A stretch of DNA of 50,634 bases from a virus. The position numbers and the translations under genes were made by a program. Below the pieces are notes generated by a model. The model saw nothing but the letters and a program-made list of their open reading frames with translations. It had not been told where the DNA came from and did no database searches. Positions within the stretch are counted from its first letter, which is position 1. Each line of letters opens with the position of its first letter. Shown in pieces: positions 1 through 50,634 of this stretch. Location of the stretch: IMG/VR virus record IMGVR_UViG_3300018481_000029, positions 1 to 50,634 of that record. One strand, 5' to 3'.

Positions 1-53
1 ACGTCAATGATCTCAGTAGGCGCATCAGGATCGTAAGGATACTGCACTGTCAT
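1..53 (-). CDS. N-terminal fragment of a leftward gene, cut by the window edge
   Basis: An ATG at 51-53 on the minus strand opens 17 codons, beginning MTVQYPYDPDAPTEIID, and runs off the left edge. A GAGGT ribosome site lies six bases upstream of the ATG. The fragment is acidic and proline-rich and I do not recognise it. It follows the 140-364 gene in the same direction after an 86-base gap. It could be the other half of the truncated gene at the right edge, but the two pieces differ by one base in frame if joined directly. Confidence 0.45.
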   Translation of the reverse strand, partial: MTVQYPYDPDAPTEIID

Positions 54-139
54 TGGAATACCTCGGATTTAGTCGGACGTATACCGGAAAAGGATTAAAG
101 GAATCGTCCGTCAGGTAGGAATCCTTCTCCGAGGGGAAT

Positions 140-364
140 CTACGCCTGTTCATCAGGGTAGTCAAGCACTGGTTCCTTGAGGGCCGCCTTCATCCGGTTG
201 AGAGTCCATCTGAGGCTCTCAATGCTTGACCCACCCACGTCTATCGGGTCCCGAGTCCACGCCGGGCTTTTGAGTATCTCATCAGCCTCGTAGTACTCGT
301 GAATGGCAAAGTAGTCCTCGCTATCGGGACACCTGTGCCTCATGACTCGGTACCTCCAGCCCAT
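140..364 (-). CDS. Small hypothetical protein (74 aa)
   Basis: This reading frame starts one base after the HU-like gene stops, so the two are probably co-translated. The product is mixed-charge and rich in Trp, Tyr, Asp and Glu, with no signal peptide, membrane segment or metal motif. No strong ribosome site sits at a good distance (a GAGGT lies about 14 bases upstream), which fits translational coupling. I do not recognise the family. Its place at the far end of the replication operon suggests an early, non-structural role, which is inference. Confidence 0.6.
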   Translation of the reverse strand: MGWRYRVMRHRCPDSEDYFAIHEYYEADEILKSPAWTRDPIDVGGSSIESLRWTLNRMKAALKEPVLDYPDEQA

Positions 365-365
365 C

Positions 366-662
366 TCACGCCGCGACTACCTCGTCCGGGACTCCTTCCA
401 GTACCTCTCGTTTTTCGGAGAGCTTGAATACCATACGGACTCTCTCGGGTACAGGATATTCTTCCCCTGTTCGAGGGTTTCGCCCCATTCTCTCTTTGGT
501 TCTGCGCGGATACCACACGCCGAATCCTCTCAGTTCGACCCTCTCCCCGTTGGCGAGAGTGTCCCCCAAGAGCTTCAGGCTCTCTTCTACTGCTGCCTTT
601 GCGTCAATGTAGCTCATCCCCAGCCTTTTCTGCAGGTGAGCTACGATGTCTTTCTTTACCAT
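366..662 (-). CDS. HU/IHF-family DNA-bending protein
   Basis: The product has the size (98 aa) and pattern of bacterial HU/IHF proteins. It has an N-terminal helical part (MVKKDIVAHLQKRLGMSYID), then RGFGVWYPRRTKERMGRNPRTGE, the conserved beta arm whose GRNPRTGE core is the family signature. Known members form dimers that wrap and bend DNA. A phage copy may help open the origin, compact DNA or assist packaging. Two ATGs are adjacent; the second (662) sits five bases after AAGGAGG and is the better start, the first being at 665. The gene is in the leftward early operon behind the Gp157-like gene. Confidence 0.9.
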   Translation of the reverse strand: MVKKDIVAHLQKRLGMSYIDAKAAVEESLKLLGDTLANGERVELRGFGVWYPRRTKERMGRNPRTGEEYPVPERVRMVFKLSEKREVLEGVPDEVVAA

Positions 663-672
663 CATCTCCTCC

Positions 673-1191
673 TTATTCTACCTTCATTCTCCAATGCTCT
701 TCGATGTAAACCCCTTCGATTTCGTTGCCGTCCTCGATGTACTTCTTGAGCGGAACCTTCTTGGGTTCGTAGGTTTCCTCATACCTGATAAACTGCTCCG
801 GCAGCCTCCTGACGTCACACTTATCGGTGTTGAGCTTCTCACTCCGAGTCCAAGTTACACCCAGTTGGCTCGTCTCATCCTTGAAGCCCTCGGGCTTACT
901 GTCCTCGTCCGGGTGCAGGGTCTTTCTGAGTATCCCTTCGAGCTTCGCCTGCTGCCGCTTGTAGTGATTCAGGGGTCCCATCAGCCGGTCGATCTCCGCC
1001 TGTACTTTCCCTGCTTCGAGTTCGTACATCCGGATCGCCCTCAGGTATCCCTTGAGCTTGTCTTCCCGCCTGAGCGAGAGACTGTCAAGCTGCTCCTCCT
1101 GCTCCGGGGTGATCTCCCCGCCTGACACGGCAATGTCGGCGAGCACCCCTCTCATTTCACTGTCTATATGCCAAAGACTTTGCCCCGCCAC
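673..1191 (-). CDS. Gp157-family phage protein
   Basis: The product (172 aa) matches the pattern of the siphovirus Gp157 family. It has an N-terminal LWHIDSEMRGVL segment, an acidic linker, then a coiled coil (about residues 30-85) with alternating Glu, Lys and Leu, and a C-terminal half ending in a PLKKYIEDG-type segment. The GTG at 1191 is chosen because AGGAG lies seven bases upstream; a farther GTG at 1215 has no such site. The family is often next to recombination or SSB genes and some members are annotated as conferring phage resistance, but its biochemical role is unsettled. It overlaps the upstream zinc-ribbon gene by 35 bases. Confidence 0.8.
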   Translation of the reverse strand: MAGQSLWHIDSEMRGVLADIAVSGGEITPEQEEQLDSLSLRREDKLKGYLRAIRMYELEAGKVQAEIDRLMGPLNHYKRQQAKLEGILRKTLHPDEDSKPEGFKDETSQLGVTWTRSEKLNTDKCDVRRLPEQFIRYEETYEPKKVPLKKYIEDGNEIEGVYIEEHWRMKVE

Positions 1192-1417
1192 TTCTTCTCT
1201 CCTTTCGTCTAACACTTACCAAGTGTTCTTCATGATCTTCTTCAACTCTCCTGCTGTAGCAGATAGCCGGGTCTGTAACGACCCACCCCCATACCTTCCC
1301 GCAGGGGCAGGTGTAGGTGTAGGCGTAGAGTTCGGTCCACTTGAACTCAAACTGCTCCTCACATATCCGGCAGAGGATTGGTTTCACCCTCTCCGGGGTA
1401 TCTGCTACCTCAACCAT
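1157..1417 (-). CDS. Small zinc-ribbon protein (86 aa)
   Basis: Four cysteines, C16-x2-C19 and C37-x-C39, in ILCRICEEQFEF and YTCPCGKVWGW form a plausible zinc ribbon, followed by a basic tail (VRRKERRSGG). The ATG at 1417 has GGAGG four bases upstream and overlaps the preceding gene's stop by 13 bases, so it is preferred over an in-frame start at 1513. Proteins like this bind nucleic acid or act as adaptors, but no specific function can be named. It sits in the early replication operon. Confidence 0.65.
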   Translation of the reverse strand: MVEVADTPERVKPILCRICEEQFEFKWTELYAYTYTCPCGKVWGWVVTDPAICYSRRVEEDHEEHLVSVRRKERRSGGAKSLAYRQ

Positions 1418-1710
1418 TTCGCCTCCACGAACATTGCCGCCACCGAAAGGATGGTGACTACAATCAAAGCGGCCAGCGTTCCAAGCACTACTCCGCCGTA
1501 CCAGTCCCACCACTGTTTCAATTTGGAGGGCCGTGGGTGGTCCTGATTCAGTTCAGCCACCCTCTGCTCCCTCTTCCACCATTCAGGCGGCCTGATGGGC
1601 TCGTATGAGCCAGCAGGCGGCTCTTCAAGAGCGGCTGTTACCCGTGGAATGACCCTCGGGCCCTGTATGCCTCTCAGGCTGGCCATAATCCTATTCACGG
1701 GATGTAGCAT
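1405..1710 (-). CDS. Tail-anchored single-span membrane protein (101 aa)
   Basis: The N-terminal 70 residues are soluble, proline- and arginine-rich. A single hydrophobic segment follows (GGVVLGTLAALIVVTILSVA, about residues 72-92) with a short polar end (EAKWLR). GGAGGTGGTGA directly precedes the ATG, giving a strong start that overlaps the previous gene by 20 bases. It could place an early phage protein at the host membrane. No family recognised. Confidence 0.65.
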   Translation of the reverse strand: MLHPVNRIMASLRGIQGPRVIPRVTAALEEPPAGSYEPIRPPEWWKREQRVAELNQDHPRPSKLKQWWDWYGGVVLGTLAALIVVTILSVAAMFVEAKWLR

Positions 1711-2071
1711 TCACCACCTCCCCGTAGATCTTGCTTCGCCACACCCTCTGAGGTCGTCTGTGGGCGGCTGAGCGCCGTGACTCGGCGTGAACGCCATCGC
1801 AGAGTTCAATCCACCCCTGCTTGCGTGCCCTCCGCATGACCGGCCCGGTTGCGCCGGGGGCGTGGTAGCCTGCTGGCATATCCTTATCCCCGGCTATGGC
1901 GTCATTCAGATCGTCGGCTGTTAGGATCTCCTGCTTCCGGGCGATCTGATAGACCTTCTCAAGGGCCGCGTCCTTCCACTCCTGATCGGCGTGCTCGTCT
2001 GCCCTCTTGATCGCCTTCTCCGTCTCCGGCTCCGGGTGTCTGAAGAGCGGCAGGTCTTCGTAGTCCCTCAT
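1691..2071 (-). CDS. Putative winged-helix-like phage protein (126 aa)
   Basis: The middle of the protein (DAALEKVYQIARKQEILTADD, then PGATGPVMRRARKQGWIE, then HRRPQRVWRSKIY) follows a pattern I associate with small phage proteins carrying a winged-helix-like fold: helix, acidic ADDL turn, GAVMRRA-type recognition helix, and a PQRVWRS strand. This suggests DNA binding but is pattern recognition only. Its ATG overlaps the stop of the upstream gene as ATGA, so translation is coupled. It belongs to the replication operon. Confidence 0.6.
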   Translation of the reverse strand: MRDYEDLPLFRHPEPETEKAIKRADEHADQEWKDAALEKVYQIARKQEILTADDLNDAIAGDKDMPAGYHAPGATGPVMRRARKQGWIELCDGVHAESRRSAAHRRPQRVWRSKIYGEVVNATSRE

Positions 2072-2409
2072 CTTGCCAGCCCCATTTCGCTTCGCATGAC
2101 GTTCAGGAGGCTTTGATAGATCGAGAGTTCCTGCCTCAGGGTCTCAATCCGGCTCCTCGCTGCCTTCGCCCTCGACTCCGCGATCCGGTAGAGGTCGCCG
2201 ACTTCGGCGGTCTGAATGTCCCGCTGAGCCTCTCTTGCCAGTTGCGTACCCTCGGCGGCAAGGTAGGCAAGGGCCTTCGCCTTGTGGTACCGGTTGTTGT
2301 ACTCGACCTCCATCTCAAGGAGCCTGTCGTATTCGTTGTGACTCTCCTGCAGCTTTGCAAGACACGTCAGCAGACTCGACTCCAGTTCGTCCGGGTTCAA
2401 ATGTCTCAT
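2068..2409 (-). CDS. Coiled-coil hypothetical protein (113 aa)
   Basis: From the ATG at 2409 (ATGA overlap with the previous stop) the product is almost wholly helical. Heptad-like stretches run from LESSLLTCLAKLQES to RIETLRQELSIYQSLL, with high Glu, Arg and Leu. An in-frame codon at 2523 would extend it by 38 residues of arginine-rich sequence, but that part lies inside the upstream gene and lacks a ribosome site. Size, charge and position are like small recombination or nuclease-modulating early proteins of phages. No specific family is claimed. Confidence 0.6.
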   Translation of the reverse strand: MRHLNPDELESSLLTCLAKLQESHNEYDRLLEMEVEYNNRYHKAKALAYLAAEGTQLAREAQRDIQTAEVGDLYRIAESRAKAARSRIETLRQELSIYQSLLNVMRSEMGLAR

Positions 2410-2654
2410 TTGTTTAGTAAGGAAGATCGACCTTTGGTCTCTTCCTTCCTCCTCTCTCCTGTGTTTTTCGCATCCTCCACGAGGTCGGGATATGCCTCCA
2501 TTTCGCCTGCGTATTGTTCCCACGGCACGATGGGAGAATTGTGTGTGACGCAGATCTGCACATGCTTCAGGTATGCCTGCCTGATCGTTGGGTGCGCGTC
2601 TGCCGGTATCTCCCCGAGGGCCTTCTCAGGGTTGAGGTGCGGGGCCCACGTCAC
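2406..2654 (-). CDS. Small hypothetical protein (82 aa)
   Basis: The GTG at 2654 overlaps the stop of the IS110-like gene as GTGA, with GAGAGG five bases upstream, which decides this start over ATGs at 2708 or 2984 that lie deep in the neighbour. The product begins MTWAPHLNPEKALGEIPA and ends in a very polar Lys/Glu-rich tail. It has two cysteine- or proline-containing turns but no recognisable motif. It is probably co-translated with the genes on both sides. Confidence 0.55.
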   Translation of the reverse strand: MTWAPHLNPEKALGEIPADAHPTIRQAYLKHVQICVTHNSPIVPWEQYAGEMEAYPDLVEDAKNTGERRKEETKGRSSLLNK

Positions 2655-3460
2655 CGCATCCTCTCGCTCGCCGTGGAAGACCGGGAGCCTTGCTCCGGGT
2701 TTCCGCATTCGACGGCGAGGTTTGGGGGCCTGATCTTTCCGAGCGGCTCCGGGACCTGCCTCCACTCGTTCCACAACAGAGTCTCGTAGAAGTGGCTCAG
2801 AAATATCTTGACTGTCCAGCGTCTTGCTCTCGCGCTCAGATGAGCCGGTGAGAGCATCCCTGCTTCGTAGGTTTCCCTCGTCTTCTTCCGCCATCTGTAC
2901 CCCTTCCGGAGCGTTCGCTCCGCCTCCCACTTCAGAGCGCCTTTGTTGTTCTGCATCTCTTCGTATGCTCTTCTCTCGGTCCAAAGCTGGCCGTAGAAGG
3001 AGCCCTCCTGACTCTTGGTTTTAATGAATGACTCACCCGCCCAGTAGGCTATTGCCTTGAGGGTCGGATTCCACCAAGGACGGTAGACCCGTCCGTCGTG
3101 CGGTCCATCCAGTCCTGCGTATCGCCAAAGAGAGTCAACCGACTCCATCCGGTTGAGGTCTACGTGAGCGAGAAGCCCAGCCGCTACGACCGGCCCTACT
3201 CCCGTAATTCCAAGGAGCCATCTCCCCGTCACGTCCTTCCCCACCCACGCGAGGAGGAACTTCCACCGCATCTCCTCTTCGCACTTGAGCGTCTTCAGCA
3301 GGGTATCCAGCAACCGGGGAGTAGAGATCGACTTCAGTCGCCTCTCCATCGTGACCCGCCTCCTGACAAGCAGGAGGTAGTCACGAAAAAGAGCCCTCGC
3401 TTCGTCTTTCCCAATCTCCCCGGCGCTGACTCTGAGCACTCTGCTCGCCACTCTAGACAT
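2651..3460 (-). CDS. IS110/IS116-type transposase C-terminal-like protein, no nuclease domain
   Basis: Residues about 80-145 (LLGITGVGPVVAAGLLAHV, then SLWRYAGL, then NPTLKAIAYWAGESFIK) match the C-terminal part of IS110/IS116/IS902 transposases, with a helix-hairpin-helix (about 82-100). The N-terminal RuvC-like DEDD nuclease half is absent. The serine-glycine motif normally after the YAGL segment is replaced by DGPHDGRVYRP. The basic C-terminal half (RKGYRWRKKTRETY) is unlike IS elements. With no inverted repeats around it and neighbours overlapping on both sides, it is more likely a resident DNA- or RNA-binding phage gene than a mobile element. It sits directly downstream of a hypothetical gene and the primase-helicase. 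Confidence 0.65.
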   Translation of the reverse strand: MSRVASRVLRVSAGEIGKDEARALFRDYLLLVRRRVTMERRLKSISTPRLLDTLLKTLKCEEEMRWKFLLAWVGKDVTGRWLLGITGVGPVVAAGLLAHVDLNRMESVDSLWRYAGLDGPHDGRVYRPWWNPTLKAIAYWAGESFIKTKSQEGSFYGQLWTERRAYEEMQNNKGALKWEAERTLRKGYRWRKKTRETYEAGMLSPAHLSARARRWTVKIFLSHFYETLLWNEWRQVPEPLGKIRPPNLAVECGNPEQGSRSSTASERMR

Positions 3461-4034
3461 CGAGCTTGGAGGGGAAGCTGACCTTCGGTGCTCTCTTCTT
3501 CTTCACGACCCTCGCCTTCGGGAACTCTGCCGGAGGGGCGATGTTTTTGAGCGCCTCGATGATTGAGCCGAGCCTCTCAAGGTTCCCAATCCCAATCTCC
3601 CGGTCAACCTTCCCGTAGAAGTCATATACCGCCGCCGCCCATACCTGCGTACCGAGCACGGTCAGTCCCGTGTACTCGATGAAGTTGGCGATTGACCTCA
3701 CGTCGAACGTCTTGTCAGGCGGCAGTTCCTGCTTGAGTGAGTTGATCGCCACCCCGATCATCGCCATCGCGTTCCCCATCAGCCCTGACGCATAGGTCGG
3801 CCACTTGGCCGCCTCCCGGCTCACGTCCTGCGGACAGGAAGCAAGTACCTCCTGCACGTCGTTGGTCTGATCGAGGGCCATCTGCATTGCGCCCTCGAAG
3901 ATCGGCCTCTCCAGCTTGTCGAGGACCTCCATCGCCCTCGTCAGGAGGTCATTCTCCGAGGCGATGGCGTCAACCATCTCCCGTGCCCTCTCCACGAGCA
4001 CTCTCCCTAACTCTGTATCGACTTGTATTCTCAT
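3453..4034 (-). CDS. Hypothetical protein in the replication operon (193 aa)
   Basis: The ATG overlaps the primase-helicase stop as TAATG and is preceded by GGAGGAG, so expression is coupled to the replicative helicase. The product is mainly helical, with an acidic-amphipathic N-terminal half (RAREMVDAIASENDLLTRAM), a middle with small residues (GLMGNAMAMIGVAIN) and a lysine-rich end (RVVKKKRAPKVSF) that may touch nucleic acid. I do not recognise it. A role with the helicase is suggested only by position. Confidence 0.65.
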   Translation of the reverse strand: MRIQVDTELGRVLVERAREMVDAIASENDLLTRAMEVLDKLERPIFEGAMQMALDQTNDVQEVLASCPQDVSREAAKWPTYASGLMGNAMAMIGVAINSLKQELPPDKTFDVRSIANFIEYTGLTVLGTQVWAAAVYDFYGKVDREIGIGNLERLGSIIEALKNIAPPAEFPKARVVKKKRAPKVSFPSKLDV

Positions 4035-5731
4035 TACTCCTCCGTCTCTTCCCAGTACCGGCCCCGTGCGGACTTCTGCTTCACAGGTTCCGGCTCAAGG
4101 GACTCTTCGTGCTCGGAGTAGCGCCCGGTAGACCGATCAAAGCGTAAATACGCAACCCCCGTTTTACCGCACCACTTCTTTCTGCACTTTTGAATGTGAA
4201 CTTCCAAGACGTCGCTTTGCATTTCGCGGTGAAGTACCAGCCCTACGTCGCTCTTGTTGTACCAAGCACTCGACCCCGAAGCGTCGTAGAGCGTCGGCAC
4301 CCCGAACTTCCCGTTCTCACCCTTCCGCAGTTTGGTTGGGTGGACGACTATCCAGCCGTGGACTTTGTGAATCCGGCAGAAGTGCCGGAACTGAATGAGC
4401 GCCTGTGTCACGAACTGCGTCTCGGTCATACCCGCGTCCGTTGGCTGCTCCAGTTCGTTCCAAGGGTCGATAATCAATCCCTTGATTCCCCGGCGAAGGA
4501 CAAGCGATTTGGCAATCCCGAGGATGCCCCTCAGGTTTCTCTGATCTTCCGCCGGGTTGATGATGATGAAGTGCCGGTCAAGGAACTCTATCGCCTCATC
4601 AAGCTCCTTCTCCGTCAGACCGTAGTCGGCAGAGAGTGGCTTCCCGGTGTAGATCTCCGTCAGTTGCGAAAGGTACTCCTCGGGCGGCAGGTTCTCGGGA
4701 GGGTAGACCGCAAACTGCCAGTCGTGCTCCCGGGCCATGTTCATCGTCATCGCCATCATGAACGAGCTTTTGCCCGAGCCCGGAATGCCGAGGACCATCG
4801 TCCAGTCCCCTTCCCTGACTTTGTAGTAAGGATCAAGGTTCGCCCAGCCGGTCGAGAGCCCTGTCGGGCGGCCATACTTGTAGAGCCGCTTCAGGTCATC
4901 GACCAGTTGCGAGACCTCCCACGCGCCTTCTATCGGCACAGGGGCCGGTTTGGAGAGTGCTTGTTTCAGAGCCTGACCTCCTAGTTTGCAAAGGACTTCA
5001 TTCGCGTCCTTGCACCCGTCGGGCCATACCACCCGATAACATCTGTCGGCTCCTACACGGCGAATGAACTCCTGTTGGAGCCTCTCACCTGCCTCATCGG
5101 CATCTCCTGCTAGTATCCACTTCTCGACGTTATCTATAACTTGCCCGTCATTGCCCAAAAAGTCAAGATTGGAACCCGCCCCATTTGGGACACTTACGAC
5201 GTTCGGGTATCCTTCCTGCCAAAGCGTCATAGCATCAATTTCGCCTTCAGTGACGAAAATCTCTTTATGAATCAGGCATGTATCGCGGTTGAAGAACGTC
5301 GGCTCTGCGCCTGTTTCCTGCTGAAACTTCTTGTCCCTCGTCCGGTACTTGACGTTCACAATCTCATTATTTTTCCGGAAGGGGATCGCCATACAGGCCC
5401 CAAGGCCGTTGCGTTCCCGGGTCTCGACCTCAAAGTGCTTGACCGTGTGGGCCTGTATCTGCCGCTCGTTGAAGTAGTCTATTAACTTGGCGTGCGGCGT
5501 TGCCGGGGTGGGCTTGTACTGCGGTCTATCGTACCGGACACTCGGACGTCTGCCCTCGTGAAGCGACCCGGACCAGCCACAGTAGTGGCAGTTCCAAACT
5601 CCCTTCTCGTGGTCGAGCGATAAACTCTTGTCGCGCTTGTCTCCGCGTTTTCCGTCGCACTCCGGACACCGGACCTTTTCCTTCCCGGTGCTACGGTGCG
5701 TACTTATCCCAACATCTCTCCAATCGAGCAT
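4034..5731 (-). CDS. T7 gp4-type primase-helicase
   Basis: This 565-residue protein joins the two replication activities found in T7 gp4. An N-terminal zinc ribbon (C22-x2-C25, C48-x2-C51) is followed by a TOPRIM primase core with IFVTEGEIDAM (about 158-168) and LAGDADEAGE (about 207-216). A RecA-like DnaB-family helicase follows, with Walker A GIPGSGKS at 315-322, Walker B KGLIIDPWNEL near 417-427 and the VVHPTK sensor region near 462-467. It should unwind the fork and make RNA primers. GGAGGTTGC precedes the ATG. All key residues look present. It is preceded by the SSB-like gene and a hairpin-rich spacer. Confidence 0.95.
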   Translation of the reverse strand: MLDWRDVGISTHRSTGKEKVRCPECDGKRGDKRDKSLSLDHEKGVWNCHYCGWSGSLHEGRRPSVRYDRPQYKPTPATPHAKLIDYFNERQIQAHTVKHFEVETRERNGLGACMAIPFRKNNEIVNVKYRTRDKKFQQETGAEPTFFNRDTCLIHKEIFVTEGEIDAMTLWQEGYPNVVSVPNGAGSNLDFLGNDGQVIDNVEKWILAGDADEAGERLQQEFIRRVGADRCYRVVWPDGCKDANEVLCKLGGQALKQALSKPAPVPIEGAWEVSQLVDDLKRLYKYGRPTGLSTGWANLDPYYKVREGDWTMVLGIPGSGKSSFMMAMTMNMAREHDWQFAVYPPENLPPEEYLSQLTEIYTGKPLSADYGLTEKELDEAIEFLDRHFIIINPAEDQRNLRGILGIAKSLVLRRGIKGLIIDPWNELEQPTDAGMTETQFVTQALIQFRHFCRIHKVHGWIVVHPTKLRKGENGKFGVPTLYDASGSSAWYNKSDVGLVLHREMQSDVLEVHIQKCRKKWCGKTGVAYLRFDRSTGRYSEHEESLEPEPVKQKSARGRYWEETEE

Positions 5732-5756
5732 ATAGCAACCTCCGTTATGAAATTAG

Positions 5757-5805
5757 CCTGAGTGGAGGGGTGCTCGCTGCCAACGCTCATCCCCTCCCGC
5801 TCAGG
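5757..5805 (-). repeat. Long hairpin between SSB-like and primase-helicase genes
   Basis: CCTGAG (5757-5762) pairs with CTCAGG (5800-5805), and GGAGGGG (5764-5770) pairs with CCCCTCC (5791-5797), giving 13 base pairs with a small internal bulge. There is no run of T on either side, so a simple terminator is unlikely. In the leftward mRNA it lies upstream of the primase ribosome site and could tune expression or mark a single-strand origin. Confidence 0.6.
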
Positions 5806-5832
5806 TCTTCAGCGCCTCCACCGTCTGCCTTC

Positions 5833-5877
5833 GAGATAAGCGCCCCCGACTGTCGGGCGACAAACGGGTTTTATCTC
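5833..5877 (-). repeat. Second hairpin in the SSB-primase spacer
   Basis: GAGATAA (5833-5839) pairs with TTATCTC (5871-5877), and inside it CGCCC and GGGCG can pair around a short loop. Together with the neighbouring hairpin, the 163-base spacer is almost entirely folded. It lies just after the SSB-like gene stop. Confidence 0.5.
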
Positions 5878-5894
5878 AAAGGGTGTGGGTGGCG

Positions 5895-6443
5895 CTAAAA
5901 TGGAACCGGTGTCCCGTCGTACCCAACCTGCTGGGACTCACCACTCGGGCTCGTCGCCTCTCTCAGGGTCCGGGAATCTTCCCCGTCCCCGAAGAGGTCG
6001 TCAATCACGTCCGTCAGCTTGACGGCGAGGTTCACGGCTTTTCCGATCTCTGTGTCAACCTCATCAAAAGACGCCCCACCCATGAGCCGCGCCTGTAGAA
6101 AGAGAGTGGCACACTTGCCAATCGTAACCTTAAGCCCCTTCGCTTCGGACTGCTGTACGGCTTCCGTTGCAGCCGGGCCTGTAACTTTCTCCAAGGTGTC
6201 CACATTGTACGCCTGCACCTGCTTTCCGAATTTACTCGTGTAGGTCCGGGGCGTGAACTCAATGTCTACCGTGTCTCCGTTCTTCAACAGGAGCTTCCTG
6301 AATTGAACGTACTGCGGGGTCTCGAACTGTTTGGATTGGTCAGTCTCGAAGAACCCGAATTTCCTTCCGTCTGTCCCTACGATGTTATGGATTCCGTTCC
6401 GGGATTCGAGGGCACCGATAACTACCCTTGCTTTTTCACTCAT
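5895..6443 (-). CDS. Putative single-stranded DNA-binding protein
   Basis: The product (182 aa) has a beta-rich N-terminal region that reads like an OB-fold (FGFFETDQSKQFETPQY, then GDTVDIEFTPRTYTSKFGKQ). A helical middle and an acidic tail ending in GTPVPF follow. Bacterial and phage SSBs end in an acidic tail with a terminal Pro-Phe, so the ending is suggestive. The second ATG (6443) is ten bases from AAGGAG and preferred over the ATG at 6452, which is almost on top of it. It is the first gene after the promoter at 6488-6516 and precedes the primase-helicase, as expected for SSB. No close homologue is named from sequence alone. Confidence 0.55.
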   Translation of the reverse strand: MSEKARVVIGALESRNGIHNIVGTDGRKFGFFETDQSKQFETPQYVQFRKLLLKNGDTVDIEFTPRTYTSKFGKQVQAYNVDTLEKVTGPAATEAVQQSEAKGLKVTIGKCATLFLQARLMGGASFDEVDTEIGKAVNLAVKLTDVIDDLFGDGEDSRTLREATSPSGESQQVGYDGTPVPF

Positions 6444-6487
6444 ATAACTCATTCTCCTTAATGTAAGTCTTTGCTGTCAGTTAGGGA

Positions 6488-6516
6488 ACTATACACCTAA
6501 GTAGTCTGACTGTCAA
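6488..6516 (-). promoter_or_regulatory. Sigma70-type promoter for the leftward replication operon
   Basis: On the minus strand TTGACA (6511-6516) is separated by exactly 17 bases from TATAGT (6488-6493). The start point would be near 6481, about 38 bases before the SSB-like ATG. The match is close to consensus and implies strong early transcription by host RNA polymerase. Confidence 0.85.
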
Positions 6517-6691
6517 CCCCTTCCGTAAACTTTTTTTCAACCCGCATTCCGACTTATGTTTAATGCTCCCAAATACACGTATCCTGTGTGAGGAAATTCT
6601 AATCGCGCAACCATCTCTGTCCTGCTTGATCGACTCGCTCGGTCTATTCGCCGGGTAATCTATGGTGGGGCTTACCGGCCCGACTGCCGAA

Positions 6692-6724
6692 GCAGGGAAT
6701 CGCTCTGTGTCGGCGATTCTCTGC
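6692..6724. repeat. Twelve-base-pair hairpin
   Basis: GCAGGGAATCGC (6692-6703) pairs with GCGATTCTCTGC (6713-6724) with one G-T pair and a nine-base loop. There is no T tract. It is followed by a short GAGG/CCTC hairpin. Confidence 0.6.
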
Positions 6725-6797
6725 GAGGCAAAAGATCCTCTTGAGCTAGTTAGCTAGATCTAGATCTTCTGTTTGTCATGTCCTCTCTGTCATGTAA

Positions 6798-6834
6798 GGG
6801 CTACGGGTCACGGGGGGCCCGTAAGCCGTAGCCC
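6798..6834 (-). terminator. GC-rich dyad after the winged-helix gene, possible terminator
   Basis: GGGCTACGG (6798-6806) pairs with CCGTAGCCC (6826-6834), and ACGGG/CCCGT can pair inside. It lies 15 bases past the stop of the leftward 6849-7202 gene. The minus-strand flank lacks a T run, so intrinsic termination in that direction would be weak; the plus-strand flank reads GTTGTTT. Confidence 0.45.
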
Positions 6835-6848
6835 GTTGTTTAAAGAGC

Positions 6849-7202
6849 TTACAGTACCGGACTCTCTGACTTCTCTAATCTTTTACAGAGTTGGGTCCTC
6901 CACTCTTGAGGCTGCTGCTCCCCGTAGATTCTCCACTCAGTCCGGTAATAACCCCTAAGCCCCCTCGACTGCTCACCCAGCAGGTAGCCCTCCTGCTCTA
7001 ATTCACGAAAGGCTGTCCGACGCCTCTCTCTCCCCCATCCGAACCGACGTTCTACGTCCTTAGGCCGGATTATCCACACCTCCGGCTTGGCCATTAGGTA
7101 AACGTATAGAGCTAATGCGTCTGAGGTGAGAGTATCGCAAGCCTCTCTCGGGATTTGAGTAAAGGGTATTCTGTCCCCTTTAGTAAGATGTTCTACTGAC
7201 AT
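6849..7202 (-). CDS. Winged-helix replication-type protein (117 aa)
   Basis: The product starts MSVEHLTKGDRIPFTQIP and contains DALALYVYLMAKPEVWII, then KDVERRFGWGRERRRTAFREL, then EQEGYLLGEQ. This is the pattern of phage and plasmid winged-helix proteins related to replication initiator or DnaD-like N-terminal domains: helix, helix-turn-helix with a basic recognition helix, and wing. The ATG at 7202 has AGGAGG four bases upstream; a longer frame to 7313 has no such site and would cross the leader hairpin. It could bind the adjacent non-coding, hairpin-rich region, which is inference from proximity. Confidence 0.7.
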   Translation of the reverse strand: MSVEHLTKGDRIPFTQIPREACDTLTSDALALYVYLMAKPEVWIIRPKDVERRFGWGRERRRTAFRELEQEGYLLGEQSRGLRGYYRTEWRIYGEQQPQEWRTQLCKRLEKSESPVL

Positions 7203-7226
7203 GAAACCTCCTGTTTGTTCTTGACA

Positions 7227-7266
7227 CATCCGGAGGTTGCCTGCTACAAATAGACAACTCCGGATG
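7227..7266 (-). repeat. Leader dyad upstream of the winged-helix gene
   Basis: CATCCGGAGGTTG (7227-7239) pairs with CAACTCCGGATG (7255-7266), with one bulged base and a 15-base loop. It sits 25 bases before the gene's ATG. It could be an operator for the winged-helix protein itself or an mRNA leader structure. Confidence 0.55.
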
Positions 7267-7323
7267 CACCTCCGGGTCCTGTACAAGCCCGGTGCCGGTA
7301 TTTCTGATTCCAACGAATATGAG

Positions 7324-7351
7324 AGAGCGGAAGTCCACTAGCTTCCGCTCT
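7324..7351 (-). terminator. Terminator after RNase HI gene
   Basis: AGAGCGGAAG (7324-7333) and CTTCCGCTCT (7342-7351) form a perfect ten-base-pair stem with an eight-base loop, seven bases past the RNase HI stop. The minus-strand tail (CTCATATT) is only moderately T-rich. Confidence 0.55.
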
Positions 7352-7357
7352 TTCAGT

Positions 7358-7876
7358 TTATACGCCCCTGACTTTGACTTGGCAAGGATCTAAATGCAGT
7401 GCAGGCGCTCTTTCGAGTTTCCTGCTCACAATCTCGTCGAGCCGTTCCTGATCTACCTTCCGGGAGTCAAGCACCGCTACGGCAAGACTATCCGCCGTCT
7501 CGTTCCAATAGTTCCCGTCGTGACCCCTGACCCATACATACGTCACGTAGTGGCGTTTTGATAGGTCGTCGAGCTTCTGCCAGTATTCACTGTTAACGTG
7601 CCGGGCCCACTTTCCTGTGGCTCCGTTGCAGAGGTATTTTGAGTCGGTGTAGATCGTGACTCTCGACTGCTCTTTGAGCGCCTTGAGACCGATGATCGCC
7701 GCAGAGACTTCGGCTCGCTGTGAGGTCCCGTGACCCATAAATTCTCCGACTGCCCGAGCCTCTCCGTTTTCGAGAATGACCGCAGCAGCCGCAGCTAACG
7801 CACCCGGCTTGCCGTTTCGATAGCAGGCCCCGTCTGTGTAGATTACTACCTCAGGTAGTAGTGGCAACTTGTGCAT
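7358..7876 (-). CDS. rnhA: Ribonuclease HI
   Basis: The 172-residue protein carries the RNase H1 fold signature. D15 lies in VVIYTDGACYRNG, E56 in TSQRAEVSA, D78 in IYTDSKYL and D129 in NETADSLA, with H119 in VRGHDGN as the usual flexible histidine. These acidic residues bind two metal ions and cut the RNA strand of RNA-DNA hybrids, so the enzyme would remove primers made by the phage primase or R-loops. AGGAGG lies six bases before the ATG. It heads the leftward block, divergent from the gene at 8022. Confidence 0.95.
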   Translation of the reverse strand: MHKLPLLPEVVIYTDGACYRNGKPGALAAAAAVILENGEARAVGEFMGHGTSQRAEVSAAIIGLKALKEQSRVTIYTDSKYLCNGATGKWARHVNSEYWQKLDDLSKRHYVTYVWVRGHDGNYWNETADSLAVAVLDSRKVDQERLDEIVSRKLERAPALHLDPCQVKVRGV

Positions 7877-7890
7877 AGCGCACCTCCTAG

Positions 7891-7935
7891 TTATGTAATG
7901 TACAGGTTTCCCCTGATGTGAGCGGAGTGTAACAC
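7891..7935 (-). CDS. Possible 14-codon leader peptide before RNase HI
   Basis: A GTG at 7933-7935 lies eight bases after a perfect GGAGGT and opens MLHSAHIRGNLYIT, stopping 15 bases before the RNase HI ATG and immediately before its ribosome site. Such tiny frames can couple or attenuate translation. Nothing beyond the ribosome site supports it, and it may be a chance frame. Confidence 0.25.
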   Translation of the reverse strand: MLHSAHIRGNLYIT

Positions 7936-7964
7936 AAAAAATTACCTCCGTCCAGCTTTGACCC

Positions 7965-7993
7965 TTGACAAGTCGTTGAGCACGGGCTAGGAT
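7965..7993 (+). promoter_or_regulatory. Sigma70-type promoter for rightward block B
   Basis: TTGACA (7965-7970), 17 bases, then TAGGAT (7988-7993). Transcription would start near 8000 and reach the GGAGG site of the 8022 gene. The CCCTTGACAAGTC context of the -35 box is shared with the block D promoter at 42117. Confidence 0.8.
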
Positions 7994-8021
7994 ACGTGAC
8001 TAGGCAAGATTGGAGGTGAAA

Positions 8022-8336
8022 ATGCCGACTAGAAAGAGAAAAGCAAGTGAAAGAGTAAAACCCGGTGACCGTAAGGCTTACCCAGCGCCGTTTCCGATGA
8101 ATGAGATGGTGAAGTACAACGGAAGGCCGCTGTGGGGTGAGAAGATTCGATACGGGTCAGTCGGGAAGGTGGTAGCTGTCCAGTCCGGGTGGGAGTCGCC
8201 GATGGAGGTCCACGATGGATACTGCATCATCGAGTTTCCGGACGGGAGAGCCGCAGTGGATTTATCCTCAGCCAAAAGGGTATTTCAGAGCCTCGGACAG
8301 GCAATATCAAGAAAGGAAGAAGATGGCGAAATTTGA
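8022..8336 (+). CDS. Hypothetical protein, first gene of block B (104 aa)
   Basis: The ATG at 8022 follows GGAGGTGAAA and begins MPTRKRKASERVKPGDRKAY. The N terminus is very basic; the middle (YGSVGKVVAVQSGW then GYCIIEFPDGRAAVDL) alternates beta strands and reads like a small SH3/KOW-like barrel. That is a suggestion from pattern only. It overlaps the ParB-like gene by 14 bases, so the two are coupled and may work together, for example as a partner or regulator of the ParB-like protein. Confidence 0.65.
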   Translation: MPTRKRKASERVKPGDRKAYPAPFPMNEMVKYNGRPLWGEKIRYGSVGKVVAVQSGWESPMEVHDGYCIIEFPDGRAAVDLSSAKRVFQSLGQAISRKEEDGEI

Positions 8337-9507
8337 AATCAGGAACATCGCTGCCAATCCGTTCCGCCACATCAAACGCTACCCCATTCGCCGGGACAAG
8401 GTAGCGGTTCTCAGGGAGTCACTCCGAAAGACCGGCTACTGGGACAATGTGGTCGCACGGGTCGTGAACGGAAAGGCGGAGATTGCCTACGGGCACCACC
8501 GCCTCGTCGCATTGAAGGAAGAGTACGGCCCGAGCCACGAGATCAACCTCATTGTCCGCGATCTGACAGATGAGGCAATGCTTCAGATAATGGCGCGAGA
8601 AAACATGGAAGAGTGGGGTACGAGTGCCACTGTGGAGCAGGAGACCATCAGGGCGGTTGTGCAGGCGTATGCAGACGGGCTGGTAGAGTTGTCCGAACCG
8701 GCAGACCACTCCAAGGTGCGCTACGCCCCGTCCTTTGAGTTGGGTGGGAATGATCTGCGCTCGCGCAAAGATCGCCCCTACACGGCTCAGACTCTTGCCG
8801 AGTTCGTCGGCTGGGTCAGTCCGGCGGGTACTGCTCAGGCAAAGGTCCACGACGCGCTGGCGGCCCTGCAGTTCATTGACGAGGGGATTCTCAAGGACTC
8901 CGACTTTGACGGCCTGACGACCAAGCAGGCCGAAGCGGTAATCGCACAGACCCGCAAGGCTAAGGAGTGGAGAGAGGACCGTGCTGAGAGTGCTCGTCAG
9001 GAAGCTGAACGGGCAAGACAGGAAGCTGACACCGCTGCCACGGCAGCCAAACGGGAGCGAGCCCTCAAGCGGGAGAAGGCTGCCAAGGTCAAGGAACGGG
9101 CCTTCAAGTCCGAGGCCCGGCAGGCAGGCACTCACGTCGGGCGTTCCGTCAGTGCCAGCCTGAGGAAGGGGGAGATCGGCTACCGGCAGGCAGGTGACGT
9201 AGCTGACCGGGTAGACGACCGGAAGAGAGGGGGACCACGGCCTGACATTGCTCAGTTTGCCAAGCGGCTCTCAACCAACCTCTACCACATCCTTTCGCCC
9301 GACCACGATAAGCGAGTCACGAAGCTCGACGAACTGGTCCGCTTCCGGGCAGACCTCGACGAGTACACCACCAAGAACCTCCGCTCCGTGCTGGAGGGCC
9401 TCTCTAACCGGGCACTCACCTACGCGGCGAAATTTGCTTCCAAATCCGCCTCAGAGACTGAGCGACCTGTACGCAGTGAACACAAGCTGATCGGTAAAAG
9501 GAGATGA
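8323..9507 (+). CDS. ParB/Srx-type nuclease-fold protein (394 aa)
   Basis: The N-terminal domain fits the ParB/Srx fold: IRNIAANPFRHIKRYPI, then VAVLRESLRKTGYWD, then EIAYGHHRLVALKE (box II, GHHR in place of GERR) and LTDEAMLQIMARENMEEWG (box I-like). ParB proteins bind CTP and DNA, and phage relatives include nucleases and partition proteins. A helical middle (residues about 190-230) is followed by a long Ala/Arg/Glu coiled coil (about 220-270). The ATG is two bases after GGAAGAAG. No ParA partner is visible, so plasmid-like partition is unlikely on this evidence and a DNA-binding, nuclease or regulatory role is more plausible. Confidence 0.75.
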   Translation: MAKFEIRNIAANPFRHIKRYPIRRDKVAVLRESLRKTGYWDNVVARVVNGKAEIAYGHHRLVALKEEYGPSHEINLIVRDLTDEAMLQIMARENMEEWGTSATVEQETIRAVVQAYADGLVELSEPADHSKVRYAPSFELGGNDLRSRKDRPYTAQTLAEFVGWVSPAGTAQAKVHDALAALQFIDEGILKDSDFDGLTTKQAEAVIAQTRKAKEWREDRAESARQEAERARQEADTAATAAKRERALKREKAAKVKERAFKSEARQAGTHVGRSVSASLRKGEIGYRQAGDVADRVDDRKRGGPRPDIAQFAKRLSTNLYHILSPDHDKRVTKLDELVRFRADLDEYTTKNLRSVLEGLSNRALTYAAKFASKSASETERPVRSEHKLIGKRR

Positions 9508-9511
9508 GAAT

Positions 9512-10093
9512 ATGCCACGACCCCGCGACAAGGACGTTGTAGCACTGGCCAAAGCCGTCGATACGATGTTTGACCTCGGCCTGACGAACGTGAACGCTCA
9601 GGAGATAGCCGACTTTCACTTCAAGGTGCCGCTTGCCAACGACTTCTACGAACTCGTTCGCAGGCGGCTCGGGCGGATACGCGACATCCTCGCGGAGGAC
9701 TACGGCAGGGAGGTGATCCTGCTTTCGGACACCTTCTTCCGGCGCTTCCGGAATAATCCGCCAATCAATGATGAGATGGCGCGAACATGCATTCCTATGG
9801 GGAACGGAAACCGTGCGGAGGGTCTGAGGCTTCAGACTGACCACGATGACCTGATTTGGAAGGCGAGTATCGAGGCGAATATGGCCACAGGGTCCGGGAA
9901 GTTGAGGTCAACCTCCAACCGGGTCGTGGCCGCTGTCGCCAACGGGAAGCTCGCCAATCCGGAGGCGGCTCATATCCTGCAGCACGCTCAGGAACGTTCC
10001 CAACCTGATAACGCACTGCCCCCTCAGCAGATTATGGGCTTCCTTGAGCCCGGCGAAAATACCGAAGAGGAGTCCCGGGATCCCCGGAATTGA
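9512..10093 (+). CDS. Hypothetical protein downstream of ParB-like gene (193 aa)
   Basis: The ATG lies four bases after the ParB-like stop, with GGAGATGAGAAT upstream, so the two form an operon. The product begins MPRPRDKDVVALAKAVDTMF and has a helical N-terminal half (FYELVRRRLGRIRDILAEDY) resembling a small DNA-binding or dimerisation domain, then a low-complexity end. I do not recognise it. Confidence 0.65.
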   Translation: MPRPRDKDVVALAKAVDTMFDLGLTNVNAQEIADFHFKVPLANDFYELVRRRLGRIRDILAEDYGREVILLSDTFFRRFRNNPPINDEMARTCIPMGNGNRAEGLRLQTDHDDLIWKASIEANMATGSGKLRSTSNRVVAAVANGKLANPEAAHILQHAQERSQPDNALPPQQIMGFLEPGENTEEESRDPRN

Positions 10094-10181
10094 AGTACTT
10101 AGCGCAAACTGTCGTTTTGTAGATTCAGTATCGAGTTGCAGAGAACATACTCCTCTCCGGGCTGACACTCGAATCAACACC

Positions 10182-10211
10182 TTGACAAGCGCCTATCTTA
10201 TAGGCTATTCT
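10182..10211 (+). promoter_or_regulatory. Possible rightward promoter with internal palindrome
   Basis: TTGACA (10182-10187) is 18 bases from TATTCT (10206-10211). The spacer holds the dyad GCCTAT-CTT-ATAGGC, which could be an operator. No plus-strand gene follows before the convergent gene at 10313. A transcript would be short and would contain a sequence complementary to the phage's common ribosome-site leader. Confidence 0.45.
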
Positions 10212-10262
10212 GTCAGGGTCATATGTTCAAACGCACGTGACAAAGCGCAACCTCCAATTATT

Positions 10263-10297
10263 ACGGGCGGTTCGGAATTGCAATCCGGGTCGCCCGT
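10263..10297 (-). terminator. Terminator at the end of leftward block C
   Basis: ACGGGCG (10263-10269) pairs with CGCCCGT (10291-10297), and an imperfect palindrome CGGAATTG-CAATCCG sits in the loop. On the minus strand the stem is followed by AATAATT. It lies just past the stop of the PP-loop gene and would stop late transcription before it meets block B. Confidence 0.6.
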
Positions 10298-10312
10298 AGC
10301 GCCTTTCAGATG

Positions 10313-11014
10313 TCAGATCATCCGATCCAGCTTGGAACAGTAAACCTCGTCCACTCGTGCCCGGACACACCTTGTACACATCTCGACCTCATCCAAATGC
10401 TCAGTGCCTTTGAAGTCGTAGCGGTCCACATCATAGGGCACATCGAGCCCCCTGATGGCCTCCCAAACTTCCACCTCGCTCCAATCGAGGAGGGGGAGGA
10501 GTAGCTTTGCCTTCCCGACCTTCATCTCATTCAGCTTATACGGCGATCCAAACCACGGATGGGTATCTTCCTTCCGTCCTCCGCATATCAGGAGATCAAA
10601 ACAGAAATCCGGACAGTCCTTCTTTGGCAGTCTCAACCAATCAAGGACACACGGAAGACCTTTCCCTCCCCTGTCGGCTGTGGATACGAGCACGGGGAGC
10701 GGAGTACCCGCAAGATCGTAGGCATTCACGAGGTCGATCCCCTCTGCCGTTGGCACCATGAACCGATAAAGCGGCCAGTAGTTGAGAAGCACACGTGAGT
10801 GGGCGCTGAACGTCTTCTCCACATAAGACAGTCTTGCCGGAGCGACAGGCCATTCGTCATAAAAGCAGAGCAGAGGGACTCCACGAGCCTCGTCTCCGAT
10901 GCGTTCCAGCATTGCGAGTAGGAGGGAGGACTCTTTACCCCCGCTGTAGAGGAGCGCCGGTTGATTGGCTTCTTTGATCGCCGCACGGATGGTTGCTTCT
11001 GCTTCACTTATCAC
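10313..11014 (-). CDS. PAPS-reductase-like PP-loop ATPase (233 aa)
   Basis: The N-terminal PP-loop LLYSGGKESSLLLAML is the SGGKxS motif of adenine nucleotide alpha hydrolases, the superfamily of PAPS reductases, tRNA thiolases and DndC. Downstream lie CFDLLICGGRKEDTHPW, matching the family's CG.R..D region, and a C-terminal CTRC pair (EMCTRCVRARV) that may bind metal or act redox-wise. The GTG at 11014 overlaps the previous stop as GTGA; the upstream extension lies inside the neighbour. Phage copies are common but their substrate is usually unknown. Roles in nucleic-acid modification or sulfur metabolism are both possible. It is the last gene of the late block. Confidence 0.8.
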   Translation of the reverse strand: MISEAEATIRAAIKEANQPALLYSGGKESSLLLAMLERIGDEARGVPLLCFYDEWPVAPARLSYVEKTFSAHSRVLLNYWPLYRFMVPTAEGIDLVNAYDLAGTPLPVLVSTADRGGKGLPCVLDWLRLPKKDCPDFCFDLLICGGRKEDTHPWFGSPYKLNEMKVGKAKLLLPLLDWSEVEVWEAIRGLDVPYDVDRYDFKGTEHLDEVEMCTRCVRARVDEVYCSKLDRMI

Positions 11015-11925
11015 ATTAACGCCGCGCCTCCGATGGAGGCCCCTGCTCCGAGCATGTTCCCCCAAAAGTTCGAGGGCTGGGTCATTGTCTGCGTTCCGGA
11101 GCCTGTCATCGACGTGTCCTGCGTCCCTGAGGACTCATAGTCGCCGCTTGTCTCCCCGTAGTTAGCCTCAAGCCCCTCGTCAATGTAGGACTGCAGGTCC
11201 ACCCCCATTGAGTTGGCGTAGTTCTGAGCGTCCTGCCAGTTCTCACTCTTGATCGCCTCATTGAGGTCCTGCACCTGCTGGTTGGTGGTCGTCTGCCCGG
11301 TAGTGCCGGTTGAGGTCTGATCCTGCGTCGAGCCGACCATCTCGCGGATCGGCTGGGTCATCCCGGCGAGGTTGGTGAGCTTGCCCAACTCTTCCTGCCC
11401 ACGGCGAAATGCATCCTGCTGATAGGCTTGAGCCATTCGCTGGTCAATCTCCTGCCCTCCCTGACGCTGCTGGGCCTCTGCAAGCGTCTGAGGCGTACCT
11501 GACCCGTAGATCGCCCCTCCGAAGCGTTTGAGGTCCTCCTTTGCGGCTGCAGCCTGATAGGGGATGGTCGGGTCAATCCCGCCCTTGTAATTCCTCAGCG
11601 CCGTGACGTCTGCAGTCTCAGGGCGATCAATCCACTTGAAGTCGTAGCCAGTCTTCCCGGTTCCGGTCTGATTGGTGGTTCCTGTGGTCGTGCCCGTGCC
11701 CGTAGTCACGTTCTGACCGGTCTTCTGCTGGGTGCCGCCGCCGACGGTATTCTGACCGCCTACGGACTGATTGATATTCACGCCCTGCTTCTGACCGGTG
11801 TTCTGCTTGAACCCGCCACCAAAGCTCGTACCGGACTGTTTACCCTGCTGCTGCTGCGTCCCGTGCGTCTGCTGCTGCTGGGTTGTCGCCTGTTTCGTTT
11901 CCTGCGGTTTGGTTAGCTTCCCCAT
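11011..11925 (-). CDS. Gln/Thr/Gly-rich virion protein, candidate ejection protein
   Basis: The first 90 residues are low-complexity (runs of Gln, Thr and Gly). The middle is helical ([20 protein letters not shown], then [20 protein letters not shown]). The C terminus carries a Ser/Thr-rich stretch and a hydrophobic, glycine-rich end ([15 protein letters not shown]) that could insert in a membrane. Position after the gp14-like gene and this composition resemble P22-type DNA-ejection proteins such as gp7/gp20. This is by analogy, not homology I can prove. AGGTGAACA precedes the ATG, which overlaps the HNH gene's stop by 13 bases. Confidence 0.6.
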
Positions 11926-12416
11926 TGTTCACCTGCCATTTCTAATGTGAAGTGATACCGCAGGTTTGCTTTTCTTGCTCGGCACGGCCTGCAGCTAGTG
12001 CTACTCGGATGAAAATAGCTATGCGGCTGTAACTGACCACATCTCGAACACGGCCTTACCCAAGTATCGGTATGTTTGGTACGGTGCAATTCCTGATGAG
12101 AGGTCAGCGACGGCAATAGTTCAAGATTCTCTATCCGGTTATCCTGACGGTCACCGTTCTTGTGGTGAACAACCTCCTCGCGCTCCAACGAGCGCCCTAA
12201 AAATTGCTCCATTACATAGCGATGTTCAAACACTCGCCGCCCATTAAGGCAGAGCCTGCGGTAGCCATCATGAACGGACCCACTGCCCTGCCGGGCGTGA
12301 ATACGCTTGACTGTTCCGTACCTCCTCAGGCGCTCGTAACAGTTATGACAGTAGCCTTTTGAGCGTGCCGGGTTCTCGCACCCCTCTGCTTTACACTGAA
12401 GTTTCTGTTTCGTCAT
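11913..12416 (-). CDS. HNH homing-type endonuclease (167 aa)
   Basis: The catalytic core reads [19 protein letters not shown] then [20 protein letters not shown], which is the HNH pattern H-x-N-x-D/R-N-x-x-N of free-standing phage nucleases. An N-terminal cluster [19 protein letters not shown] and a C-terminal C-x2-C...C-x2-C ([16 protein letters not shown]) would bind zinc. It cuts DNA to spread itself. It sits between two late genes and overlaps both, by 26 bases upstream and 13 downstream, so it is embedded in the virion operon in the same direction. Confidence 0.9.
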
Positions 12417-12930
12417 TTGGCTTGTCTACCCACCTCTCCCATGTAGTTCGATACAGGGTGTGCCTGCGCCATTTCATAATCCTCCCTCTGTATGTGCCGT
12501 GCCACCTGATAACCCCGTCGAAGGTCACACAGAGGATATTAGTCATTACCCGGCTTACGCGATTCAGATCGGGAATCCACGCATAGAGACAGTGGGCGTT
12601 CAGTTGCTCGAAGATTCCCCACCCCCACCGCCATATCTCGTCCTTGACCTCATCGGCCCGGACTCCGCGTTTGGACATCAGGTGGCACTCAAAGGCCCCT
12701 CCCCCTGAGTGCTGATAGGCGAACATTGCCCGGTATTCGCCGTCGTTCCATAAGCCCACGATGATATTGGCGGGATTATCCGCCTCTTCCCAAAGGTCCG
12801 CAACCTGCACCCCTTCGAGCCGGTCAAGCGCCTTCAGCCATTCCGGCTCAGCCTCGACCCACTTCATCGCCTCCTCGAACAGCGGAGCGTCAGTCTCGTT
12901 TCTTGACAGTCTTCTTGTCTCAATCGCCAT
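12391..12930 (-). CDS. P22 gp14-like / DUF2824 protein with acetyltransferase-like fold
   Basis: The 179-residue product has the pattern of phage GNAT-like proteins grouped as DUF2824, which includes P22 head-assembly protein gp14: [20 protein letters not shown], then [11 protein letters not shown], then [20 protein letters not shown]. The RGR loop recalls the acetyl-CoA-binding turn. The ATG at 12930 leaves an 11-base overlap with the gene before; an ATG at 12963 is possible. Neither has a good ribosome site. Its place between the fibre and the ejection-type protein agrees with a head-assembly role. Confidence 0.65.
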
Positions 12931-13291
12931 TGAAGAGCCACTGCAACCGGGCGTAATCATCAATCGAGAGGGTCAACTGCCCGTCGAGGTCATCGACTTT
13001 GATCGGGTCTCCCCAAATCTCGATCTCATTCTCAAGGAGTCCCTGCCACTCGACCTCAAACTCGGCTCGCTTGTCCCAATCGACTGCCCATTGTCCGGTC
13101 TGCTGATCGACAAGCGTCCCGTGCTTCTGCAGTAACTCAAGCTGAGCCTTGTTGAGTAACTCATATTCTGCCCGGGCAGAGGAGACTATCCGGGAGAGCT
13201 TGTAAGCCAGTTTGGCTGAGCCGGGTTTCTGTTCAGCCAATTCGTTAATTGCACCAATACCTTCGTGTAGATTCTTAAGAGTGATCTTCAT
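12920..13291 (-). CDS. Small conserved phage protein, DUF1617-like (123 aa)
   Basis: The product is helical and acidic: MKITLKNLHEGIGAINELAE, then AKLAYKLSRIVSSARAEYEL, ending in a short strand-rich tail (VDDLDGQLTLSIDDYARLQW). This resembles a family of small phage proteins encoded near tail genes that I recall as DUF1617; the match is from pattern memory and not certain. The ATG directly follows the fibre stop, with GGTGG upstream, so it is coupled to the giant fibre and could be a fibre chaperone or assembly factor. Confidence 0.6.
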   Translation of the reverse strand: MKITLKNLHEGIGAINELAEQKPGSAKLAYKLSRIVSSARAEYELLNKAQLELLQKHGTLVDQQTGQWAVDWDKRAEFEVEWQGLLENEIEIWGDPIKVDDLDGQLTLSIDDYARLQWLFNGD

Positions 13292-16200
13292 TTAGTATCC
13301 ACCAAAAAACACCTTCATCCACCCCGTGCCGTAGTTGGCGTAGAGTGCGTTATTGGATTTGCACATTACAAGGGCGCATGTGCCTAACGGAACAACGGAG
13401 GTAATGCTGTCGCCGGAGTTATTCGGCGGGTTGTCCATTGCCGGAATGTAAAGGAACCCGTGCTTGGCGTTCGTGGCAAGGCTCGCCCCACTGTTGATAA
13501 CCACGTCGCCCCCTCCGTTATCAACCATAATAGCTCGCCTGACAGTGGCATTGATTCCTTTAATCCTGATCCCGGTGAAGGTTCCGTAGTTGGCAGGGAG
13601 GTACGCATCAATCGTAAGTGCTGTGAGCTTGTAACTAGAGAGAGTCAGACTGCCTGTATTCTGAGCAAATAGTTGCAGGAGTATGTCTCCGTCAGTTGAG
13701 ACCGTCCCGGAACCACTGTTGGTGTGGTCCCATATCATCGACACACCCTTCCGGCCTCCCGCGCCTGACACGGCCCCTGAATGAGCGTGACGAAAATAGA
13801 ACCTCTCCCCGTACACATCCGTGATCGTGCCGGAGCCGGACTGAGTGTGGTCTATCGTGAAGGCCGGGTTATTGGTAAGGGCAGTCAACGTCAGCGTCAG
13901 AGGCGCTGAAACGCTTCCACTAGTCTGCGTGATCGTGATGTTCCCGGCGGACGGGTAGGAAATTGTAATTCCACCCGCGCCGACAAGCTGGTTGAGGGAA
14001 TAACCCGTCCCGTTCCCGATGAGAATCGCCCCGTTAGAGGGGGTAGAGCTAAGGTTGGTTCCACCTCGCGCTACGGGGAGCGTGCCACTTGTGAAATCAC
14101 CAAACGACAGAGCCTGCCACGAGGGTACGGCTGAGGTAGTCGATGATCGCAGGTACGTGCCCACCCCGCCCGGCCCTACTGTGACTATGTTGCCGCTCCC
14201 GTCACGGACATACGTGCCGAAATTGGCAGCGGCTCCGGTACCCGGAGTCAGAGTAACACCCGTAGCAGTCAGCTTGAGATTACTTACCTGAGAGCCATTG
14301 GAGACTTCAAGGTAAATCTCGCCATTGTCCCTCAAGGCGATAACACGATAGGCGCTTCCTGATAAGCCCTGACCAAGCCTGAGCGTTCTCAGGGGCGTTG
14401 TGTTATACAGTCCCTCAAGTACCCCGAAGTCCTGCATCCCGCTAAGCTGACCCTGAAAGAGGATCCTTCCCACAGAATGCCCGTTGGTTAGATTACCGTT
14501 GCCTGCGACTGCCGATTGCAGGGTCAGCACTGCATTGTTGAGTGTGGCTGACTGCTCTCCGAGAGTGACCAACCCACCGGTAGTGACAGCAGAGTTTGCA
14601 ATAGCACCAAAAGCTGAGCCGCTGACCCTGTACTGTATCTCCGTCAAAGAGCCTGCCGGAGTCCCGCCACCCGGCCCTCCTGCGGGGGCCTGCCAGCGCG
14701 GAACAAGGCTTCCTAGTTCAGTTCCGAATCCCGGTATCAGGGTAAGCACGTAGCCGTTTGAGCCCGTGGAGGAGTTGAGGTATGTGAGAGCGGTCTCCGA
14801 GCCTGAGTGGCTTTGGTAGTAGATTGCTCCTACAGTCCCTATCGAGATACGGAACCCGCCAGCCTGCACCTGAAAGAAGTTTGCCGCCGTGATAAGCGTT
14901 GCTGAAGCAGTGCCATTCACAGCGTAGTTGTCCTGCATTGTCAGCCGGACATTGGCCGAGTCTCTCGGGGCCAGCGTGACCACACCGCCGAACCCTGTCT
15001 CGTAGTGAACCTGAAGAAACCCTAACTGGGTGCTGACCGCAGGCGCTCCGATCCACCCGACGAACTTGAGCACGCCTACTATTCCGTCAGCATTCGTAAG
15101 CGTGGTCCTTGCGGCGTTATTTCCCCGGCTTCGCTCAAACAGAATGTACTGCGGAAGTGGCGGATCATTCCTGAGACACCGCATTGTGAACCGGGTGGCA
15201 GAGAAGCTCGTTGCCGCTATCGAGAAGTTCTGATCGAGTTCCGTGGCCCAGCCAGCGGCTGCATAGTCCCCGGCCTTAAGCTGGAAGTAGCCACCAAGGA
15301 ACATTCCACCGCCTGCCGGAACGTCTACACCCGAATTGATTAGCCCACCAAAGACACCGCCGTTGTTGTATTGGAGATTGCCGCCAAAGGGCGGAGTGCC
15401 GGGATGCCCCTCGGGAGTCGTACTGCCAGTGCCTCCCACCCCTGAGATGGTGATTCCTCCGGCGACCTCATTGATTATGATGTTGGCATTGCCTGCAGTG
15501 ATCGTCTGCCACGACGGAGCGGAACCGCCTGCGCGAAGCCACTTATACGGAGTGCCAGTATCAAGGGCGAGCGCGGTCACGTAATACGCTCCGGAGACGA
15601 TACTCTGATAGAACATTGAGCCCTGAGCCGCGCCAACCGATATTCGGACACCGCTTGATGTGGCGATTACGTAGTGAGCGTTGGCAATTAACCCAGCGCC
15701 TCCCTGCGAACAACGCACCGCGACTGTGCCTGAGTGACCAATCTCAATGATCGGAGAAGGTGCCGCACCAAAGTAGTCGTCCCAATAACTCCGCAAGAAC
15801 CCCGTCAAAACCTGTGAGCCTGAGCGGAGGCCATAGAAGTTAAGAAGCGCCACCTCCCCATCAAGGTGGGTAAGGTTGGCTCCCCACCTGTGGAAATTTA
15901 TGTAGATAGGCAGATTGTCTTCGTGGATGAACGTCAGATTACCAGTCAGGGTAATGTTATCGTCAGCCACGTAAGAGCCGGGCACTCCGCCAAACACCCC
16001 TCCGTTATTGAACTGAAGCTGAGGTGACGCACCTCCGGGCGGGGTGGTCCCTGATCCGGGCGTGATCGTACACTTGATTGTGATCGTCCCGTCGCCCTCA
16101 GTAATCAGGATTCCGGTGTCCTCAGAGAGTATGGCGGGAACATAACTCCCGTCAGCTTTACCAATCAGGAGATAGCCCTGACCGGGAGCCGTTCCTGTGC

Positions 16201-19200
16201 CTGTTCCCCCTTTGGATATTGGGAGCACGCCCGTCAGGTCTCCTGCTGCAATCCCCGACCAAAAGGGCAGATCTCCCGTTGCTTTCAGGTAGACCGGAGC
16301 GGGTACTGTCCCAAGAATCCCAAGGGGCACAAGGTAGTGGCTGTCACCCTTGAAGTAGAGTGCTCCCCGGCTCCCTATAGCGAGCACTGTCCCGTCCGTC
16401 TGCACTCTGAAGTAATTCGCCCCCGCAATAAGCCCTGCTGTTCCAATCTGCTGTACTTCAACTCTTGGCCCGATACCCGACTCACCGCAGGCGATCTCCA
16501 TCACCCCGTTACCCGCTGACCCGAACCCACGGATGAATCCGTAGATCGTAGCTCCGGCGTCTCCACGGAAGGTGATGTAGGCAGGGGCCTCATTGAGGAT
16601 GACTTGATTGTTGACGTTCACAAAGCCGGTCAGCCACACATTGTTAGTGTCTACTGCCGAGCCTGTGATCCCACCAAACGTTCCGTCTGTCTTGTGGAAT
16701 TGAATCTGAGTCGGGGTCCCCCCGGGCGAAGTTACTGTGCCTGCCGGGAGCACTGCCCAATGGGGGTTGGTGCCATCAGACCTGAGGTACGTATTCGCCG
16801 CCCCAATACTGAGCGGATCGTAGAAGAGGTCTGACCCTCCGTGGGAGTTGTGGAAGCGGAGCGACCCCTGCGCCCCTCCCGAGAGACGGAGCCCTCCCGG
16901 CTGCAGTTGGAAAAACTGCCCGTCGAAGTCAAGTCCGGTGGCAGCTTCCCCTACGTACACCCGGTTGAACTGTGTCAGACCGAAGTCAGCAACATACCCA
17001 GCGCCTGAGTTGATGCAGCGGAGCACTGCCACATTCTCGTCAGGCAGGTGCCCGGCTACCTGAAACCAAACACTTCCCACATACTCCCCGGTCCCCGGGA
17101 CTGTGTTCCGCTGAAAATCTATCCGGTGGCTGACTGTATCCTCGAATGCCAATTCCCCTGCGAGCTTGATGTTTGCCCCTGAGACTTCGGAGTTGAGTAC
17201 CCGCTTGAAGGTATTGGCGTCCCACCGTGACTGCAGTTCGTGGAAGTCCCCTTCCGGGAGGGCTCCAGTCGAGGGGGCGGCCCAGTATGGGTGCAGGTAA
17301 TCTCCGAAGGTCGGGTGCGTGCTCTCAGTTACAGTCAACACCTGCCCTTCGAGCCCTATTGGCAGGTCCCACAGGTAGCCAACTGAAGGCGAAACCGGAG
17401 GGCCTCCCGGAGCCTTGTACATCATTGAGCCTGTGAGCCCGTAGGAGGTCACAAGGCCGTCTGACTGCACTCGCCACTCACCCGCTCCCGCTATCAGTCC
17501 AGCACTGCTTGTGATTGCGTTGTGGGTCACCCGGATATACGCCTGATCGTAGGGCCCGGCCCCGAGTTGGACAATGTGTCCAACCGGCAGATCAAGCTGG
17601 GCTCGCAGGTAGCCGCTCGTGGGCCAGTCTGTTCCGTCATACCCCTGAAAGAGGATTTCACCTATGAAATCGCCGTCTCCGATAGCTTCCGGCAGTCCGT
17701 GAGTTCCTCGCCCCTTCCGGATGAAGATGAGCGGCTCCCCGGCAATCCCGAACTTGGCGAGCAGAATGGCCGGGTCTGTGCCAATGGCAGAGATCCTGAC
17801 GTGCTGATCCGTACTCGCCACGTTGTGGAAGGCGAGTTCTCCCCCGAGGACGATATTCGCCCCTGTGACTATGGAGCTTGTTACCCCTCCGAAGGTGGTT
17901 GCATTCTGCCGGTACTGCAGGGACCAGTCCGGGATGCCCGGGGCCCCTCCTCCTGCTCCCCCTGCCGGGGACATCCACTTTGGGAGGTACACACCGGTCG
18001 AGGGCCCGGTCTCGACTACTGTCAGTACCTTCCCGTTGTCGAGTGCCGGGTTAATGTCAAGCGGCGTGTAGTAGCGAATGAAGTCAGGCCCGGGGCCCGG
18101 CTCGGACTGATACCATATCGAGCCCGTGGCTCCGCCTGAGATGACGTGACCGAAGGTCTGAACCTGAAAGTACTTCGAGCCCGTTACGAGCGTGACCGCC
18201 CCGAGGGTCCCTGCCTCATTCTCGGAAATCTCTACGCGAGCCTCTTCTCCAAAACCCGGCTCTCCCGAGCCGAGGGAGACAATCCCCCCGCCGTTCCACT
18301 TGGTATCAAGGTAACCGGCAGTCTTGAACGCCCCTCCTGACCGGGCACGGAAATCCACCCTGCCTACCCAGTCCCCGGGTGCTATATCTACAGGCGCTCC
18401 GGCGATCCCATATGCCTTCTCAAAGCGGAGGAAGATCGGGCCGTGGTCATCGGTCAGATACTGACCAAGATAGATCGACGGCTTGGAGGCAGTACACTGC
18501 ATCACGATCCGGCTCGAAGTGTCCGGAGGCGGCAATGTAATCGAGACTGCACCGGCGAAGGAGACGTGCTGATCCGAGGTGATCGAGTAACTCACCCGCT
18601 TGAAAGTCGTCGGCCCTGCTCGCGCCTGTACCTCGGTGCCTATTCCATCCGGCAGAGCCCCTCCACCGCCTCCACCTCCGCCGCCGCCCGAAGATCCGGT
18701 ACTGATTTGAACAGTAACCACCTCGTCGTTGGCGATTACCCCTGCGGAGTCAAGGTAGGTGACAGGAATGGTCCGGTAGGTTCCTGCGTCTACTACAGCG
18801 CCGGAGACCTCGTAGCGAGCCCACTTCGTGCCGTCATCCTTGTCCTGAACGTAGATGACTGCTCCCGGCACAAGCTGATCGAGGGCTGGTACTGCGTCCC
18901 CGCTCTGACTCGTTTCGCTGATCGAGAGTTCTGTAACGAGGGTCGGGTCGGCGTTGTTCGCCTGAATGTAGCCGCTTGCCGGGGCTCCTGAGGTCGCAGT
19001 GGACCACTTCCAATCGTCCGACACCACATCCTGAGTCAGAGTCGGGAAGAGCCAAACTGTCACCCCGTCCGTGAAGACTGCGCCGGTATCTCCCGAGGCG
19101 ATGATCGGCCCGACTGTGCCTGCAACCCCGGCAATGAACTTCAGGTTCTTCGGGGTGTTGTTCCGGACGATCCACCACGCCCCGGAGAGCGAGGGTAGCT

Positions 19201-19459
19201 GGATCGTTCGCTGAGCAGTCAGTTCTCCGGCGAACATCAGAGTCCGCTTCCCGTACTCCGGCGCTGGGACGATGTAGTCCGCGTCCGGAATGGGAATCTC
19301 CCGGATACCTTCCTGCTTGAAAGTCGGTCCCCATACCTGTCGGCGCTGCTGCCGCTCATCAATCAGGGAGTCGAGTTTGGGTTTGATTGCCCGGTAAAGC
19401 AGGTCTACGACATTGGGGTCAATGTCTGAAGAGGACGGGTATTTGAATCCGCCGGGCAT
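13292..19459 (-). CDS. Giant repeat-containing tail fibre or appendage protein (2055 aa)
   Basis: After a 270-residue N-terminal part and a polyglycine hinge (SGGGGGGGGGG, near residue 257), seven degenerate modules begin near residues 273, 511, 738, 918, 1146, 1361 and 1605. Each opens with a motif like LQYRQNATTFGGVTSSIV and ends with one like FQVQTGG...GSIWYQS. Between modules lie short linkers of the GGTGTG/ARGGTNLSS type found in phage fibres (about residues 1083 and 1795). The C-terminal 200 residues differ and may hold the receptor-binding or trimerisation end. It is probably a long homotrimeric fibre that touches the host surface. The ATG follows the nozzle stop by three bases. Confidence 0.85.
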   Translation of the reverse strand: MPGGFKYPSSSDIDPNVVDLLYRAIKPKLDSLIDERQQRRQVWGPTFKQEGIREIPIPDADYIVPAPEYGKRTLMFAGELTAQRTIQLPSLSGAWWIVRNNTPKNLKFIAGVAGTVGPIIASGDTGAVFTDGVTVWLFPTLTQDVVSDDWKWSTATSGAPASGYIQANNADPTLVTELSISETSQSGDAVPALDQLVPGAVIYVQDKDDGTKWARYEVSGAVVDAGTYRTIPVTYLDSAGVIANDEVVTVQISTGSSGGGGGGGGGGALPDGIGTEVQARAGPTTFKRVSYSITSDQHVSFAGAVSITLPPPDTSSRIVMQCTASKPSIYLGQYLTDDHGPIFLRFEKAYGIAGAPVDIAPGDWVGRVDFRARSGGAFKTAGYLDTKWNGGGIVSLGSGEPGFGEEARVEISENEAGTLGAVTLVTGSKYFQVQTFGHVISGGATGSIWYQSEPGPGPDFIRYYTPLDINPALDNGKVLTVVETGPSTGVYLPKWMSPAGGAGGGAPGIPDWSLQYRQNATTFGGVTSSIVTGANIVLGGELAFHNVASTDQHVRISAIGTDPAILLAKFGIAGEPLIFIRKGRGTHGLPEAIGDGDFIGEILFQGYDGTDWPTSGYLRAQLDLPVGHIVQLGAGPYDQAYIRVTHNAITSSAGLIAGAGEWRVQSDGLVTSYGLTGSMMYKAPGGPPVSPSVGYLWDLPIGLEGQVLTVTESTHPTFGDYLHPYWAAPSTGALPEGDFHELQSRWDANTFKRVLNSEVSGANIKLAGELAFEDTVSHRIDFQRNTVPGTGEYVGSVWFQVAGHLPDENVAVLRCINSGAGYVADFGLTQFNRVYVGEAATGLDFDGQFFQLQPGGLRLSGGAQGSLRFHNSHGGSDLFYDPLSIGAANTYLRSDGTNPHWAVLPAGTVTSPGGTPTQIQFHKTDGTFGGITGSAVDTNNVWLTGFVNVNNQVILNEAPAYITFRGDAGATIYGFIRGFGSAGNGVMEIACGESGIGPRVEVQQIGTAGLIAGANYFRVQTDGTVLAIGSRGALYFKGDSHYLVPLGILGTVPAPVYLKATGDLPFWSGIAAGDLTGVLPISKGGTGTGTAPGQGYLLIGKADGSYVPAILSEDTGILITEGDGTITIKCTITPGSGTTPPGGASPQLQFNNGGVFGGVPGSYVADDNITLTGNLTFIHEDNLPIYINFHRWGANLTHLDGEVALLNFYGLRSGSQVLTGFLRSYWDDYFGAAPSPIIEIGHSGTVAVRCSQGGAGLIANAHYVIATSSGVRISVGAAQGSMFYQSIVSGAYYVTALALDTGTPYKWLRAGGSAPSWQTITAGNANIIINEVAGGITISGVGGTGSTTPEGHPGTPPFGGNLQYNNGGVFGGLINSGVDVPAGGGMFLGGYFQLKAGDYAAAGWATELDQNFSIAATSFSATRFTMRCLRNDPPLPQYILFERSRGNNAARTTLTNADGIVGVLKFVGWIGAPAVSTQLGFLQVHYETGFGGVVTLAPRDSANVRLTMQDNYAVNGTASATLITAANFFQVQAGGFRISIGTVGAIYYQSHSGSETALTYLNSSTGSNGYVLTLIPGFGTELGSLVPRWQAPAGGPGGGTPAGSLTEIQYRVSGSAFGAIANSAVTTGGLVTLGEQSATLNNAVLTLQSAVAGNGNLTNGHSVGRILFQGQLSGMQDFGVLEGLYNTTPLRTLRLGQGLSGSAYRVIALRDNGEIYLEVSNGSQVSNLKLTATGVTLTPGTGAAANFGTYVRDGSGNIVTVGPGGVGTYLRSSTTSAVPSWQALSFGDFTSGTLPVARGGTNLSSTPSNGAILIGNGTGYSLNQLVGAGGITISYPSAGNITITQTSGSVSAPLTLTLTALTNNPAFTIDHTQSGSGTITDVYGERFYFRHAHSGAVSGAGGRKGVSMIWDHTNSGSGTVSTDGDILLQLFAQNTGSLTLSSYKLTALTIDAYLPANYGTFTGIRIKGINATVRRAIMVDNGGGDVVINSGASLATNAKHGFLYIPAMDNPPNNSGDSITSVVPLGTCALVMCKSNNALYANYGTGWMKVFFGGY

Positions 19460-19462
19460 ACA

Positions 19463-21700
19463 TTAGTGTCTCGGGAGGTGCGTAAAGCCTTCGATTATGA
19501 TCTCGTCCACCCTGTCCGGAATTGGTCCGGCAGTAAAGATGGACCCGAACCGGACCGCATAGAGCCGCTTCCGGGCGATGTTGATCTTATGGTACTTGCT
19601 CACCTTGACTGCAGAGGTGGGCTTGGTCATTGAGATTGCGCCGGATTGAGAGAGGCTCGCAGCCGAAGCGTTCGAGTAGAGCACGGCATTATTTATATCT
19701 ACCTGCTCATCGGCCTGAGCAGCCCATAGCGAGGCTGTCGCGTTGTTCGTCACGAAGTATGTGGCCGCCATCCCCCGGAGTGACTTGTCAAGGCCCTCGG
19801 CTCCCTGATCTATGTAGGGCGTCAGGACGTACCACTCAACGGAGCCCGTCCCGAGCCCCCACACCCATATCTTGTCGGCCTGCGGTCCCGGCTCGTCAAT
19901 GTTCGCGTTGGTCATAAAGTGCAGACGTCCGGCAAGCGTGCAGCAGGAAGTGATATGCATATCCTCCGTTACGCTCCGGACATCAATCGGGGTGGACCAC
20001 ACTCCGAGTTTGGTGTGGTAGGCGAGCGCCACCGACTCCCATTTGCTCGTGGTTGGGTTGAAGTAGTCATTGGCGTGGAAGTAAACGACACTCTGAGAGG
20101 CCGGATCATAGCCTATGCAGACCCGCTCAGCTTCCCAGTCCTGCATATCCGTCGCCACTATAGCGGCGAAGGCTTTGTCCTCTGTCCCTGCCTCCCCCTC
20201 AGTTGAGAACCTTACCGGCCCGTTGCGGGTGAACCCGTAGAGCGTGCCTTCCACGTAGAGCAGGTTCCCCTGCCGGGCAAAGGCACTCTGAGAGAAGGGC
20301 CTGACCGTTACAGGCGCTTGATCGTTGCCCGTCAGCACTGCCACGTGCAGGGCATTCTTCGACATGATGTAGACCCGGCCCTCGGCCTCCACGTACCCGA
20401 CTATCGGCTCAGGCTGTCCTATTGGCACTCCTGCATTCGGAGGGAATCCTTCCGGGTTGACGTATTTGCCGGGCTGAAGGACCGGGCCTCCCGGGTACTC
20501 TCTCCCTGTGGGCGCTGAAGCCGGGCCAAACGAAGTAGGCTTCGTTCCGTAAGCTCCTATCAGGAGGGGTATCCCGCCAAAGATCGAGAGGAAGCTCGCC
20601 CTCGGCGGAGGGTCATTGTCAAAGGTGGCCAGCGTTCTCCCGGCGATCTCATAGTCCCGGTACTCAAAGTCTATGATCCGGCCTGCTGCCGCTACGTCCA
20701 CTTCGGAGATCTCCGTGATCTGATACCACGGACCTGTGACACCTTCGGACACTGAGAAGAGTGAACCAAACACCTGCCAGCTTGTCTGCCTGAGGTTGCC
20801 GGGACCAAAGTTGTCTGCCGGAGGGAAGGTAAGCTGCATCTTCCTGCCCTCGACTGTAATCTCGACTTCTTTAGCTTCCGAGAGCATCCCGTGACCGCCC
20901 GTCTCCAGCCTTCCCCGGGCGATCCTCAGGGAGTAAGTGCCGGGGGGCATGTTCTTCACTCCGAGGTAGGAGGTCTCAACTAGGCTCGTGATAGCCGGAG
21001 CGGCGAACCCGACCACAAAAGCTGTGATCCCGGAACCCGGGTAGACGCCCTCTTTGGGCATAAAGCTGAGGAGTCCCGGGTTCTGTCCCTGAATCCGAAA
21101 GTCTCCAACCGTCAACCCGCCCCCGTACTTGCCCGGCAGAACCCGCACGGCGGTGCTCCCCGGCAGGAAGAACATCGAGGCCCCGACCACAAGAAAGTGC
21201 CCTTTGGGGAGCCCTTGGATACTGCCCCCTCCCCGCATCAGAGCAAGCACTTGATTGGTGGAATGTACCGTCCACGGCACATTGAAGAGAGGGAAGTCCG
21301 AGCCCCCGCCCGGTGTCGTACTCTGAAAGGGAGGGCTGATCCGGAACTGGCAGCTTCCCCCCATAGGGTCCCCAGCCGACTCCACCGCCGTAACCACGTA
21401 GATCCGGCGATCAATATTCAGCAGGAAGCCGGGGAGAATCAGGAATTGAGACAGCGCACTGCCGGTGACGAGGGTTGAGCCCTGTGTGCAGTGAAGCGTC
21501 TGATCGCTGACAGTACTCGTCTCAGGGACGGTGTAGATGAGTTCGTGACCCGGATGGACCTCCGCGTAGACCGTTTCGGGGCCGCCCTGAAAGATGACAT
21601 TTCGCCCCCTGAATATGGTGTCGTTCGGGCCTCCGGTGTACGCCTGCGCTGGCCAGTACCCGCGATTCATCCTGAAGGTTTGTCGCCATCTTTCGGCCAT
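19463..21700 (-). CDS. Tail nozzle / tail accessory factor (P22 gp10, T7 gp12-like)
   Basis: The 745-residue protein is rich in beta strands and has the organisation of the podovirus tail nozzle: N-terminal FRMNRGYWPAQAYTGGPND, internal EIAGRTLATFDNDPPPRASF, GRVYIMSKNALHVAVLTGND, then GNLLYVEGTLYGFTRNGPVR and YDPASQSVVYFHAND propeller-like strands. T7 gp12 (794 aa) and P22 gp10 form a hexameric tube at the end of the tail. The start overlaps the preceding gene by one base. It lies between the adaptor-like genes and the fibre, as expected. Identification is by order, length and fold pattern. Confidence 0.8.
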   Translation of the reverse strand: MAERWRQTFRMNRGYWPAQAYTGGPNDTIFRGRNVIFQGGPETVYAEVHPGHELIYTVPETSTVSDQTLHCTQGSTLVTGSALSQFLILPGFLLNIDRRIYVVTAVESAGDPMGGSCQFRISPPFQSTTPGGGSDFPLFNVPWTVHSTNQVLALMRGGGSIQGLPKGHFLVVGASMFFLPGSTAVRVLPGKYGGGLTVGDFRIQGQNPGLLSFMPKEGVYPGSGITAFVVGFAAPAITSLVETSYLGVKNMPPGTYSLRIARGRLETGGHGMLSEAKEVEITVEGRKMQLTFPPADNFGPGNLRQTSWQVFGSLFSVSEGVTGPWYQITEISEVDVAAAGRIIDFEYRDYEIAGRTLATFDNDPPPRASFLSIFGGIPLLIGAYGTKPTSFGPASAPTGREYPGGPVLQPGKYVNPEGFPPNAGVPIGQPEPIVGYVEAEGRVYIMSKNALHVAVLTGNDQAPVTVRPFSQSAFARQGNLLYVEGTLYGFTRNGPVRFSTEGEAGTEDKAFAAIVATDMQDWEAERVCIGYDPASQSVVYFHANDYFNPTTSKWESVALAYHTKLGVWSTPIDVRSVTEDMHITSCCTLAGRLHFMTNANIDEPGPQADKIWVWGLGTGSVEWYVLTPYIDQGAEGLDKSLRGMAATYFVTNNATASLWAAQADEQVDINNAVLYSNASAASLSQSGAISMTKPTSAVKVSKYHKINIARKRLYAVRFGSIFTAGPIPDRVDEIIIEGFTHLPRH

Positions 21701-22293
21701 CAGTAAATATCAGCGTAGGTCAGTGTCTTGTAGTCCGAGAGTATCTTCACTCCCTCTCTGAGGAGTCTCGCAAGGACGATAATCACGTCTGCGAGTGCTT
21801 CGTCCGGAAGGCTCGCTATGTCAGCCGGGTTGAGTTCAAAGGCCCCGTCGAGTTGGATATTCCCATTCCCGTCGATTGCGCCGGTTCCTATCGAGCGCAT
21901 GTAAATCTTTGAGTCGTTCAGGCAGTAGTACCCGAACCTCGGATCAAAGTGCCACTCAAGGAAGTCGTTGAACTGATGAATCCTCGTGAGCACATTCCCA
22001 TAGCCATTGTTAGCTGTCGGGTCATCGTCCCGGACCGAACACATATCAATGAACTCGGAGAGGAACCCGGCAGGGATGTCTCCGACCCCATTAGCAAGAT
22101 CTATGTCCACATTCTTCATCAGCAGGTGAGCCTTGTGGGGATCGGACATGATCTCCCGGGTCACCTGTACAAAAGCGTGGGGAGCCAGCGCCTCGGCCTG
22201 CAGGTCAGCCTGTATGATCGCGTCCTCGCCCGACGGCACAGTAGTCCCGTAGGCGACAAAGATGGCTCGATCTATGAGTTCCTGAAGCGTCAT
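21700..22293 (-). CDS. Adaptor-like head-tail connector protein (197 aa)
   Basis: The product starts MTLQELIDRAIFVAYGTTVP and ends with a helical segment (DEALADVIIVLARLLREGVK). Size, helix-strand-helix order and position directly before the nozzle gene fit a connector or adaptor subunit. It shares its one-base junction with the nozzle and starts at the stop of the gene before. I cannot match it to a specific family. Confidence 0.6.
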   Translation of the reverse strand: MTLQELIDRAIFVAYGTTVPSGEDAIIQADLQAEALAPHAFVQVTREIMSDPHKAHLLMKNVDIDLANGVGDIPAGFLSEFIDMCSVRDDDPTANNGYGNVLTRIHQFNDFLEWHFDPRFGYYCLNDSKIYMRSIGTGAIDGNGNIQLDGAFELNPADIASLPDEALADVIIVLARLLREGVKILSDYKTLTYADIY

Positions 22294-23027
22294 TACACAA
22301 TCTGACTGCCCGTGATCGGGCTCGAAGGCTGAGCGGGATCAACCGCCTGATACCCTCCGATGATCTGAGTCAGCAACTGCTGGAAGAGTCCTGTGTAGTG
22401 CTGGGCCGTCCCCGGGTACTCATCCTCCTTCAAGAGCATTGAGAGAGCCCCGGCGATATAGGCCGGAATCACGCTCGACGGGAAGAGTAGTGCGGCATCA
22501 GCCGCCATCACATTCGTCAGCGTGTTCTCGTAGTCGTACTTGTAGTAATCGAGGCTTGCCGGAGCCGGTACGGCAGGCGTCCCCGACGTCAGCGTGTGGT
22601 AGATCCGGTTATCCGCCATCCGGTAGAAGTAGACCGGAAGAGTAAAGAAGGTCCCGGCGTTCCGGTTTCGCCTGACTATATCTTCGAGAGGCTTCTCCGT
22701 CAGGATGACCCCCGACGCGGACCTCACGTTCCCGTACCCGAGTATCCCGGGAGTCGCGGCAGGCGGCGTCCCGGCGAGCGGGTCTCCTGACATCCGGGTG
22801 ACTGTAGCCCCAAAGAGGTACTGCCGCCACGGGTGGTTGGCAGACTGGCCAACTGCCTGAGCAACTGCCGCTTCAGCATTGGCACAGGCATCCAAGATCA
22901 TCTGATAGGGGTAGGCCGCCGAGTCCGTGCTCGCAATCGGGAAGGGAACCGCCACATAGGCCGCATTGGCAGTGCCTGACTGCGCCCCGGCGATAGTGTT
23001 CATTCTCGCCGCAACCTGCCGAATCAC
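22293..23027 (-). CDS. Connector or head-completion protein (about 244 aa), start uncertain
   Basis: The body is helical with a C-terminal region (LFPSSVIPAYIAGALSMLLKE then AQHYTGLFQQLLTQIIGGY) typical of podovirus adaptor proteins. The frame is open back to a TGA near 23050, and the only standard start before the domain is GTG at 23027, with no ribosome site. The codons upstream spell IANIWSK, which looks like real protein. The upstream sequence is disturbed by the HNH insertion, so the native start may have been altered, or a rare ATT start is used. Confidence 0.65.
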   Translation of the reverse strand: MIRQVAARMNTIAGAQSGTANAAYVAVPFPIASTDSAAYPYQMILDACANAEAAVAQAVGQSANHPWRQYLFGATVTRMSGDPLAGTPPAATPGILGYGNVRSASGVILTEKPLEDIVRRNRNAGTFFTLPVYFYRMADNRIYHTLTSGTPAVPAPASLDYYKYDYENTLTNVMAADAALLFPSSVIPAYIAGALSMLLKEDEYPGTAQHYTGLFQQLLTQIIGGYQAVDPAQPSSPITGSQIV

Positions 23028-23044
23028 TTTGGACCAAATGTTGG

Positions 23045-23110
23045 CTATGCGTCACCCCACAATACTCGGGCTCTCATTTGCCCTCTTCCTGAGTGATTTC
23101 TGTTATACTG
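23045..23110 (-). pseudogene. Orphan 3' end of an adaptor gene, left behind by HNH insertion
   Basis: Reading leftward into the stop at 23045-23047, the sequence encodes QYNRNHSGRGQMRARVLWGDA. The intact adaptor gene at 23634-24320 ends RYKNNQKSEQMRSRVLWGNDG. The shared QMRxRVLWG ending and flanking Tyr and Asn show the same C terminus is present twice, on both sides of the HNH gene. The simplest reading is that the HNH gene came in with a replacement 3' end and left the old one stranded. Confidence 0.75.
23102..23109 (+). promoter_or_regulatory. Extended -10 promoter for the plus-strand HNH gene
   Basis: TGTTATACT gives a TG-N extended -10 element with TATACT at 23104-23109. The expected start point, seven bases on, is the A of the ATG at 23116, so the mRNA would have no leader. 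The sequence upstream (TTGCCC) is a weak -35 at too long a distance. Confidence 0.45.
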
Positions 23111-23115
23111 GCTGT

Positions 23116-23637
23116 ATGTACACACCCAAACCACCACTACCTCTCGAACTCATTGATCCAAACGAAGAGTTTTGCCCTATCCCACTGATTGAATGGGAGG
23201 GGTTTAGTGTATCGAATTTCGGACGAGTTAAGCGGGACACTCCCTGCCACCGTACTAGAGTCAATAAGATCATCAAGGCGACCGTAAACAGGCGAAGTGG
23301 CCACCATCGAGTACATCTGTCCCGTGGGTGCGCCGAGGGCTCCCACAGACTTGTTATGTTGGCCTTCCACGGCCCCTGTCCTGAGGGTATGGAGGTCAAC
23401 CACATCGACTGCAATCCCGCTAATAACCATATCAGCAACCTAGAGTACGTGACCGCCTCTCAGAATCAGCGCCACTCGGCCCAAGCGGGGCGGCTGGCTC
23501 GCAAACTGACAGAAGAAGCCGTTCGCGCTATCCGCGCAGACAGGCGCACGGACCGACAAATAGCTGCCGCCTACGGCTTGGGTAAAACGACTGTGTATAA
23601 CATTCGTGCTCATAAACGCTGGGCTTGGCTTGATTAA
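23116..23637 (+). CDS. NUMOD4/HNH homing endonuclease, antisense to the late block
   Basis: This 173-residue protein has IPLIEWEGFSVSNFGRVK (NUMOD4 motif), an HNH core VMLAFHGPCPEGMEVNHIDC then NPANNHISNLEYVTASQNQ, and a C-terminal helix-turn-helix (AVRAIRADRRTDRQIAAAYG then KTTVYNIRAHK) for DNA recognition. It is the only plus-strand gene within the late block. Its end overlaps the adaptor gene's stop by four bases. The ATG at 23116 is chosen since the upstream extension would be encoded by the stranded adaptor remnant. It is a free-standing mobile gene, not an intron product, as the adaptor reading frame is intact. Confidence 0.9.
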   Translation: MYTPKPPLPLELIDPNEEFCPIPLIEWEGFSVSNFGRVKRDTPCHRTRVNKIIKATVNRRSGHHRVHLSRGCAEGSHRLVMLAFHGPCPEGMEVNHIDCNPANNHISNLEYVTASQNQRHSAQAGRLARKLTEEAVRAIRADRRTDRQIAAAYGLGKTTVYNIRAHKRWAWLD

Positions 23638-24320
23638 CCGTCATTTCCCCACAACACTCTACTCCGCATCTGCTCGCTCTTCTGATTGTTCTTGTACCGC
23701 CCGAAGGAGTCTTCGTACCCCTGCAGGGAGTACTGCAGAGCCTGCTGGAGCCCGGCCATCTTGACCTGCCAAAACTCCTTCTCGAAGTCGTACCACCGGC
23801 AGTACGGCAGGCACGCTACTGCCGTCCGGTGGATAATCAGGTGGTGGTGCTCGGGCATTGTCAGTTCGTCCGTCAGGGAGACGAAAGGTATCGGCCCACC
23901 CTTGTACCAAATTGTGTAGCTTTTGGCCTGAGAGGGCTCAGGAACGATCCTGCAGAATGATCCGTGTGAGAGTGCCCCTTTCCCGTAAAAAGCGATTGTA
24001 GGGGTCGAGTGTGGAAAATCGAAGTTCTCGATATTCGAGATCTGCACCTCTTCCTCGACTCCCTGAGGCTCCGTCGTCTTCGAGAGGACGAGCATTGGCT
24101 TGCCCCAGTTCTGAGCCATCACCTGATACTCGCTGACTCCCGGAACAGTATCGAGTTGCCACGTCTGAATGTTCCACGGAGCGCCCGTGAGTTGTAGCTC
24201 ATTGTGGTACTGCTGCAGGTTGGAAGACAGATTTATCATGATCTGCCGCTTGCTCGGATGTTCCGTGTTCGGCTCATCGAGCAGTACCTTGATCTGAGCT
24301 ATCATCTCCTCTACGGTCAT
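23634..24320 (-). CDS. Head-tail adaptor protein (228 aa), C terminus duplicated
   Basis: The product begins MTVEEMIAQIKVLLDEPNTE and has a beta-rich middle (WQLDTVPGVSEYQVMAQNWG, then SKTTEPQGVEEEVQISNIEN), a YTIWYKGG strand, and a helical end LTMPEHHHLIIHRTAVACLP. This is the layout of P22 gp4- or T7 gp11-like adaptors that dock on the portal. The last residues, MRSRVLWGNDG, recur beyond the neighbouring HNH gene. The start overlaps the preceding gene's stop by one base. Confidence 0.65.
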   Translation of the reverse strand: MTVEEMIAQIKVLLDEPNTEHPSKRQIMINLSSNLQQYHNELQLTGAPWNIQTWQLDTVPGVSEYQVMAQNWGKPMLVLSKTTEPQGVEEEVQISNIENFDFPHSTPTIAFYGKGALSHGSFCRIVPEPSQAKSYTIWYKGGPIPFVSLTDELTMPEHHHLIIHRTAVACLPYCRWYDFEKEFWQVKMAGLQQALQYSLQGYEDSFGRYKNNQKSEQMRSRVLWGNDG

Positions 24321-25405
24321 TATTTCTTCTTCTTCTTCACCTGCCCGAACTCATCAAGCTCCGGCGGCTCAATCTTCTGATCGGCTGGCTCGGATTTGAG
24401 TACCTGCTCATCAAACCGTGGATCGAAGGGGATCTCCTGCTCCGGAGGGGTAGTAACCGGAGGCGGGGCCTCGGCGTGGTGAAGGCTCGCCTGCAGAGTC
24501 TTCTCCATCACCTGAGCGAGGTGTTCGGAGTTCGCCTTGAGAATGGACTGCATTGCAATCGTGAACTGCTCGGCAGTCAGCCCTTGATTGTTGGTCAGGC
24601 CCTGATTGGTAAGCACCCTGCCGATCAACTCCTGCGTTGAGACCATCGTCTGCAGGTCCTGATCCCTTCTCTGCATTCCCAATCGGTCAAGGAAGTGGAG
24701 GTCCACTGCGTCATATTTCGCCTTGTAGTTGGGGTCGGTTGGTGGGCTCGACATCTGAGCGTGAGAAGCCTCCACGAACCCGAACATCCAGTTCTTGTTG
24801 GCTTGTGCAGCCTCTAGAAGAGTTTCACCAACAGCAACGAGGATGATCCGGTTCGTGTCGTGCTTCGCGGCTTGCTGCCGCTGCTCCAAATGCGCGATGA
24901 TCTCGTCCACTGTCTCCGGCAGGTCCGGCCACTGCGGGAAGAAGAACGAGTTCAGGCGCATAGCCGAAACTTCAGTCTGATGTCGCCCTCGGAGGACCTC
25001 GATCTCCCTCAGGCCCCAAGGAGCGTAGGACCGCTTGAGGGATTCTGCTTCATCTCCCGGGTAGAGCGGCACGTCCACATAGTCCGTGGGTCTCCCCCAC
25101 GCATCCCGGTCCCTGATCCGCTGCGTGACCATCATCCCGTCGGGGATCTCCTCCTGTATCCGCCGGACTGCCACCTTAATAACCGGCGTAATCAGACAGC
25201 GGTTAAAAAAGCCCGGGGCTCCCGCATACGGCCTCACGCATAACGATCCTAGGTCTATCCCACCCGCCGGATGTACAGGTGAGGCCGGAGACGGGAGATC
25301 GCCGGTAAAGATGAGGTAGCGCGTGGACTCCCGGTCCACAAGCGACGTTAGAAACGGCTCTACCTCGGCCAACTGGTCAATATTCGGTCGGACTGCTGCT
25401 GCCAT
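24320..25405 (-). CDS. Late-block structural protein, function unknown (361 aa)
   Basis: The protein has an N-terminal region with a Pro/Gly-rich loop (FTGDLPSPASPVHPAGGIDL), a central mixed part, and a helical Gln-rich C-terminal third (NQGLTNNQGLTAEQFTIAMQ) that ends in a polylysine tail (GQVKKKKK). It lies in the late operon between the coat and adaptor genes. The lysine tail could contact DNA in the head. I do not recognise a family; minor virion protein is the best guess from position. Confidence 0.55.
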   Translation of the reverse strand: MAAAVRPNIDQLAEVEPFLTSLVDRESTRYLIFTGDLPSPASPVHPAGGIDLGSLCVRPYAGAPGFFNRCLITPVIKVAVRRIQEEIPDGMMVTQRIRDRDAWGRPTDYVDVPLYPGDEAESLKRSYAPWGLREIEVLRGRHQTEVSAMRLNSFFFPQWPDLPETVDEIIAHLEQRQQAAKHDTNRIILVAVGETLLEAAQANKNWMFGFVEASHAQMSSPPTDPNYKAKYDAVDLHFLDRLGMQRRDQDLQTMVSTQELIGRVLTNQGLTNNQGLTAEQFTIAMQSILKANSEHLAQVMEKTLQASLHHAEAPPPVTTPPEQEIPFDPRFDEQVLKSEPADQKIEPPELDEFGQVKKKKK

Positions 25406-25411
25406 ACGCTC

Positions 25412-26191
25412 CTATTTGATTAACGTCAGACCGGACTTTGAGTGGCCTGACAGGAAATGGTATTTGCCCCACCTGTGGAGCGTGGGGTCATCCGAGGTAA
25501 TCAGGTCTCCCATCGTATGCATAAAGCCCTCCACGATCATCTTGTAGTGGTAAGCCCTGTCCTCATCATACTTCTGTTTTTTCTCGAACTGCACCTTCCG
25601 GCAGTCTTCGAGAGCTTCCTGTGACATTGGTTCATCCGGGCGGTTGAACTGTTTGGCCTGATCTCTGAGGCGGACCGCTCTCTCGATCATCTGCAGTTCC
25701 TGATCGCCGGGAGTTTTGTAATTCCCCCAGCACTGACGGCGATTCGCTGCCCACTCCGTCAGACAACAAGCCTTCCCGTCCGTGTGGGCTGCCACGAGAG
25801 CAAGCGGAACGTACCATCCTCCCTCGGGAGGGGGTCCCGTGATGTCTACCGGCTCAGGGCCCGACCAGTCGTAACGAAGCTCGTTCCACTGATCCCTGTA
25901 TTGCGCCGGTTCGACCAGTTCTTCAAGAAACCAGCGTGGCACCGCGAGATCGACTTGATCGCCGGAAGGGAGGGCGACCGTGTGAAAGCGATACCTCGCT
26001 CTCCACTCCCCGCGATGCCACACTTTGGCTTCCTGACTCCATCCCCACACCAACCGAACACGAGATCGCCCTGACGGAGTACGGCCTGTGATTCGGTCGA
26101 GCCGACGTTGGAACTTCTTCAAATTCACGTCGGATGGTGCGGGGATGAATTGCGCCCACGAGTTTGGATTATCTAGAATTTCCACACTCAT
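25412..26191 (-). CDS. Late-block protein, function unknown (259 aa)
   Basis: The product is rich in Trp and Arg in its first half (SRVRLVWGWSQEAKVWHRGE) with a basic early segment (KKFQRRLDRITGRTPSGRSR), a middle with two adjacent cysteines (GKACCLTEWAANRRQCWGNY) and a helical C terminus. No catalytic motif of lysozymes, amidases or proteases could be found. It may be a minor virion protein. Start at 26191 is supported by the open frame only. Confidence 0.5.
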   Translation of the reverse strand: MSVEILDNPNSWAQFIPAPSDVNLKKFQRRLDRITGRTPSGRSRVRLVWGWSQEAKVWHRGEWRARYRFHTVALPSGDQVDLAVPRWFLEELVEPAQYRDQWNELRYDWSGPEPVDITGPPPEGGWYVPLALVAAHTDGKACCLTEWAANRRQCWGNYKTPGDQELQMIERAVRLRDQAKQFNRPDEPMSQEALEDCRKVQFEKKQKYDEDRAYHYKMIVEGFMHTMGDLITSDDPTLHRWGKYHFLSGHSKSGLTLIK

Positions 26192-26195
26192 AGGG

Positions 26196-26528
26196 TTAAT
26201 TCGACCCCACGTTGTAAACGATCCTTACCGGAGCGTTTGCCTTGGTGCCTGCTGTCAGAGCAGCGACCGCAGTAGCCACAAGCGCCCAAGGGGTAGTCAC
26301 CCCGTCCCCCGTGAGAGAGACAGTGACTTTCGCTTGGTCGGTGGCCCACCACCCGAGTACGGGACGGCTCCCCCACGGAGGGACCCGCCCGAACCTTGCG
26401 GCAATGGGAGCGATCTCCCCTGCCCCGGTCCCTGCGGGAGCACCCTGAAGGTCGATGTAATCGACAATCTTCTGCCCCTCGTAGATGGCCCAAGGTTCTG
26501 CAACGTTGACGACGATTGGTACAGCCAT
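26196..26528 (-). CDS. Small late protein downstream of coat, possible decoration protein (110 aa)
   Basis: An ATG at 26528 follows AAAGGAGTGAAT. The product begins MAVPIVVNVAEPWAIYEGQK and is beta-rich with many small residues (TPWALVATAVAALTAGTKAN). Small beta-rich proteins beside the coat gene often decorate the capsid. The assignment is by size and position only. Confidence 0.6.
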   Translation of the reverse strand: MAVPIVVNVAEPWAIYEGQKIVDYIDLQGAPAGTGAGEIAPIAARFGRVPPWGSRPVLGWWATDQAKVTVSLTGDGVTTPWALVATAVAALTAGTKANAPVRIVYNVGSN

Positions 26529-26540
26529 ATTCACTCCTTT

Positions 26541-27824
26541 CTAGGTGTAGCTATTCACCTGAGTGGCTATGTCTGAGACTGCCGCCCGTTTGATGAGAGC
26601 GTGGCGCATTGGTGAGGTGATCCCGAGGTTCATCGAGACTCCCACCGCTCCGGCGTACTTGTCAGACCCGACCCCGTTCGCGCCGAGCTTCATGCGGATT
26701 GTCTGTCCGTCGAGATCGTAGATCCCGAAGTCCATTTCCACATACCGCTGAATGTCAGTCATGTCGAGGAGGTAGACCCGATCCTCGTCAAGGTTGACGT
26801 TTGGCGCGAAAGTTGTATCGCCATCCGTGTACGTTCCGGCGATACCGTCTACGGTGTCGGAGTTGGTGAACCGGCGAAGACCCTGACCCTGCCTGCGGAG
26901 AAACTCGTATTGACCCCACGTCAGGAAGGCAATCAGGTTCTTCGCTCCGGCGTCTTTCCCGATCCGGTACTGCAGCTTCGCCTTGGTAATGGAGAACGCT
27001 GCAGGCCCTAACGACGCTCCCGCCAAATCGGTAACGGGGGAACGAAGCTCGGGGAAGTCTGCACGACTGAGCAGTTGCAGAACGTCGGTCCCGTTGTTGA
27101 TGAGGTAAGCAAGGCCCCTGAACGCCTTGTTGTATCCACCCACATGAACCACGAGATCGCCGTCTGCAACGGCAGCGTCAATGACCGTTGCCGGACCCGG
27201 GCTTCCAGTCACAGTGACCTGAGTCGGTCCCGGGGTGATGACTGTATAAGGGCCGCTGCCGCGAACCGCTCCCGTCGCCGGGTTAACGATGTCGTATTGA
27301 TTGTCAACGACAAGGTACTTTGTGCCCTTCGTTGATCCTGCGAGAGCCGCTGGAGCCTGACGTCCGACTAGGACCTGCGTACCGGCTCCTGAGAGCACAG
27401 TCGCCTTGATTCCTCTGCCGTCGTAGGGAAGCTGCTCCTCGACCTCTTTCGTGGCCGTCGAGAGATACATCTGCAACTGCTCGGCGAACCACTTGATGAG
27501 CGAGGATTTGTCCTTCATGTTCCGGATTGCCCGGCCCGAGAACTCGAAGGGAAGGGCATATGCAGTCGGGAAGACATACATATCCTTCAGCTTGTAGGGG
27601 ACGGGATTGCGGAAGTCCGAGTTGTTCTCAGAAAACCACGTATGGCCGCCCGGAGGTGTAGTGTGAATCGGGATACGGAATCCCTTGCCGTTTATGAACT
27701 CGGCAGAGGTGTTCCGCTTGAATAGCTTCCAGCCTTCTGCTTCTTCCTCGAAGACCTTGGTGATCTCTTCCTTGACGAGTTGAAGCAGCGCCGGGTCTAA
27801 CTGTTCAATCGTAACAGTCGCCAT
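26541..27824 (-). CDS. Major capsid protein
   Basis: At 427 residues this is close to the 430-residue P22 coat protein. It starts MATVTIEQLDPALLQLVKEE with an amphipathic N-terminal helix, has a strand/loop segment FRIPIHTTPPGGHTWFSENN (E-loop region), a central beta-rich insertion (residues about 145-235, with VITPGPTQVTVTGSPGP) and a C-terminal region ending GVSMNLGITSPMRHALIKRA. Order (scaffold before, connectors after), length and fold pattern indicate the HK97-fold coat. It should be the most abundant late protein. A weak AAAGGACAAG site precedes the ATG. Confidence 0.75.
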   Translation of the reverse strand: MATVTIEQLDPALLQLVKEEITKVFEEEAEGWKLFKRNTSAEFINGKGFRIPIHTTPPGGHTWFSENNSDFRNPVPYKLKDMYVFPTAYALPFEFSGRAIRNMKDKSSLIKWFAEQLQMYLSTATKEVEEQLPYDGRGIKATVLSGAGTQVLVGRQAPAALAGSTKGTKYLVVDNQYDIVNPATGAVRGSGPYTVITPGPTQVTVTGSPGPATVIDAAVADGDLVVHVGGYNKAFRGLAYLINNGTDVLQLLSRADFPELRSPVTDLAGASLGPAAFSITKAKLQYRIGKDAGAKNLIAFLTWGQYEFLRRQGQGLRRFTNSDTVDGIAGTYTDGDTTFAPNVNLDEDRVYLLDMTDIQRYVEMDFGIYDLDGQTIRMKLGANGVGSDKYAGAVGVSMNLGITSPMRHALIKRAAVSDIATQVNSYT

Positions 27825-27863
27825 AGCGCACTTGTCCTTTCAAGCGCGGAGTATGGCTTGCCC

Positions 27864-29246
27864 CTAGGAGGTCTGCGTCCCCAGCCACTCGTACCACTCA
27901 GGAGTGAAGGACTTCATTCCTGCGGGTGCGCCTCGCTGGTTACCGCCTGTGACCCCGCTACCGTTCGGGACCGGTCTTGCCATATCCGCTGTGGAGGGTT
28001 GGAGCCCCATTACTGCCTGCAGGTCCTGTTGCGCTCTCATAGCATAGATCCGCGCCTTGTTCACGATATTCCTTGCTTCCTGCGTGGCGTGTAGCTGGAA
28101 CTGACGGGAGCGCATTGTGTCTCCCATCGCCGCAAGCCTCGTGGCCTGCGAGACGAGCAGAGTCGCCCTCTGAAGCATCGGAGAGACTTCAGGATCGGTC
28201 TGCACGTAGTTGGCTACGCCATTCAGGATGAAGTTGTGCATGAACTGATTTTTGCCGGGATCTGTGTGCCAGTTGACACGCGAGATTTCCTGCTGTAGAG
28301 CGTTCGCATGAACGTTCCATAGTTGCTCCGCTGCCTGATGGCCAGCCCTCTCCACAGACTCGTGTTGACGCTGTGCTTCAAGCTGGTTCCTGTGATCTAT
28401 GGCTGCCTGCTGTTCCTGCCGGAACTGCTCCCACGCGAGGTTCTGAGCCTTGGAGGCCAAGAACTGCTCACGGGTCGCATCGTCAATGTTCAGGTCCTGT
28501 ACCGCCTCGCGTTCACGAGGGGTCATCTGCCTGTACACTTCGTGATACCGGGGGTCGATTCCCTCCAGTTCCACAGGATGCACATCCATAGCCCCATACC
28601 GGGCAGCATCCGCAGCAGAATTGATCTGACGGTACGTGTCGAGGAGTTGCGGGTTGAGCCCGATCCTCTGCAGCACGTGAGCCAAGAGTGGCTGCCCGTC
28701 ACTCGTAGGCAGAGTGAGCAGGCGTTCGGTGAGATCGAGAGCAGTTGACCAGTTCTGCTGGGCTACCGTCTCCACGAATCCCTGAGTATTGACTATCGGG
28801 ACTCCGAACTCATCGACCTTCGCCTGACCCGTCATCGGGTCTACTTCGGCTCCAAACAACTGCCCCATCAACTGACCGGCGTATTCCGCCACTTCAGGAC
28901 CGCCCACTGCATTTAAACGGTCCGAAAGCTGCTGGTAGTCGGTCAGTTGCTGACGGTAGTTGTTTGCGTCAGACGACATCTGCCGCAACTGGTTCCGCAT
29001 CCCGAGCAACGCTTTTACATGCGGATCGGACTCGCGCCCGATAAGGTCGGAATCGTCTTCAGGAAGAACGAAGTCCGAGGGGGCCGCAGCACCCCCTTGC
29101 TCAGGTACTCCAGTTGCTGGCTGAAAAGCGTCAGCCTCGCTCCCTCCACTACTCCCCGGCGCGGGAGTTCCGGATAGAGTGCTATCCGACGCGGTACTGG
29201 GACTACCGCTTACAGCCGATCCTAACACTGCACTCTCATCGGTCAT
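27864..29246 (-). CDS. Scaffolding protein
   Basis: The 460-residue protein lies between portal and coat, where scaffolds are found. It is acidic and low-complexity at the N terminus (SPSTASDSTLSGTPAPGSSG) and then almost entirely helical and Gln/Glu-rich (EQFRQEQQAAIDHRNQLEAQ, RNIVNKARIYAMRAQQDLQA), ending in a basic or aromatic tail (SFTPEWYEWLG) that could bind the coat. P22 gp8 is 303 residues, so this one is long. AGGTAACGA precedes the ATG. Confidence 0.7.
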   Translation of the reverse strand: MTDESAVLGSAVSGSPSTASDSTLSGTPAPGSSGGSEADAFQPATGVPEQGGAAAPSDFVLPEDDSDLIGRESDPHVKALLGMRNQLRQMSSDANNYRQQLTDYQQLSDRLNAVGGPEVAEYAGQLMGQLFGAEVDPMTGQAKVDEFGVPIVNTQGFVETVAQQNWSTALDLTERLLTLPTSDGQPLLAHVLQRIGLNPQLLDTYRQINSAADAARYGAMDVHPVELEGIDPRYHEVYRQMTPREREAVQDLNIDDATREQFLASKAQNLAWEQFRQEQQAAIDHRNQLEAQRQHESVERAGHQAAEQLWNVHANALQQEISRVNWHTDPGKNQFMHNFILNGVANYVQTDPEVSPMLQRATLLVSQATRLAAMGDTMRSRQFQLHATQEARNIVNKARIYAMRAQQDLQAVMGLQPSTADMARPVPNGSGVTGGNQRGAPAGMKSFTPEWYEWLGTQTS

Positions 29247-29253
29247 TCGTTAC

Positions 29254-29412
29254 CTACTTTTTCTTGGGTGAGGGAGCCTTCGCCGGGAGCTTCCCCGGCG
29301 TGTGGCAGTACTCACCCGCTGCTTTCTTCGAGATCCCCTTGGCTGACGTACTCCCGGGCTTGGAAGCCTCGGCACACATCAAGCGCCTTTGGGCTGCTGA
29401 CTTGCTGGGCAT
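29254..29412 (-). CDS. Small basic protein, DUF3008-like (52 aa)
   Basis: Starting at 29412 after GGAGGTAGTA, the product begins MPSKSAAQRRLMCAEASKPG and ends in a lysine-rich tail. PSKS.AQ..LM is the hallmark of small conserved phage and bacterial proteins of the DUF3008 type. Longer in-frame starts lie inside the neighbour. Its function is unknown; it is co-transcribed with portal and scaffold genes. Confidence 0.65.
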   Translation of the reverse strand: MPSKSAAQRRLMCAEASKPGSTSAKGISKKAAGEYCHTPGKLPAKAPSPKKK

Positions 29413-29414
29413 TA

Positions 29415-30008
29415 CTACCTCCGCTTCGGCGATGCGCCGGGGATATGTTCCCCCTCTTCCTCGTCTACCGGCTTGGTTCCGCCACTCGGAGGAAGCCCCG
29501 CATCCGGCCTTGGAGGAGGGCCGCTCGGCAGTCCCGCATCCGGACGGCCCGGAGACCACGGCAGTCCCGCATCCGGCCTTGCCGGAGGAGTCGGAAGTGT
29601 ATTGTCAATCGTGCCACCCGGAGGCAGAGCATTCCCCGGCCTTGGCGGACGGCTTGGAAGTCCGTTCTCGGGAGCCGTTCCCTGCTCAACCGGCGCTTGA
29701 GTCGTAATCTTGACTTCAGCTACTTCGCCTGAATGAACGGTTAGATCGAGAACTCCGAGAACCGGCTTGGCTCCCTTGCCACCCTTGACGGCGTTGGCGT
29801 TGACTACAATCTTGCAGTCACCTACGTTCCCGGCAATGATGTTCGCCTTGAGGCCACCCGCTACCGGCACTACTACGGCTACTGACTCATCCGAGCTTGT
29901 CCAAACGATGGTATTCGGGTCGGTGGGGTTGCCATCAGCATCCTTGGATTCAATCTCTGCCACGAGTTGCTGAGTACAGGACATTGACGCTTTGGATCGT
30001 GTTGCCAT
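29415..30008 (-). CDS. Ig-like domain protein with RPDAGLP repeats, possible head decoration
   Basis: Residues 1-105 read as one bacterial-Ig-like (BIG2-type) beta sandwich: AEIESKDADGNPTDPNTIVW, then TSSDESVAVVVPVAGGLKAN and GDCKIVVNANAVK. The C-terminal 90 residues are a proline-rich tail with three RPDAGLP repeats and a related RPGNALP. Ig-like domains are common on phage capsids and tails, where they bind surfaces weakly. The gene overlaps the next start by a few bases and sits between portal and scaffold. At DNA level the repeats share a 12-13 bp core. Confidence 0.7.
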   Translation of the reverse strand: MATRSKASMSCTQQLVAEIESKDADGNPTDPNTIVWTSSDESVAVVVPVAGGLKANIIAGNVGDCKIVVNANAVKGGKGAKPVLGVLDLTVHSGEVAEVKITTQAPVEQGTAPENGLPSRPPRPGNALPPGGTIDNTLPTPPARPDAGLPWSPGRPDAGLPSGPPPRPDAGLPPSGGTKPVDEEEGEHIPGASPKRR

Positions 30009-30019
30009 TTACTTTCTCC

Positions 30020-32488
30020 TTATTGGGCCATAGCTCCCGGCTGGGGAGCCCCCATATTTGGGTTTGCTGATTGGGCAAGCTGCTCAGACTGTGGCTGTGG
30101 AGGGGCCATACCGGCCTCAGGCGGGGGCATTCCGGGAATCTGACCCATCATGCCCATCTGCTGCTGAATGACGCTCATAGGCCCTCCCTGTGCGACAAAC
30201 ATCAGTTCCATATCCGCAAGCATCTTGACCGCTTCATAAAGTATCTTGTCTGTTTTTAGTCCTTCGTCCGTGGTTAGCCATTCGCGGTAGTACGCGGCTG
30301 CCGCTTCGTGTCCATTCTCCCTGATGTCGGGAGGGGGCTGGATACCTTGTGTCAAACTCTTTGCCAGTACCATCGCCGGGTCAATTCCCTGAGCCTGTAA
30401 CTGAGCCATCATCTCGGGAGGCATTCCCTGAGCCTGCTGCATCACCGTCGGCAACTGGGTCTTCATCTGCTCAATTCGCCGTCTACCCATCCGGATAGCC
30501 GAGTCCCAGTCTCCGAGGTCGAGGTTCACATCGGTGAGTTTGACGAGTTCGCCGACCATCTGCGGGTGGTTAATCATTGCCATTGAGAGGCCATCGGCCC
30601 CGCCAAAGAACTGTATGAACTCCTTGAGGCGCTCCCGCTTCTCAAAACCGCTTTGGGGGAGCCAGCTTTCGGGGACAATCTCAACCACTACATCAGTATC
30701 GACGTCGGATCCCTTGATCCACAGCCCGTATTCGGCATCATTCTTCCCCGCCAGCCGCAAGTAACGTTCGTCCCCACAATACTTGTGGAAAAGTTTGAGC
30801 GCAAGCTCCGCAGTTCGTTTATTTACCTCGGCGAGCAACTGAAGCTGTGGAGCGTGAAGACTTTGGGCGAGTGCTGACCCGATTTGCGCCCCTGTCGCCG
30901 TGGTGTTATTGACTCCCGGCAGGCCACCGCTAAAGTCGGTGGTATGAGCCGTAAGTTGGAACATGTTGTTCAGGAAGGAGTGGACGTATTCAGTCACATG
31001 TCCCGGTAGTTGTCCGGGTTGAAGCTGGTGGACTGCCTGCTGGATCGACCGTTGATCCGGCAGCCGACTGAGGTCTACCGGGACATTCAGTTCGGGGTGT
31101 CCGAGATAATCCATTTCGTCGCCGGAGATCAAGTCCTTGTCGTAGAGGACTGCCGGAGTCGCCTGAGCCCGAATCTGCGTGAATATCTGCGAGTTCCCGA
31201 TGTTGAACTGCCGCTGGACCTCAATCACATCGACCGCGCCGTCCCCGGCTCCCGCGACCGGATCGAGGTGATATTGTCCCGCGACAAAATGGTCCTTGTG
31301 GTGCTCGTTGTAGAGGTAGAGGATGGTCCTCATCTCATCAAGCCCCATAACACACAGCCCGTCCGGGAAGGTGTCTACGAGAGGCCCAGCCGGGATTGTT
31401 TGCCCGGAGACCGTCTCGACCGGCTCCTTGAGGTCGATGAATCCGTAGAGCGACGGATCGAGCCACATCTCCGTGAGGTCGGTATAGGCCGCTTCCTTGT
31501 CGTCGGACCGGTTGAGGAAGCCACCCGAGGAGCGGCCCCCTACAGCCGGGCCTGCATAGACGAGAGCCTGAATAGCCTCCAACCCCACGTCATTCGATGT
31601 GCCGCCTTCGACCTTGATCCTGCCCTGTAGCTGACCTCTGAGGACGTCCTTGCGGATTCGCCGGTTGTAGATGAGCCACGAGGACTCTTCGAGTGTCTCG
31701 TTCAAGTCCCAGCGGAGGTTCCATATCGGGATTGACTCGCAGGCGATGTCTCCGGCCTCGTACTCTTCCATCCCCTGCAGGCTCGGGGCCTCGACTACGG
31801 GCACGGGCTCGGCAATCACTTCCTGACTCCCGCACTTCGGGCAGCCGCCTTCCGCCTCTGCCATATCTCCCGACCACCCACAGTCAGCACACGTCGAGAC
31901 TCCCCCACCCCCTAGCTTCTCGATCCCGTAGACGGGCTTTCGGGCTTTACCGGGCAGGTCGTAGCAGTAGTACAGTCGCCGGATGAAATTGCCTGTGGTG
32001 AGAGCAAGTCGAGCCTCGCGTTGCCGGAAGAAGGGGGTAAACCACTTATTCTCATAGTGCTCGATGATGATCTCATCGGCTCTAGCTGCAAGTATGGCTT
32101 GATCGGTATCTTTTGAGGGTCGTACCACCAAATCGGCTGAGGACTGCACCCACTTAACCACCACATTGTCAATGTAGAACCTCGTCAGGTTGATCGGCCT
32201 GATGTTTGATCCGCCGGTATCAGTGAGAGGGGCGTAATACCTCCACCCGCTCCCGTAGGTGGACCGGCGAAGAACCTGCTTGCCCTTCACAAAGAGAGCC
32301 ACAAGGTGGCAGGCTCCGTAGATCTCCCGCCACACCTCGTCCCGGTCCTTCGAGAGGTCCGAATGGAAGCTCTGCAGGAGTTTCTGAAGGTCCTTCTTCT
32401 CGGGCTTCGCGCCCTGAGCGGCCTTCTTCAGTCCCTTCTCCGGAGCTAGATTGGGCTGGTCTACGGGTTGTTCTATGGTCGTTGGCAT
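30020..32488 (-). CDS. Portal protein with an inserted zinc ribbon (822 aa)
   Basis: The protein has portal features: YRSW-type basic helices, IRPINLTRFYIDNVVVKWVQ near residue 100, a long central region and the helical HAPQLQLLAEVNKRTAELAL barrel segment, and a Gln/Met/Pro-rich C terminus. P22 gp1 is 725 residues, so this is larger. Near residues 205-222 a C-x2-C...C-x2-C (TCADCGWSGD, GCPKCGSQ) looks like a zinc ribbon inserted into the wing. Portals form the dodecameric ring for DNA entry. The start is one base after the previous stop. Order (terminase, portal, scaffold, coat) supports the call. Confidence 0.85.
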   Translation of the reverse strand: MPTTIEQPVDQPNLAPEKGLKKAAQGAKPEKKDLQKLLQSFHSDLSKDRDEVWREIYGACHLVALFVKGKQVLRRSTYGSGWRYYAPLTDTGGSNIRPINLTRFYIDNVVVKWVQSSADLVVRPSKDTDQAILAARADEIIIEHYENKWFTPFFRQREARLALTTGNFIRRLYYCYDLPGKARKPVYGIEKLGGGGVSTCADCGWSGDMAEAEGGCPKCGSQEVIAEPVPVVEAPSLQGMEEYEAGDIACESIPIWNLRWDLNETLEESSWLIYNRRIRKDVLRGQLQGRIKVEGGTSNDVGLEAIQALVYAGPAVGGRSSGGFLNRSDDKEAAYTDLTEMWLDPSLYGFIDLKEPVETVSGQTIPAGPLVDTFPDGLCVMGLDEMRTILYLYNEHHKDHFVAGQYHLDPVAGAGDGAVDVIEVQRQFNIGNSQIFTQIRAQATPAVLYDKDLISGDEMDYLGHPELNVPVDLSRLPDQRSIQQAVHQLQPGQLPGHVTEYVHSFLNNMFQLTAHTTDFSGGLPGVNNTTATGAQIGSALAQSLHAPQLQLLAEVNKRTAELALKLFHKYCGDERYLRLAGKNDAEYGLWIKGSDVDTDVVVEIVPESWLPQSGFEKRERLKEFIQFFGGADGLSMAMINHPQMVGELVKLTDVNLDLGDWDSAIRMGRRRIEQMKTQLPTVMQQAQGMPPEMMAQLQAQGIDPAMVLAKSLTQGIQPPPDIRENGHEAAAAYYREWLTTDEGLKTDKILYEAVKMLADMELMFVAQGGPMSVIQQQMGMMGQIPGMPPPEAGMAPPQPQSEQLAQSANPNMGAPQPGAMAQ

Positions 32489-32856
32489 TACTTAGCCGCC
32501 TTGTCCCACTCCTCGAACATCTGATCGAGTTCCGCTCTCAGGTGCGGGGTCATCTCCTTCGGAGTCAGGCCCCGCTGCTCGACCTCCTCGGCGATGAAGT
32601 CCCTCTTTCTCGCCTCCTCCTCATCACTTCGCTTGGCAGTGAAGGGAAGGACCTGTATCACGTCGGGGGCGGGAGGAGAGACAGGTCGGGAACCGTGCCT
32701 TGTAAGTACCCGGTCGAGTATTGCCTCCTCACGGACACGGTTCCTCTCCCGTTCCTCCCTCAAGTCCTTGCGGAGTTCAAGCACGTCGCCACGCAGACGA
32801 GTATTTTCTTTTTCCAAATGCTCCAAAAGCTGTTTGGACGGGTCCTTGATCCACAT
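32488..32856 (-). CDS. Coiled-coil protein before the portal (122 aa)
   Basis: Starting at the ATG 32856 with GAGAGG ten bases upstream, the first half is a strong coiled coil (SKQLLEHLEKENTRLRGDVL, then LREERERNRVREEAI). The second half is acidic and helical and ends in EELDQMFEEWDK-like sequence. The frame shares 80 bases with the HNH gene upstream, so one of the two starts may differ. It may be a small packaging or portal-assembly protein. A small-terminase role is possible but no helix-turn-helix is seen. Confidence 0.55.
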   Translation of the reverse strand: MWIKDPSKQLLEHLEKENTRLRGDVLELRKDLREERERNRVREEAILDRVLTRHGSRPVSPPAPDVIQVLPFTAKRSDEEEARKRDFIAEEVEQRGLTPKEMTPHLRAELDQMFEEWDKAAK

Positions 32857-33235
32857 TCGCAATGTGCCTCTCGTACTTGATCTTCACACGCCTCGTTTTG
32901 GCGTTCCGTCCTGCGAGTTTGCCGGTCTCCTTCGAGTGGCAGCCAATGCAGAGCGTCCTCAGGTTGTCGATGCCTCGCTCCCCACCCCCTTCAGAGACCG
33001 GCAAAGTGTGATCCATCTGCCAGTAGGGCCCCGGATTCGGAACTACTGAAAAGCGACTCGCCCCGATAAAGGGCCATCGGCTCAAGAGTCGCTTCCGGTT
33101 CCGGCCATCCTTCCACCGCTTCTCGGCGACCAGTCGCAGCCTCAGGCAGTCAAGGCCGCAGAGCGCACAGACCCCCTTGTCGCGCTCTAGGACCGCCCCA
33201 CGGTGCTTGTAGTCATTTCCTCTTCTGTATCCCAT
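32777..33235 (-). CDS. McrA-type HNH endonuclease near packaging genes (152 aa)
   Basis: The core is YWQMDHTLPVSEGGGERGID then NLRTLCIGCHSKETGK, with C23-x2-C (VCALCGLDC) and C-x2-CH forming the zinc-supported HNH fold. This family is often encoded near terminase genes and in several phages is needed for DNA packaging together with the large terminase. The C-terminal tail overlaps the next gene's start. Unlike the homing-type HNH genes here, it lacks NUMOD or extra DNA-binding modules. Confidence 0.85.
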   Translation of the reverse strand: MGYRRGNDYKHRGAVLERDKGVCALCGLDCLRLRLVAEKRWKDGRNRKRLLSRWPFIGASRFSVVPNPGPYWQMDHTLPVSEGGGERGIDNLRTLCIGCHSKETGKLAGRNAKTRRVKIKYERHIANVDQGPVQTAFGAFGKRKYSSAWRRA

Positions 33236-33771
33236 TAGTCGCAGGGGTCAGGCAACCACGAAGGCTTCTCGTTCACGTACTCCCACTTCGGTTCCGGCCC
33301 CGGCTCAGGGTCAGGTATTCCCGGAAACACGTCCTTCGTGTACTGATAGAGAAACCCGCCTGTCCGAAATTTGAACGTCACTGCAAAGAACACCCTGCCG
33401 TCCCGCTCCTTGGAAGAGACTTCAAACGCAAAGGGCATTTTTGCAAACACCCACCGCAGGTCAGCAGGCGAGAACCGCTGGTCAGAGGGCTTTGTATCAA
33501 GCTGATTCGGGAGCGCCTCAGCCGGAAGCTGGCCAACTACCCCGGTCGGCAGAGGCACTCTTGACGGGAACACCTGCAGATAGGTTGTTGGCCTGCCCTT
33601 GTGCGGCCTCGGAGGGGTAACTTCAGTATCAAACGGCTCGTCATTCTCCGGGAACTCGGTCGTAATGTACATGTCCTGATAGTCAATGATCTTCTGCAGC
33701 GGGTCTTGCATTGCCGCCATCAGAGCCACGATCTGCTCAGGTTTCAGTTCCGGCGCTTCAGCTTCAGCCAT
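33235..33771 (-). CDS. Hypothetical late protein (178 aa)
   Basis: The product begins MAEAEAPELKPEQIVALMAA, has a helical start and a proline-rich middle (EVTPPRPHKGRPTTYLQVFP), then beta strands with many aromatic residues (RVFFAVTFKFRTGGFLYQYT), and ends in a Pro/Glu-rich tail. It lies between LamG-like proteins and the HNH gene, in the late operon. No family recognised; a small virion protein is plausible. Confidence 0.5.
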   Translation of the reverse strand: MAEAEAPELKPEQIVALMAAMQDPLQKIIDYQDMYITTEFPENDEPFDTEVTPPRPHKGRPTTYLQVFPSRVPLPTGVVGQLPAEALPNQLDTKPSDQRFSPADLRWVFAKMPFAFEVSSKERDGRVFFAVTFKFRTGGFLYQYTKDVFPGIPDPEPGPEPKWEYVNEKPSWLPDPCD

Positions 33772-33780
33772 ATTGCTTCC

Positions 33781-36552
33781 TTAGTAGATTGCGTATTTAG
33801 CATTCAGGTAATTCCTGATTGCAGCCCAGTCCGAAGAGTTGATAGCGTTATCGAAAATGATTATTTCTGCTATATCCCCATAGAGGGGAACGCCCCCGCC
33901 TACGTATAACTCGCTCGTCAGGGCAGGGTTACACGGCTGTGTCAGACCAGCGCCACCTATCCCAACACCGTTAGCCACAATCTGCGAACCCGCACCGTCC
34001 CTGCGGTACTCAAGCAGCTTCCACTGCCCCAGCCACGGAGCGGGTGCAGTGCATACAGTTCTTCCGCCAACAATCGGCCCACAATCCCAGTAGATATTAT
34101 TGTCACTCCACGCCGCATTCACTCCGATATGGTTCTCAGCAGGCCCCCATTCATAAGTACCCGCTCCTGCACCCAAGAGCCACTGGATCTGAACAACAAA
34201 GACGGTCTGTGCTGTGGCGCTCGCAAGAGCCGAACCCAATATCGAAGGAGACACCAGCACATCGTCTACCCCGTCGAATCGAACACTCGGCTTCCCGTTT
34301 TTCTGTCCGGTGAGGAAGAGGGGGCGCTTGACGGTATTCGCCTGAAGTACTTGAATCCCTGCAGGACTCTGATCGCCCCACCGATACACAGTGGAGTTGC
34401 TGCTTGCCGGATTGACGACCACTCCATCGGCCCCCATCACCGTATTCACGTCAGTCAGGTGATTAGCGTGGATATGCTTGTCCTGTCGCGTCCCGCCGTT
34501 CTCATCAAGCGGCCACCACGCTCGAAGGTTCGTCTTGAAGGTCGCGTCCAACTCTTCGTAACTTCTACCGGCTCCGGCATTGTAAAGGAAGGTGCGCTCG
34601 GTGGCATTCAATAACCTGCCGAAGATGAACCAATTCTGCATTGCTCCCTTGTGGACATAAGCGCCGGAGGCGTTATAAGCACCTAGATACAGGTTGCCTG
34701 ATCCGACAGGTGGAGGGCCGGTAGCAGCCGTAGCAGCCGTACCGTTATTCAACTGAAGGGACAATGTGCCTGCGCCGTCATAGGATGCTAGGTAGAAAAA
34801 CCACGAGCCGAGCGGCTCTGTAGCGTAGGCTTCCACGACGCCTGTCAGTATCGAGATAATAGGGGTGCCGGTCTGCGAATAAATCTGATACTCCACACCA
34901 CCCGCGTCTGCGAACTTGCACAACTGAACCTGCGGAGTGCCGCCACCCGCTTCCTGATATATCCACCCCCCAATCGTCCACGGGATATTACCGAGTGAGA
35001 GGGTGGCATTATGCGGACAGGTTAAGAACTCAGTATTGGCCGGAATGAAGTAAGCCGCATTCTTTGAGTAGACCCCCTCATCCGACTTGTACCAAAGTTT
35101 GAGGCCGGGTACTTCGTCAGGCTGAGCTATTCCGAATGGCCCCCACCTCTCTTCAAGGTAGTCCTCTACCAGCACCCGGTCAGGGGCGCTTAACTCAGTA
35201 TCGTAGATGAGCGTTTCTCCTGCGGGGCCATACCACACACGGTCTGCCATTCCCCGGTCAATGCCCATCATTAACCCGCTGATAGCTACCGGAGTCCCGG
35301 TAACTTCATAGTCGTGCCACGCCTGATCGACCTGAATATCGCCAACCCCGTCTCGTGCAAACCCTCCCAGTGCTGCACCGCTATACAGCCAGTAGGTCTG
35401 AGTTGCATAGAAAGCCTGAAAATACTGACCACTGGCTGCGGTCAGCCACCCGTTGTAATTACCGAACGGCAGCGGGGCGCGGTTCTGCACCGCACTGAGT
35501 ATCGTGCCTGCGGTCATTGCGCCGGATCCCTGAAACCATTGGGACTGCGGTGCGGGAGAGCCTGCTCCGTAAAACCAAATGCCCGGCAACCCGTTCCGCG
35601 TGTCCATTCTGTAGATAGGGCGATTAGCAACAGCGGCGGCAATCAAGTCCCGTCCGTTGCCGGACTGGTCACTCCACTTGTAGACAGGAGCGTTATCGCT
35701 CGCCGGATTGAGGATGAGTGCGTCACCTGAAGTAACCGTATTCACATCGGTCAGCGTATTCCCGTTGTGAATATCCACACGGGAGCCATTCTGCTCATCG
35801 AAGGCCCACCACGCTCTCAAGTCGGTTTTGAAGGCGGCGTCCAGTTCTCCGTAGTGACGGCCTGCTCCACCGTTGTAGAGGAAGGTTCGCTCAGGATAAC
35901 TCAGCGCCCTGCCAAAGAATGCCCAGTTCTGAAGCATTCCCGTCATTGCGTAGGTAGCTGGAGCAGTTAAATCAGTTCCAAACCCCAGCCCGTGAGTCGG
36001 GTTGTTTGTCATTACCCCACCGGAAGGTGAGGCTGATACTGCCCCGTCATTTACCTGAGCGTAAAGAAGCTGTGTGGCAGGATCATAACTGCCAACTATA
36101 AAAAACCACACGCCTGCAGTAATGGGCCGAGTCGCCGCAGGGTGAGTAACACCGTTATACGCGAGTACATTTATACCGCCACCGGCCATATGTATCTGAT
36201 AATCAACTTCAAGCAACCCCCGTTTGGCTAGTATCAGGGTTGTGCTGGTAACGTCAGGCGTCCACACCCAACCACAGATCGTCCACGGGATGAAGCCAAA
36301 CTGCAGAGTTGGGTTGCTCGGCATTGTCAGGTACTCAGCATTGGGGCGATTGAAATACGCACCACTACGTGACCATACCCCCGCGTCTGTCTTGTACCAC
36401 GCCTGCAGTCCTGCTACCGGAACAGGGCCGGGGAAGCCCTCCGCTTCCCCAACCTCAAGAGCATTGATCGTCTTGAGGCTTGCGAGCGGGATACCCTGAT
36501 ACGTCTTGATCCCTGCTACCGGCACTGAGTTGATAGTCTTAATGTCGGCCAT
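33781..36552 (-). CDS. Two-module LamG/concanavalin-like surface protein (923 aa)
   Basis: The N terminus carries three IKTI-type short repeats (IKTINSVPVAGIKTYQGI, then SLKTIN), a known anchoring motif for such surface proteins. Two homologous modules follow, starting near residues 48 (GLQAWYKTDAGVWSRSGAYF) and 480 (GLKLWYKSDEGVYSKNAAYF). Each has NPTLQFGFIPWTICGWV, WFFIVGSYDP, AMTGMLQNWAFFGRAL and a RTFLYNGGAGRHYGELDA segment typical of LamG/laminin-like lectin domains. It should sit on the virion surface and bind glycans or host surface. Its position between terminase and portal suggests the head rather than the tail tip. Confidence 0.75.
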   Translation of the reverse strand: MADIKTINSVPVAGIKTYQGIPLASLKTINALEVGEAEGFPGPVPVAGLQAWYKTDAGVWSRSGAYFNRPNAEYLTMPSNPTLQFGFIPWTICGWVWTPDVTSTTLILAKRGLLEVDYQIHMAGGGINVLAYNGVTHPAATRPITAGVWFFIVGSYDPATQLLYAQVNDGAVSASPSGGVMTNNPTHGLGFGTDLTAPATYAMTGMLQNWAFFGRALSYPERTFLYNGGAGRHYGELDAAFKTDLRAWWAFDEQNGSRVDIHNGNTLTDVNTVTSGDALILNPASDNAPVYKWSDQSGNGRDLIAAAVANRPIYRMDTRNGLPGIWFYGAGSPAPQSQWFQGSGAMTAGTILSAVQNRAPLPFGNYNGWLTAASGQYFQAFYATQTYWLYSGAALGGFARDGVGDIQVDQAWHDYEVTGTPVAISGLMMGIDRGMADRVWYGPAGETLIYDTELSAPDRVLVEDYLEERWGPFGIAQPDEVPGLKLWYKSDEGVYSKNAAYFIPANTEFLTCPHNATLSLGNIPWTIGGWIYQEAGGGTPQVQLCKFADAGGVEYQIYSQTGTPIISILTGVVEAYATEPLGSWFFYLASYDGAGTLSLQLNNGTAATAATGPPPVGSGNLYLGAYNASGAYVHKGAMQNWFIFGRLLNATERTFLYNAGAGRSYEELDATFKTNLRAWWPLDENGGTRQDKHIHANHLTDVNTVMGADGVVVNPASSNSTVYRWGDQSPAGIQVLQANTVKRPLFLTGQKNGKPSVRFDGVDDVLVSPSILGSALASATAQTVFVVQIQWLLGAGAGTYEWGPAENHIGVNAAWSDNNIYWDCGPIVGGRTVCTAPAPWLGQWKLLEYRRDGAGSQIVANGVGIGGAGLTQPCNPALTSELYVGGGVPLYGDIAEIIIFDNAINSSDWAAIRNYLNAKYAIY

Positions 36553-36554
36553 AC

Positions 36555-37115
36555 TTATACGTGAGTCAGGTAATCAGGTGAAGGTGCAAACCAAATCACC
36601 TTTGCCGCTGTTGCCCACCCAAGCACTCTCGTTACACTGTCAGTCGTCGTAGGAGGCGTGGGAGTAACCGAGGCTGCAGTCACACCGAGATAGACAGTAG
36701 CTCCCGGCGTCCACCCCCAAGCGTCGTTCCGCATAAAGCCTACGAGCAGTACTTTGAGTGGTTGAGTGTCAGTCTTGCTTTCGAGTGCAATACCAAGCAT
36801 TCCCCCGCTTGTAGCAACGGCGTCAGCGTCAGAGTGAAGCCATTTCCCAGCGGCCCCAAGGAACACTACCTGCCCCGGCGTGATGGTTGCGCCTGCCGCA
36901 TAGGAGGTAGTCTGCACTCCGGTAGCTGTCAGGTCGGTAGCAGGCAACCCATTCCAAAGGGAGGACGGCGACGATGGCGCAAGACTGAGCAGGTCAACAA
37001 CTGCAATCTTCCTCAAATCGCTGACAGAGGTGTCGTAAATGAGGGCAAGATCGGCAGCCGTATCGACTGCGCCGGGCGCGAGAGCGGGTAAACTTGGAGA
37101 AGCTAAGTCGGCCAT
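36555..37115 (-). CDS. Small fibre-like structural protein (186 aa)
   Basis: The product has an alanine/serine-rich N terminus (MADLASPSLPALAPGAVDTA), then beta strands (YAAGATITPGQVVFLGAAGK) and a repeated Thr/Pro linker (SVTPTPPTTTDSVTR). This pattern is common to small phage fibre or head-fibre subunits. It sits between the two LamG-like genes and may link or anchor them. No specific family is claimed. Confidence 0.55.
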   Translation of the reverse strand: MADLASPSLPALAPGAVDTAADLALIYDTSVSDLRKIAVVDLLSLAPSSPSSLWNGLPATDLTATGVQTTSYAAGATITPGQVVFLGAAGKWLHSDADAVATSGGMLGIALESKTDTQPLKVLLVGFMRNDAWGWTPGATVYLGVTAASVTPTPPTTTDSVTRVLGWATAAKVIWFAPSPDYLTHV

Positions 37116-37127
37116 ATCGTACCCTCG

Positions 37128-38636
37128 TTAGTTGAGTGCCAGCCTGTCGTTGGTGGCCGGATTAAGCTGCAGATAGCCCGTACCGGACGGGTTGAGCATG
37201 AGTTTGTTTTGAGCTATGCCCCACTTCAGCTTGAGGTAGTTTCGTACTGTATCGCACTCACCTGCAGTCAGGGTGCGATTGAAGATAATGAGTTCAGCTA
37301 TATCGCCCTGCAGGTTATATGTGACTAAATCAGAGAAATGCGCTCCAACATATAAATTGCGAGACTCTGCAGTATTAAATGTGCCTGTAAGTGTGGAGGA
37401 GGTGACAAGCGGGTTCCCTTCGATAGTTAAAGAACCGTTTACGCCGTCCCGAACGGCTTCTATCAGGTGCCACGTGCCCTGCCACGGCTCAGGCTGAGCA
37501 GTACTCACCCTGCCTGTAGGTGGTGCTCCGCTACCTGAGTCGTAGATTAGCAGGCCCCCGATACCCCAATGCCCAACGAGCATGTTCGTAGCAACCGCCC
37601 CCCAACTATGGTGTGTAGCGTTGACACCTGCGGCCTGCTTTTGGACACAGAACACGGACTGTGCTTGCGCCCCCGCCAAAGAGCCTCCCACTATCGAGGC
37701 GGGAGTGAACATGTAGTCTGTCCCATCAAAGCGGACTACCGACTTGGAGTTCCGCGCATTGGCCACGAGCACAGGCTGACTGCCAGCAGTCGCCTGAGTC
37801 AGATCAAAGTGATTCGGGCCTGAGTCCTCCCAGTAGCCAACAGGCCCAAAGGCTGCCTGATCGGGTACTTTGCCCGGAGCACTAAGGACAGTGTTCACGT
37901 CAGTCAGAGTGTTGTTATTCCCTGAGAGATCCCTGCGAGAACCGGAAGCCTCATTCATTGGCCACCAGCCCTGCAATCCCACCTTGAATGCGGCACTCAA
38001 CTCATCAAACCGCCTGCCTACACCTGCGTTGTAGAGGAAGGTACGCTCTGCCGCAGTCAATTCCCTGTTGAATTGGAACCAGCCCTGCAAGCGGCCACTG
38101 AATCCATTCCCGAAGTGCATTGTGCCGGAAGTGATTGGCGAAACCGTGCCGACTGCACCTGTGATCCAAGCACCACCCACAGTGTCGTTGCCGAATACGT
38201 ACAACTGACCACCGTCCTCCGGTCGGTATCCGGCAAGAAGGAAGTACCAAGTTCCCACCCCCATACCCGGACTATACGCTTCCTTGTATCCCCCACTGCC
38301 GCCGACCGAAGCACGAACCTGAACACCATCAGAGTAGAATCGCCAATTCCCTGACGACATAACTTCCGCCACAGTCTGTACGTCGAACCAAACCCAGCCA
38401 CCCCACGTCCACGCTCCGGGAGCGGTAGCTAGAGACGGGTTGATTGGAATGGTTAGCTGTTCGGCATTCACTGACGCAAAGTTCGCAGCAGTGTTTGTGT
38501 ATAGCCCGTGATCTGCTCTGTACCACACTCCGAGGCCGTCCATGTCCCCGATAGGCGGCTCAATCGGGCCACCACCCGAGGCCATAAGGCCCACGTCGAG
38601 CAGGGTCACAAGTCTGCGTCTGTGCGGGAATCCCAT
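37128..38636 (-). CDS. LamG-like surface protein, third copy of the module (502 aa)
   Basis: One module homologous to those in the 923-residue protein begins at about residue 33 (GLGVWYRADHGLYTNTAANF), with AWTWGGWVWFD, TWYFLLAGYRPE, LQGWFQFNRELT and RTFLYNAGVGRRFDELSAAF. A following part, SKSVVRFDGTDYMFTPASIV, resembles the C-terminal half of the second module too. Duplication of the module gave three copies over two genes. The N terminus has a short helical lead (HRRRLVTLLDVGLM) in place of the IKTI repeats. Its likely role is host or glycan binding from the head. Confidence 0.75.
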   Translation of the reverse strand: MGFPHRRRLVTLLDVGLMASGGGPIEPPIGDMDGLGVWYRADHGLYTNTAANFASVNAEQLTIPINPSLATAPGAWTWGGWVWFDVQTVAEVMSSGNWRFYSDGVQVRASVGGSGGYKEAYSPGMGVGTWYFLLAGYRPEDGGQLYVFGNDTVGGAWITGAVGTVSPITSGTMHFGNGFSGRLQGWFQFNRELTAAERTFLYNAGVGRRFDELSAAFKVGLQGWWPMNEASGSRRDLSGNNNTLTDVNTVLSAPGKVPDQAAFGPVGYWEDSGPNHFDLTQATAGSQPVLVANARNSKSVVRFDGTDYMFTPASIVGGSLAGAQAQSVFCVQKQAAGVNATHHSWGAVATNMLVGHWGIGGLLIYDSGSGAPPTGRVSTAQPEPWQGTWHLIEAVRDGVNGSLTIEGNPLVTSSTLTGTFNTAESRNLYVGAHFSDLVTYNLQGDIAELIIFNRTLTAGECDTVRNYLKLKWGIAQNKLMLNPSGTGYLQLNPATNDRLALN

Positions 38637-38639
38637 TGC

Positions 38640-39035
38640 TCAAACACACTGAAATCTGCCGACTATGCTGCGGTCTGCCGCCTCGGGCGCTGCTCCCTTG
38701 AGCCTTATATGGCCCCACCCAAAGGAGACACTCGGCGCAATGACTGTGTACCTGCCCGGGCCCACCGTGACCCCGTAAGCTGTCCCGTCCGTGTTGTGGA
38801 CAGGAACCCACGTCATTCCGTCGTGGGAGACCTCTATCGAGAAGGCTGTTGCGGTGAGGGCTGCCGGAGAGAAGATTCCTACGAGGCAGAGCCTCGGGTT
38901 CTCGTTGTAGTTGGAGCCAAAACCCGACCCGTGAGCAAGACTCGTCTCACTGTAGAGCTTGGTTGACGTAGTGCCCCCGCTTGGGATGAAGAAGATATAG
39001 TCCTGAAAGAGATTGTGCTCGATTGCAGCGCCCAT
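38640..39035 (-). CDS. Small beta-rich structural protein (131 aa)
   Basis: GGAGTCAAA precedes the ATG. The product (MGAAIEHNLFQDYIFFIPSG) is beta-rich, with NPRLCLVGIFSPAALTATAF and VPVHNTDGTAYGVTVGPGRY segments, as in small capsid decoration or fibre-base proteins. It follows the terminator-like hairpin at 39057-39094, so it may be the first gene of a subunit transcript. Function unknown. Confidence 0.55.
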   Translation of the reverse strand: MGAAIEHNLFQDYIFFIPSGGTTSTKLYSETSLAHGSGFGSNYNENPRLCLVGIFSPAALTATAFSIEVSHDGMTWVPVHNTDGTAYGVTVGPGRYTVIAPSVSFGWGHIRLKGAAPEAADRSIVGRFQCV

Positions 39036-39056
39036 TTTGACTCCACATAAAGAAAT

Positions 39057-39094
39057 CGGCCCGTAGAAGGTGCTTGAAGACTAACTACGGGCCG
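39057..39094 (-). terminator. Intrinsic terminator inside the late block
   Basis: CGGCCCGTAG (39057-39066) and CTACGGGCCG (39085-39094) form a ten-base-pair stem, and the minus-strand tail is ATTTCTTT. It sits between the 39132-39287 and 38640-39035 genes, so late transcription here is either stopped and restarted or passes through with anti-termination. Confidence 0.7.
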
Positions 39095-39131
39095 GAGTAG
39101 GAGAAGGAGTGTAACTGACAGCCAAACCAAC

Positions 39132-39287
39132 TCACTCAATAACACAGACTACTCTGCGGGTTGCATATCCGGCCTTTTTCGCCGCCTCTGAATCGTTCAT
39201 CTCTGCGCCGAGCAGAAGGGCGGTCTTCCTGTTGGGGTCGATGCTTGTAGGGATGGGCCTGCCCTTCGGGTCAAGACAGACCCACAT
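39132..39287 (-). CDS. Small hypothetical protein (51 aa)
   Basis: From the ATG at 39287 the product is MWVCLDPKGRPIPTSIDPNR and onward, ending GYATRRVVCVIE. An earlier ATG (39338) would overlap the previous gene by 26 bases and has no better ribosome site. Size and context suggest an accessory late gene. No motif is recognised. Confidence 0.5.
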   Translation of the reverse strand: MWVCLDPKGRPIPTSIDPNRKTALLLGAEMNDSEAAKKAGYATRRVVCVIE

Positions 39288-39312
39288 CTTCCAAACCTTG
39301 CCGCGTCCCGGA

Positions 39313-39660
39313 CTACTCTCCCCAGAAGATGTTTCCATACATCGTCGGGTCGGTAATCAGCGGATCGGCTGCTACCCACAAGGCTTGAAAGCCTGCCACT
39401 GTGGTAGCTGCTAAAATGTTGGCGTCGGTCAGGGTCCCGATGTCGTAGGCTACCTTGAGCGCCTTGTTGATCCGGACGAGCGGATACCGCTGATCCTCGT
39501 GAACATTGAGCGCCGTGACGGCGGCCTGCAGTTCCCTGAGCCCCGCCCCCGCAGTCGCAGGCAAAGCAACCGTGGCGTCTATGATCCCGAGCTTCGTACC
39601 CGTGTTGAAGGTCCGGAGGGTGGCCCGATTCGCCGCGTTCTGATCTTCGTGTAAAGGCAT
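39313..39660 (-). CDS. Hypothetical late protein (115 aa)
   Basis: The product begins MPLHEDQNAANRATLRTFNT and has a small-residue-rich middle (ATVALPATAGAGLRELQAAV) then mixed helix. It follows the promoter at 39698-39726 and a GGGAGACC ribosome site. I do not recognise it. Confidence 0.55.
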   Translation of the reverse strand: MPLHEDQNAANRATLRTFNTGTKLGIIDATVALPATAGAGLRELQAAVTALNVHEDQRYPLVRINKALKVAYDIGTLTDANILAATTVAGFQALWVAADPLITDPTMYGNIFWGE

Positions 39661-39697
39661 AGAGAGGTCTCCCTTGCTCTAACTTGATGGAAAGAGC

Positions 39698-39726
39698 ACT
39701 ATATATCGCGTTTTTGTCGAACGCAA
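39698..39726 (-). promoter_or_regulatory. Promoter inside the late block, before the 39313 gene
   Basis: TTGCGT (39721-39726) lies 17 bases from TATAGT (39698-39703) on the minus strand, overlapping the end of the 39727 gene. It would drive the two small genes before the terminator at 39057. Confidence 0.55.
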
Positions 39727-40140
39727 CTACTTCTTGTCGGGCCCGTTCTTCACGAGCTTCGCCTTCTTGATCCGGTCCTCTTCCTTGTCAAGGCGCTCCT
39801 CTTCGTCCTCCCGGCGATCCTTTTCCTCCTTGGTGACTGCGCCTTTCCACGCCGCTATCCTTGCCTTCTCTTCCTCCCGCTCCTTGTGGAGCTTGGCCGC
39901 TGCCGCTGAGAGCGCATCGCCGCCCGGAGGGGGCGCACTAAGCGGGACGAACACCGCCGCAGCCTCCGCCACTGCCACCTCGTAAGTGGTGGTCGGTCCG
40001 CCGTAGTTGATTATTGCCGAGGCGGAGTCAAAAAGCATCGACTGAGCCTGAGCATCAAGCTCGATATAGGGTGGGTCCGTGGCTCCCTTGGAGCCGTCAT
40101 AAGCCGTTCCCGCAATCGTCCGAATATCTTCGTTGGTCAT
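39727..40140 (-). CDS. Acidic/basic helical protein after terminase (137 aa)
   Basis: The ATG at 40140 follows GTAGGAGACACT. After an N-terminal MTNEDIRTIAGTAYDG the last half is a long, highly charged helix (EREEEKARIAAWKGAVTKEE, then DRREDEEERLDKEEDRIKKA). A longer frame to 40350 has no start support. It could be a terminase-associated protein or a scaffold-type factor; a small terminase is not recognisable here. Confidence 0.55.
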   Translation of the reverse strand: MTNEDIRTIAGTAYDGSKGATDPPYIELDAQAQSMLFDSASAIINYGGPTTTYEVAVAEAAAVFVPLSAPPPGGDALSAAAAKLHKEREEEKARIAAWKGAVTKEEKDRREDEEERLDKEEDRIKKAKLVKNGPDKK

Positions 40141-40216
40141 AGTGTCTCCTACAGGATGGGTCGGTTTCAGGTATTGTCCGCGTTGATGCATTGGCATTCG
40201 CGGGTCGGTTTCCGTG

Positions 40217-42049
40217 TTATGAAGAGGAGGTGCCAAAATACCCTCCCCGCTTCGCAACTTTCTGCAACTCCAGCAACTCTCTCCTCTTTGCAAGCCGCGC
40301 TCCAACGAGCCAGCGCCCCTGCTCCCAGCTTTCCCGCTGCAGGGGGTCATCAGGGAGGTTGACTTTCCTCAGTGCCTCCGGGAACTCCAGTTCCTTCTTC
40401 TGCTCTCCCGTTATGGGAGTCATGTTGGGCATCCACTTCTGAGTAATCATCCGCATTGAGTCCATCGCGTCATCGCGGAACTTGACCGGCATCTCCCTCG
40501 TAATCCCCGTGTCGTGGATCTCCTGAGGGATCCAGCGCCAGTCGATGATTTCCTCTCTCCAGCGGCTCAGTCCGGCGTCATCCTTTGCGACCTCAAGCTG
40601 GTCATCCTCGACGATCCAGTAGAAGAAGCTCTTCCCCCACACGTCGGGCTTGAAGGGGTGGAGCATATTCGGATCGACCTGCAGGTAGTGCCGGATCTGT
40701 GCGATCCCGTCACGTTTCCCTGCCGAGGCAGCCTGAAACGGGATTCCGTACTTAATCCGCAGGGTATCTCTCTCTGAACGGGCCTCGTGGCTCATTCTGA
40801 AGCGCCTGTAGGCCCTTTCTGACTCTGAGCCTACCTTCCCCCCTATCGCCTCCTGTATCGCCTCTCCTACGTGGTCTACGAGCACGCTAGTGCCAAACGT
40901 CAGGCCCTTGTAGAGGAAGTGAACGCCGGGTAATACGGAGTCTTCCCCGCTCGTCGTGAAGAAGCTGACTGCTGTCGGGTGGGCTTCGTAGCCCGAGGAG
41001 CCCCAATCAAGGCCCACATCCTTCTTCCAGTGGGCGGGAATGGTCCGGATACCGTAAATCGCCTGAAATTCAGACCACGTGATGAGGTGAATCCGCTCAT
41101 CGAACTCCGGAATCACCAGCCCTTCGAGAGAAGCGGCGAAATCGTGCTGATATTCGGCCAAAAAGGCGTCTTTTCCGCTGTCGTCGAGGAATTTCTGACA
41201 TGCAACGAGCGAAAGACCGCTCCACGTCGGTCTCCCGGCAGTAATTCGGTCTCTTCCGTTGGAAAACTCGATTTCGAGGCCCTCAAGAGCCTTGACAGGT
41301 GCTGTTATGCGCCTTCGAGAGAGGATTCTGACCTTTCCCGTGAGCATTTGATTGAGAACTGAGTGCCGATGGATGAGATTTTGGGCAAAAAGGACGATTG
41401 TCTGCCCGGTTCCGGTCGGAAGAACGCTTCGAGTGAGCACCTCGATCTTCCGCTGGACCAGTTGGAAGCTGTCGTGGAGGTCGTCAAGGTCATCCACCAC
41501 GATCATCGTGGGCCGAACGTCGATTAGCTTCCCACCGCGTATACCGACGTCGGCCCCGAGAGCCGCAATCCCCCAACCCCCCTCTGTGATGAGCATGTTC
41601 TGCCGCCATCCGAACTTCTGCCCGAATTTACCAACCTTTGGGTTCCCTAATCCGGGGTACCACTTGCTGATTTCAGAGGATTCAAGGCGATTCTTGATGG
41701 CTTGGAGGTGACCTTCGGCGAGGGCCTGCGTCCCCGAAAGGTAGAGGACGTAGCCTTTGTTGAGTAAAGCCCCCTCGGCAATACAGGCCCACTCAACGGC
41801 GGATGATTTGCCGCCTCCACGGGGCCATACAGCAGGGTAGACGAGATCGTCCGCCCCGATCTTCCGCCGCGCCTTCCGGGCCTGAAGCATTCCCCAGTAC
41901 CAGTCCCAAAAGTCCGCGTGGTGTAAAGCAAATTCGCCGGTGAAGGTATCGGGGCCCATCCGGGGGAGCCAGTCCTCCCACTTCCCCTCACTCTCGGAAG
42001 CGTCTAGGATGACCTGTCCCCCGAATAAGAACTTCTCGAATGCTTGCAT
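40217..42049 (-). CDS. terL: Terminase large subunit
   Basis: The N-terminal ATPase has Walker A WPRGGGKSSAVE near residues 75-86 and Walker B TMIVVDDLDD near 181-190 with the two acidic residues D186 and D187. The C-terminal nuclease has VGLDWGSS (first catalytic Asp near 348) and DDAMDSMRM (near 540). This motor cuts concatemeric DNA and drives it into the capsid through the portal. P22 gp2 has 499 residues; this one has 610. It heads the leftward late block, divergent from block D. No small terminase was recognised next to it. The start at 42049 lacks a ribosome site and is set by the open frame. Confidence 0.92.
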   Translation of the reverse strand: MQAFEKFLFGGQVILDASESEGKWEDWLPRMGPDTFTGEFALHHADFWDWYWGMLQARKARRKIGADDLVYPAVWPRGGGKSSAVEWACIAEGALLNKGYVLYLSGTQALAEGHLQAIKNRLESSEISKWYPGLGNPKVGKFGQKFGWRQNMLITEGGWGIAALGADVGIRGGKLIDVRPTMIVVDDLDDLHDSFQLVQRKIEVLTRSVLPTGTGQTIVLFAQNLIHRHSVLNQMLTGKVRILSRRRITAPVKALEGLEIEFSNGRDRITAGRPTWSGLSLVACQKFLDDSGKDAFLAEYQHDFAASLEGLVIPEFDERIHLITWSEFQAIYGIRTIPAHWKKDVGLDWGSSGYEAHPTAVSFFTTSGEDSVLPGVHFLYKGLTFGTSVLVDHVGEAIQEAIGGKVGSESERAYRRFRMSHEARSERDTLRIKYGIPFQAASAGKRDGIAQIRHYLQVDPNMLHPFKPDVWGKSFFYWIVEDDQLEVAKDDAGLSRWREEIIDWRWIPQEIHDTGITREMPVKFRDDAMDSMRMITQKWMPNMTPITGEQKKELEFPEALRKVNLPDDPLQRESWEQGRWLVGARLAKRRELLELQKVAKRGGYFGTSSS

Positions 42050-42116
42050 CGGTGGCTGAATGTACCATAGCTACCACAATGAGGGCTAATAGGAATTGAG
42101 CGTCCACCTTCTACCC

Positions 42117-42145
42117 TTGACAAGTCCCTGTCAGACCGGCATAAT
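42117..42145 (+). promoter_or_regulatory. Promoter of rightward block D
   Basis: TTGACA (42117-42122), 17 bases, then CATAAT (42140-42145). The start point near 42152 precedes the GGAGG site and ATG at 42196. The -35 context CCCTTGACAAGTC also occurs at the block B promoter. Confidence 0.75.
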
Positions 42146-42195
42146 AGGGACAACTTAAGGGATTAGCCCTGAGAATTTAGAATTGGAGGTAGCGT

Positions 42196-42507
42196 ATGAT
42201 GAAAGGTAAACTTGTGGCCAATGGGCCACCGGAAGCATTTGGGATTGAGGTACAGCCTCAACCGGACGGGTCGTTCTTGGGGAGGGTCAAGGACCTTCCG
42301 GGCCTCTATATGCAGGGAGCCACTCTTGAGCAGCTTGCTCACAGAGTTGCTTCGGTAGTCAGTCTGCTCACAGTAGCAGCCAAAATGACCGGCACGACTC
42401 TTGATGCCCTGTGGAATGAGAAGGAAGGGCTCCTTGAGGTCGAAGTGCTAGGAGAGATAAAGAATGGCCAAGCAACATTCACGGGCGGAAAAGCTGGAAA
42501 CGCTTAA
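42196..42507 (+). CDS. HicB-like small protein (103 aa)
   Basis: The middle DGSFLGRVKDLPGLYMQGAT then LEQLAHRVASVVSLL follows the HicB antitoxin pattern (DLPG, then an amphipathic helix), a partial RNase-H-like fold. No HicA toxin is next to it. The start follows TTGGAGGTAGCGT. It is the first gene of block D and overlaps the next by 44 bases. The HicB assignment is from pattern only; an unrelated small protein is possible. Confidence 0.5.
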   Translation: MMKGKLVANGPPEAFGIEVQPQPDGSFLGRVKDLPGLYMQGATLEQLAHRVASVVSLLTVAAKMTGTTLDALWNEKEGLLEVEVLGEIKNGQATFTGGKAGNA

Positions 42508-42763
42508 AGGCAAGTTCGAGGTCAGGGAGGGGCTCGATGTGAGCCCTTCCTGCCTCGACACGGACAGAACGATCCTCCTCCAGCACTCAAACGAGGGGAT
42601 CAACATCTCCGCTGAGACGGGTAGTGCTCAGCGGGACACACTCCTATTGACTCGGGCCGAGGCAGGGCTCTTACATGCAATGCTCTCGGCCTATCTTTTT
42701 GACTCACAGTTGGGTGAATTACACGGCAAGTTATACGGCAGGTTCGCTGAACAAGGAGAATGA
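42464..42763 (+). CDS. Hypothetical block D protein (99 aa)
   Basis: The product begins MAKQHSRAEKLETLKGKFEV and has a beta-rich middle (TILLQHSNEGINISAETGSA) followed by an amphipathic helix (TRAEAGLLHAMLSAYLFDSQ). It overlaps the preceding gene by 44 bases. No family recognised. Confidence 0.5.
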   Translation: MAKQHSRAEKLETLKGKFEVREGLDVSPSCLDTDRTILLQHSNEGINISAETGSAQRDTLLLTRAEAGLLHAMLSAYLFDSQLGELHGKLYGRFAEQGE

Positions 42764-42766
42764 GCA

Positions 42767-42928
42767 ATGCTGATTGCCTTATTTGCTGTTCTGATGATGG
42801 TTGTCGGGGCATTGATGTACGCCCTGAGCGCCAACCCTAAGTTAGCCGAGCTTGGCAGGCTCCTCTTCCTAGCAGGAGCTATCGGGATCGCGGTAGCACT
42901 CGCTACCAAGATGGTTACCCTGTTCTGA
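42767..42928 (+). CDS. Two-span small membrane protein (53 aa)
   Basis: An ATG eight bases after AAGGAG opens MLIALFAVLMMVVGALMYAL (first membrane span), a loop SANPKLAELGR, and LLFLAGAIGIAVALATKMV (second span). Two spans with a short loop in 53 residues is a holin-like architecture, but also common in small host-targeting proteins. It lies between overlapping block D genes. Confidence 0.6.
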   Translation: MLIALFAVLMMVVGALMYALSANPKLAELGRLLFLAGAIGIAVALATKMVTLF

Positions 42929-42929
42929 C

Positions 42930-43112
42930 GTGGACGAACAACCCAAACGTCTGACCGATGACGAACTCGTAGACGAGTGTTATCGGGTGGTACTGACTGT
43001 CTTCAACTACCCCGTGGTGGTGATGAGGATCGGGCAGGTGAGACTTCGGCTCCTTGCCAAGGAGCTTGAACGCAGGAAGCAACTGGAGCTACCCCTTGAA
43101 TATCCCGAGTGA
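42930..43112 (+). CDS. Small hypothetical protein (60 aa)
   Basis: A GTG one base after the preceding stop begins MDEQPKRLTDDELVDECYRV, followed by a helix with LRLLAKELERRKQLELPLEY. This is a compact helical protein with no recognised family. Translation is probably coupled to the membrane-protein gene before it, as there is no ribosome site of its own. Confidence 0.5.
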   Translation: MDEQPKRLTDDELVDECYRVVLTVFNYPVVVMRIGQVRLRLLAKELERRKQLELPLEYPE

Positions 43113-43344
43113 TGAGTTTGAGAAGGCCAAGAAGGCGCTTGAGGGCGGGGGAGAATGGATTACCGCCACTGAGCTACACAAGCACATTCAAGCCTCAATC
43201 TTCGGCCCTCCACACGGAGACTCGAAGCGATTCAATGACCTGCAGTGGAAGCTCCACGAGATTGTCGATTGGTGGGAAGACACTAGGAAGACAGAGGTGC
43301 TCAAGGCTTGGCACGAGCACAAGGAGAAAACCCCTGATGACTGA
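43096..43344 (+). CDS. Hypothetical block D protein (82 aa)
   Basis: A TTG at 43096 sits seven bases after GGAG and opens MNIPSDEFEKAKKALEGGGE. The remaining product has a helix-turn layout (WITATELHKHIQASIFGPPH, then KLHEIVDWWEDTRKTEVLK). An ATG at 43054 is deep in the neighbour. It overlaps the previous gene by 17 bases. Confidence 0.5.
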   Translation: MNIPSDEFEKAKKALEGGGEWITATELHKHIQASIFGPPHGDSKRFNDLQWKLHEIVDWWEDTRKTEVLKAWHEHKEKTPDD

Positions 43345-43525
43345 GGAGGGCTCGAACGAGCTTGAGATCATCAAGACTTTTTGGGAGCGGATACGGCTAA
43401 AAGGGAAGAAAGACTTCTACCCGGACTACTACAAGCTCATCAAGGCGGAATTGAAGGAAATGGAGGAGAGAGTCAATGGAGGAGCAGAAAAACCCGGACC
43501 TGCACCTGATCCTCGGGTCGGGTGA
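43337..43525 (+). CDS. Small charged protein (62 aa)
   Basis: The ATG at 43337 lies ten bases after AAGGAG and overlaps the preceding stop by eight bases. MTEEGSNELEIIKTFWERIR begins a helical, Lys/Glu-rich product with a proline-rich end (GGAEKPGPAPDP). No known family. Confidence 0.5.
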   Translation: MTEEGSNELEIIKTFWERIRLKGKKDFYPDYYKLIKAELKEMEERVNGGAEKPGPAPDPRVG

Positions 43526-43781
43526 CTACGTGTGGGGGCTGACTACCGACCAAATTCGCCAGTTGATCGAAAGGGACCTCGACCGGCGGTGGAGGAAGCC
43601 CGGAGAGGAACAGCCTCCCTACGGGACAGACGTGCTCGTTCTCACAAGGGAGCATTGGTTCCCGCACTGGGCAGTCCGGCAGGCAGACGGGTGGCATATG
43701 GACTACGGGACAGCCACGGCCTGCTATTGGATGCCGATGACTGCTCTGCCTGACCTGCCGGAGGAGCCGAACGATGACTGA
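43476..43781 (+). CDS. DUF551-like protein (101 aa)
   Basis: The C-terminal half RWRKPGEEQPPYGTDVLVLT then WFPHWAVRQADGWHMDYGTA and CYWMPMTALPDLP fits DUF551, a short Trp-rich domain found alone or at the end of phage early proteins. The start follows GGAGAGAGTCA. The N-terminal half is not recognised. Family function is unknown. It overlaps the previous gene by 50 bases. Confidence 0.7.
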   Translation: MEEQKNPDLHLILGSGDYVWGLTTDQIRQLIERDLDRRWRKPGEEQPPYGTDVLVLTREHWFPHWAVRQADGWHMDYGTATACYWMPMTALPDLPEEPNDD

Positions 43782-44037
43782 GCCGACGATTGATGAAATG
43801 CTGGAGTCACTAAAGCAGGCTGACGATCAATACGGCGTGCAAAACTACTTGGACATCCGCGCCATTCTTGAACAGCACCGTTATCCAGCCTGCGCCCCTA
43901 TGGAGGTTGGCCACGAACTCAAAACTATCCGCGCATTCGTGGAGCGGGTGGAGAAGCAATGCTCCTTAGAGGAATACATGTGGGCAACAGCAAAAGACGT
44001 GCTCGCCGCGATGGAAGCTGAGGTGAAGGGTGGCTGA
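43774..44037 (+). CDS. Small protein, first of a tandem duplicate pair (87 aa)
   Basis: The product begins MTEPTIDEMLESLKQADDQY and contains IRAILEQHRYPACAP and IRAFVERVEKQC. The next gene has the same three segments (TIDEMLE, IRAILEQH, IRAFVERV) in the same order, so the two arose by duplication. Both are helical. It overlaps its neighbours by eight bases on each side. Confidence 0.6.
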   Translation: MTEPTIDEMLESLKQADDQYGVQNYLDIRAILEQHRYPACAPMEVGHELKTIRAFVERVEKQCSLEEYMWATAKDVLAAMEAEVKGG

Positions 44038-44353
44038 ACCAACGATTGATGAAATGCTGGAGTGGCTTTCTCGCGTGCAAGTTCCTGTTGGAAAACCACA
44101 GCCGAACATGCTGGAAGCTATCCGCGCCATTCTCGAACAGCACAAGGACGTGCCTAGATCGCTGGGAGAAGGCATTAGTCAGGGCCTGCTGCTAATGCAC
44201 CCGCGAGATATTGAGCGGAGAGAACTCGAAGCCATCCGCGCATTCGTGGAGCGGGTGAGACTGGCCGCACGAAGGGACTCTGACTGGGCAGCGCCGGAAA
44301 TGGACTACGAGGCGGCTCTGAATGAAGAACTTGCTGCGATGGAGAGAGAATGA
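44030..44353 (+). CDS. Small protein, second of a tandem duplicate pair (107 aa)
   Basis: A GTG after GAGGTGAAGG begins MAEPTIDEMLEWLSRVQVPV. It shares TIDEMLE, IRAILEQH and IRAFVERV with the previous gene, has an extra insertion in the middle (about 20 residues) and ends with an acidic helix. Its function is unknown. Confidence 0.6.
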   Translation: MAEPTIDEMLEWLSRVQVPVGKPQPNMLEAIRAILEQHKDVPRSLGEGISQGLLLMHPRDIERRELEAIRAFVERVRLAARRDSDWAAPEMDYEAALNEELAAMERE

Positions 44354-44547
44354 CAGACCTTCTACCCTGCCCCTTCTGCGGAGGAGAAGCCAAACTGACC
44401 GAACTGCCCTTGAGTCAGGGGTGGCCCCTGTGGTTCGTGCAGTGTCAGGGGTGCAGGCTCGAATCACCCGAACAGATCGAAGATGACGCCGCAATCAGAT
44501 GGTGGAATACCCGAGTCGAGAAGGAGACCAATGCCAAGAAGAACTGA
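44350..44547 (+). CDS. Lar-like zinc-finger protein (65 aa)
   Basis: The N-terminal CPFCGGEAKL and central VQCQGCRLESP give C-x2-C...C-x2-C, followed by DDAAIRWWNTR. This is the Lar family (Rac prophage restriction alleviation protein) pattern: CPFCGG.A.L, C..C, and a final A...WN.R. Members relieve type I restriction in the founding case; in most phages the role is untested. Starts as ATGA overlap with the previous gene. Confidence 0.75.
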   Translation: MTDLLPCPFCGGEAKLTELPLSQGWPLWFVQCQGCRLESPEQIEDDAAIRWWNTRVEKETNAKKN

Positions 44548-44749
44548 ACCAAAGGGGGCCCACCTTGCCCTCAAAGCCCTTGTTGAGGAGTGTGATCTCG
44601 AATGGAGGATGGCAGGCGACAGGATTGCCTCAGCCAAAGCCCGGGCAGAGGTCGCACGGAGAGCCCTCGATCTCTACGAGAAGGCCCTCGAAGAGGAGAT
44701 GGACAGAAAGAAACCAACCAATGTACGGTCCCTATCAAACGTGGGCTGA
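44531..44749 (+). CDS. Helical coiled-coil protein (72 aa)
   Basis: The ATG at 44531 has AAGGAG four bases upstream. The product is a basic start (MPRRTEPKGAHLALKALVEE) followed by a long Ala/Arg/Glu helix (SAKARAEVARRALDLYEKAL). It overlaps the Lar-like gene by 17 bases. No family recognised. Confidence 0.5.
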   Translation: MPRRTEPKGAHLALKALVEECDLEWRMAGDRIASAKARAEVARRALDLYEKALEEEMDRKKPTNVRSLSNVG

Positions 44750-44828
44750 TGTATGCTGGGGGGCCCTCGTCACTCTCTTCTACCTGACCATCGCTTGGAG
44801 AATCTACCGATGGGTAAAAAGGACCTGA
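44721..44828 (+). CDS. Tiny single-span membrane protein (35 aa)
   Basis: An ATG at 44721 opens MYGPYQTWADVCWGALVTLF and YLTIAWRIYRWVKRT. One hydrophobic segment (about residues 12-27) is flanked by aromatic residues and ends in a basic tail. It overlaps both neighbours. No clear ribosome site is visible, so the call rests on the membrane segment and the tiling of the operon. Confidence 0.4.
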   Translation: MYGPYQTWADVCWGALVTLFYLTIAWRIYRWVKRT

Positions 44829-45028
44829 AAGAGAAACGACTCCTCTCCCCCTGCCCCTTCTGCGGCACGAGAGCCGACCTCCGTCAAACAGTCCACAACC
44901 TCAAGGACTTTGACGTCAGCTACCGGATCGAGTGCCGGAATGCTGCCTGTGGAGGGATGATACTCGGCCACAAATCCCCTGACTCTGCTTATCAGGCGTG
45001 GGAGAGGAGAATGGTAGATGAATCCTGA
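44810..45028 (+). CDS. Second Lar-like zinc-finger protein (72 aa)
   Basis: The product begins MGKKDLKEKRLLSPCPFCGT and has C-x2-C at CPFC, then IECRNAACGGMIL and SAYQAWERR. This keeps the Lar pattern (CPFCG, C...C, A...W..R) but differs in detail from the first copy, so it is a distant paralogue or separately acquired. It overlaps the tiny membrane gene before it by 19 bases. Confidence 0.7.
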   Translation: MGKKDLKEKRLLSPCPFCGTRADLRQTVHNLKDFDVSYRIECRNAACGGMILGHKSPDSAYQAWERRMVDES

Positions 45029-45119
45029 ACGCCTTGAACTCTTTCTGTGGGGAGCCATCTCCGTCCTTGTCTTTTTCGCCGTGATAGCCATAGCAAGAAT
45101 GCTCTACAGATCCAAATAG
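45018..45119 (+). CDS. Tiny single-span membrane protein (33 aa)
   Basis: An ATG eight bases after GAGGAG opens MNPERLELFLWGAISVLVFF then AVIAIARMLYRSK. A hydrophobic stretch (about 8-26) is followed by a basic end, so the N terminus should be outside. It overlaps the preceding stop by 11 bases. Confidence 0.5.
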   Translation: MNPERLELFLWGAISVLVFFAVIAIARMLYRSK

Positions 45120-45127
45120 GAGGCCCA

Positions 45128-45316
45128 TTGGACTACCGAGACGCTGTTAAGCAAGGGAAACTACCATCCGGCGATCCCTACCCGCTATGGCTTGATCGAG
45201 TCGTGGATTATGGTATCCTGCTCCTCTTCCCACTCACCGGCCTCATGGTCTGCCTAGCTCTCATATTCGCCTCCCTGTGGGTGATAGTCCAAGTATGCGG
45301 GACCCTCTTCAACTGA
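45128..45316 (+). CDS. Small membrane protein, TTG start (62 aa)
   Basis: TTG at 45128 follows a perfect AGGAGG by four bases. The product begins MDYRDAVKQGKLPSGDPYPL and has a long hydrophobic region (DYGILLLFPLTGLMVCLALI and on, about residues 28-55) that could hold one long or two short membrane spans. It is among five consecutive small membrane proteins of block D. Confidence 0.6.
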   Translation: MDYRDAVKQGKLPSGDPYPLWLDRVVDYGILLLFPLTGLMVCLALIFASLWVIVQVCGTLFN

Positions 45317-45405
45317 CCCCGAGAGTTGCTCACTTCCTCTTCATCCTCGTCCTCCTGCTTGTCTTTATCGTGATCCTCTTGTCACTCCTTATATTGTTAA
45401 GGTAA
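45295..45405 (+). CDS. Tiny single-span membrane protein (36 aa), last gene of block D
   Basis: MRDPLQLTPRVAHFLFILVL continues into an unbroken hydrophobic stretch ending in LLILLR. The frame overlaps the gene before it by 22 bases and has no clear ribosome site, so it is less certain. It could be a holin- or spanin-like partner in a cassette whose other members are unrecognised. Confidence 0.4.
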   Translation: MRDPLQLTPRVAHFLFILVLLLVFIVILLSLLILLR

Positions 45406-45817
45406 TACCTGAAGAACAGGGGTCTAAATTGCATTACTAGATATTGGGGTGTCCGTGACCCCCTTCCTGCAGTCTCCTGCTGGGGATTTTGCCCTAACCG
45501 GACTTAGAAATTTTGGGATTTTCCGGAAACTGGGTGTCAGATGGGACCCATCAGTTACCGGTGAAATTCGGGTGTTGGGGTTCTCTGCAAACTGAGGGCT
45601 TTGTGTGTGATGTGTGCAGCGCGTATATGCGGATTACCGCCGCGAAACGCAGCGGTCCGCCGGACCGGGTAGTGGAACGGGACTCCTAGGCAAGGGCCGC
45701 CGGACGGGTAGGTGGACGGGCTGTTGGCGGACGTGTGGACGGGCTGATAGGCTGGGCTTTGCTATCCTCGCGTGCTAACGGGCTGGGCTGGAAAGCTCAC
45801 GAGATTATCAAAACACA
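45406..45817. other. Non-coding spacer between convergent blocks D and E
   Basis: No gene of useful length is visible. The segment holds a small GGGGT/ACCCC hairpin (about 45450-45470), a longer dyad at 45523-45561, and from about 45640 a change to repeated GGACGGG and GGGCTGGGCT words. It separates the rightward D genes from the leftward E genes, so both sets should terminate here. Confidence 0.5.
45523..45561. repeat. Inverted repeat in the D/E spacer
   Basis: CCGG-A-AACTG-GGT on the left pairs with ACC...CAGTT-A-CCGG on the right (45523-45526 with 45558-45561 at the ends), with small bulges. There is no T tract. It may be a transcript-end structure or a protein site. Confidence 0.5.
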
Positions 45818-45856
45818 AAAGCCCGTGACGAGCTTGTAAGGGCTCACACGGGCTTT
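45818..45856 (-). terminator. Terminator built from the ACGGGCT word, second in tandem
   Basis: AAAGCCCGTG (45818-45827) pairs with CACGGGCTTT (45847-45856). On the minus strand the stem is followed by TGTGTTTTG. It lies behind the terminator at 45897 and would back it up for the leftward 45954 gene. Confidence 0.7.
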
Positions 45857-45896
45857 AAGGGCTGGGAGGATAGAACGGGCTGGGCTCAAAGCAAAA

Positions 45897-45931
45897 AGCC
45901 CGTGAAGGGCTTGCTAGGCTCTTCACGGGCT
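45897..45931 (-). terminator. Terminator after the 45954 gene
   Basis: AGCCCGTGAAG (45897-45907) pairs perfectly with CTTCACGGGCT (45921-45931). The minus-strand tail is TTTTTGCTTT, a classic intrinsic terminator, 22 bases past the gene's stop. Confidence 0.85.
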
Positions 45932-45953
45932 ATTGTGGGCTGGGCTGGGCTTG

Positions 45954-46298
45954 TCAGTCGTACACGTTGAAACCGTTAGAGTACCGTTCAAAGTCTGCCG
46001 TGACAAGCTCACGGGCTGGGCTGGGCTCAAAGTAGTTTGTGACCGGAAAGCCCTTTGCTTTCCTGGGCTTACGGGCTGGGAGCATCTCGCGTAATTCCAG
46101 CCTAAGGGCTTTTTCCTGCTCACGCTCTTTCCGTGCAAGCTCACGCTCATTCTTAGCACGGGCTTTACCGGCAGATATTTCGTCGCGTGCATTTTGCAAG
46201 TACAACGTCTTGTAGTACTTGGCGTCTGAAATGCGACGGCGCAATTCCTTGATATTGTCACGCTTAATCTGCTTATCCGATCTTACTCTATCGCACAT
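45954..46298 (-). CDS. Basic helical protein with SPAR-like words (114 aa)
   Basis: The ATG at 46298 has GGAGT seven bases upstream. The product is highly charged: KRDNIKELRRRISDAKYYK, then KARAKNERELARKEREQEKA. The C-terminal end includes LPARKPRKAKG and PSPAREL, which are written with the AGCCCAGCCCGT repeat word that also builds the local hairpins. It may bind nucleic acid. An upstream frame to 46388 also reads WESPAREPF through the intergenic hairpin and is less likely to be coding. Confidence 0.55.
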   Translation of the reverse strand: MCDRVRSDKQIKRDNIKELRRRISDAKYYKTLYLQNARDEISAGKARAKNERELARKEREQEKALRLELREMLPARKPRKAKGFPVTNYFEPSPARELVTADFERYSNGFNVYD

Positions 46299-46325
46299 GT
46301 TGCACACTCCAATTTTGAAGGGCTC

Positions 46326-46349
46326 ACGGGCTGGGCTTTCCCAGCCCGT
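46326..46349 (-). repeat. Perfect hairpin between two block E genes
   Basis: ACGGGCTGGG (46326-46335) and CCCAGCCCGT (46340-46349) form ten base pairs around a four-base loop. No T tract follows, so this is not a typical terminator. It uses the same word as the terminators nearby and sits in the 46361/46298 gene gap. Confidence 0.75.
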
Positions 46350-46360
46350 AAGCACGGTTA

Positions 46361-46630
46361 TTACCTTGTGAACACTTGAGTCTCGCACGGGTTAAGCACG
46401 TCCATTCCCGCACGTTTCAGGTATTCGGTTAGCAAGTCTACTGTGTTGTACTTGCCGTTATATGACGTGAGGAAAGAGTTTATCGCTCTTTCCAGCCCAA
46501 CATTATCTTGCCCTTCAGGCAGGTAAATGTTGGTAGCAGTAAGGATAACGGTATTTTCGGGCTTTTTGAGCTTTACCGTTACTCTATCACGACCATTCTT
46601 TCCGCAACGTACCACACGCTTCATGTTCAT
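46361..46630 (-). CDS. Small hypothetical protein (89 aa)
   Basis: The ATG at 46630 follows GGAGAAGAGC and begins MNMKRVVRCGKNGRDRVTVK. An N-terminal basic part is followed by a beta-rich middle (ENTVILTATNIYLPEGQDNV) and a helical end (LLTEYLKRAGMDVLNPCETQ). An ATG at 46642 is an alternative. Not recognised. Confidence 0.5.
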   Translation of the reverse strand: MNMKRVVRCGKNGRDRVTVKLKKPENTVILTATNIYLPEGQDNVGLERAINSFLTSYNGKYNTVDLLTEYLKRAGMDVLNPCETQVFTR

Positions 46631-46648
46631 GCTCTTCTCCATTGTTAA

Positions 46649-46672
46649 GGGCTGGGCTCAAAAGCCCAGCCC
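46649..46672 (-). repeat. Perfect hairpin between two block E genes, same word
   Basis: GGGCTGGGCT (46649-46658) and AGCCCAGCCC (46663-46672) pair fully around a four-base loop, with further AGCCC to one side. It sits between the stop at 46679 and the ATG at 46630. Confidence 0.75.
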
Positions 46673-46678
46673 AGCCTG

Positions 46679-46891
46679 CTATTTAGACTCCACTTCGACG
46701 GGCTTAAAGTCGTGAAATGGGTCAATATCGTTTAGGTTACAAGAAACCGTGTGACCTAAACCGTTCAAGATAACGCATTGTAGAACGGCGCTATCCGTGA
46801 AGAGCACAACGTTTAGAACGTCATGAGCATCTTGCGATACCATTTCGCTCATGTAAACGTGCTTTGTATCCTTGCAAATACTTATGTGCAA
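46679..46891 (-). CDS. Small hypothetical protein, TTG start (70 aa)
   Basis: A TTG at 46891 lies eight bases after GGAGGT, a strong site, so this start is chosen. The product MHISICKDTKHVYMSEMVSQ, then VLNVVLFTDSAVLQCVILNG, is mixed beta and helix. It follows a promoter with a terminator-like hairpin between. No family recognised. Confidence 0.55.
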   Translation of the reverse strand: MHISICKDTKHVYMSEMVSQDAHDVLNVVLFTDSAVLQCVILNGLGHTVSCNLNDIDPFHDFKPVEVESK

Positions 46892-46950
46892 AGCGTTTAC
46901 CTCCGATTAGATTGTCAAGAGCCCTTGATAAAACACACAGGGCAAGCAAA

Positions 46951-46973
46951 ACGGGCTGGGCTTTCCAGCCCGT
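46951..46973 (-). terminator. Terminator-like hairpin between promoter and gene, same word
   Basis: ACGGGCTGG (46951-46959) pairs with CCAGCCCGT (46965-46973), and the minus-strand tail is TTTTGCTTG. It lies only about 16 bases after the predicted start of the 46996-47024 promoter and before the 46891 gene, so it should stop or regulate transcripts early. Confidence 0.7.
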
Positions 46974-46995
46974 GACGGGCTTTCCCGACAAACGA

Positions 46996-47024
46996 AGTAT
47001 CGCACGGGCTGGGAGAGAATGCAA
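46996..47024 (-). promoter_or_regulatory. Block E promoter 1
   Basis: TTGCAT (47019-47024), 17 bases, GATACT (46996-47001). Twelve bases beyond the -35 box lies the repeated element GGACAATCAAGGACTTACG (47037-47060), as at two other promoters. Confidence 0.7.
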
Positions 47025-47036
47025 GACCCAAACCAC

Positions 47037-47060
47037 GGACAATCAAGGACTTACGTGGAC
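47037..47060. repeat. Promoter-upstream element, copy 1
   Basis: GGACAATCAAGGACTTACG is 12 bp from the -35 box of promoter 1. It matches copies at 47660 and 48261 at most positions. Confidence 0.75.
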
Positions 47061-47076
47061 GGTTCGAGTGATCTCT

Positions 47077-47168
47077 GCGCGAGCGCACATGCGCGTGCGC
47101 GTAGCGCGAGCGCGGACGCGGACGCGCTCCAGCGGACGCGGACGCCCGGACGCGCTTGTGGACGCTCG
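47077..47168. repeat. GGACGC-rich tract, copy 1
   Basis: A GC-rich tract of repeated GCGGACGCGGACGC words and CGCG dinucleotides occupies the space between promoter 1 and the upstream gene's terminator. It has no real gene; open frames here are repeat shadows. Confidence 0.8.
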
Positions 47169-47181
47169 CAGACACAAAAAA

Positions 47182-47209
47182 GGGCCCACAGATTTAACTC
47201 TGTGGGCCC
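47182..47209 (-). terminator. Strong terminator after the 47233 gene
   Basis: GGGCCCACAG (47182-47191) pairs perfectly with CTGTGGGCCC (47200-47209), and the minus strand continues TTTTTT. It lies 23 bases past the gene's stop. Confidence 0.92.
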
Positions 47210-47232
47210 AAATCCCGAACTGGGACAATCAA

Positions 47233-47526
47233 TTATGCGATCTCGACGGCACCCTCCATATTGAGGACCAGTGCGAGGAAAGGATCAAAGGTGACCTCGA
47301 ATCCCGCCTCGCGTGCCTTGACTGCGAACCCGAGGACCTCACCCGCGAAGTTATCCTTCTCGGTGCCTTTGATCGCGGCGGAAACCTCCGCCTTGATGCG
47401 ATCCACTTCGGGTTCTATCAGATTCTCGGGATCATCATATGCGATCCCATCCAATGTGAGCACCAACTCCGTGCGCTCTGTGAAGTAAGTCTCTTCCGTG
47501 ATTGGATCTCGTCTGACATTTCGCAT
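47233..47526 (-). CDS. Small hypothetical protein (97 aa)
   Basis: The ATG at 47526 follows GGAGGTTGCT, the recurrent block E leader. The product is acidic (MRNVRRDPITEETYFTERTE, then YDDPENLIEPEVDRIKAEV) with a beta-rich end (AREAGFEVTFDPFLALVLNM). It has its own promoter (47620-47647) and terminator (47182-47209), so it is a complete cassette. Not recognised. Confidence 0.65.
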   Translation of the reverse strand: MRNVRRDPITEETYFTERTELVLTLDGIAYDDPENLIEPEVDRIKAEVSAAIKGTEKDNFAGEVLGFAVKAREAGFEVTFDPFLALVLNMEGAVEIA

Positions 47527-47619
47527 AGCAACCTCCAATCGCGCCTCTTTGCGCGAAAAGTGTGTAATCAGATTTTCAAAAAGCGAGTAATCAGTCGGCT
47601 CGTTCGCTCGACTGAACCC
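47527..47619 (-). promoter_or_regulatory. Leader of the 47233 gene with two hairpins
   Basis: The transcript leader contains a CAGTCG/CGACTG hairpin followed by CTTTTTG and a GCGCG/CGCGC-type hairpin before the GATTGGAGGTTGCT ribosome site. The first could act as an early termination or regulatory point. Confidence 0.5.
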
Positions 47620-47647
47620 ATCTTACCACATTGGCGGAGTCTGTCAA
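47620..47647 (-). promoter_or_regulatory. Block E promoter 2
   Basis: TTGACA (47642-47647), 16 bases, TAAGAT (47620-47625). The stretch TGAACCCATCTTA at the -10 box is identical to promoter 3. The repeated element lies 12 bp beyond the -35. Confidence 0.8.
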
Positions 47648-47659
47648 GACCCATCTCTC

Positions 47660-47683
47660 GGACAGTCAGGGACTTACGTGGAC
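47660..47683. repeat. Promoter-upstream element, copy 2
   Basis: GGACAGTCAGGGACTTACG starts exactly 12 bp beyond the -35 box of promoter 2. It is followed by TGGACTGTCC, so an outer GGACAGTC/GACTGTCC dyad is also present. Confidence 0.8.
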
Positions 47684-47713
47684 TGTCCTTTGGTATTGGG
47701 CCCGAGGGCCTGC

Positions 47714-47794
47714 CTCCGCGCTCGCGGAGCGCGTGAGCGCGGACGCGGACGCGCAAGCGCACTCGGACGCGGACGCGGTTGTCAGCCGGACGCT
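47714..47794. repeat. GGACGC-rich tract, copy 2
   Basis: Repeated GCGGACGC words with CCGCGCTCGCGGAGCGCG palindromic ends fill the space upstream of promoter 2's element. A partial copy of the promoter-upstream element (TCAAGGACTTAGGG) lies just beyond at 47821-47834. The stretch 47835-48000 holds no gene I can support. Confidence 0.75.
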
Positions 47795-48002
47795 CACTTG
47801 TTCAAGTTCAATGGTGTTTGTCAAGGACTTAGGGAGCATTCTAGCTGGTAAACAGACGCCTACACAGGGAGCGCCGGACGCTCACGCCTCCTAAGCCTGA
47901 AATCTATCAATCTGATAAGTCTTTTAGAATCAATCCGAGGTCTCGGATTTACGCAGGTGAGACAAACTCTACAACAAGCACTTAGATCAACTTTCACTTG
48001 GA

Positions 48003-48033
48003 CAAAAAAGCGCGGAAGGCCATCCCTCCGCGC
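48003..48033 (-). terminator. Strong terminator closing the gene-less 48213 transcript
   Basis: GCGCGGAAGG (48010-48019) pairs with CCCTCCGCGC (48024-48033), one wobble, and the minus-strand tail is TTTTTT. It directly follows an orphan TTGGAGGTTGCG ribosome site. Confidence 0.88.
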
Positions 48034-48213
48034 AACCTCCAACTACTAGAGGCTAAAGGTCTTAAGAGTGATTCTTCCGTGTCCCCGAAACGACTCCGAA
48101 GAGCCGTGCAGCCGTTAGTCTGCGACGCCCGGACGATAGGTAGCTCAGGGTATTGGCCTGCCGGTATCGGGTAGAACCTATCAAGTTAGTGATTCACGTC
48201 ACTCTTTCAACCT
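48005..48213 (-). ncRNA. Candidate structured RNA, or emptied gene cassette (about 205 nt)
   Basis: Promoter 3 (48220-48248) and the terminator at 48003-48033 bracket about 205 bases with no coding frame longer than about nine codons. The strand folds: GATAGGT/ACCTATC bracket a 34-base loop, and CGGCTC-TTCG-GAGTCG is a stable tetraloop hairpin. Just before the terminator is TTGGAGGTTGCG, the ribosome-site leader used by neighbouring genes. So this is either a non-coding RNA or a cassette that has lost its gene. It is not a tRNA: the arms are too close. Confidence 0.55.
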
Positions 48214-48219
48214 GAACCC

Positions 48220-48248
48220 ATCTTATCAGCCTGTCGGCTTGCTGTCAA
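48220..48248 (-). promoter_or_regulatory. Block E promoter 3
   Basis: TTGACA (48243-48248), 17 bases, TAAGAT (48220-48225). The start near 48213 reads the candidate RNA. The repeated element is again 12 bp upstream of the -35. Confidence 0.85.
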
Positions 48249-48260
48249 GACTCAAACTCC

Positions 48261-48282
48261 GGACAGTCAGGGACTTAGGGGC
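48261..48282. repeat. Promoter-upstream element, copy 3
   Basis: GGACAGTCAGGGACTTAGG begins exactly 12 bp beyond the -35 box of promoter 3 and is identical to copy 2 over 17 bases. Beyond it lies the palindrome at 48285-48300. Confidence 0.8.
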
Positions 48283-48284
48283 AA

Positions 48285-48300
48285 TGTCGGCGTGCCGACA
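48285..48300. repeat. 16-bp palindrome near promoter 3
   Basis: TGTCGGC-GT-GCCGACA is a near-perfect dyad with a two-base centre, the form of a dimeric repressor or activator site. It lies directly beyond the third copy of the promoter-upstream element. Confidence 0.6.
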
Positions 48301-48316
48301 TAGGCAGGAAGCTGCT

Positions 48317-48378
48317 CCGCGAGGGGCGCGAGCGCGGACGCGGACGCGGACGCGGACGCCCGAGCACGGACGCGGACC
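48317..48378. repeat. GGACGC-rich tract, copy 3
   Basis: The tract contains four head-to-tail GGACGC units and further GCGGAC words. A reversed copy of the CTAAGTCCTTGA part of the promoter-upstream element lies beyond it (about 48392-48404, plus strand), so the tract is flanked by inverted element fragments. Confidence 0.8.
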
Positions 48379-48443
48379 GTGGGCCCTCGTCCACCTCTAA
48401 GTCCTTGAGCCGCCTCACTCCTCGCTCCTCTGCTACTCACTCC

Positions 48444-48493
48444 AAACAACAAAAGGGCCTCGACACTCGTGCTCACGCACAGGCTCGAAGCCC
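48444..48493 (-). terminator. Terminator with inner hairpin, no gene before it
   Basis: GGGCCTCGA (48455-48463) pairs with TCGAAGCCC (48485-48493), one wobble, with a smaller GTGC/GCAC hairpin inside. The minus-strand tail is TTTTGTTGTTT. The 48494-48627 stretch upstream has no supported gene. Confidence 0.75.
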
Positions 48494-48627
48494 TCAAGGA
48501 TCAATCACTATCCTAATCAACTAACCCAACAATCACTTTATCAGCCGGTAGTGTCTCCTCTTTTCTCTTATCCTGTCAATCAGTATGTCTCTTAGACCTG
48601 TAAGTTTCGCCGGTTATGTTTGTGAAG

Positions 48628-48668
48628 CAAAAAGGGGACCTCCAACTTGCGTTGGTCCGGTCCCCTGC
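48628..48668 (-). terminator. Terminator after the 48726 gene, contains the ribosome-site word
   Basis: GGGGACC (48634-48640) pairs with GGTCCCC (48659-48665) and CCAAC (48642-48646) with GTTGG (48651-48655). The minus-strand tail is TTTTTGC. On the minus strand the 3' arm holds GTTGGAGGT, identical to the leader ribosome sites. Confidence 0.85.
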
Positions 48669-48725
48669 TTGTTGCTATGCGGGGATATTCTACAATCCCC
48701 TCTCCTTGGTGTCAATCCACTCAAC

Positions 48726-48908
48726 TCAATAATCGTCAACTCCGTAGGTAGATCCCTCGCTTGCCTCTGCCCTGCGCTTTTCTGCGAGCTTGGCAAGCTC
48801 TCTCTCTGCCTTGTCGAGGATCTCTTGGATCTCTAAATCCTCTCCGGCGAAAATTGTCAAGCTGTTCATCGTCTCTCGGAATCCTGCTGTTGATACGTAC
48901 TCCATCAT
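48726..48908 (-). CDS. Small acidic helical protein (60 aa)
   Basis: Tandem ATGs follow GGGGGTGAA, overlapping the previous stop as ATGA. The product begins MMEYVSTAGFRETMNSLTIF and has a charged helix (DLEIQEILDKAERELAKLAE) and an acidic end. It forms an operon with the 48905 and 49159 genes under the 49390-49418 promoter. Not recognised. Confidence 0.55.
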   Translation of the reverse strand: MMEYVSTAGFRETMNSLTIFAGEDLEIQEILDKAERELAKLAEKRRAEASEGSTYGVDDY

Positions 48909-49162
48909 TTCACCCCCGCGAGCTTCTTAAGCTCTGCTTTGATCTCTCGGGCCTTCGGGCCCCTCCACGCGCTTGCATTGCTCAGGAAGTAGAGCACCAC
49001 ACTTCGGGCCGAATCCGCGTAATACATCTCATTGATGCTTCCAAGACGCGCCATTGCGTCGATATATGGGATCGCTCCGAAATACGGCGCTTTCCAGTCC
49101 CTCTGTATGTCCCGCGCTATCTCTGAGAGGCTTCGCGCCTCTGTTGCTGTTGCTGTGTTCAT
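48905..49162 (-). CDS. Small conserved phage protein (85 aa)
   Basis: The core SLSEIARDIQRDWKAPYFGA then DSARSVVLYFLSNASAWRGP and KAREIKAELK is a pattern I associate with small conserved phage proteins of unknown function. It has an alanine-rich start and one helical C-terminal half. The ATG overlaps the previous gene's stop as ATGA. Confidence 0.65.
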   Translation of the reverse strand: MNTATATEARSLSEIARDIQRDWKAPYFGAIPYIDAMARLGSINEMYYADSARSVVLYFLSNASAWRGPKAREIKAELKKLAGVK

Positions 49163-49350
49163 TTCGCCACCTCCATTGCCTTGATGATTTTGTCAACTGC
49201 ATCCTCGCGCATTGCGATTGATGCCCAACTCTGCTCGGCCACCGCGAACGTTAGCTCCCTCGCGTATGCTTCGGCCATTTCAAGCCCGAGAATCTTTTCG
49301 ATCTCAATCTTGATCCGCGCTATCGAATCTGCGATGTCTCTGTCAGTCAT
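49159..49350 (-). CDS. Small helical protein (63 aa)
   Basis: GGAGGTTGCAAT precedes the ATG, which is the first gene after the 49390 promoter. The product MTDRDIADSIARIKIEIEKI then LELTFAVAEQSWASIAMRED-like sequence is helical. No family recognised. It may form a complex with the proteins after it. Confidence 0.6.
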   Translation of the reverse strand: MTDRDIADSIARIKIEIEKILGLEMAEAYARELTFAVAEQSWASIAMREDAVDKIIKAMEVAK

Positions 49351-49353
49351 ATT

Positions 49354-49395
49354 GCAACCTCCATTGCTAAGTTCTCGTCCACTGAAGCCATTATA
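49354..49395 (-). repeat. Promoter-leader direct repeat, copy 1
   Basis: From the ribosome site to the -10 box, this 42-base leader (CAACCTCCATTGC...AAGTTCTCGTCCACTGAAG on the plus strand) is nearly identical to 49833-49877. The copies differ by three inserted bases and one base near the -10. Confidence 0.85.
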
Positions 49396-49418
49396 CCTGC
49401 TCGATCCCGAGAAGTCAA
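49390..49418 (-). promoter_or_regulatory. Block E promoter 4
   Basis: TTGACT (49413-49418), 17 bases, TATAAT (49390-49395): a near-consensus sigma70 promoter for the 49350 operon. Confidence 0.88.
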
Positions 49419-49424
49419 GGGCCC

Positions 49425-49625
49425 CTAGAAGGGCCTCTCGACTATATCAAGCCTGTCCTTTTGGGCCTGCTCATAGACCTCCCAAGCCTCACGGGCCTCC
49501 TCAGCATCCTGTTGTATCCAAGCCTCGATCTGTTCCTCTTCAACCCCTCCAAGGACCTCTAGGGCCCTTACCGTGAGATCTTTCGCCTGCATTGCTTCCC
49601 ATACTGCCCAATCAATTTCAGTCAT
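49425..49625 (-). CDS. Small acidic helical protein (66 aa)
   Basis: The ATG at 49625 overlaps the acidic gene's stop by eight bases and begins MTEIDWAVWEAMQAKDLTVR. The rest is a Glu/Gln-rich helix (EEEQIEAWIQQDAEEAREAW). A longer frame to 49748 lies in the neighbour. It is co-expressed with the acidic protein. Confidence 0.55.
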   Translation of the reverse strand: MTEIDWAVWEAMQAKDLTVRALEVLGGVEEEQIEAWIQQDAEEAREAWEVYEQAQKDRLDIVERPF

Positions 49626-49830
49626 AGTCGTATACGCTCCCATCTTCCTGAAAGTCCGAGTCGTAGGGATCTTCGGCCTCCCCGTACTCGTTGTCCTGTG
49701 CGATCTGATTCTCTTCCCATACATTGAAGTCGTCCTGAAACCTGTCATCCTCGACTTGATCCTGTCCGTAGTACTCCTCGGACGTCACCTCGTATCCGTA
49801 AACCCTGCTCTCTCCATCTTCATTGTACAT
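49618..49830 (-). CDS. Extremely acidic protein, candidate DNA mimic (70 aa)
   Basis: The ATG at 49830 follows GGAGGTTGCTT. Of 70 residues about 25 are Asp or Glu and only two are Arg, with no Lys, giving a net charge near -23; nine are Tyr. Stretches such as SEEYYGQDQVEDD and EYGEAEDPYDSDFQEDG run throughout. Such composition is seen in phage anti-restriction and other DNA-mimic proteins (for example Ocr), but many acidic proteins are not mimics. It has a dedicated near-consensus promoter, so it is likely made early and in quantity. Confidence 0.65.
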   Translation of the reverse strand: MYNEDGESRVYGYEVTSEEYYGQDQVEDDRFQDDFNVWEENQIAQDNEYGEAEDPYDSDFQEDGSVYDYD

Positions 49831-49832
49831 AA

Positions 49833-49877
49833 GCAACCTCCATTGCGTTTAAGTTCTCGTCCACTGAAGACATTATA
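49833..49877 (-). repeat. Promoter-leader direct repeat, copy 2
   Basis: This 45-base leader of the acidic-protein gene matches 49354-49395 over nearly its whole length, with GTTT added after the ribosome site. Confidence 0.85.
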
Positions 49878-49900
49878 GCTGATTGATCTTAGCGTGTCAA
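49872..49900 (-). promoter_or_regulatory. Block E promoter 5
   Basis: TTGACA (49895-49900), 17 bases, TATAAT (49872-49877), a consensus sigma70 promoter. The -35 box overlaps the stop of the HNH gene at 49897. Confidence 0.92.
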
Positions 49901-50334
49901 GCCCACGCTCCCCTGACTCGATTCTTCACAAAGGACACTAACTGCTGACTGATTCCATACTCTTTTGCTATCACTACTTGAGCCCTTGAATCCTCCCTGA
50001 TTGCCTTGATTTGGCCCTCAGTCAGCTTTTGTGGGTTACTCCTGCCCTTCCGCGCCATATCTAGGTTGTTATCTCTAATAGTCCCAACAAATAGATGATC
50101 GGCGGCTACACAAGGCGGATTATCGCACCTGTGAAGCGCACACTCACCGGCTTCTAACTTCCTACCTAATGAAGCCTCTAACACTCTCCGCGAGACGGAC
50201 TTATGGCTCTTCCCGAACCTCGCATATCCCTTGTGATTACGGTATCCTGCCCACTCCAAGCAACCTTGCTCAGTCCTCACAGACTGAGCAAGTAGCTCCT
50301 CATAAACCGCGTTTCTCTCTCCACGCTTGCTCAT
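49897..50334 (-). CDS. HNH endonuclease with C-terminal helix-turn-helix (145 aa)
   Basis: The core CALHRCDNPPCVAADHLFVG then TIRDNNLDMARKGRSNPQKL is the zinc-binding HNH type found in many phages (HRCDNPPC and DN..DM..KGR). The C-terminal IKAIREDSRAQVVIAKEYG then SQQLVSFVKNRVRG is a NUMOD-like helix-turn-helix. AGGAGCGAT precedes the ATG. It overlaps the C terminus of the next gene upstream by 35 bases, as expected for a recent insertion into a host operon. Confidence 0.9.
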   Translation of the reverse strand: MSKRGERNAVYEELLAQSVRTEQGCLEWAGYRNHKGYARFGKSHKSVSRRVLEASLGRKLEAGECALHRCDNPPCVAADHLFVGTIRDNNLDMARKGRSNPQKLTEGQIKAIREDSRAQVVIAKEYGISQQLVSFVKNRVRGAWA

Positions 50335-50557
50335 ATCGCTCCTGTTGCGTCACGGGACCTTCTCCGCCGTAGTAGTTGTCAAGGTAGCTCTCATAGCTCC
50401 TCTCGGCTTTGTCCTGCTCATACTCTGCCTGACAGCGTAAGTCGCAGAATATCCGGTCGTTCTCCAAGTCCTCGTAGAAATCATCCACGAGGACTTTGTT
50501 GCACTGCTCGCACCTTGCATCCGGCTCATTCGTGAGCCACTTATCGAAATCGGTCAT
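50300..50557 (-). CDS. Small zinc-finger protein (85 aa)
   Basis: The ATG at 50557 follows GGAGGTGGCGTG and its A is shared with the previous stop. C-x2-C (ARCEQCNKVL) and C-x3-C (FCDLRCQAEY) form a plausible zinc finger, flanked by an acidic, tyrosine-rich tail. It is not recognised further. The last 11 codons overlap the HNH start. Confidence 0.6.
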   Translation of the reverse strand: MTDFDKWLTNEPDARCEQCNKVLVDDFYEDLENDRIFCDLRCQAEYEQDKAERSYESYLDNYYGGEGPVTQQERYEQAWREKRGL

Positions 50558-50634
50558 CACGCCACCTCCCTGAAAGTCTCTTCGATTTCGGCCTCTGCAT
50601 TCGGGTCCCCTTTGGGCCATTGAATATCAGCCTC
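50557..50634 (-). CDS. C-terminal fragment of a leftward gene, cut by the window edge
   Basis: An open frame runs from the right edge to a TGA at 50557-50559 and reads EADIQWPKGDPNAEAEIEET then FREVA. The upstream part is outside the window. Its stop shares a base with the next gene's ATG. It may be the other half of the truncated gene at the left edge. Confidence 0.5.
   Translation of the reverse strand, partial: EADIQWPKGDPNAEAEIEETFREVA

Follow-up and report, generated by a model that had tools for sequence, protein, structure and literature searches.

A 19-bp element at a fixed distance upstream of three leftward phage promoters: a putative site for a transcription activator

Between 46.95 and 48.5 kb of a virus record of 50,634 bases, in intergenic DNA of a right arm that mostly carries small leftward genes, three promoters are accompanied by the same upstream element (Table 1). 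This arrangement raises the question of whether the element is a regulator site that acts on all three promoters and, if so, of what kind. The entire record, analysed at its full length, is referred to below as the window.

Table 1. Features of the element region and of the genes mentioned in the text.
Feature	Position	Strand	Remarks
Promoter 1	46996..47024	-	TTGCAT-17-GATACT with TGn; weak
Promoter 2	47620..47647	-	TTGACA-16-TAAGAT with TGn
Promoter 3	48220..48248	-	TTGACA-17-TAAGAT with TGn
Element copy 1	47037..47055	-	CGTAAGTCCTTGATTGTCC on the transcribed strand, upstream of promoter 1
Element copy 2	47660..47678	-	CGTAAGTCCCTGACTGTCC, upstream of promoter 2
Element copy 3	48261..48279	-	CCTAAGTCCCTGACTGTCC, upstream of promoter 3
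Extra core TAAGTCCYTGA (11 bp)	47821-47831	-	distal to promoter 2, no promoter at 12 bp
Extra core TAAGTCCYTGA	48398-48408	+	opposite orientation, distal to promoter 3, no promoter at 12 bp
GTCC-N6-GTCC-N6-GTCC	47037..47060	-	promoter 1
GTCC-N6-GTCC-N6-GTCC	47660..47683	-	promoter 2
GTCC-N6-GTCC	48261..48274	-	promoter 3
GCGTCC-rich array 1	47114..47163	-	GTCC starts 93-139 bp upstream of promoter 1 -35
GCGTCC-rich array 2	47741..47791	-	GTCC starts 97-144 bp upstream of promoter 2 -35
GCGTCC-rich array 3	48336..48377	-	GTCC starts 91-129 bp upstream of promoter 3 -35
Promoter 1 terminator	46951..46973	-	about 20-40 nt into the transcript
Promoter 2 unit terminator	47182..47209	-	
97-aa protein, no assigned function	47233..47526	-	product of promoter 2
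Promoter 3 transcript	48004..48213	-	about 210 nt, strong terminator 48010-48033
Lar/Ogr-Delta-like zinc finger, 91 aa	44753..45028	+	CX2C-X23-CX4C
Terminase	40217-42049		not directly downstream of promoters 1-3

The original prediction placed a common element exactly 12 bp beyond three -35 boxes, always on the same side and with differing sequence in between. A search of the window for the 19-mer GGACARTCARGGACTTASG, allowing up to three mismatches, returned three copies and none elsewhere; 0.11 were expected, and a count of three did not arise in any of 100 shuffles. The gap to the first base of the -35 box (47024, 47647 and 48248) is exactly 12 bp in all three cases, which bears out the predicted spacing. 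The common side is upstream, with the correction that the promoters read leftward, from the minus strand. Along the transcribed strand, CSTAAGTCCYTGAYTGTCC is followed by 12 bp, the -35 box, 16-17 bp and the -10 box, which puts the element at about -48 to -66. In a three-way comparison, 16 of 19 element columns are invariant, compared with 6 of 12 in the gap and 23 of 79 further upstream, so the claim of a differing gap holds for only half of its positions. The full 19-mer lies at promoters only, but its core, TAAGTCCYTGA, occurs five times, two of them promoter-free; all copies of element and core fall within 1.4 kb. This modular conservation favours selection on positions contacted by a protein. 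Because a 47-nt repeat family with 74-79% identity spans all three promoter regions, it is likely that they arose by an old duplication on which this selection then acted.

The same repeat family would also suit a copied promoter cassette or a recombination boundary, in which three autonomous moron-like units, each consisting of a promoter, a small gene or RNA and its own terminator, carry a block that was duplicated or served as homology for cassette swapping. However, conservation is limited to the element, the -35 and the -10, while the adjoining DNA has diverged, suggesting selection on binding sites, and the units in between differ completely. This origin is considered decidedly unlikely.

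The promoters belong to a narrow class. Each has a TGn motif ahead of its -10 box (extended -10), and the element is present only at promoters with both a non-consensus -10 and this extension. Promoter 1 matches the consensus at three of six positions in the -35 and four of six in the -10, in addition to its TGn, and is credible because the element accompanies these weak boxes. When the genome was scanned for TTG, 16-18 bp, TGn and a -10 with at least 4/6 matches (101 kb, both strands), four sites were found, three of which are promoters 1-3; chance therefore does not account for the pairing of element and promoter. Promoters 2 and 3 share TGAACCCATCTTA at the -10, as predicted (TAAGATGGGTTCA on the transcribed strand), and also TAAGATGGGTTCAG. 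The predicted absence of the element from promoters 4 and 5 (49418 and 49900), the two nearest to consensus, was likewise confirmed. The regions of these two promoters (49368-49406 and 49850-49888) repeat one another almost letter for letter (39 nt, 90%), the leader TTCAGTGGACGAGAACTTA included. Two rightward promoters, with -35 boxes at 7965 and 42117, have a common 26-nt upstream block of their own, CGTCCAsCTTykACCCTTGACAAGTC (7949-7974 and 42101-42126), with a single GTCC at a distance of 11 bp from the -35; both promoters also have TGT-N12-ACA upstream, at unequal distances.

On the strand that is transcribed, all copies of the element take the form of a direct repeat, GTCC-N6-GTCC, which is extended by a third GTCC with the same 10-bp phasing at promoters 1 and 2 but not at promoter 3. 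Five of the six GTCC-N6-GTCC occurrences in the whole window are found at these promoters. The units start 36, 26 and 16 bp before the first -35 base and, counted from the probable start of transcription, span about -72 to -48. As 10 bp is close to one helical turn, a protein reading GTCC would occupy one face of the DNA. The region is generally rich in this motif on the minus strand (32 GTCC in 46950-48420, 6 expected), and a GCGTCC-rich array lies beyond each element. These arrays may be simple hexamer repeats.

GCGTCC is confined on the minus strand to this region (17 here and 0 elsewhere, with about 5-14 expected). Together with the clustered cores, such polar arrays could mark an origin, a primase-loading zone or a centromere, to which the promoters would be incidental, and the phage does encode a primase/helicase, a DnaD-like protein and a ParB-N protein. 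Yet the copies, at intervals of about 600 bp, are not spaced like iterons, the DNA is rich in GC, and the strict 12-bp registration to promoters would be left unexplained. A replication or partition site is thus a very improbable reading. Elsewhere in this genome, the protein encoded at 2651-3460 matches, over a short length, the IS110-type Transposase_20 domain and phrog_4285.

The observations argue, on balance, for the element being the binding site of a sequence-specific activator of the three leftward promoters, a reading to which we give somewhat better than even chances. The activator, made by the phage or by the host, would probably read the GTCC units, spaced every 10 bp, from one face of the DNA. 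From its position immediately before the -35 box (about -72 to -48), the bound protein would touch RNA polymerase and thereby raise transcription from promoters whose -10 boxes are non-consensus but extended. Its targets would be co-regulated: a leader with an early terminator before small genes, the 97-aa protein, and an RNA of about 210 nt that ends in a terminator and has no convincing gene. The upstream arrays may hold more of the activator protein or shape the DNA. Motif, spacing, repeat geometry and promoter class are read directly from the DNA; from them we infer protein binding, activation and co-regulation. The original prediction had argued from fixed spacing to a DNA-bound activator touching RNA polymerase. 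This is still the best reading, given the modular conservation, the fixed distance and the one-face GTCC repeats, but the spacing argument is weaker than claimed, since all three regions may descend from a single ancestral copy and no relative was found in which to compare the spacing. The UP-like element offered as an alternative is not supported: its position upstream of the -35 is similar, but AT content is only 38-46% in the 24 bp that precede the -35, and these match the consensus at 4 of 15 positions and contain no A/T tracts. CRP and LexA motifs were tested as well and not found.

A regulator on these tandem repeats could also keep the promoters down. A repressor or dual regulator might use the element as an operator, perhaps with a DNA loop that joins it to a GCGTCC array or to a distal core; the distal cores, and arrays at similar distances, would suit such loops. 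Repressors of the L5 type use dispersed asymmetric 13-mers (PMC9283540), although the present sites differ from L5 stoperators in that they are not dispersed genome-wide. Against repression, the element lies clear of the promoter, with 12 bp between it and the -35, it is missing from the most consensus-like promoters, and no HTH_3 repressor was found in six frames. Repression is accordingly viewed as unlikely.

Among known activator sites, there is a close likeness to those of the late regulators Ltr, Alt and RinA, with direct repeats placed shortly before a sigma-A promoter over a comparable range of positions. The Ltr/Alt activators of Bacillota phages act on direct repeats ahead of their promoters, and deletion of these repeats abolishes activity; the repeats lie at -76 to -32 for TP901-1 Alt and at -107 to -42 for phi13 Ltr (PMC13123087). 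Promoters 1-3 have such direct repeats, in the form of GTCC-N6. In contrast to the Ltr/DUF1492 systems, a regulator gene of the family (DUF1492, PF07374) was not found in a six-frame search of the genome, and packaging and structural genes do not appear to be driven: the terminase is not directly downstream, and the outputs are small genes without assigned function and an RNA in which no convincing gene was found. There are also three promoters here, none of which is the single late promoter of an Ltr-type system.

The site of lambda CII lies across the -35, whereas the element here lies upstream of it. Both are tetranucleotide direct repeats with a 6-bp gap and a 10-bp period, but the tetranucleotide is another one. 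The CII sequence, TTGC-N6-TTGC (PMC2629481), was not found at these promoters, nor was a CII homologue in six frames.

The late-promoter site recognised by Ogr and Delta lies at about -55, a position similar to that of the element. The phage also encodes an Ogr/Lar-like zinc finger with the spacing CX2C-X23-CX4C. The site of the P2 Ogr and P4 Delta late promoters, TGT-N12-ACA (PMC3931495), is absent from promoters 1-3. The finger itself scores 20.1 bits, below the family cut-off of 26.3, and has X23 instead of X22. It is the only candidate for a phage activator that was found, and a weak one; six-frame searches for sigma-r4_2 and HTH_3 proteins gave no match. In its geometry the element resembles known phage activator sites, while its sequence matches none of those found here. 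Since DUF1492, CII, sigma-r4_2 and HTH_3 proteins were not found and the known site type of the Ogr-like finger is absent, the element may be said to work like an Ltr- or CII-type site, not to be one.

The three transcription units differ in what they would deliver. The promoter 1 unit has an early terminator hairpin, with small genes beyond it. In its leader (46951-47000), AGCCCGTCACGGGCT can form as an alternative to this hairpin, and the alternative pairing is possibly an attenuator. Further along (45738-46973), many GGGCTGGGCT and AGCCC repeats and hairpins lie between the small leftward genes. The gene of promoter 2 is preceded by the ribosome-site-like TTGGAGGTTGC; structure prediction of its 97-aa product gave a low-confidence fold (pLDDT 65), too poor for use. 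In the promoter 3 transcript, the same ribosome-site-like sequence stands immediately before the terminator, and no convincing gene was found within its approximately 210 nt. The Rfam search with this RNA returned nothing above threshold. A structured RNA is not claimed, as the fold without the terminator is no better than shuffles (z -1.4). Because of this fold and the lack of an Rfam family, the product could be either a small RNA or the orphaned 5' leader of a lost gene. A near-consensus promoter at 48715 (TTGACA-17-TAGAAT) meets a strong terminator hairpin within about 50 nt (48631-48715), possibly yielding a very short RNA with a GCAA loop.

No relative sharing the element region was found in the phage collection, in terminase-based searches or in searches of genome contigs. 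The phage collection contained no near DNA relatives of the whole record, and none of the promoter 3 segment was found among plasmids. The terminase has relatives of 36-46% identity on short contigs only, none informative for the element region, and none was found in bacterial genomes (genome contigs). An 85-aa protein of the right arm has many homologues; core and array are absent from all loci fetched. Matches to the sequence itself were discarded. The 17-mer has six loci in viral contigs, none with the arrangement of element and promoter, the element joined to TTGAC matched once in these contigs, with no evident promoter, and the element joined to TTG gave nine scattered matches in 84,980 genomes, mostly located within long open frames and lacking a common context, which were judged to be chance.

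A search of viral contigs for the bare geometry, by contrast, found two unrelated phage contigs in which a triple GTCC with a 10-bp period lies beside near-consensus promoters (L045:6554-6618 and L046:2997-3051). Both have a third GTCC in register, although the search pattern did not require one. The L045 repeats directly follow a DUF1492/sigma-r4-like gene, which resembles a late regulator. Ten further DUF1492-type phage loci were read, and in one of them (L052) GTCC-N6-GTCC stands immediately beyond the regulator gene; another of the ten, L056, shows other 10-bp repeats by eye (TGTCA/TGGCA), and the others give no clear picture. Tandem GTCC repeats may therefore mark promoters of other phages too, on the thin basis of two or three cases.

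The boldest version of the activator reading, which we hold to be rather improbable, is a new phage activator unrelated to Ltr, CII and Ogr. It would read tandem GTCC decamers to control an early regulon of its own, with a regulatory RNA among the products; the polar GCGTCC arrays would serve as an upstream enhancer, and the same decamer architecture would recur in unrelated phages. If the activator reading in general is right, a GTCC-N6 decamer ahead of extended -10 promoters would be enough to recognise a small phage regulon in the bare sequence, and at least one of its products looks like a non-coding RNA. The same geometry could then be searched for in other phages, leading to activators that homology would not reveal.
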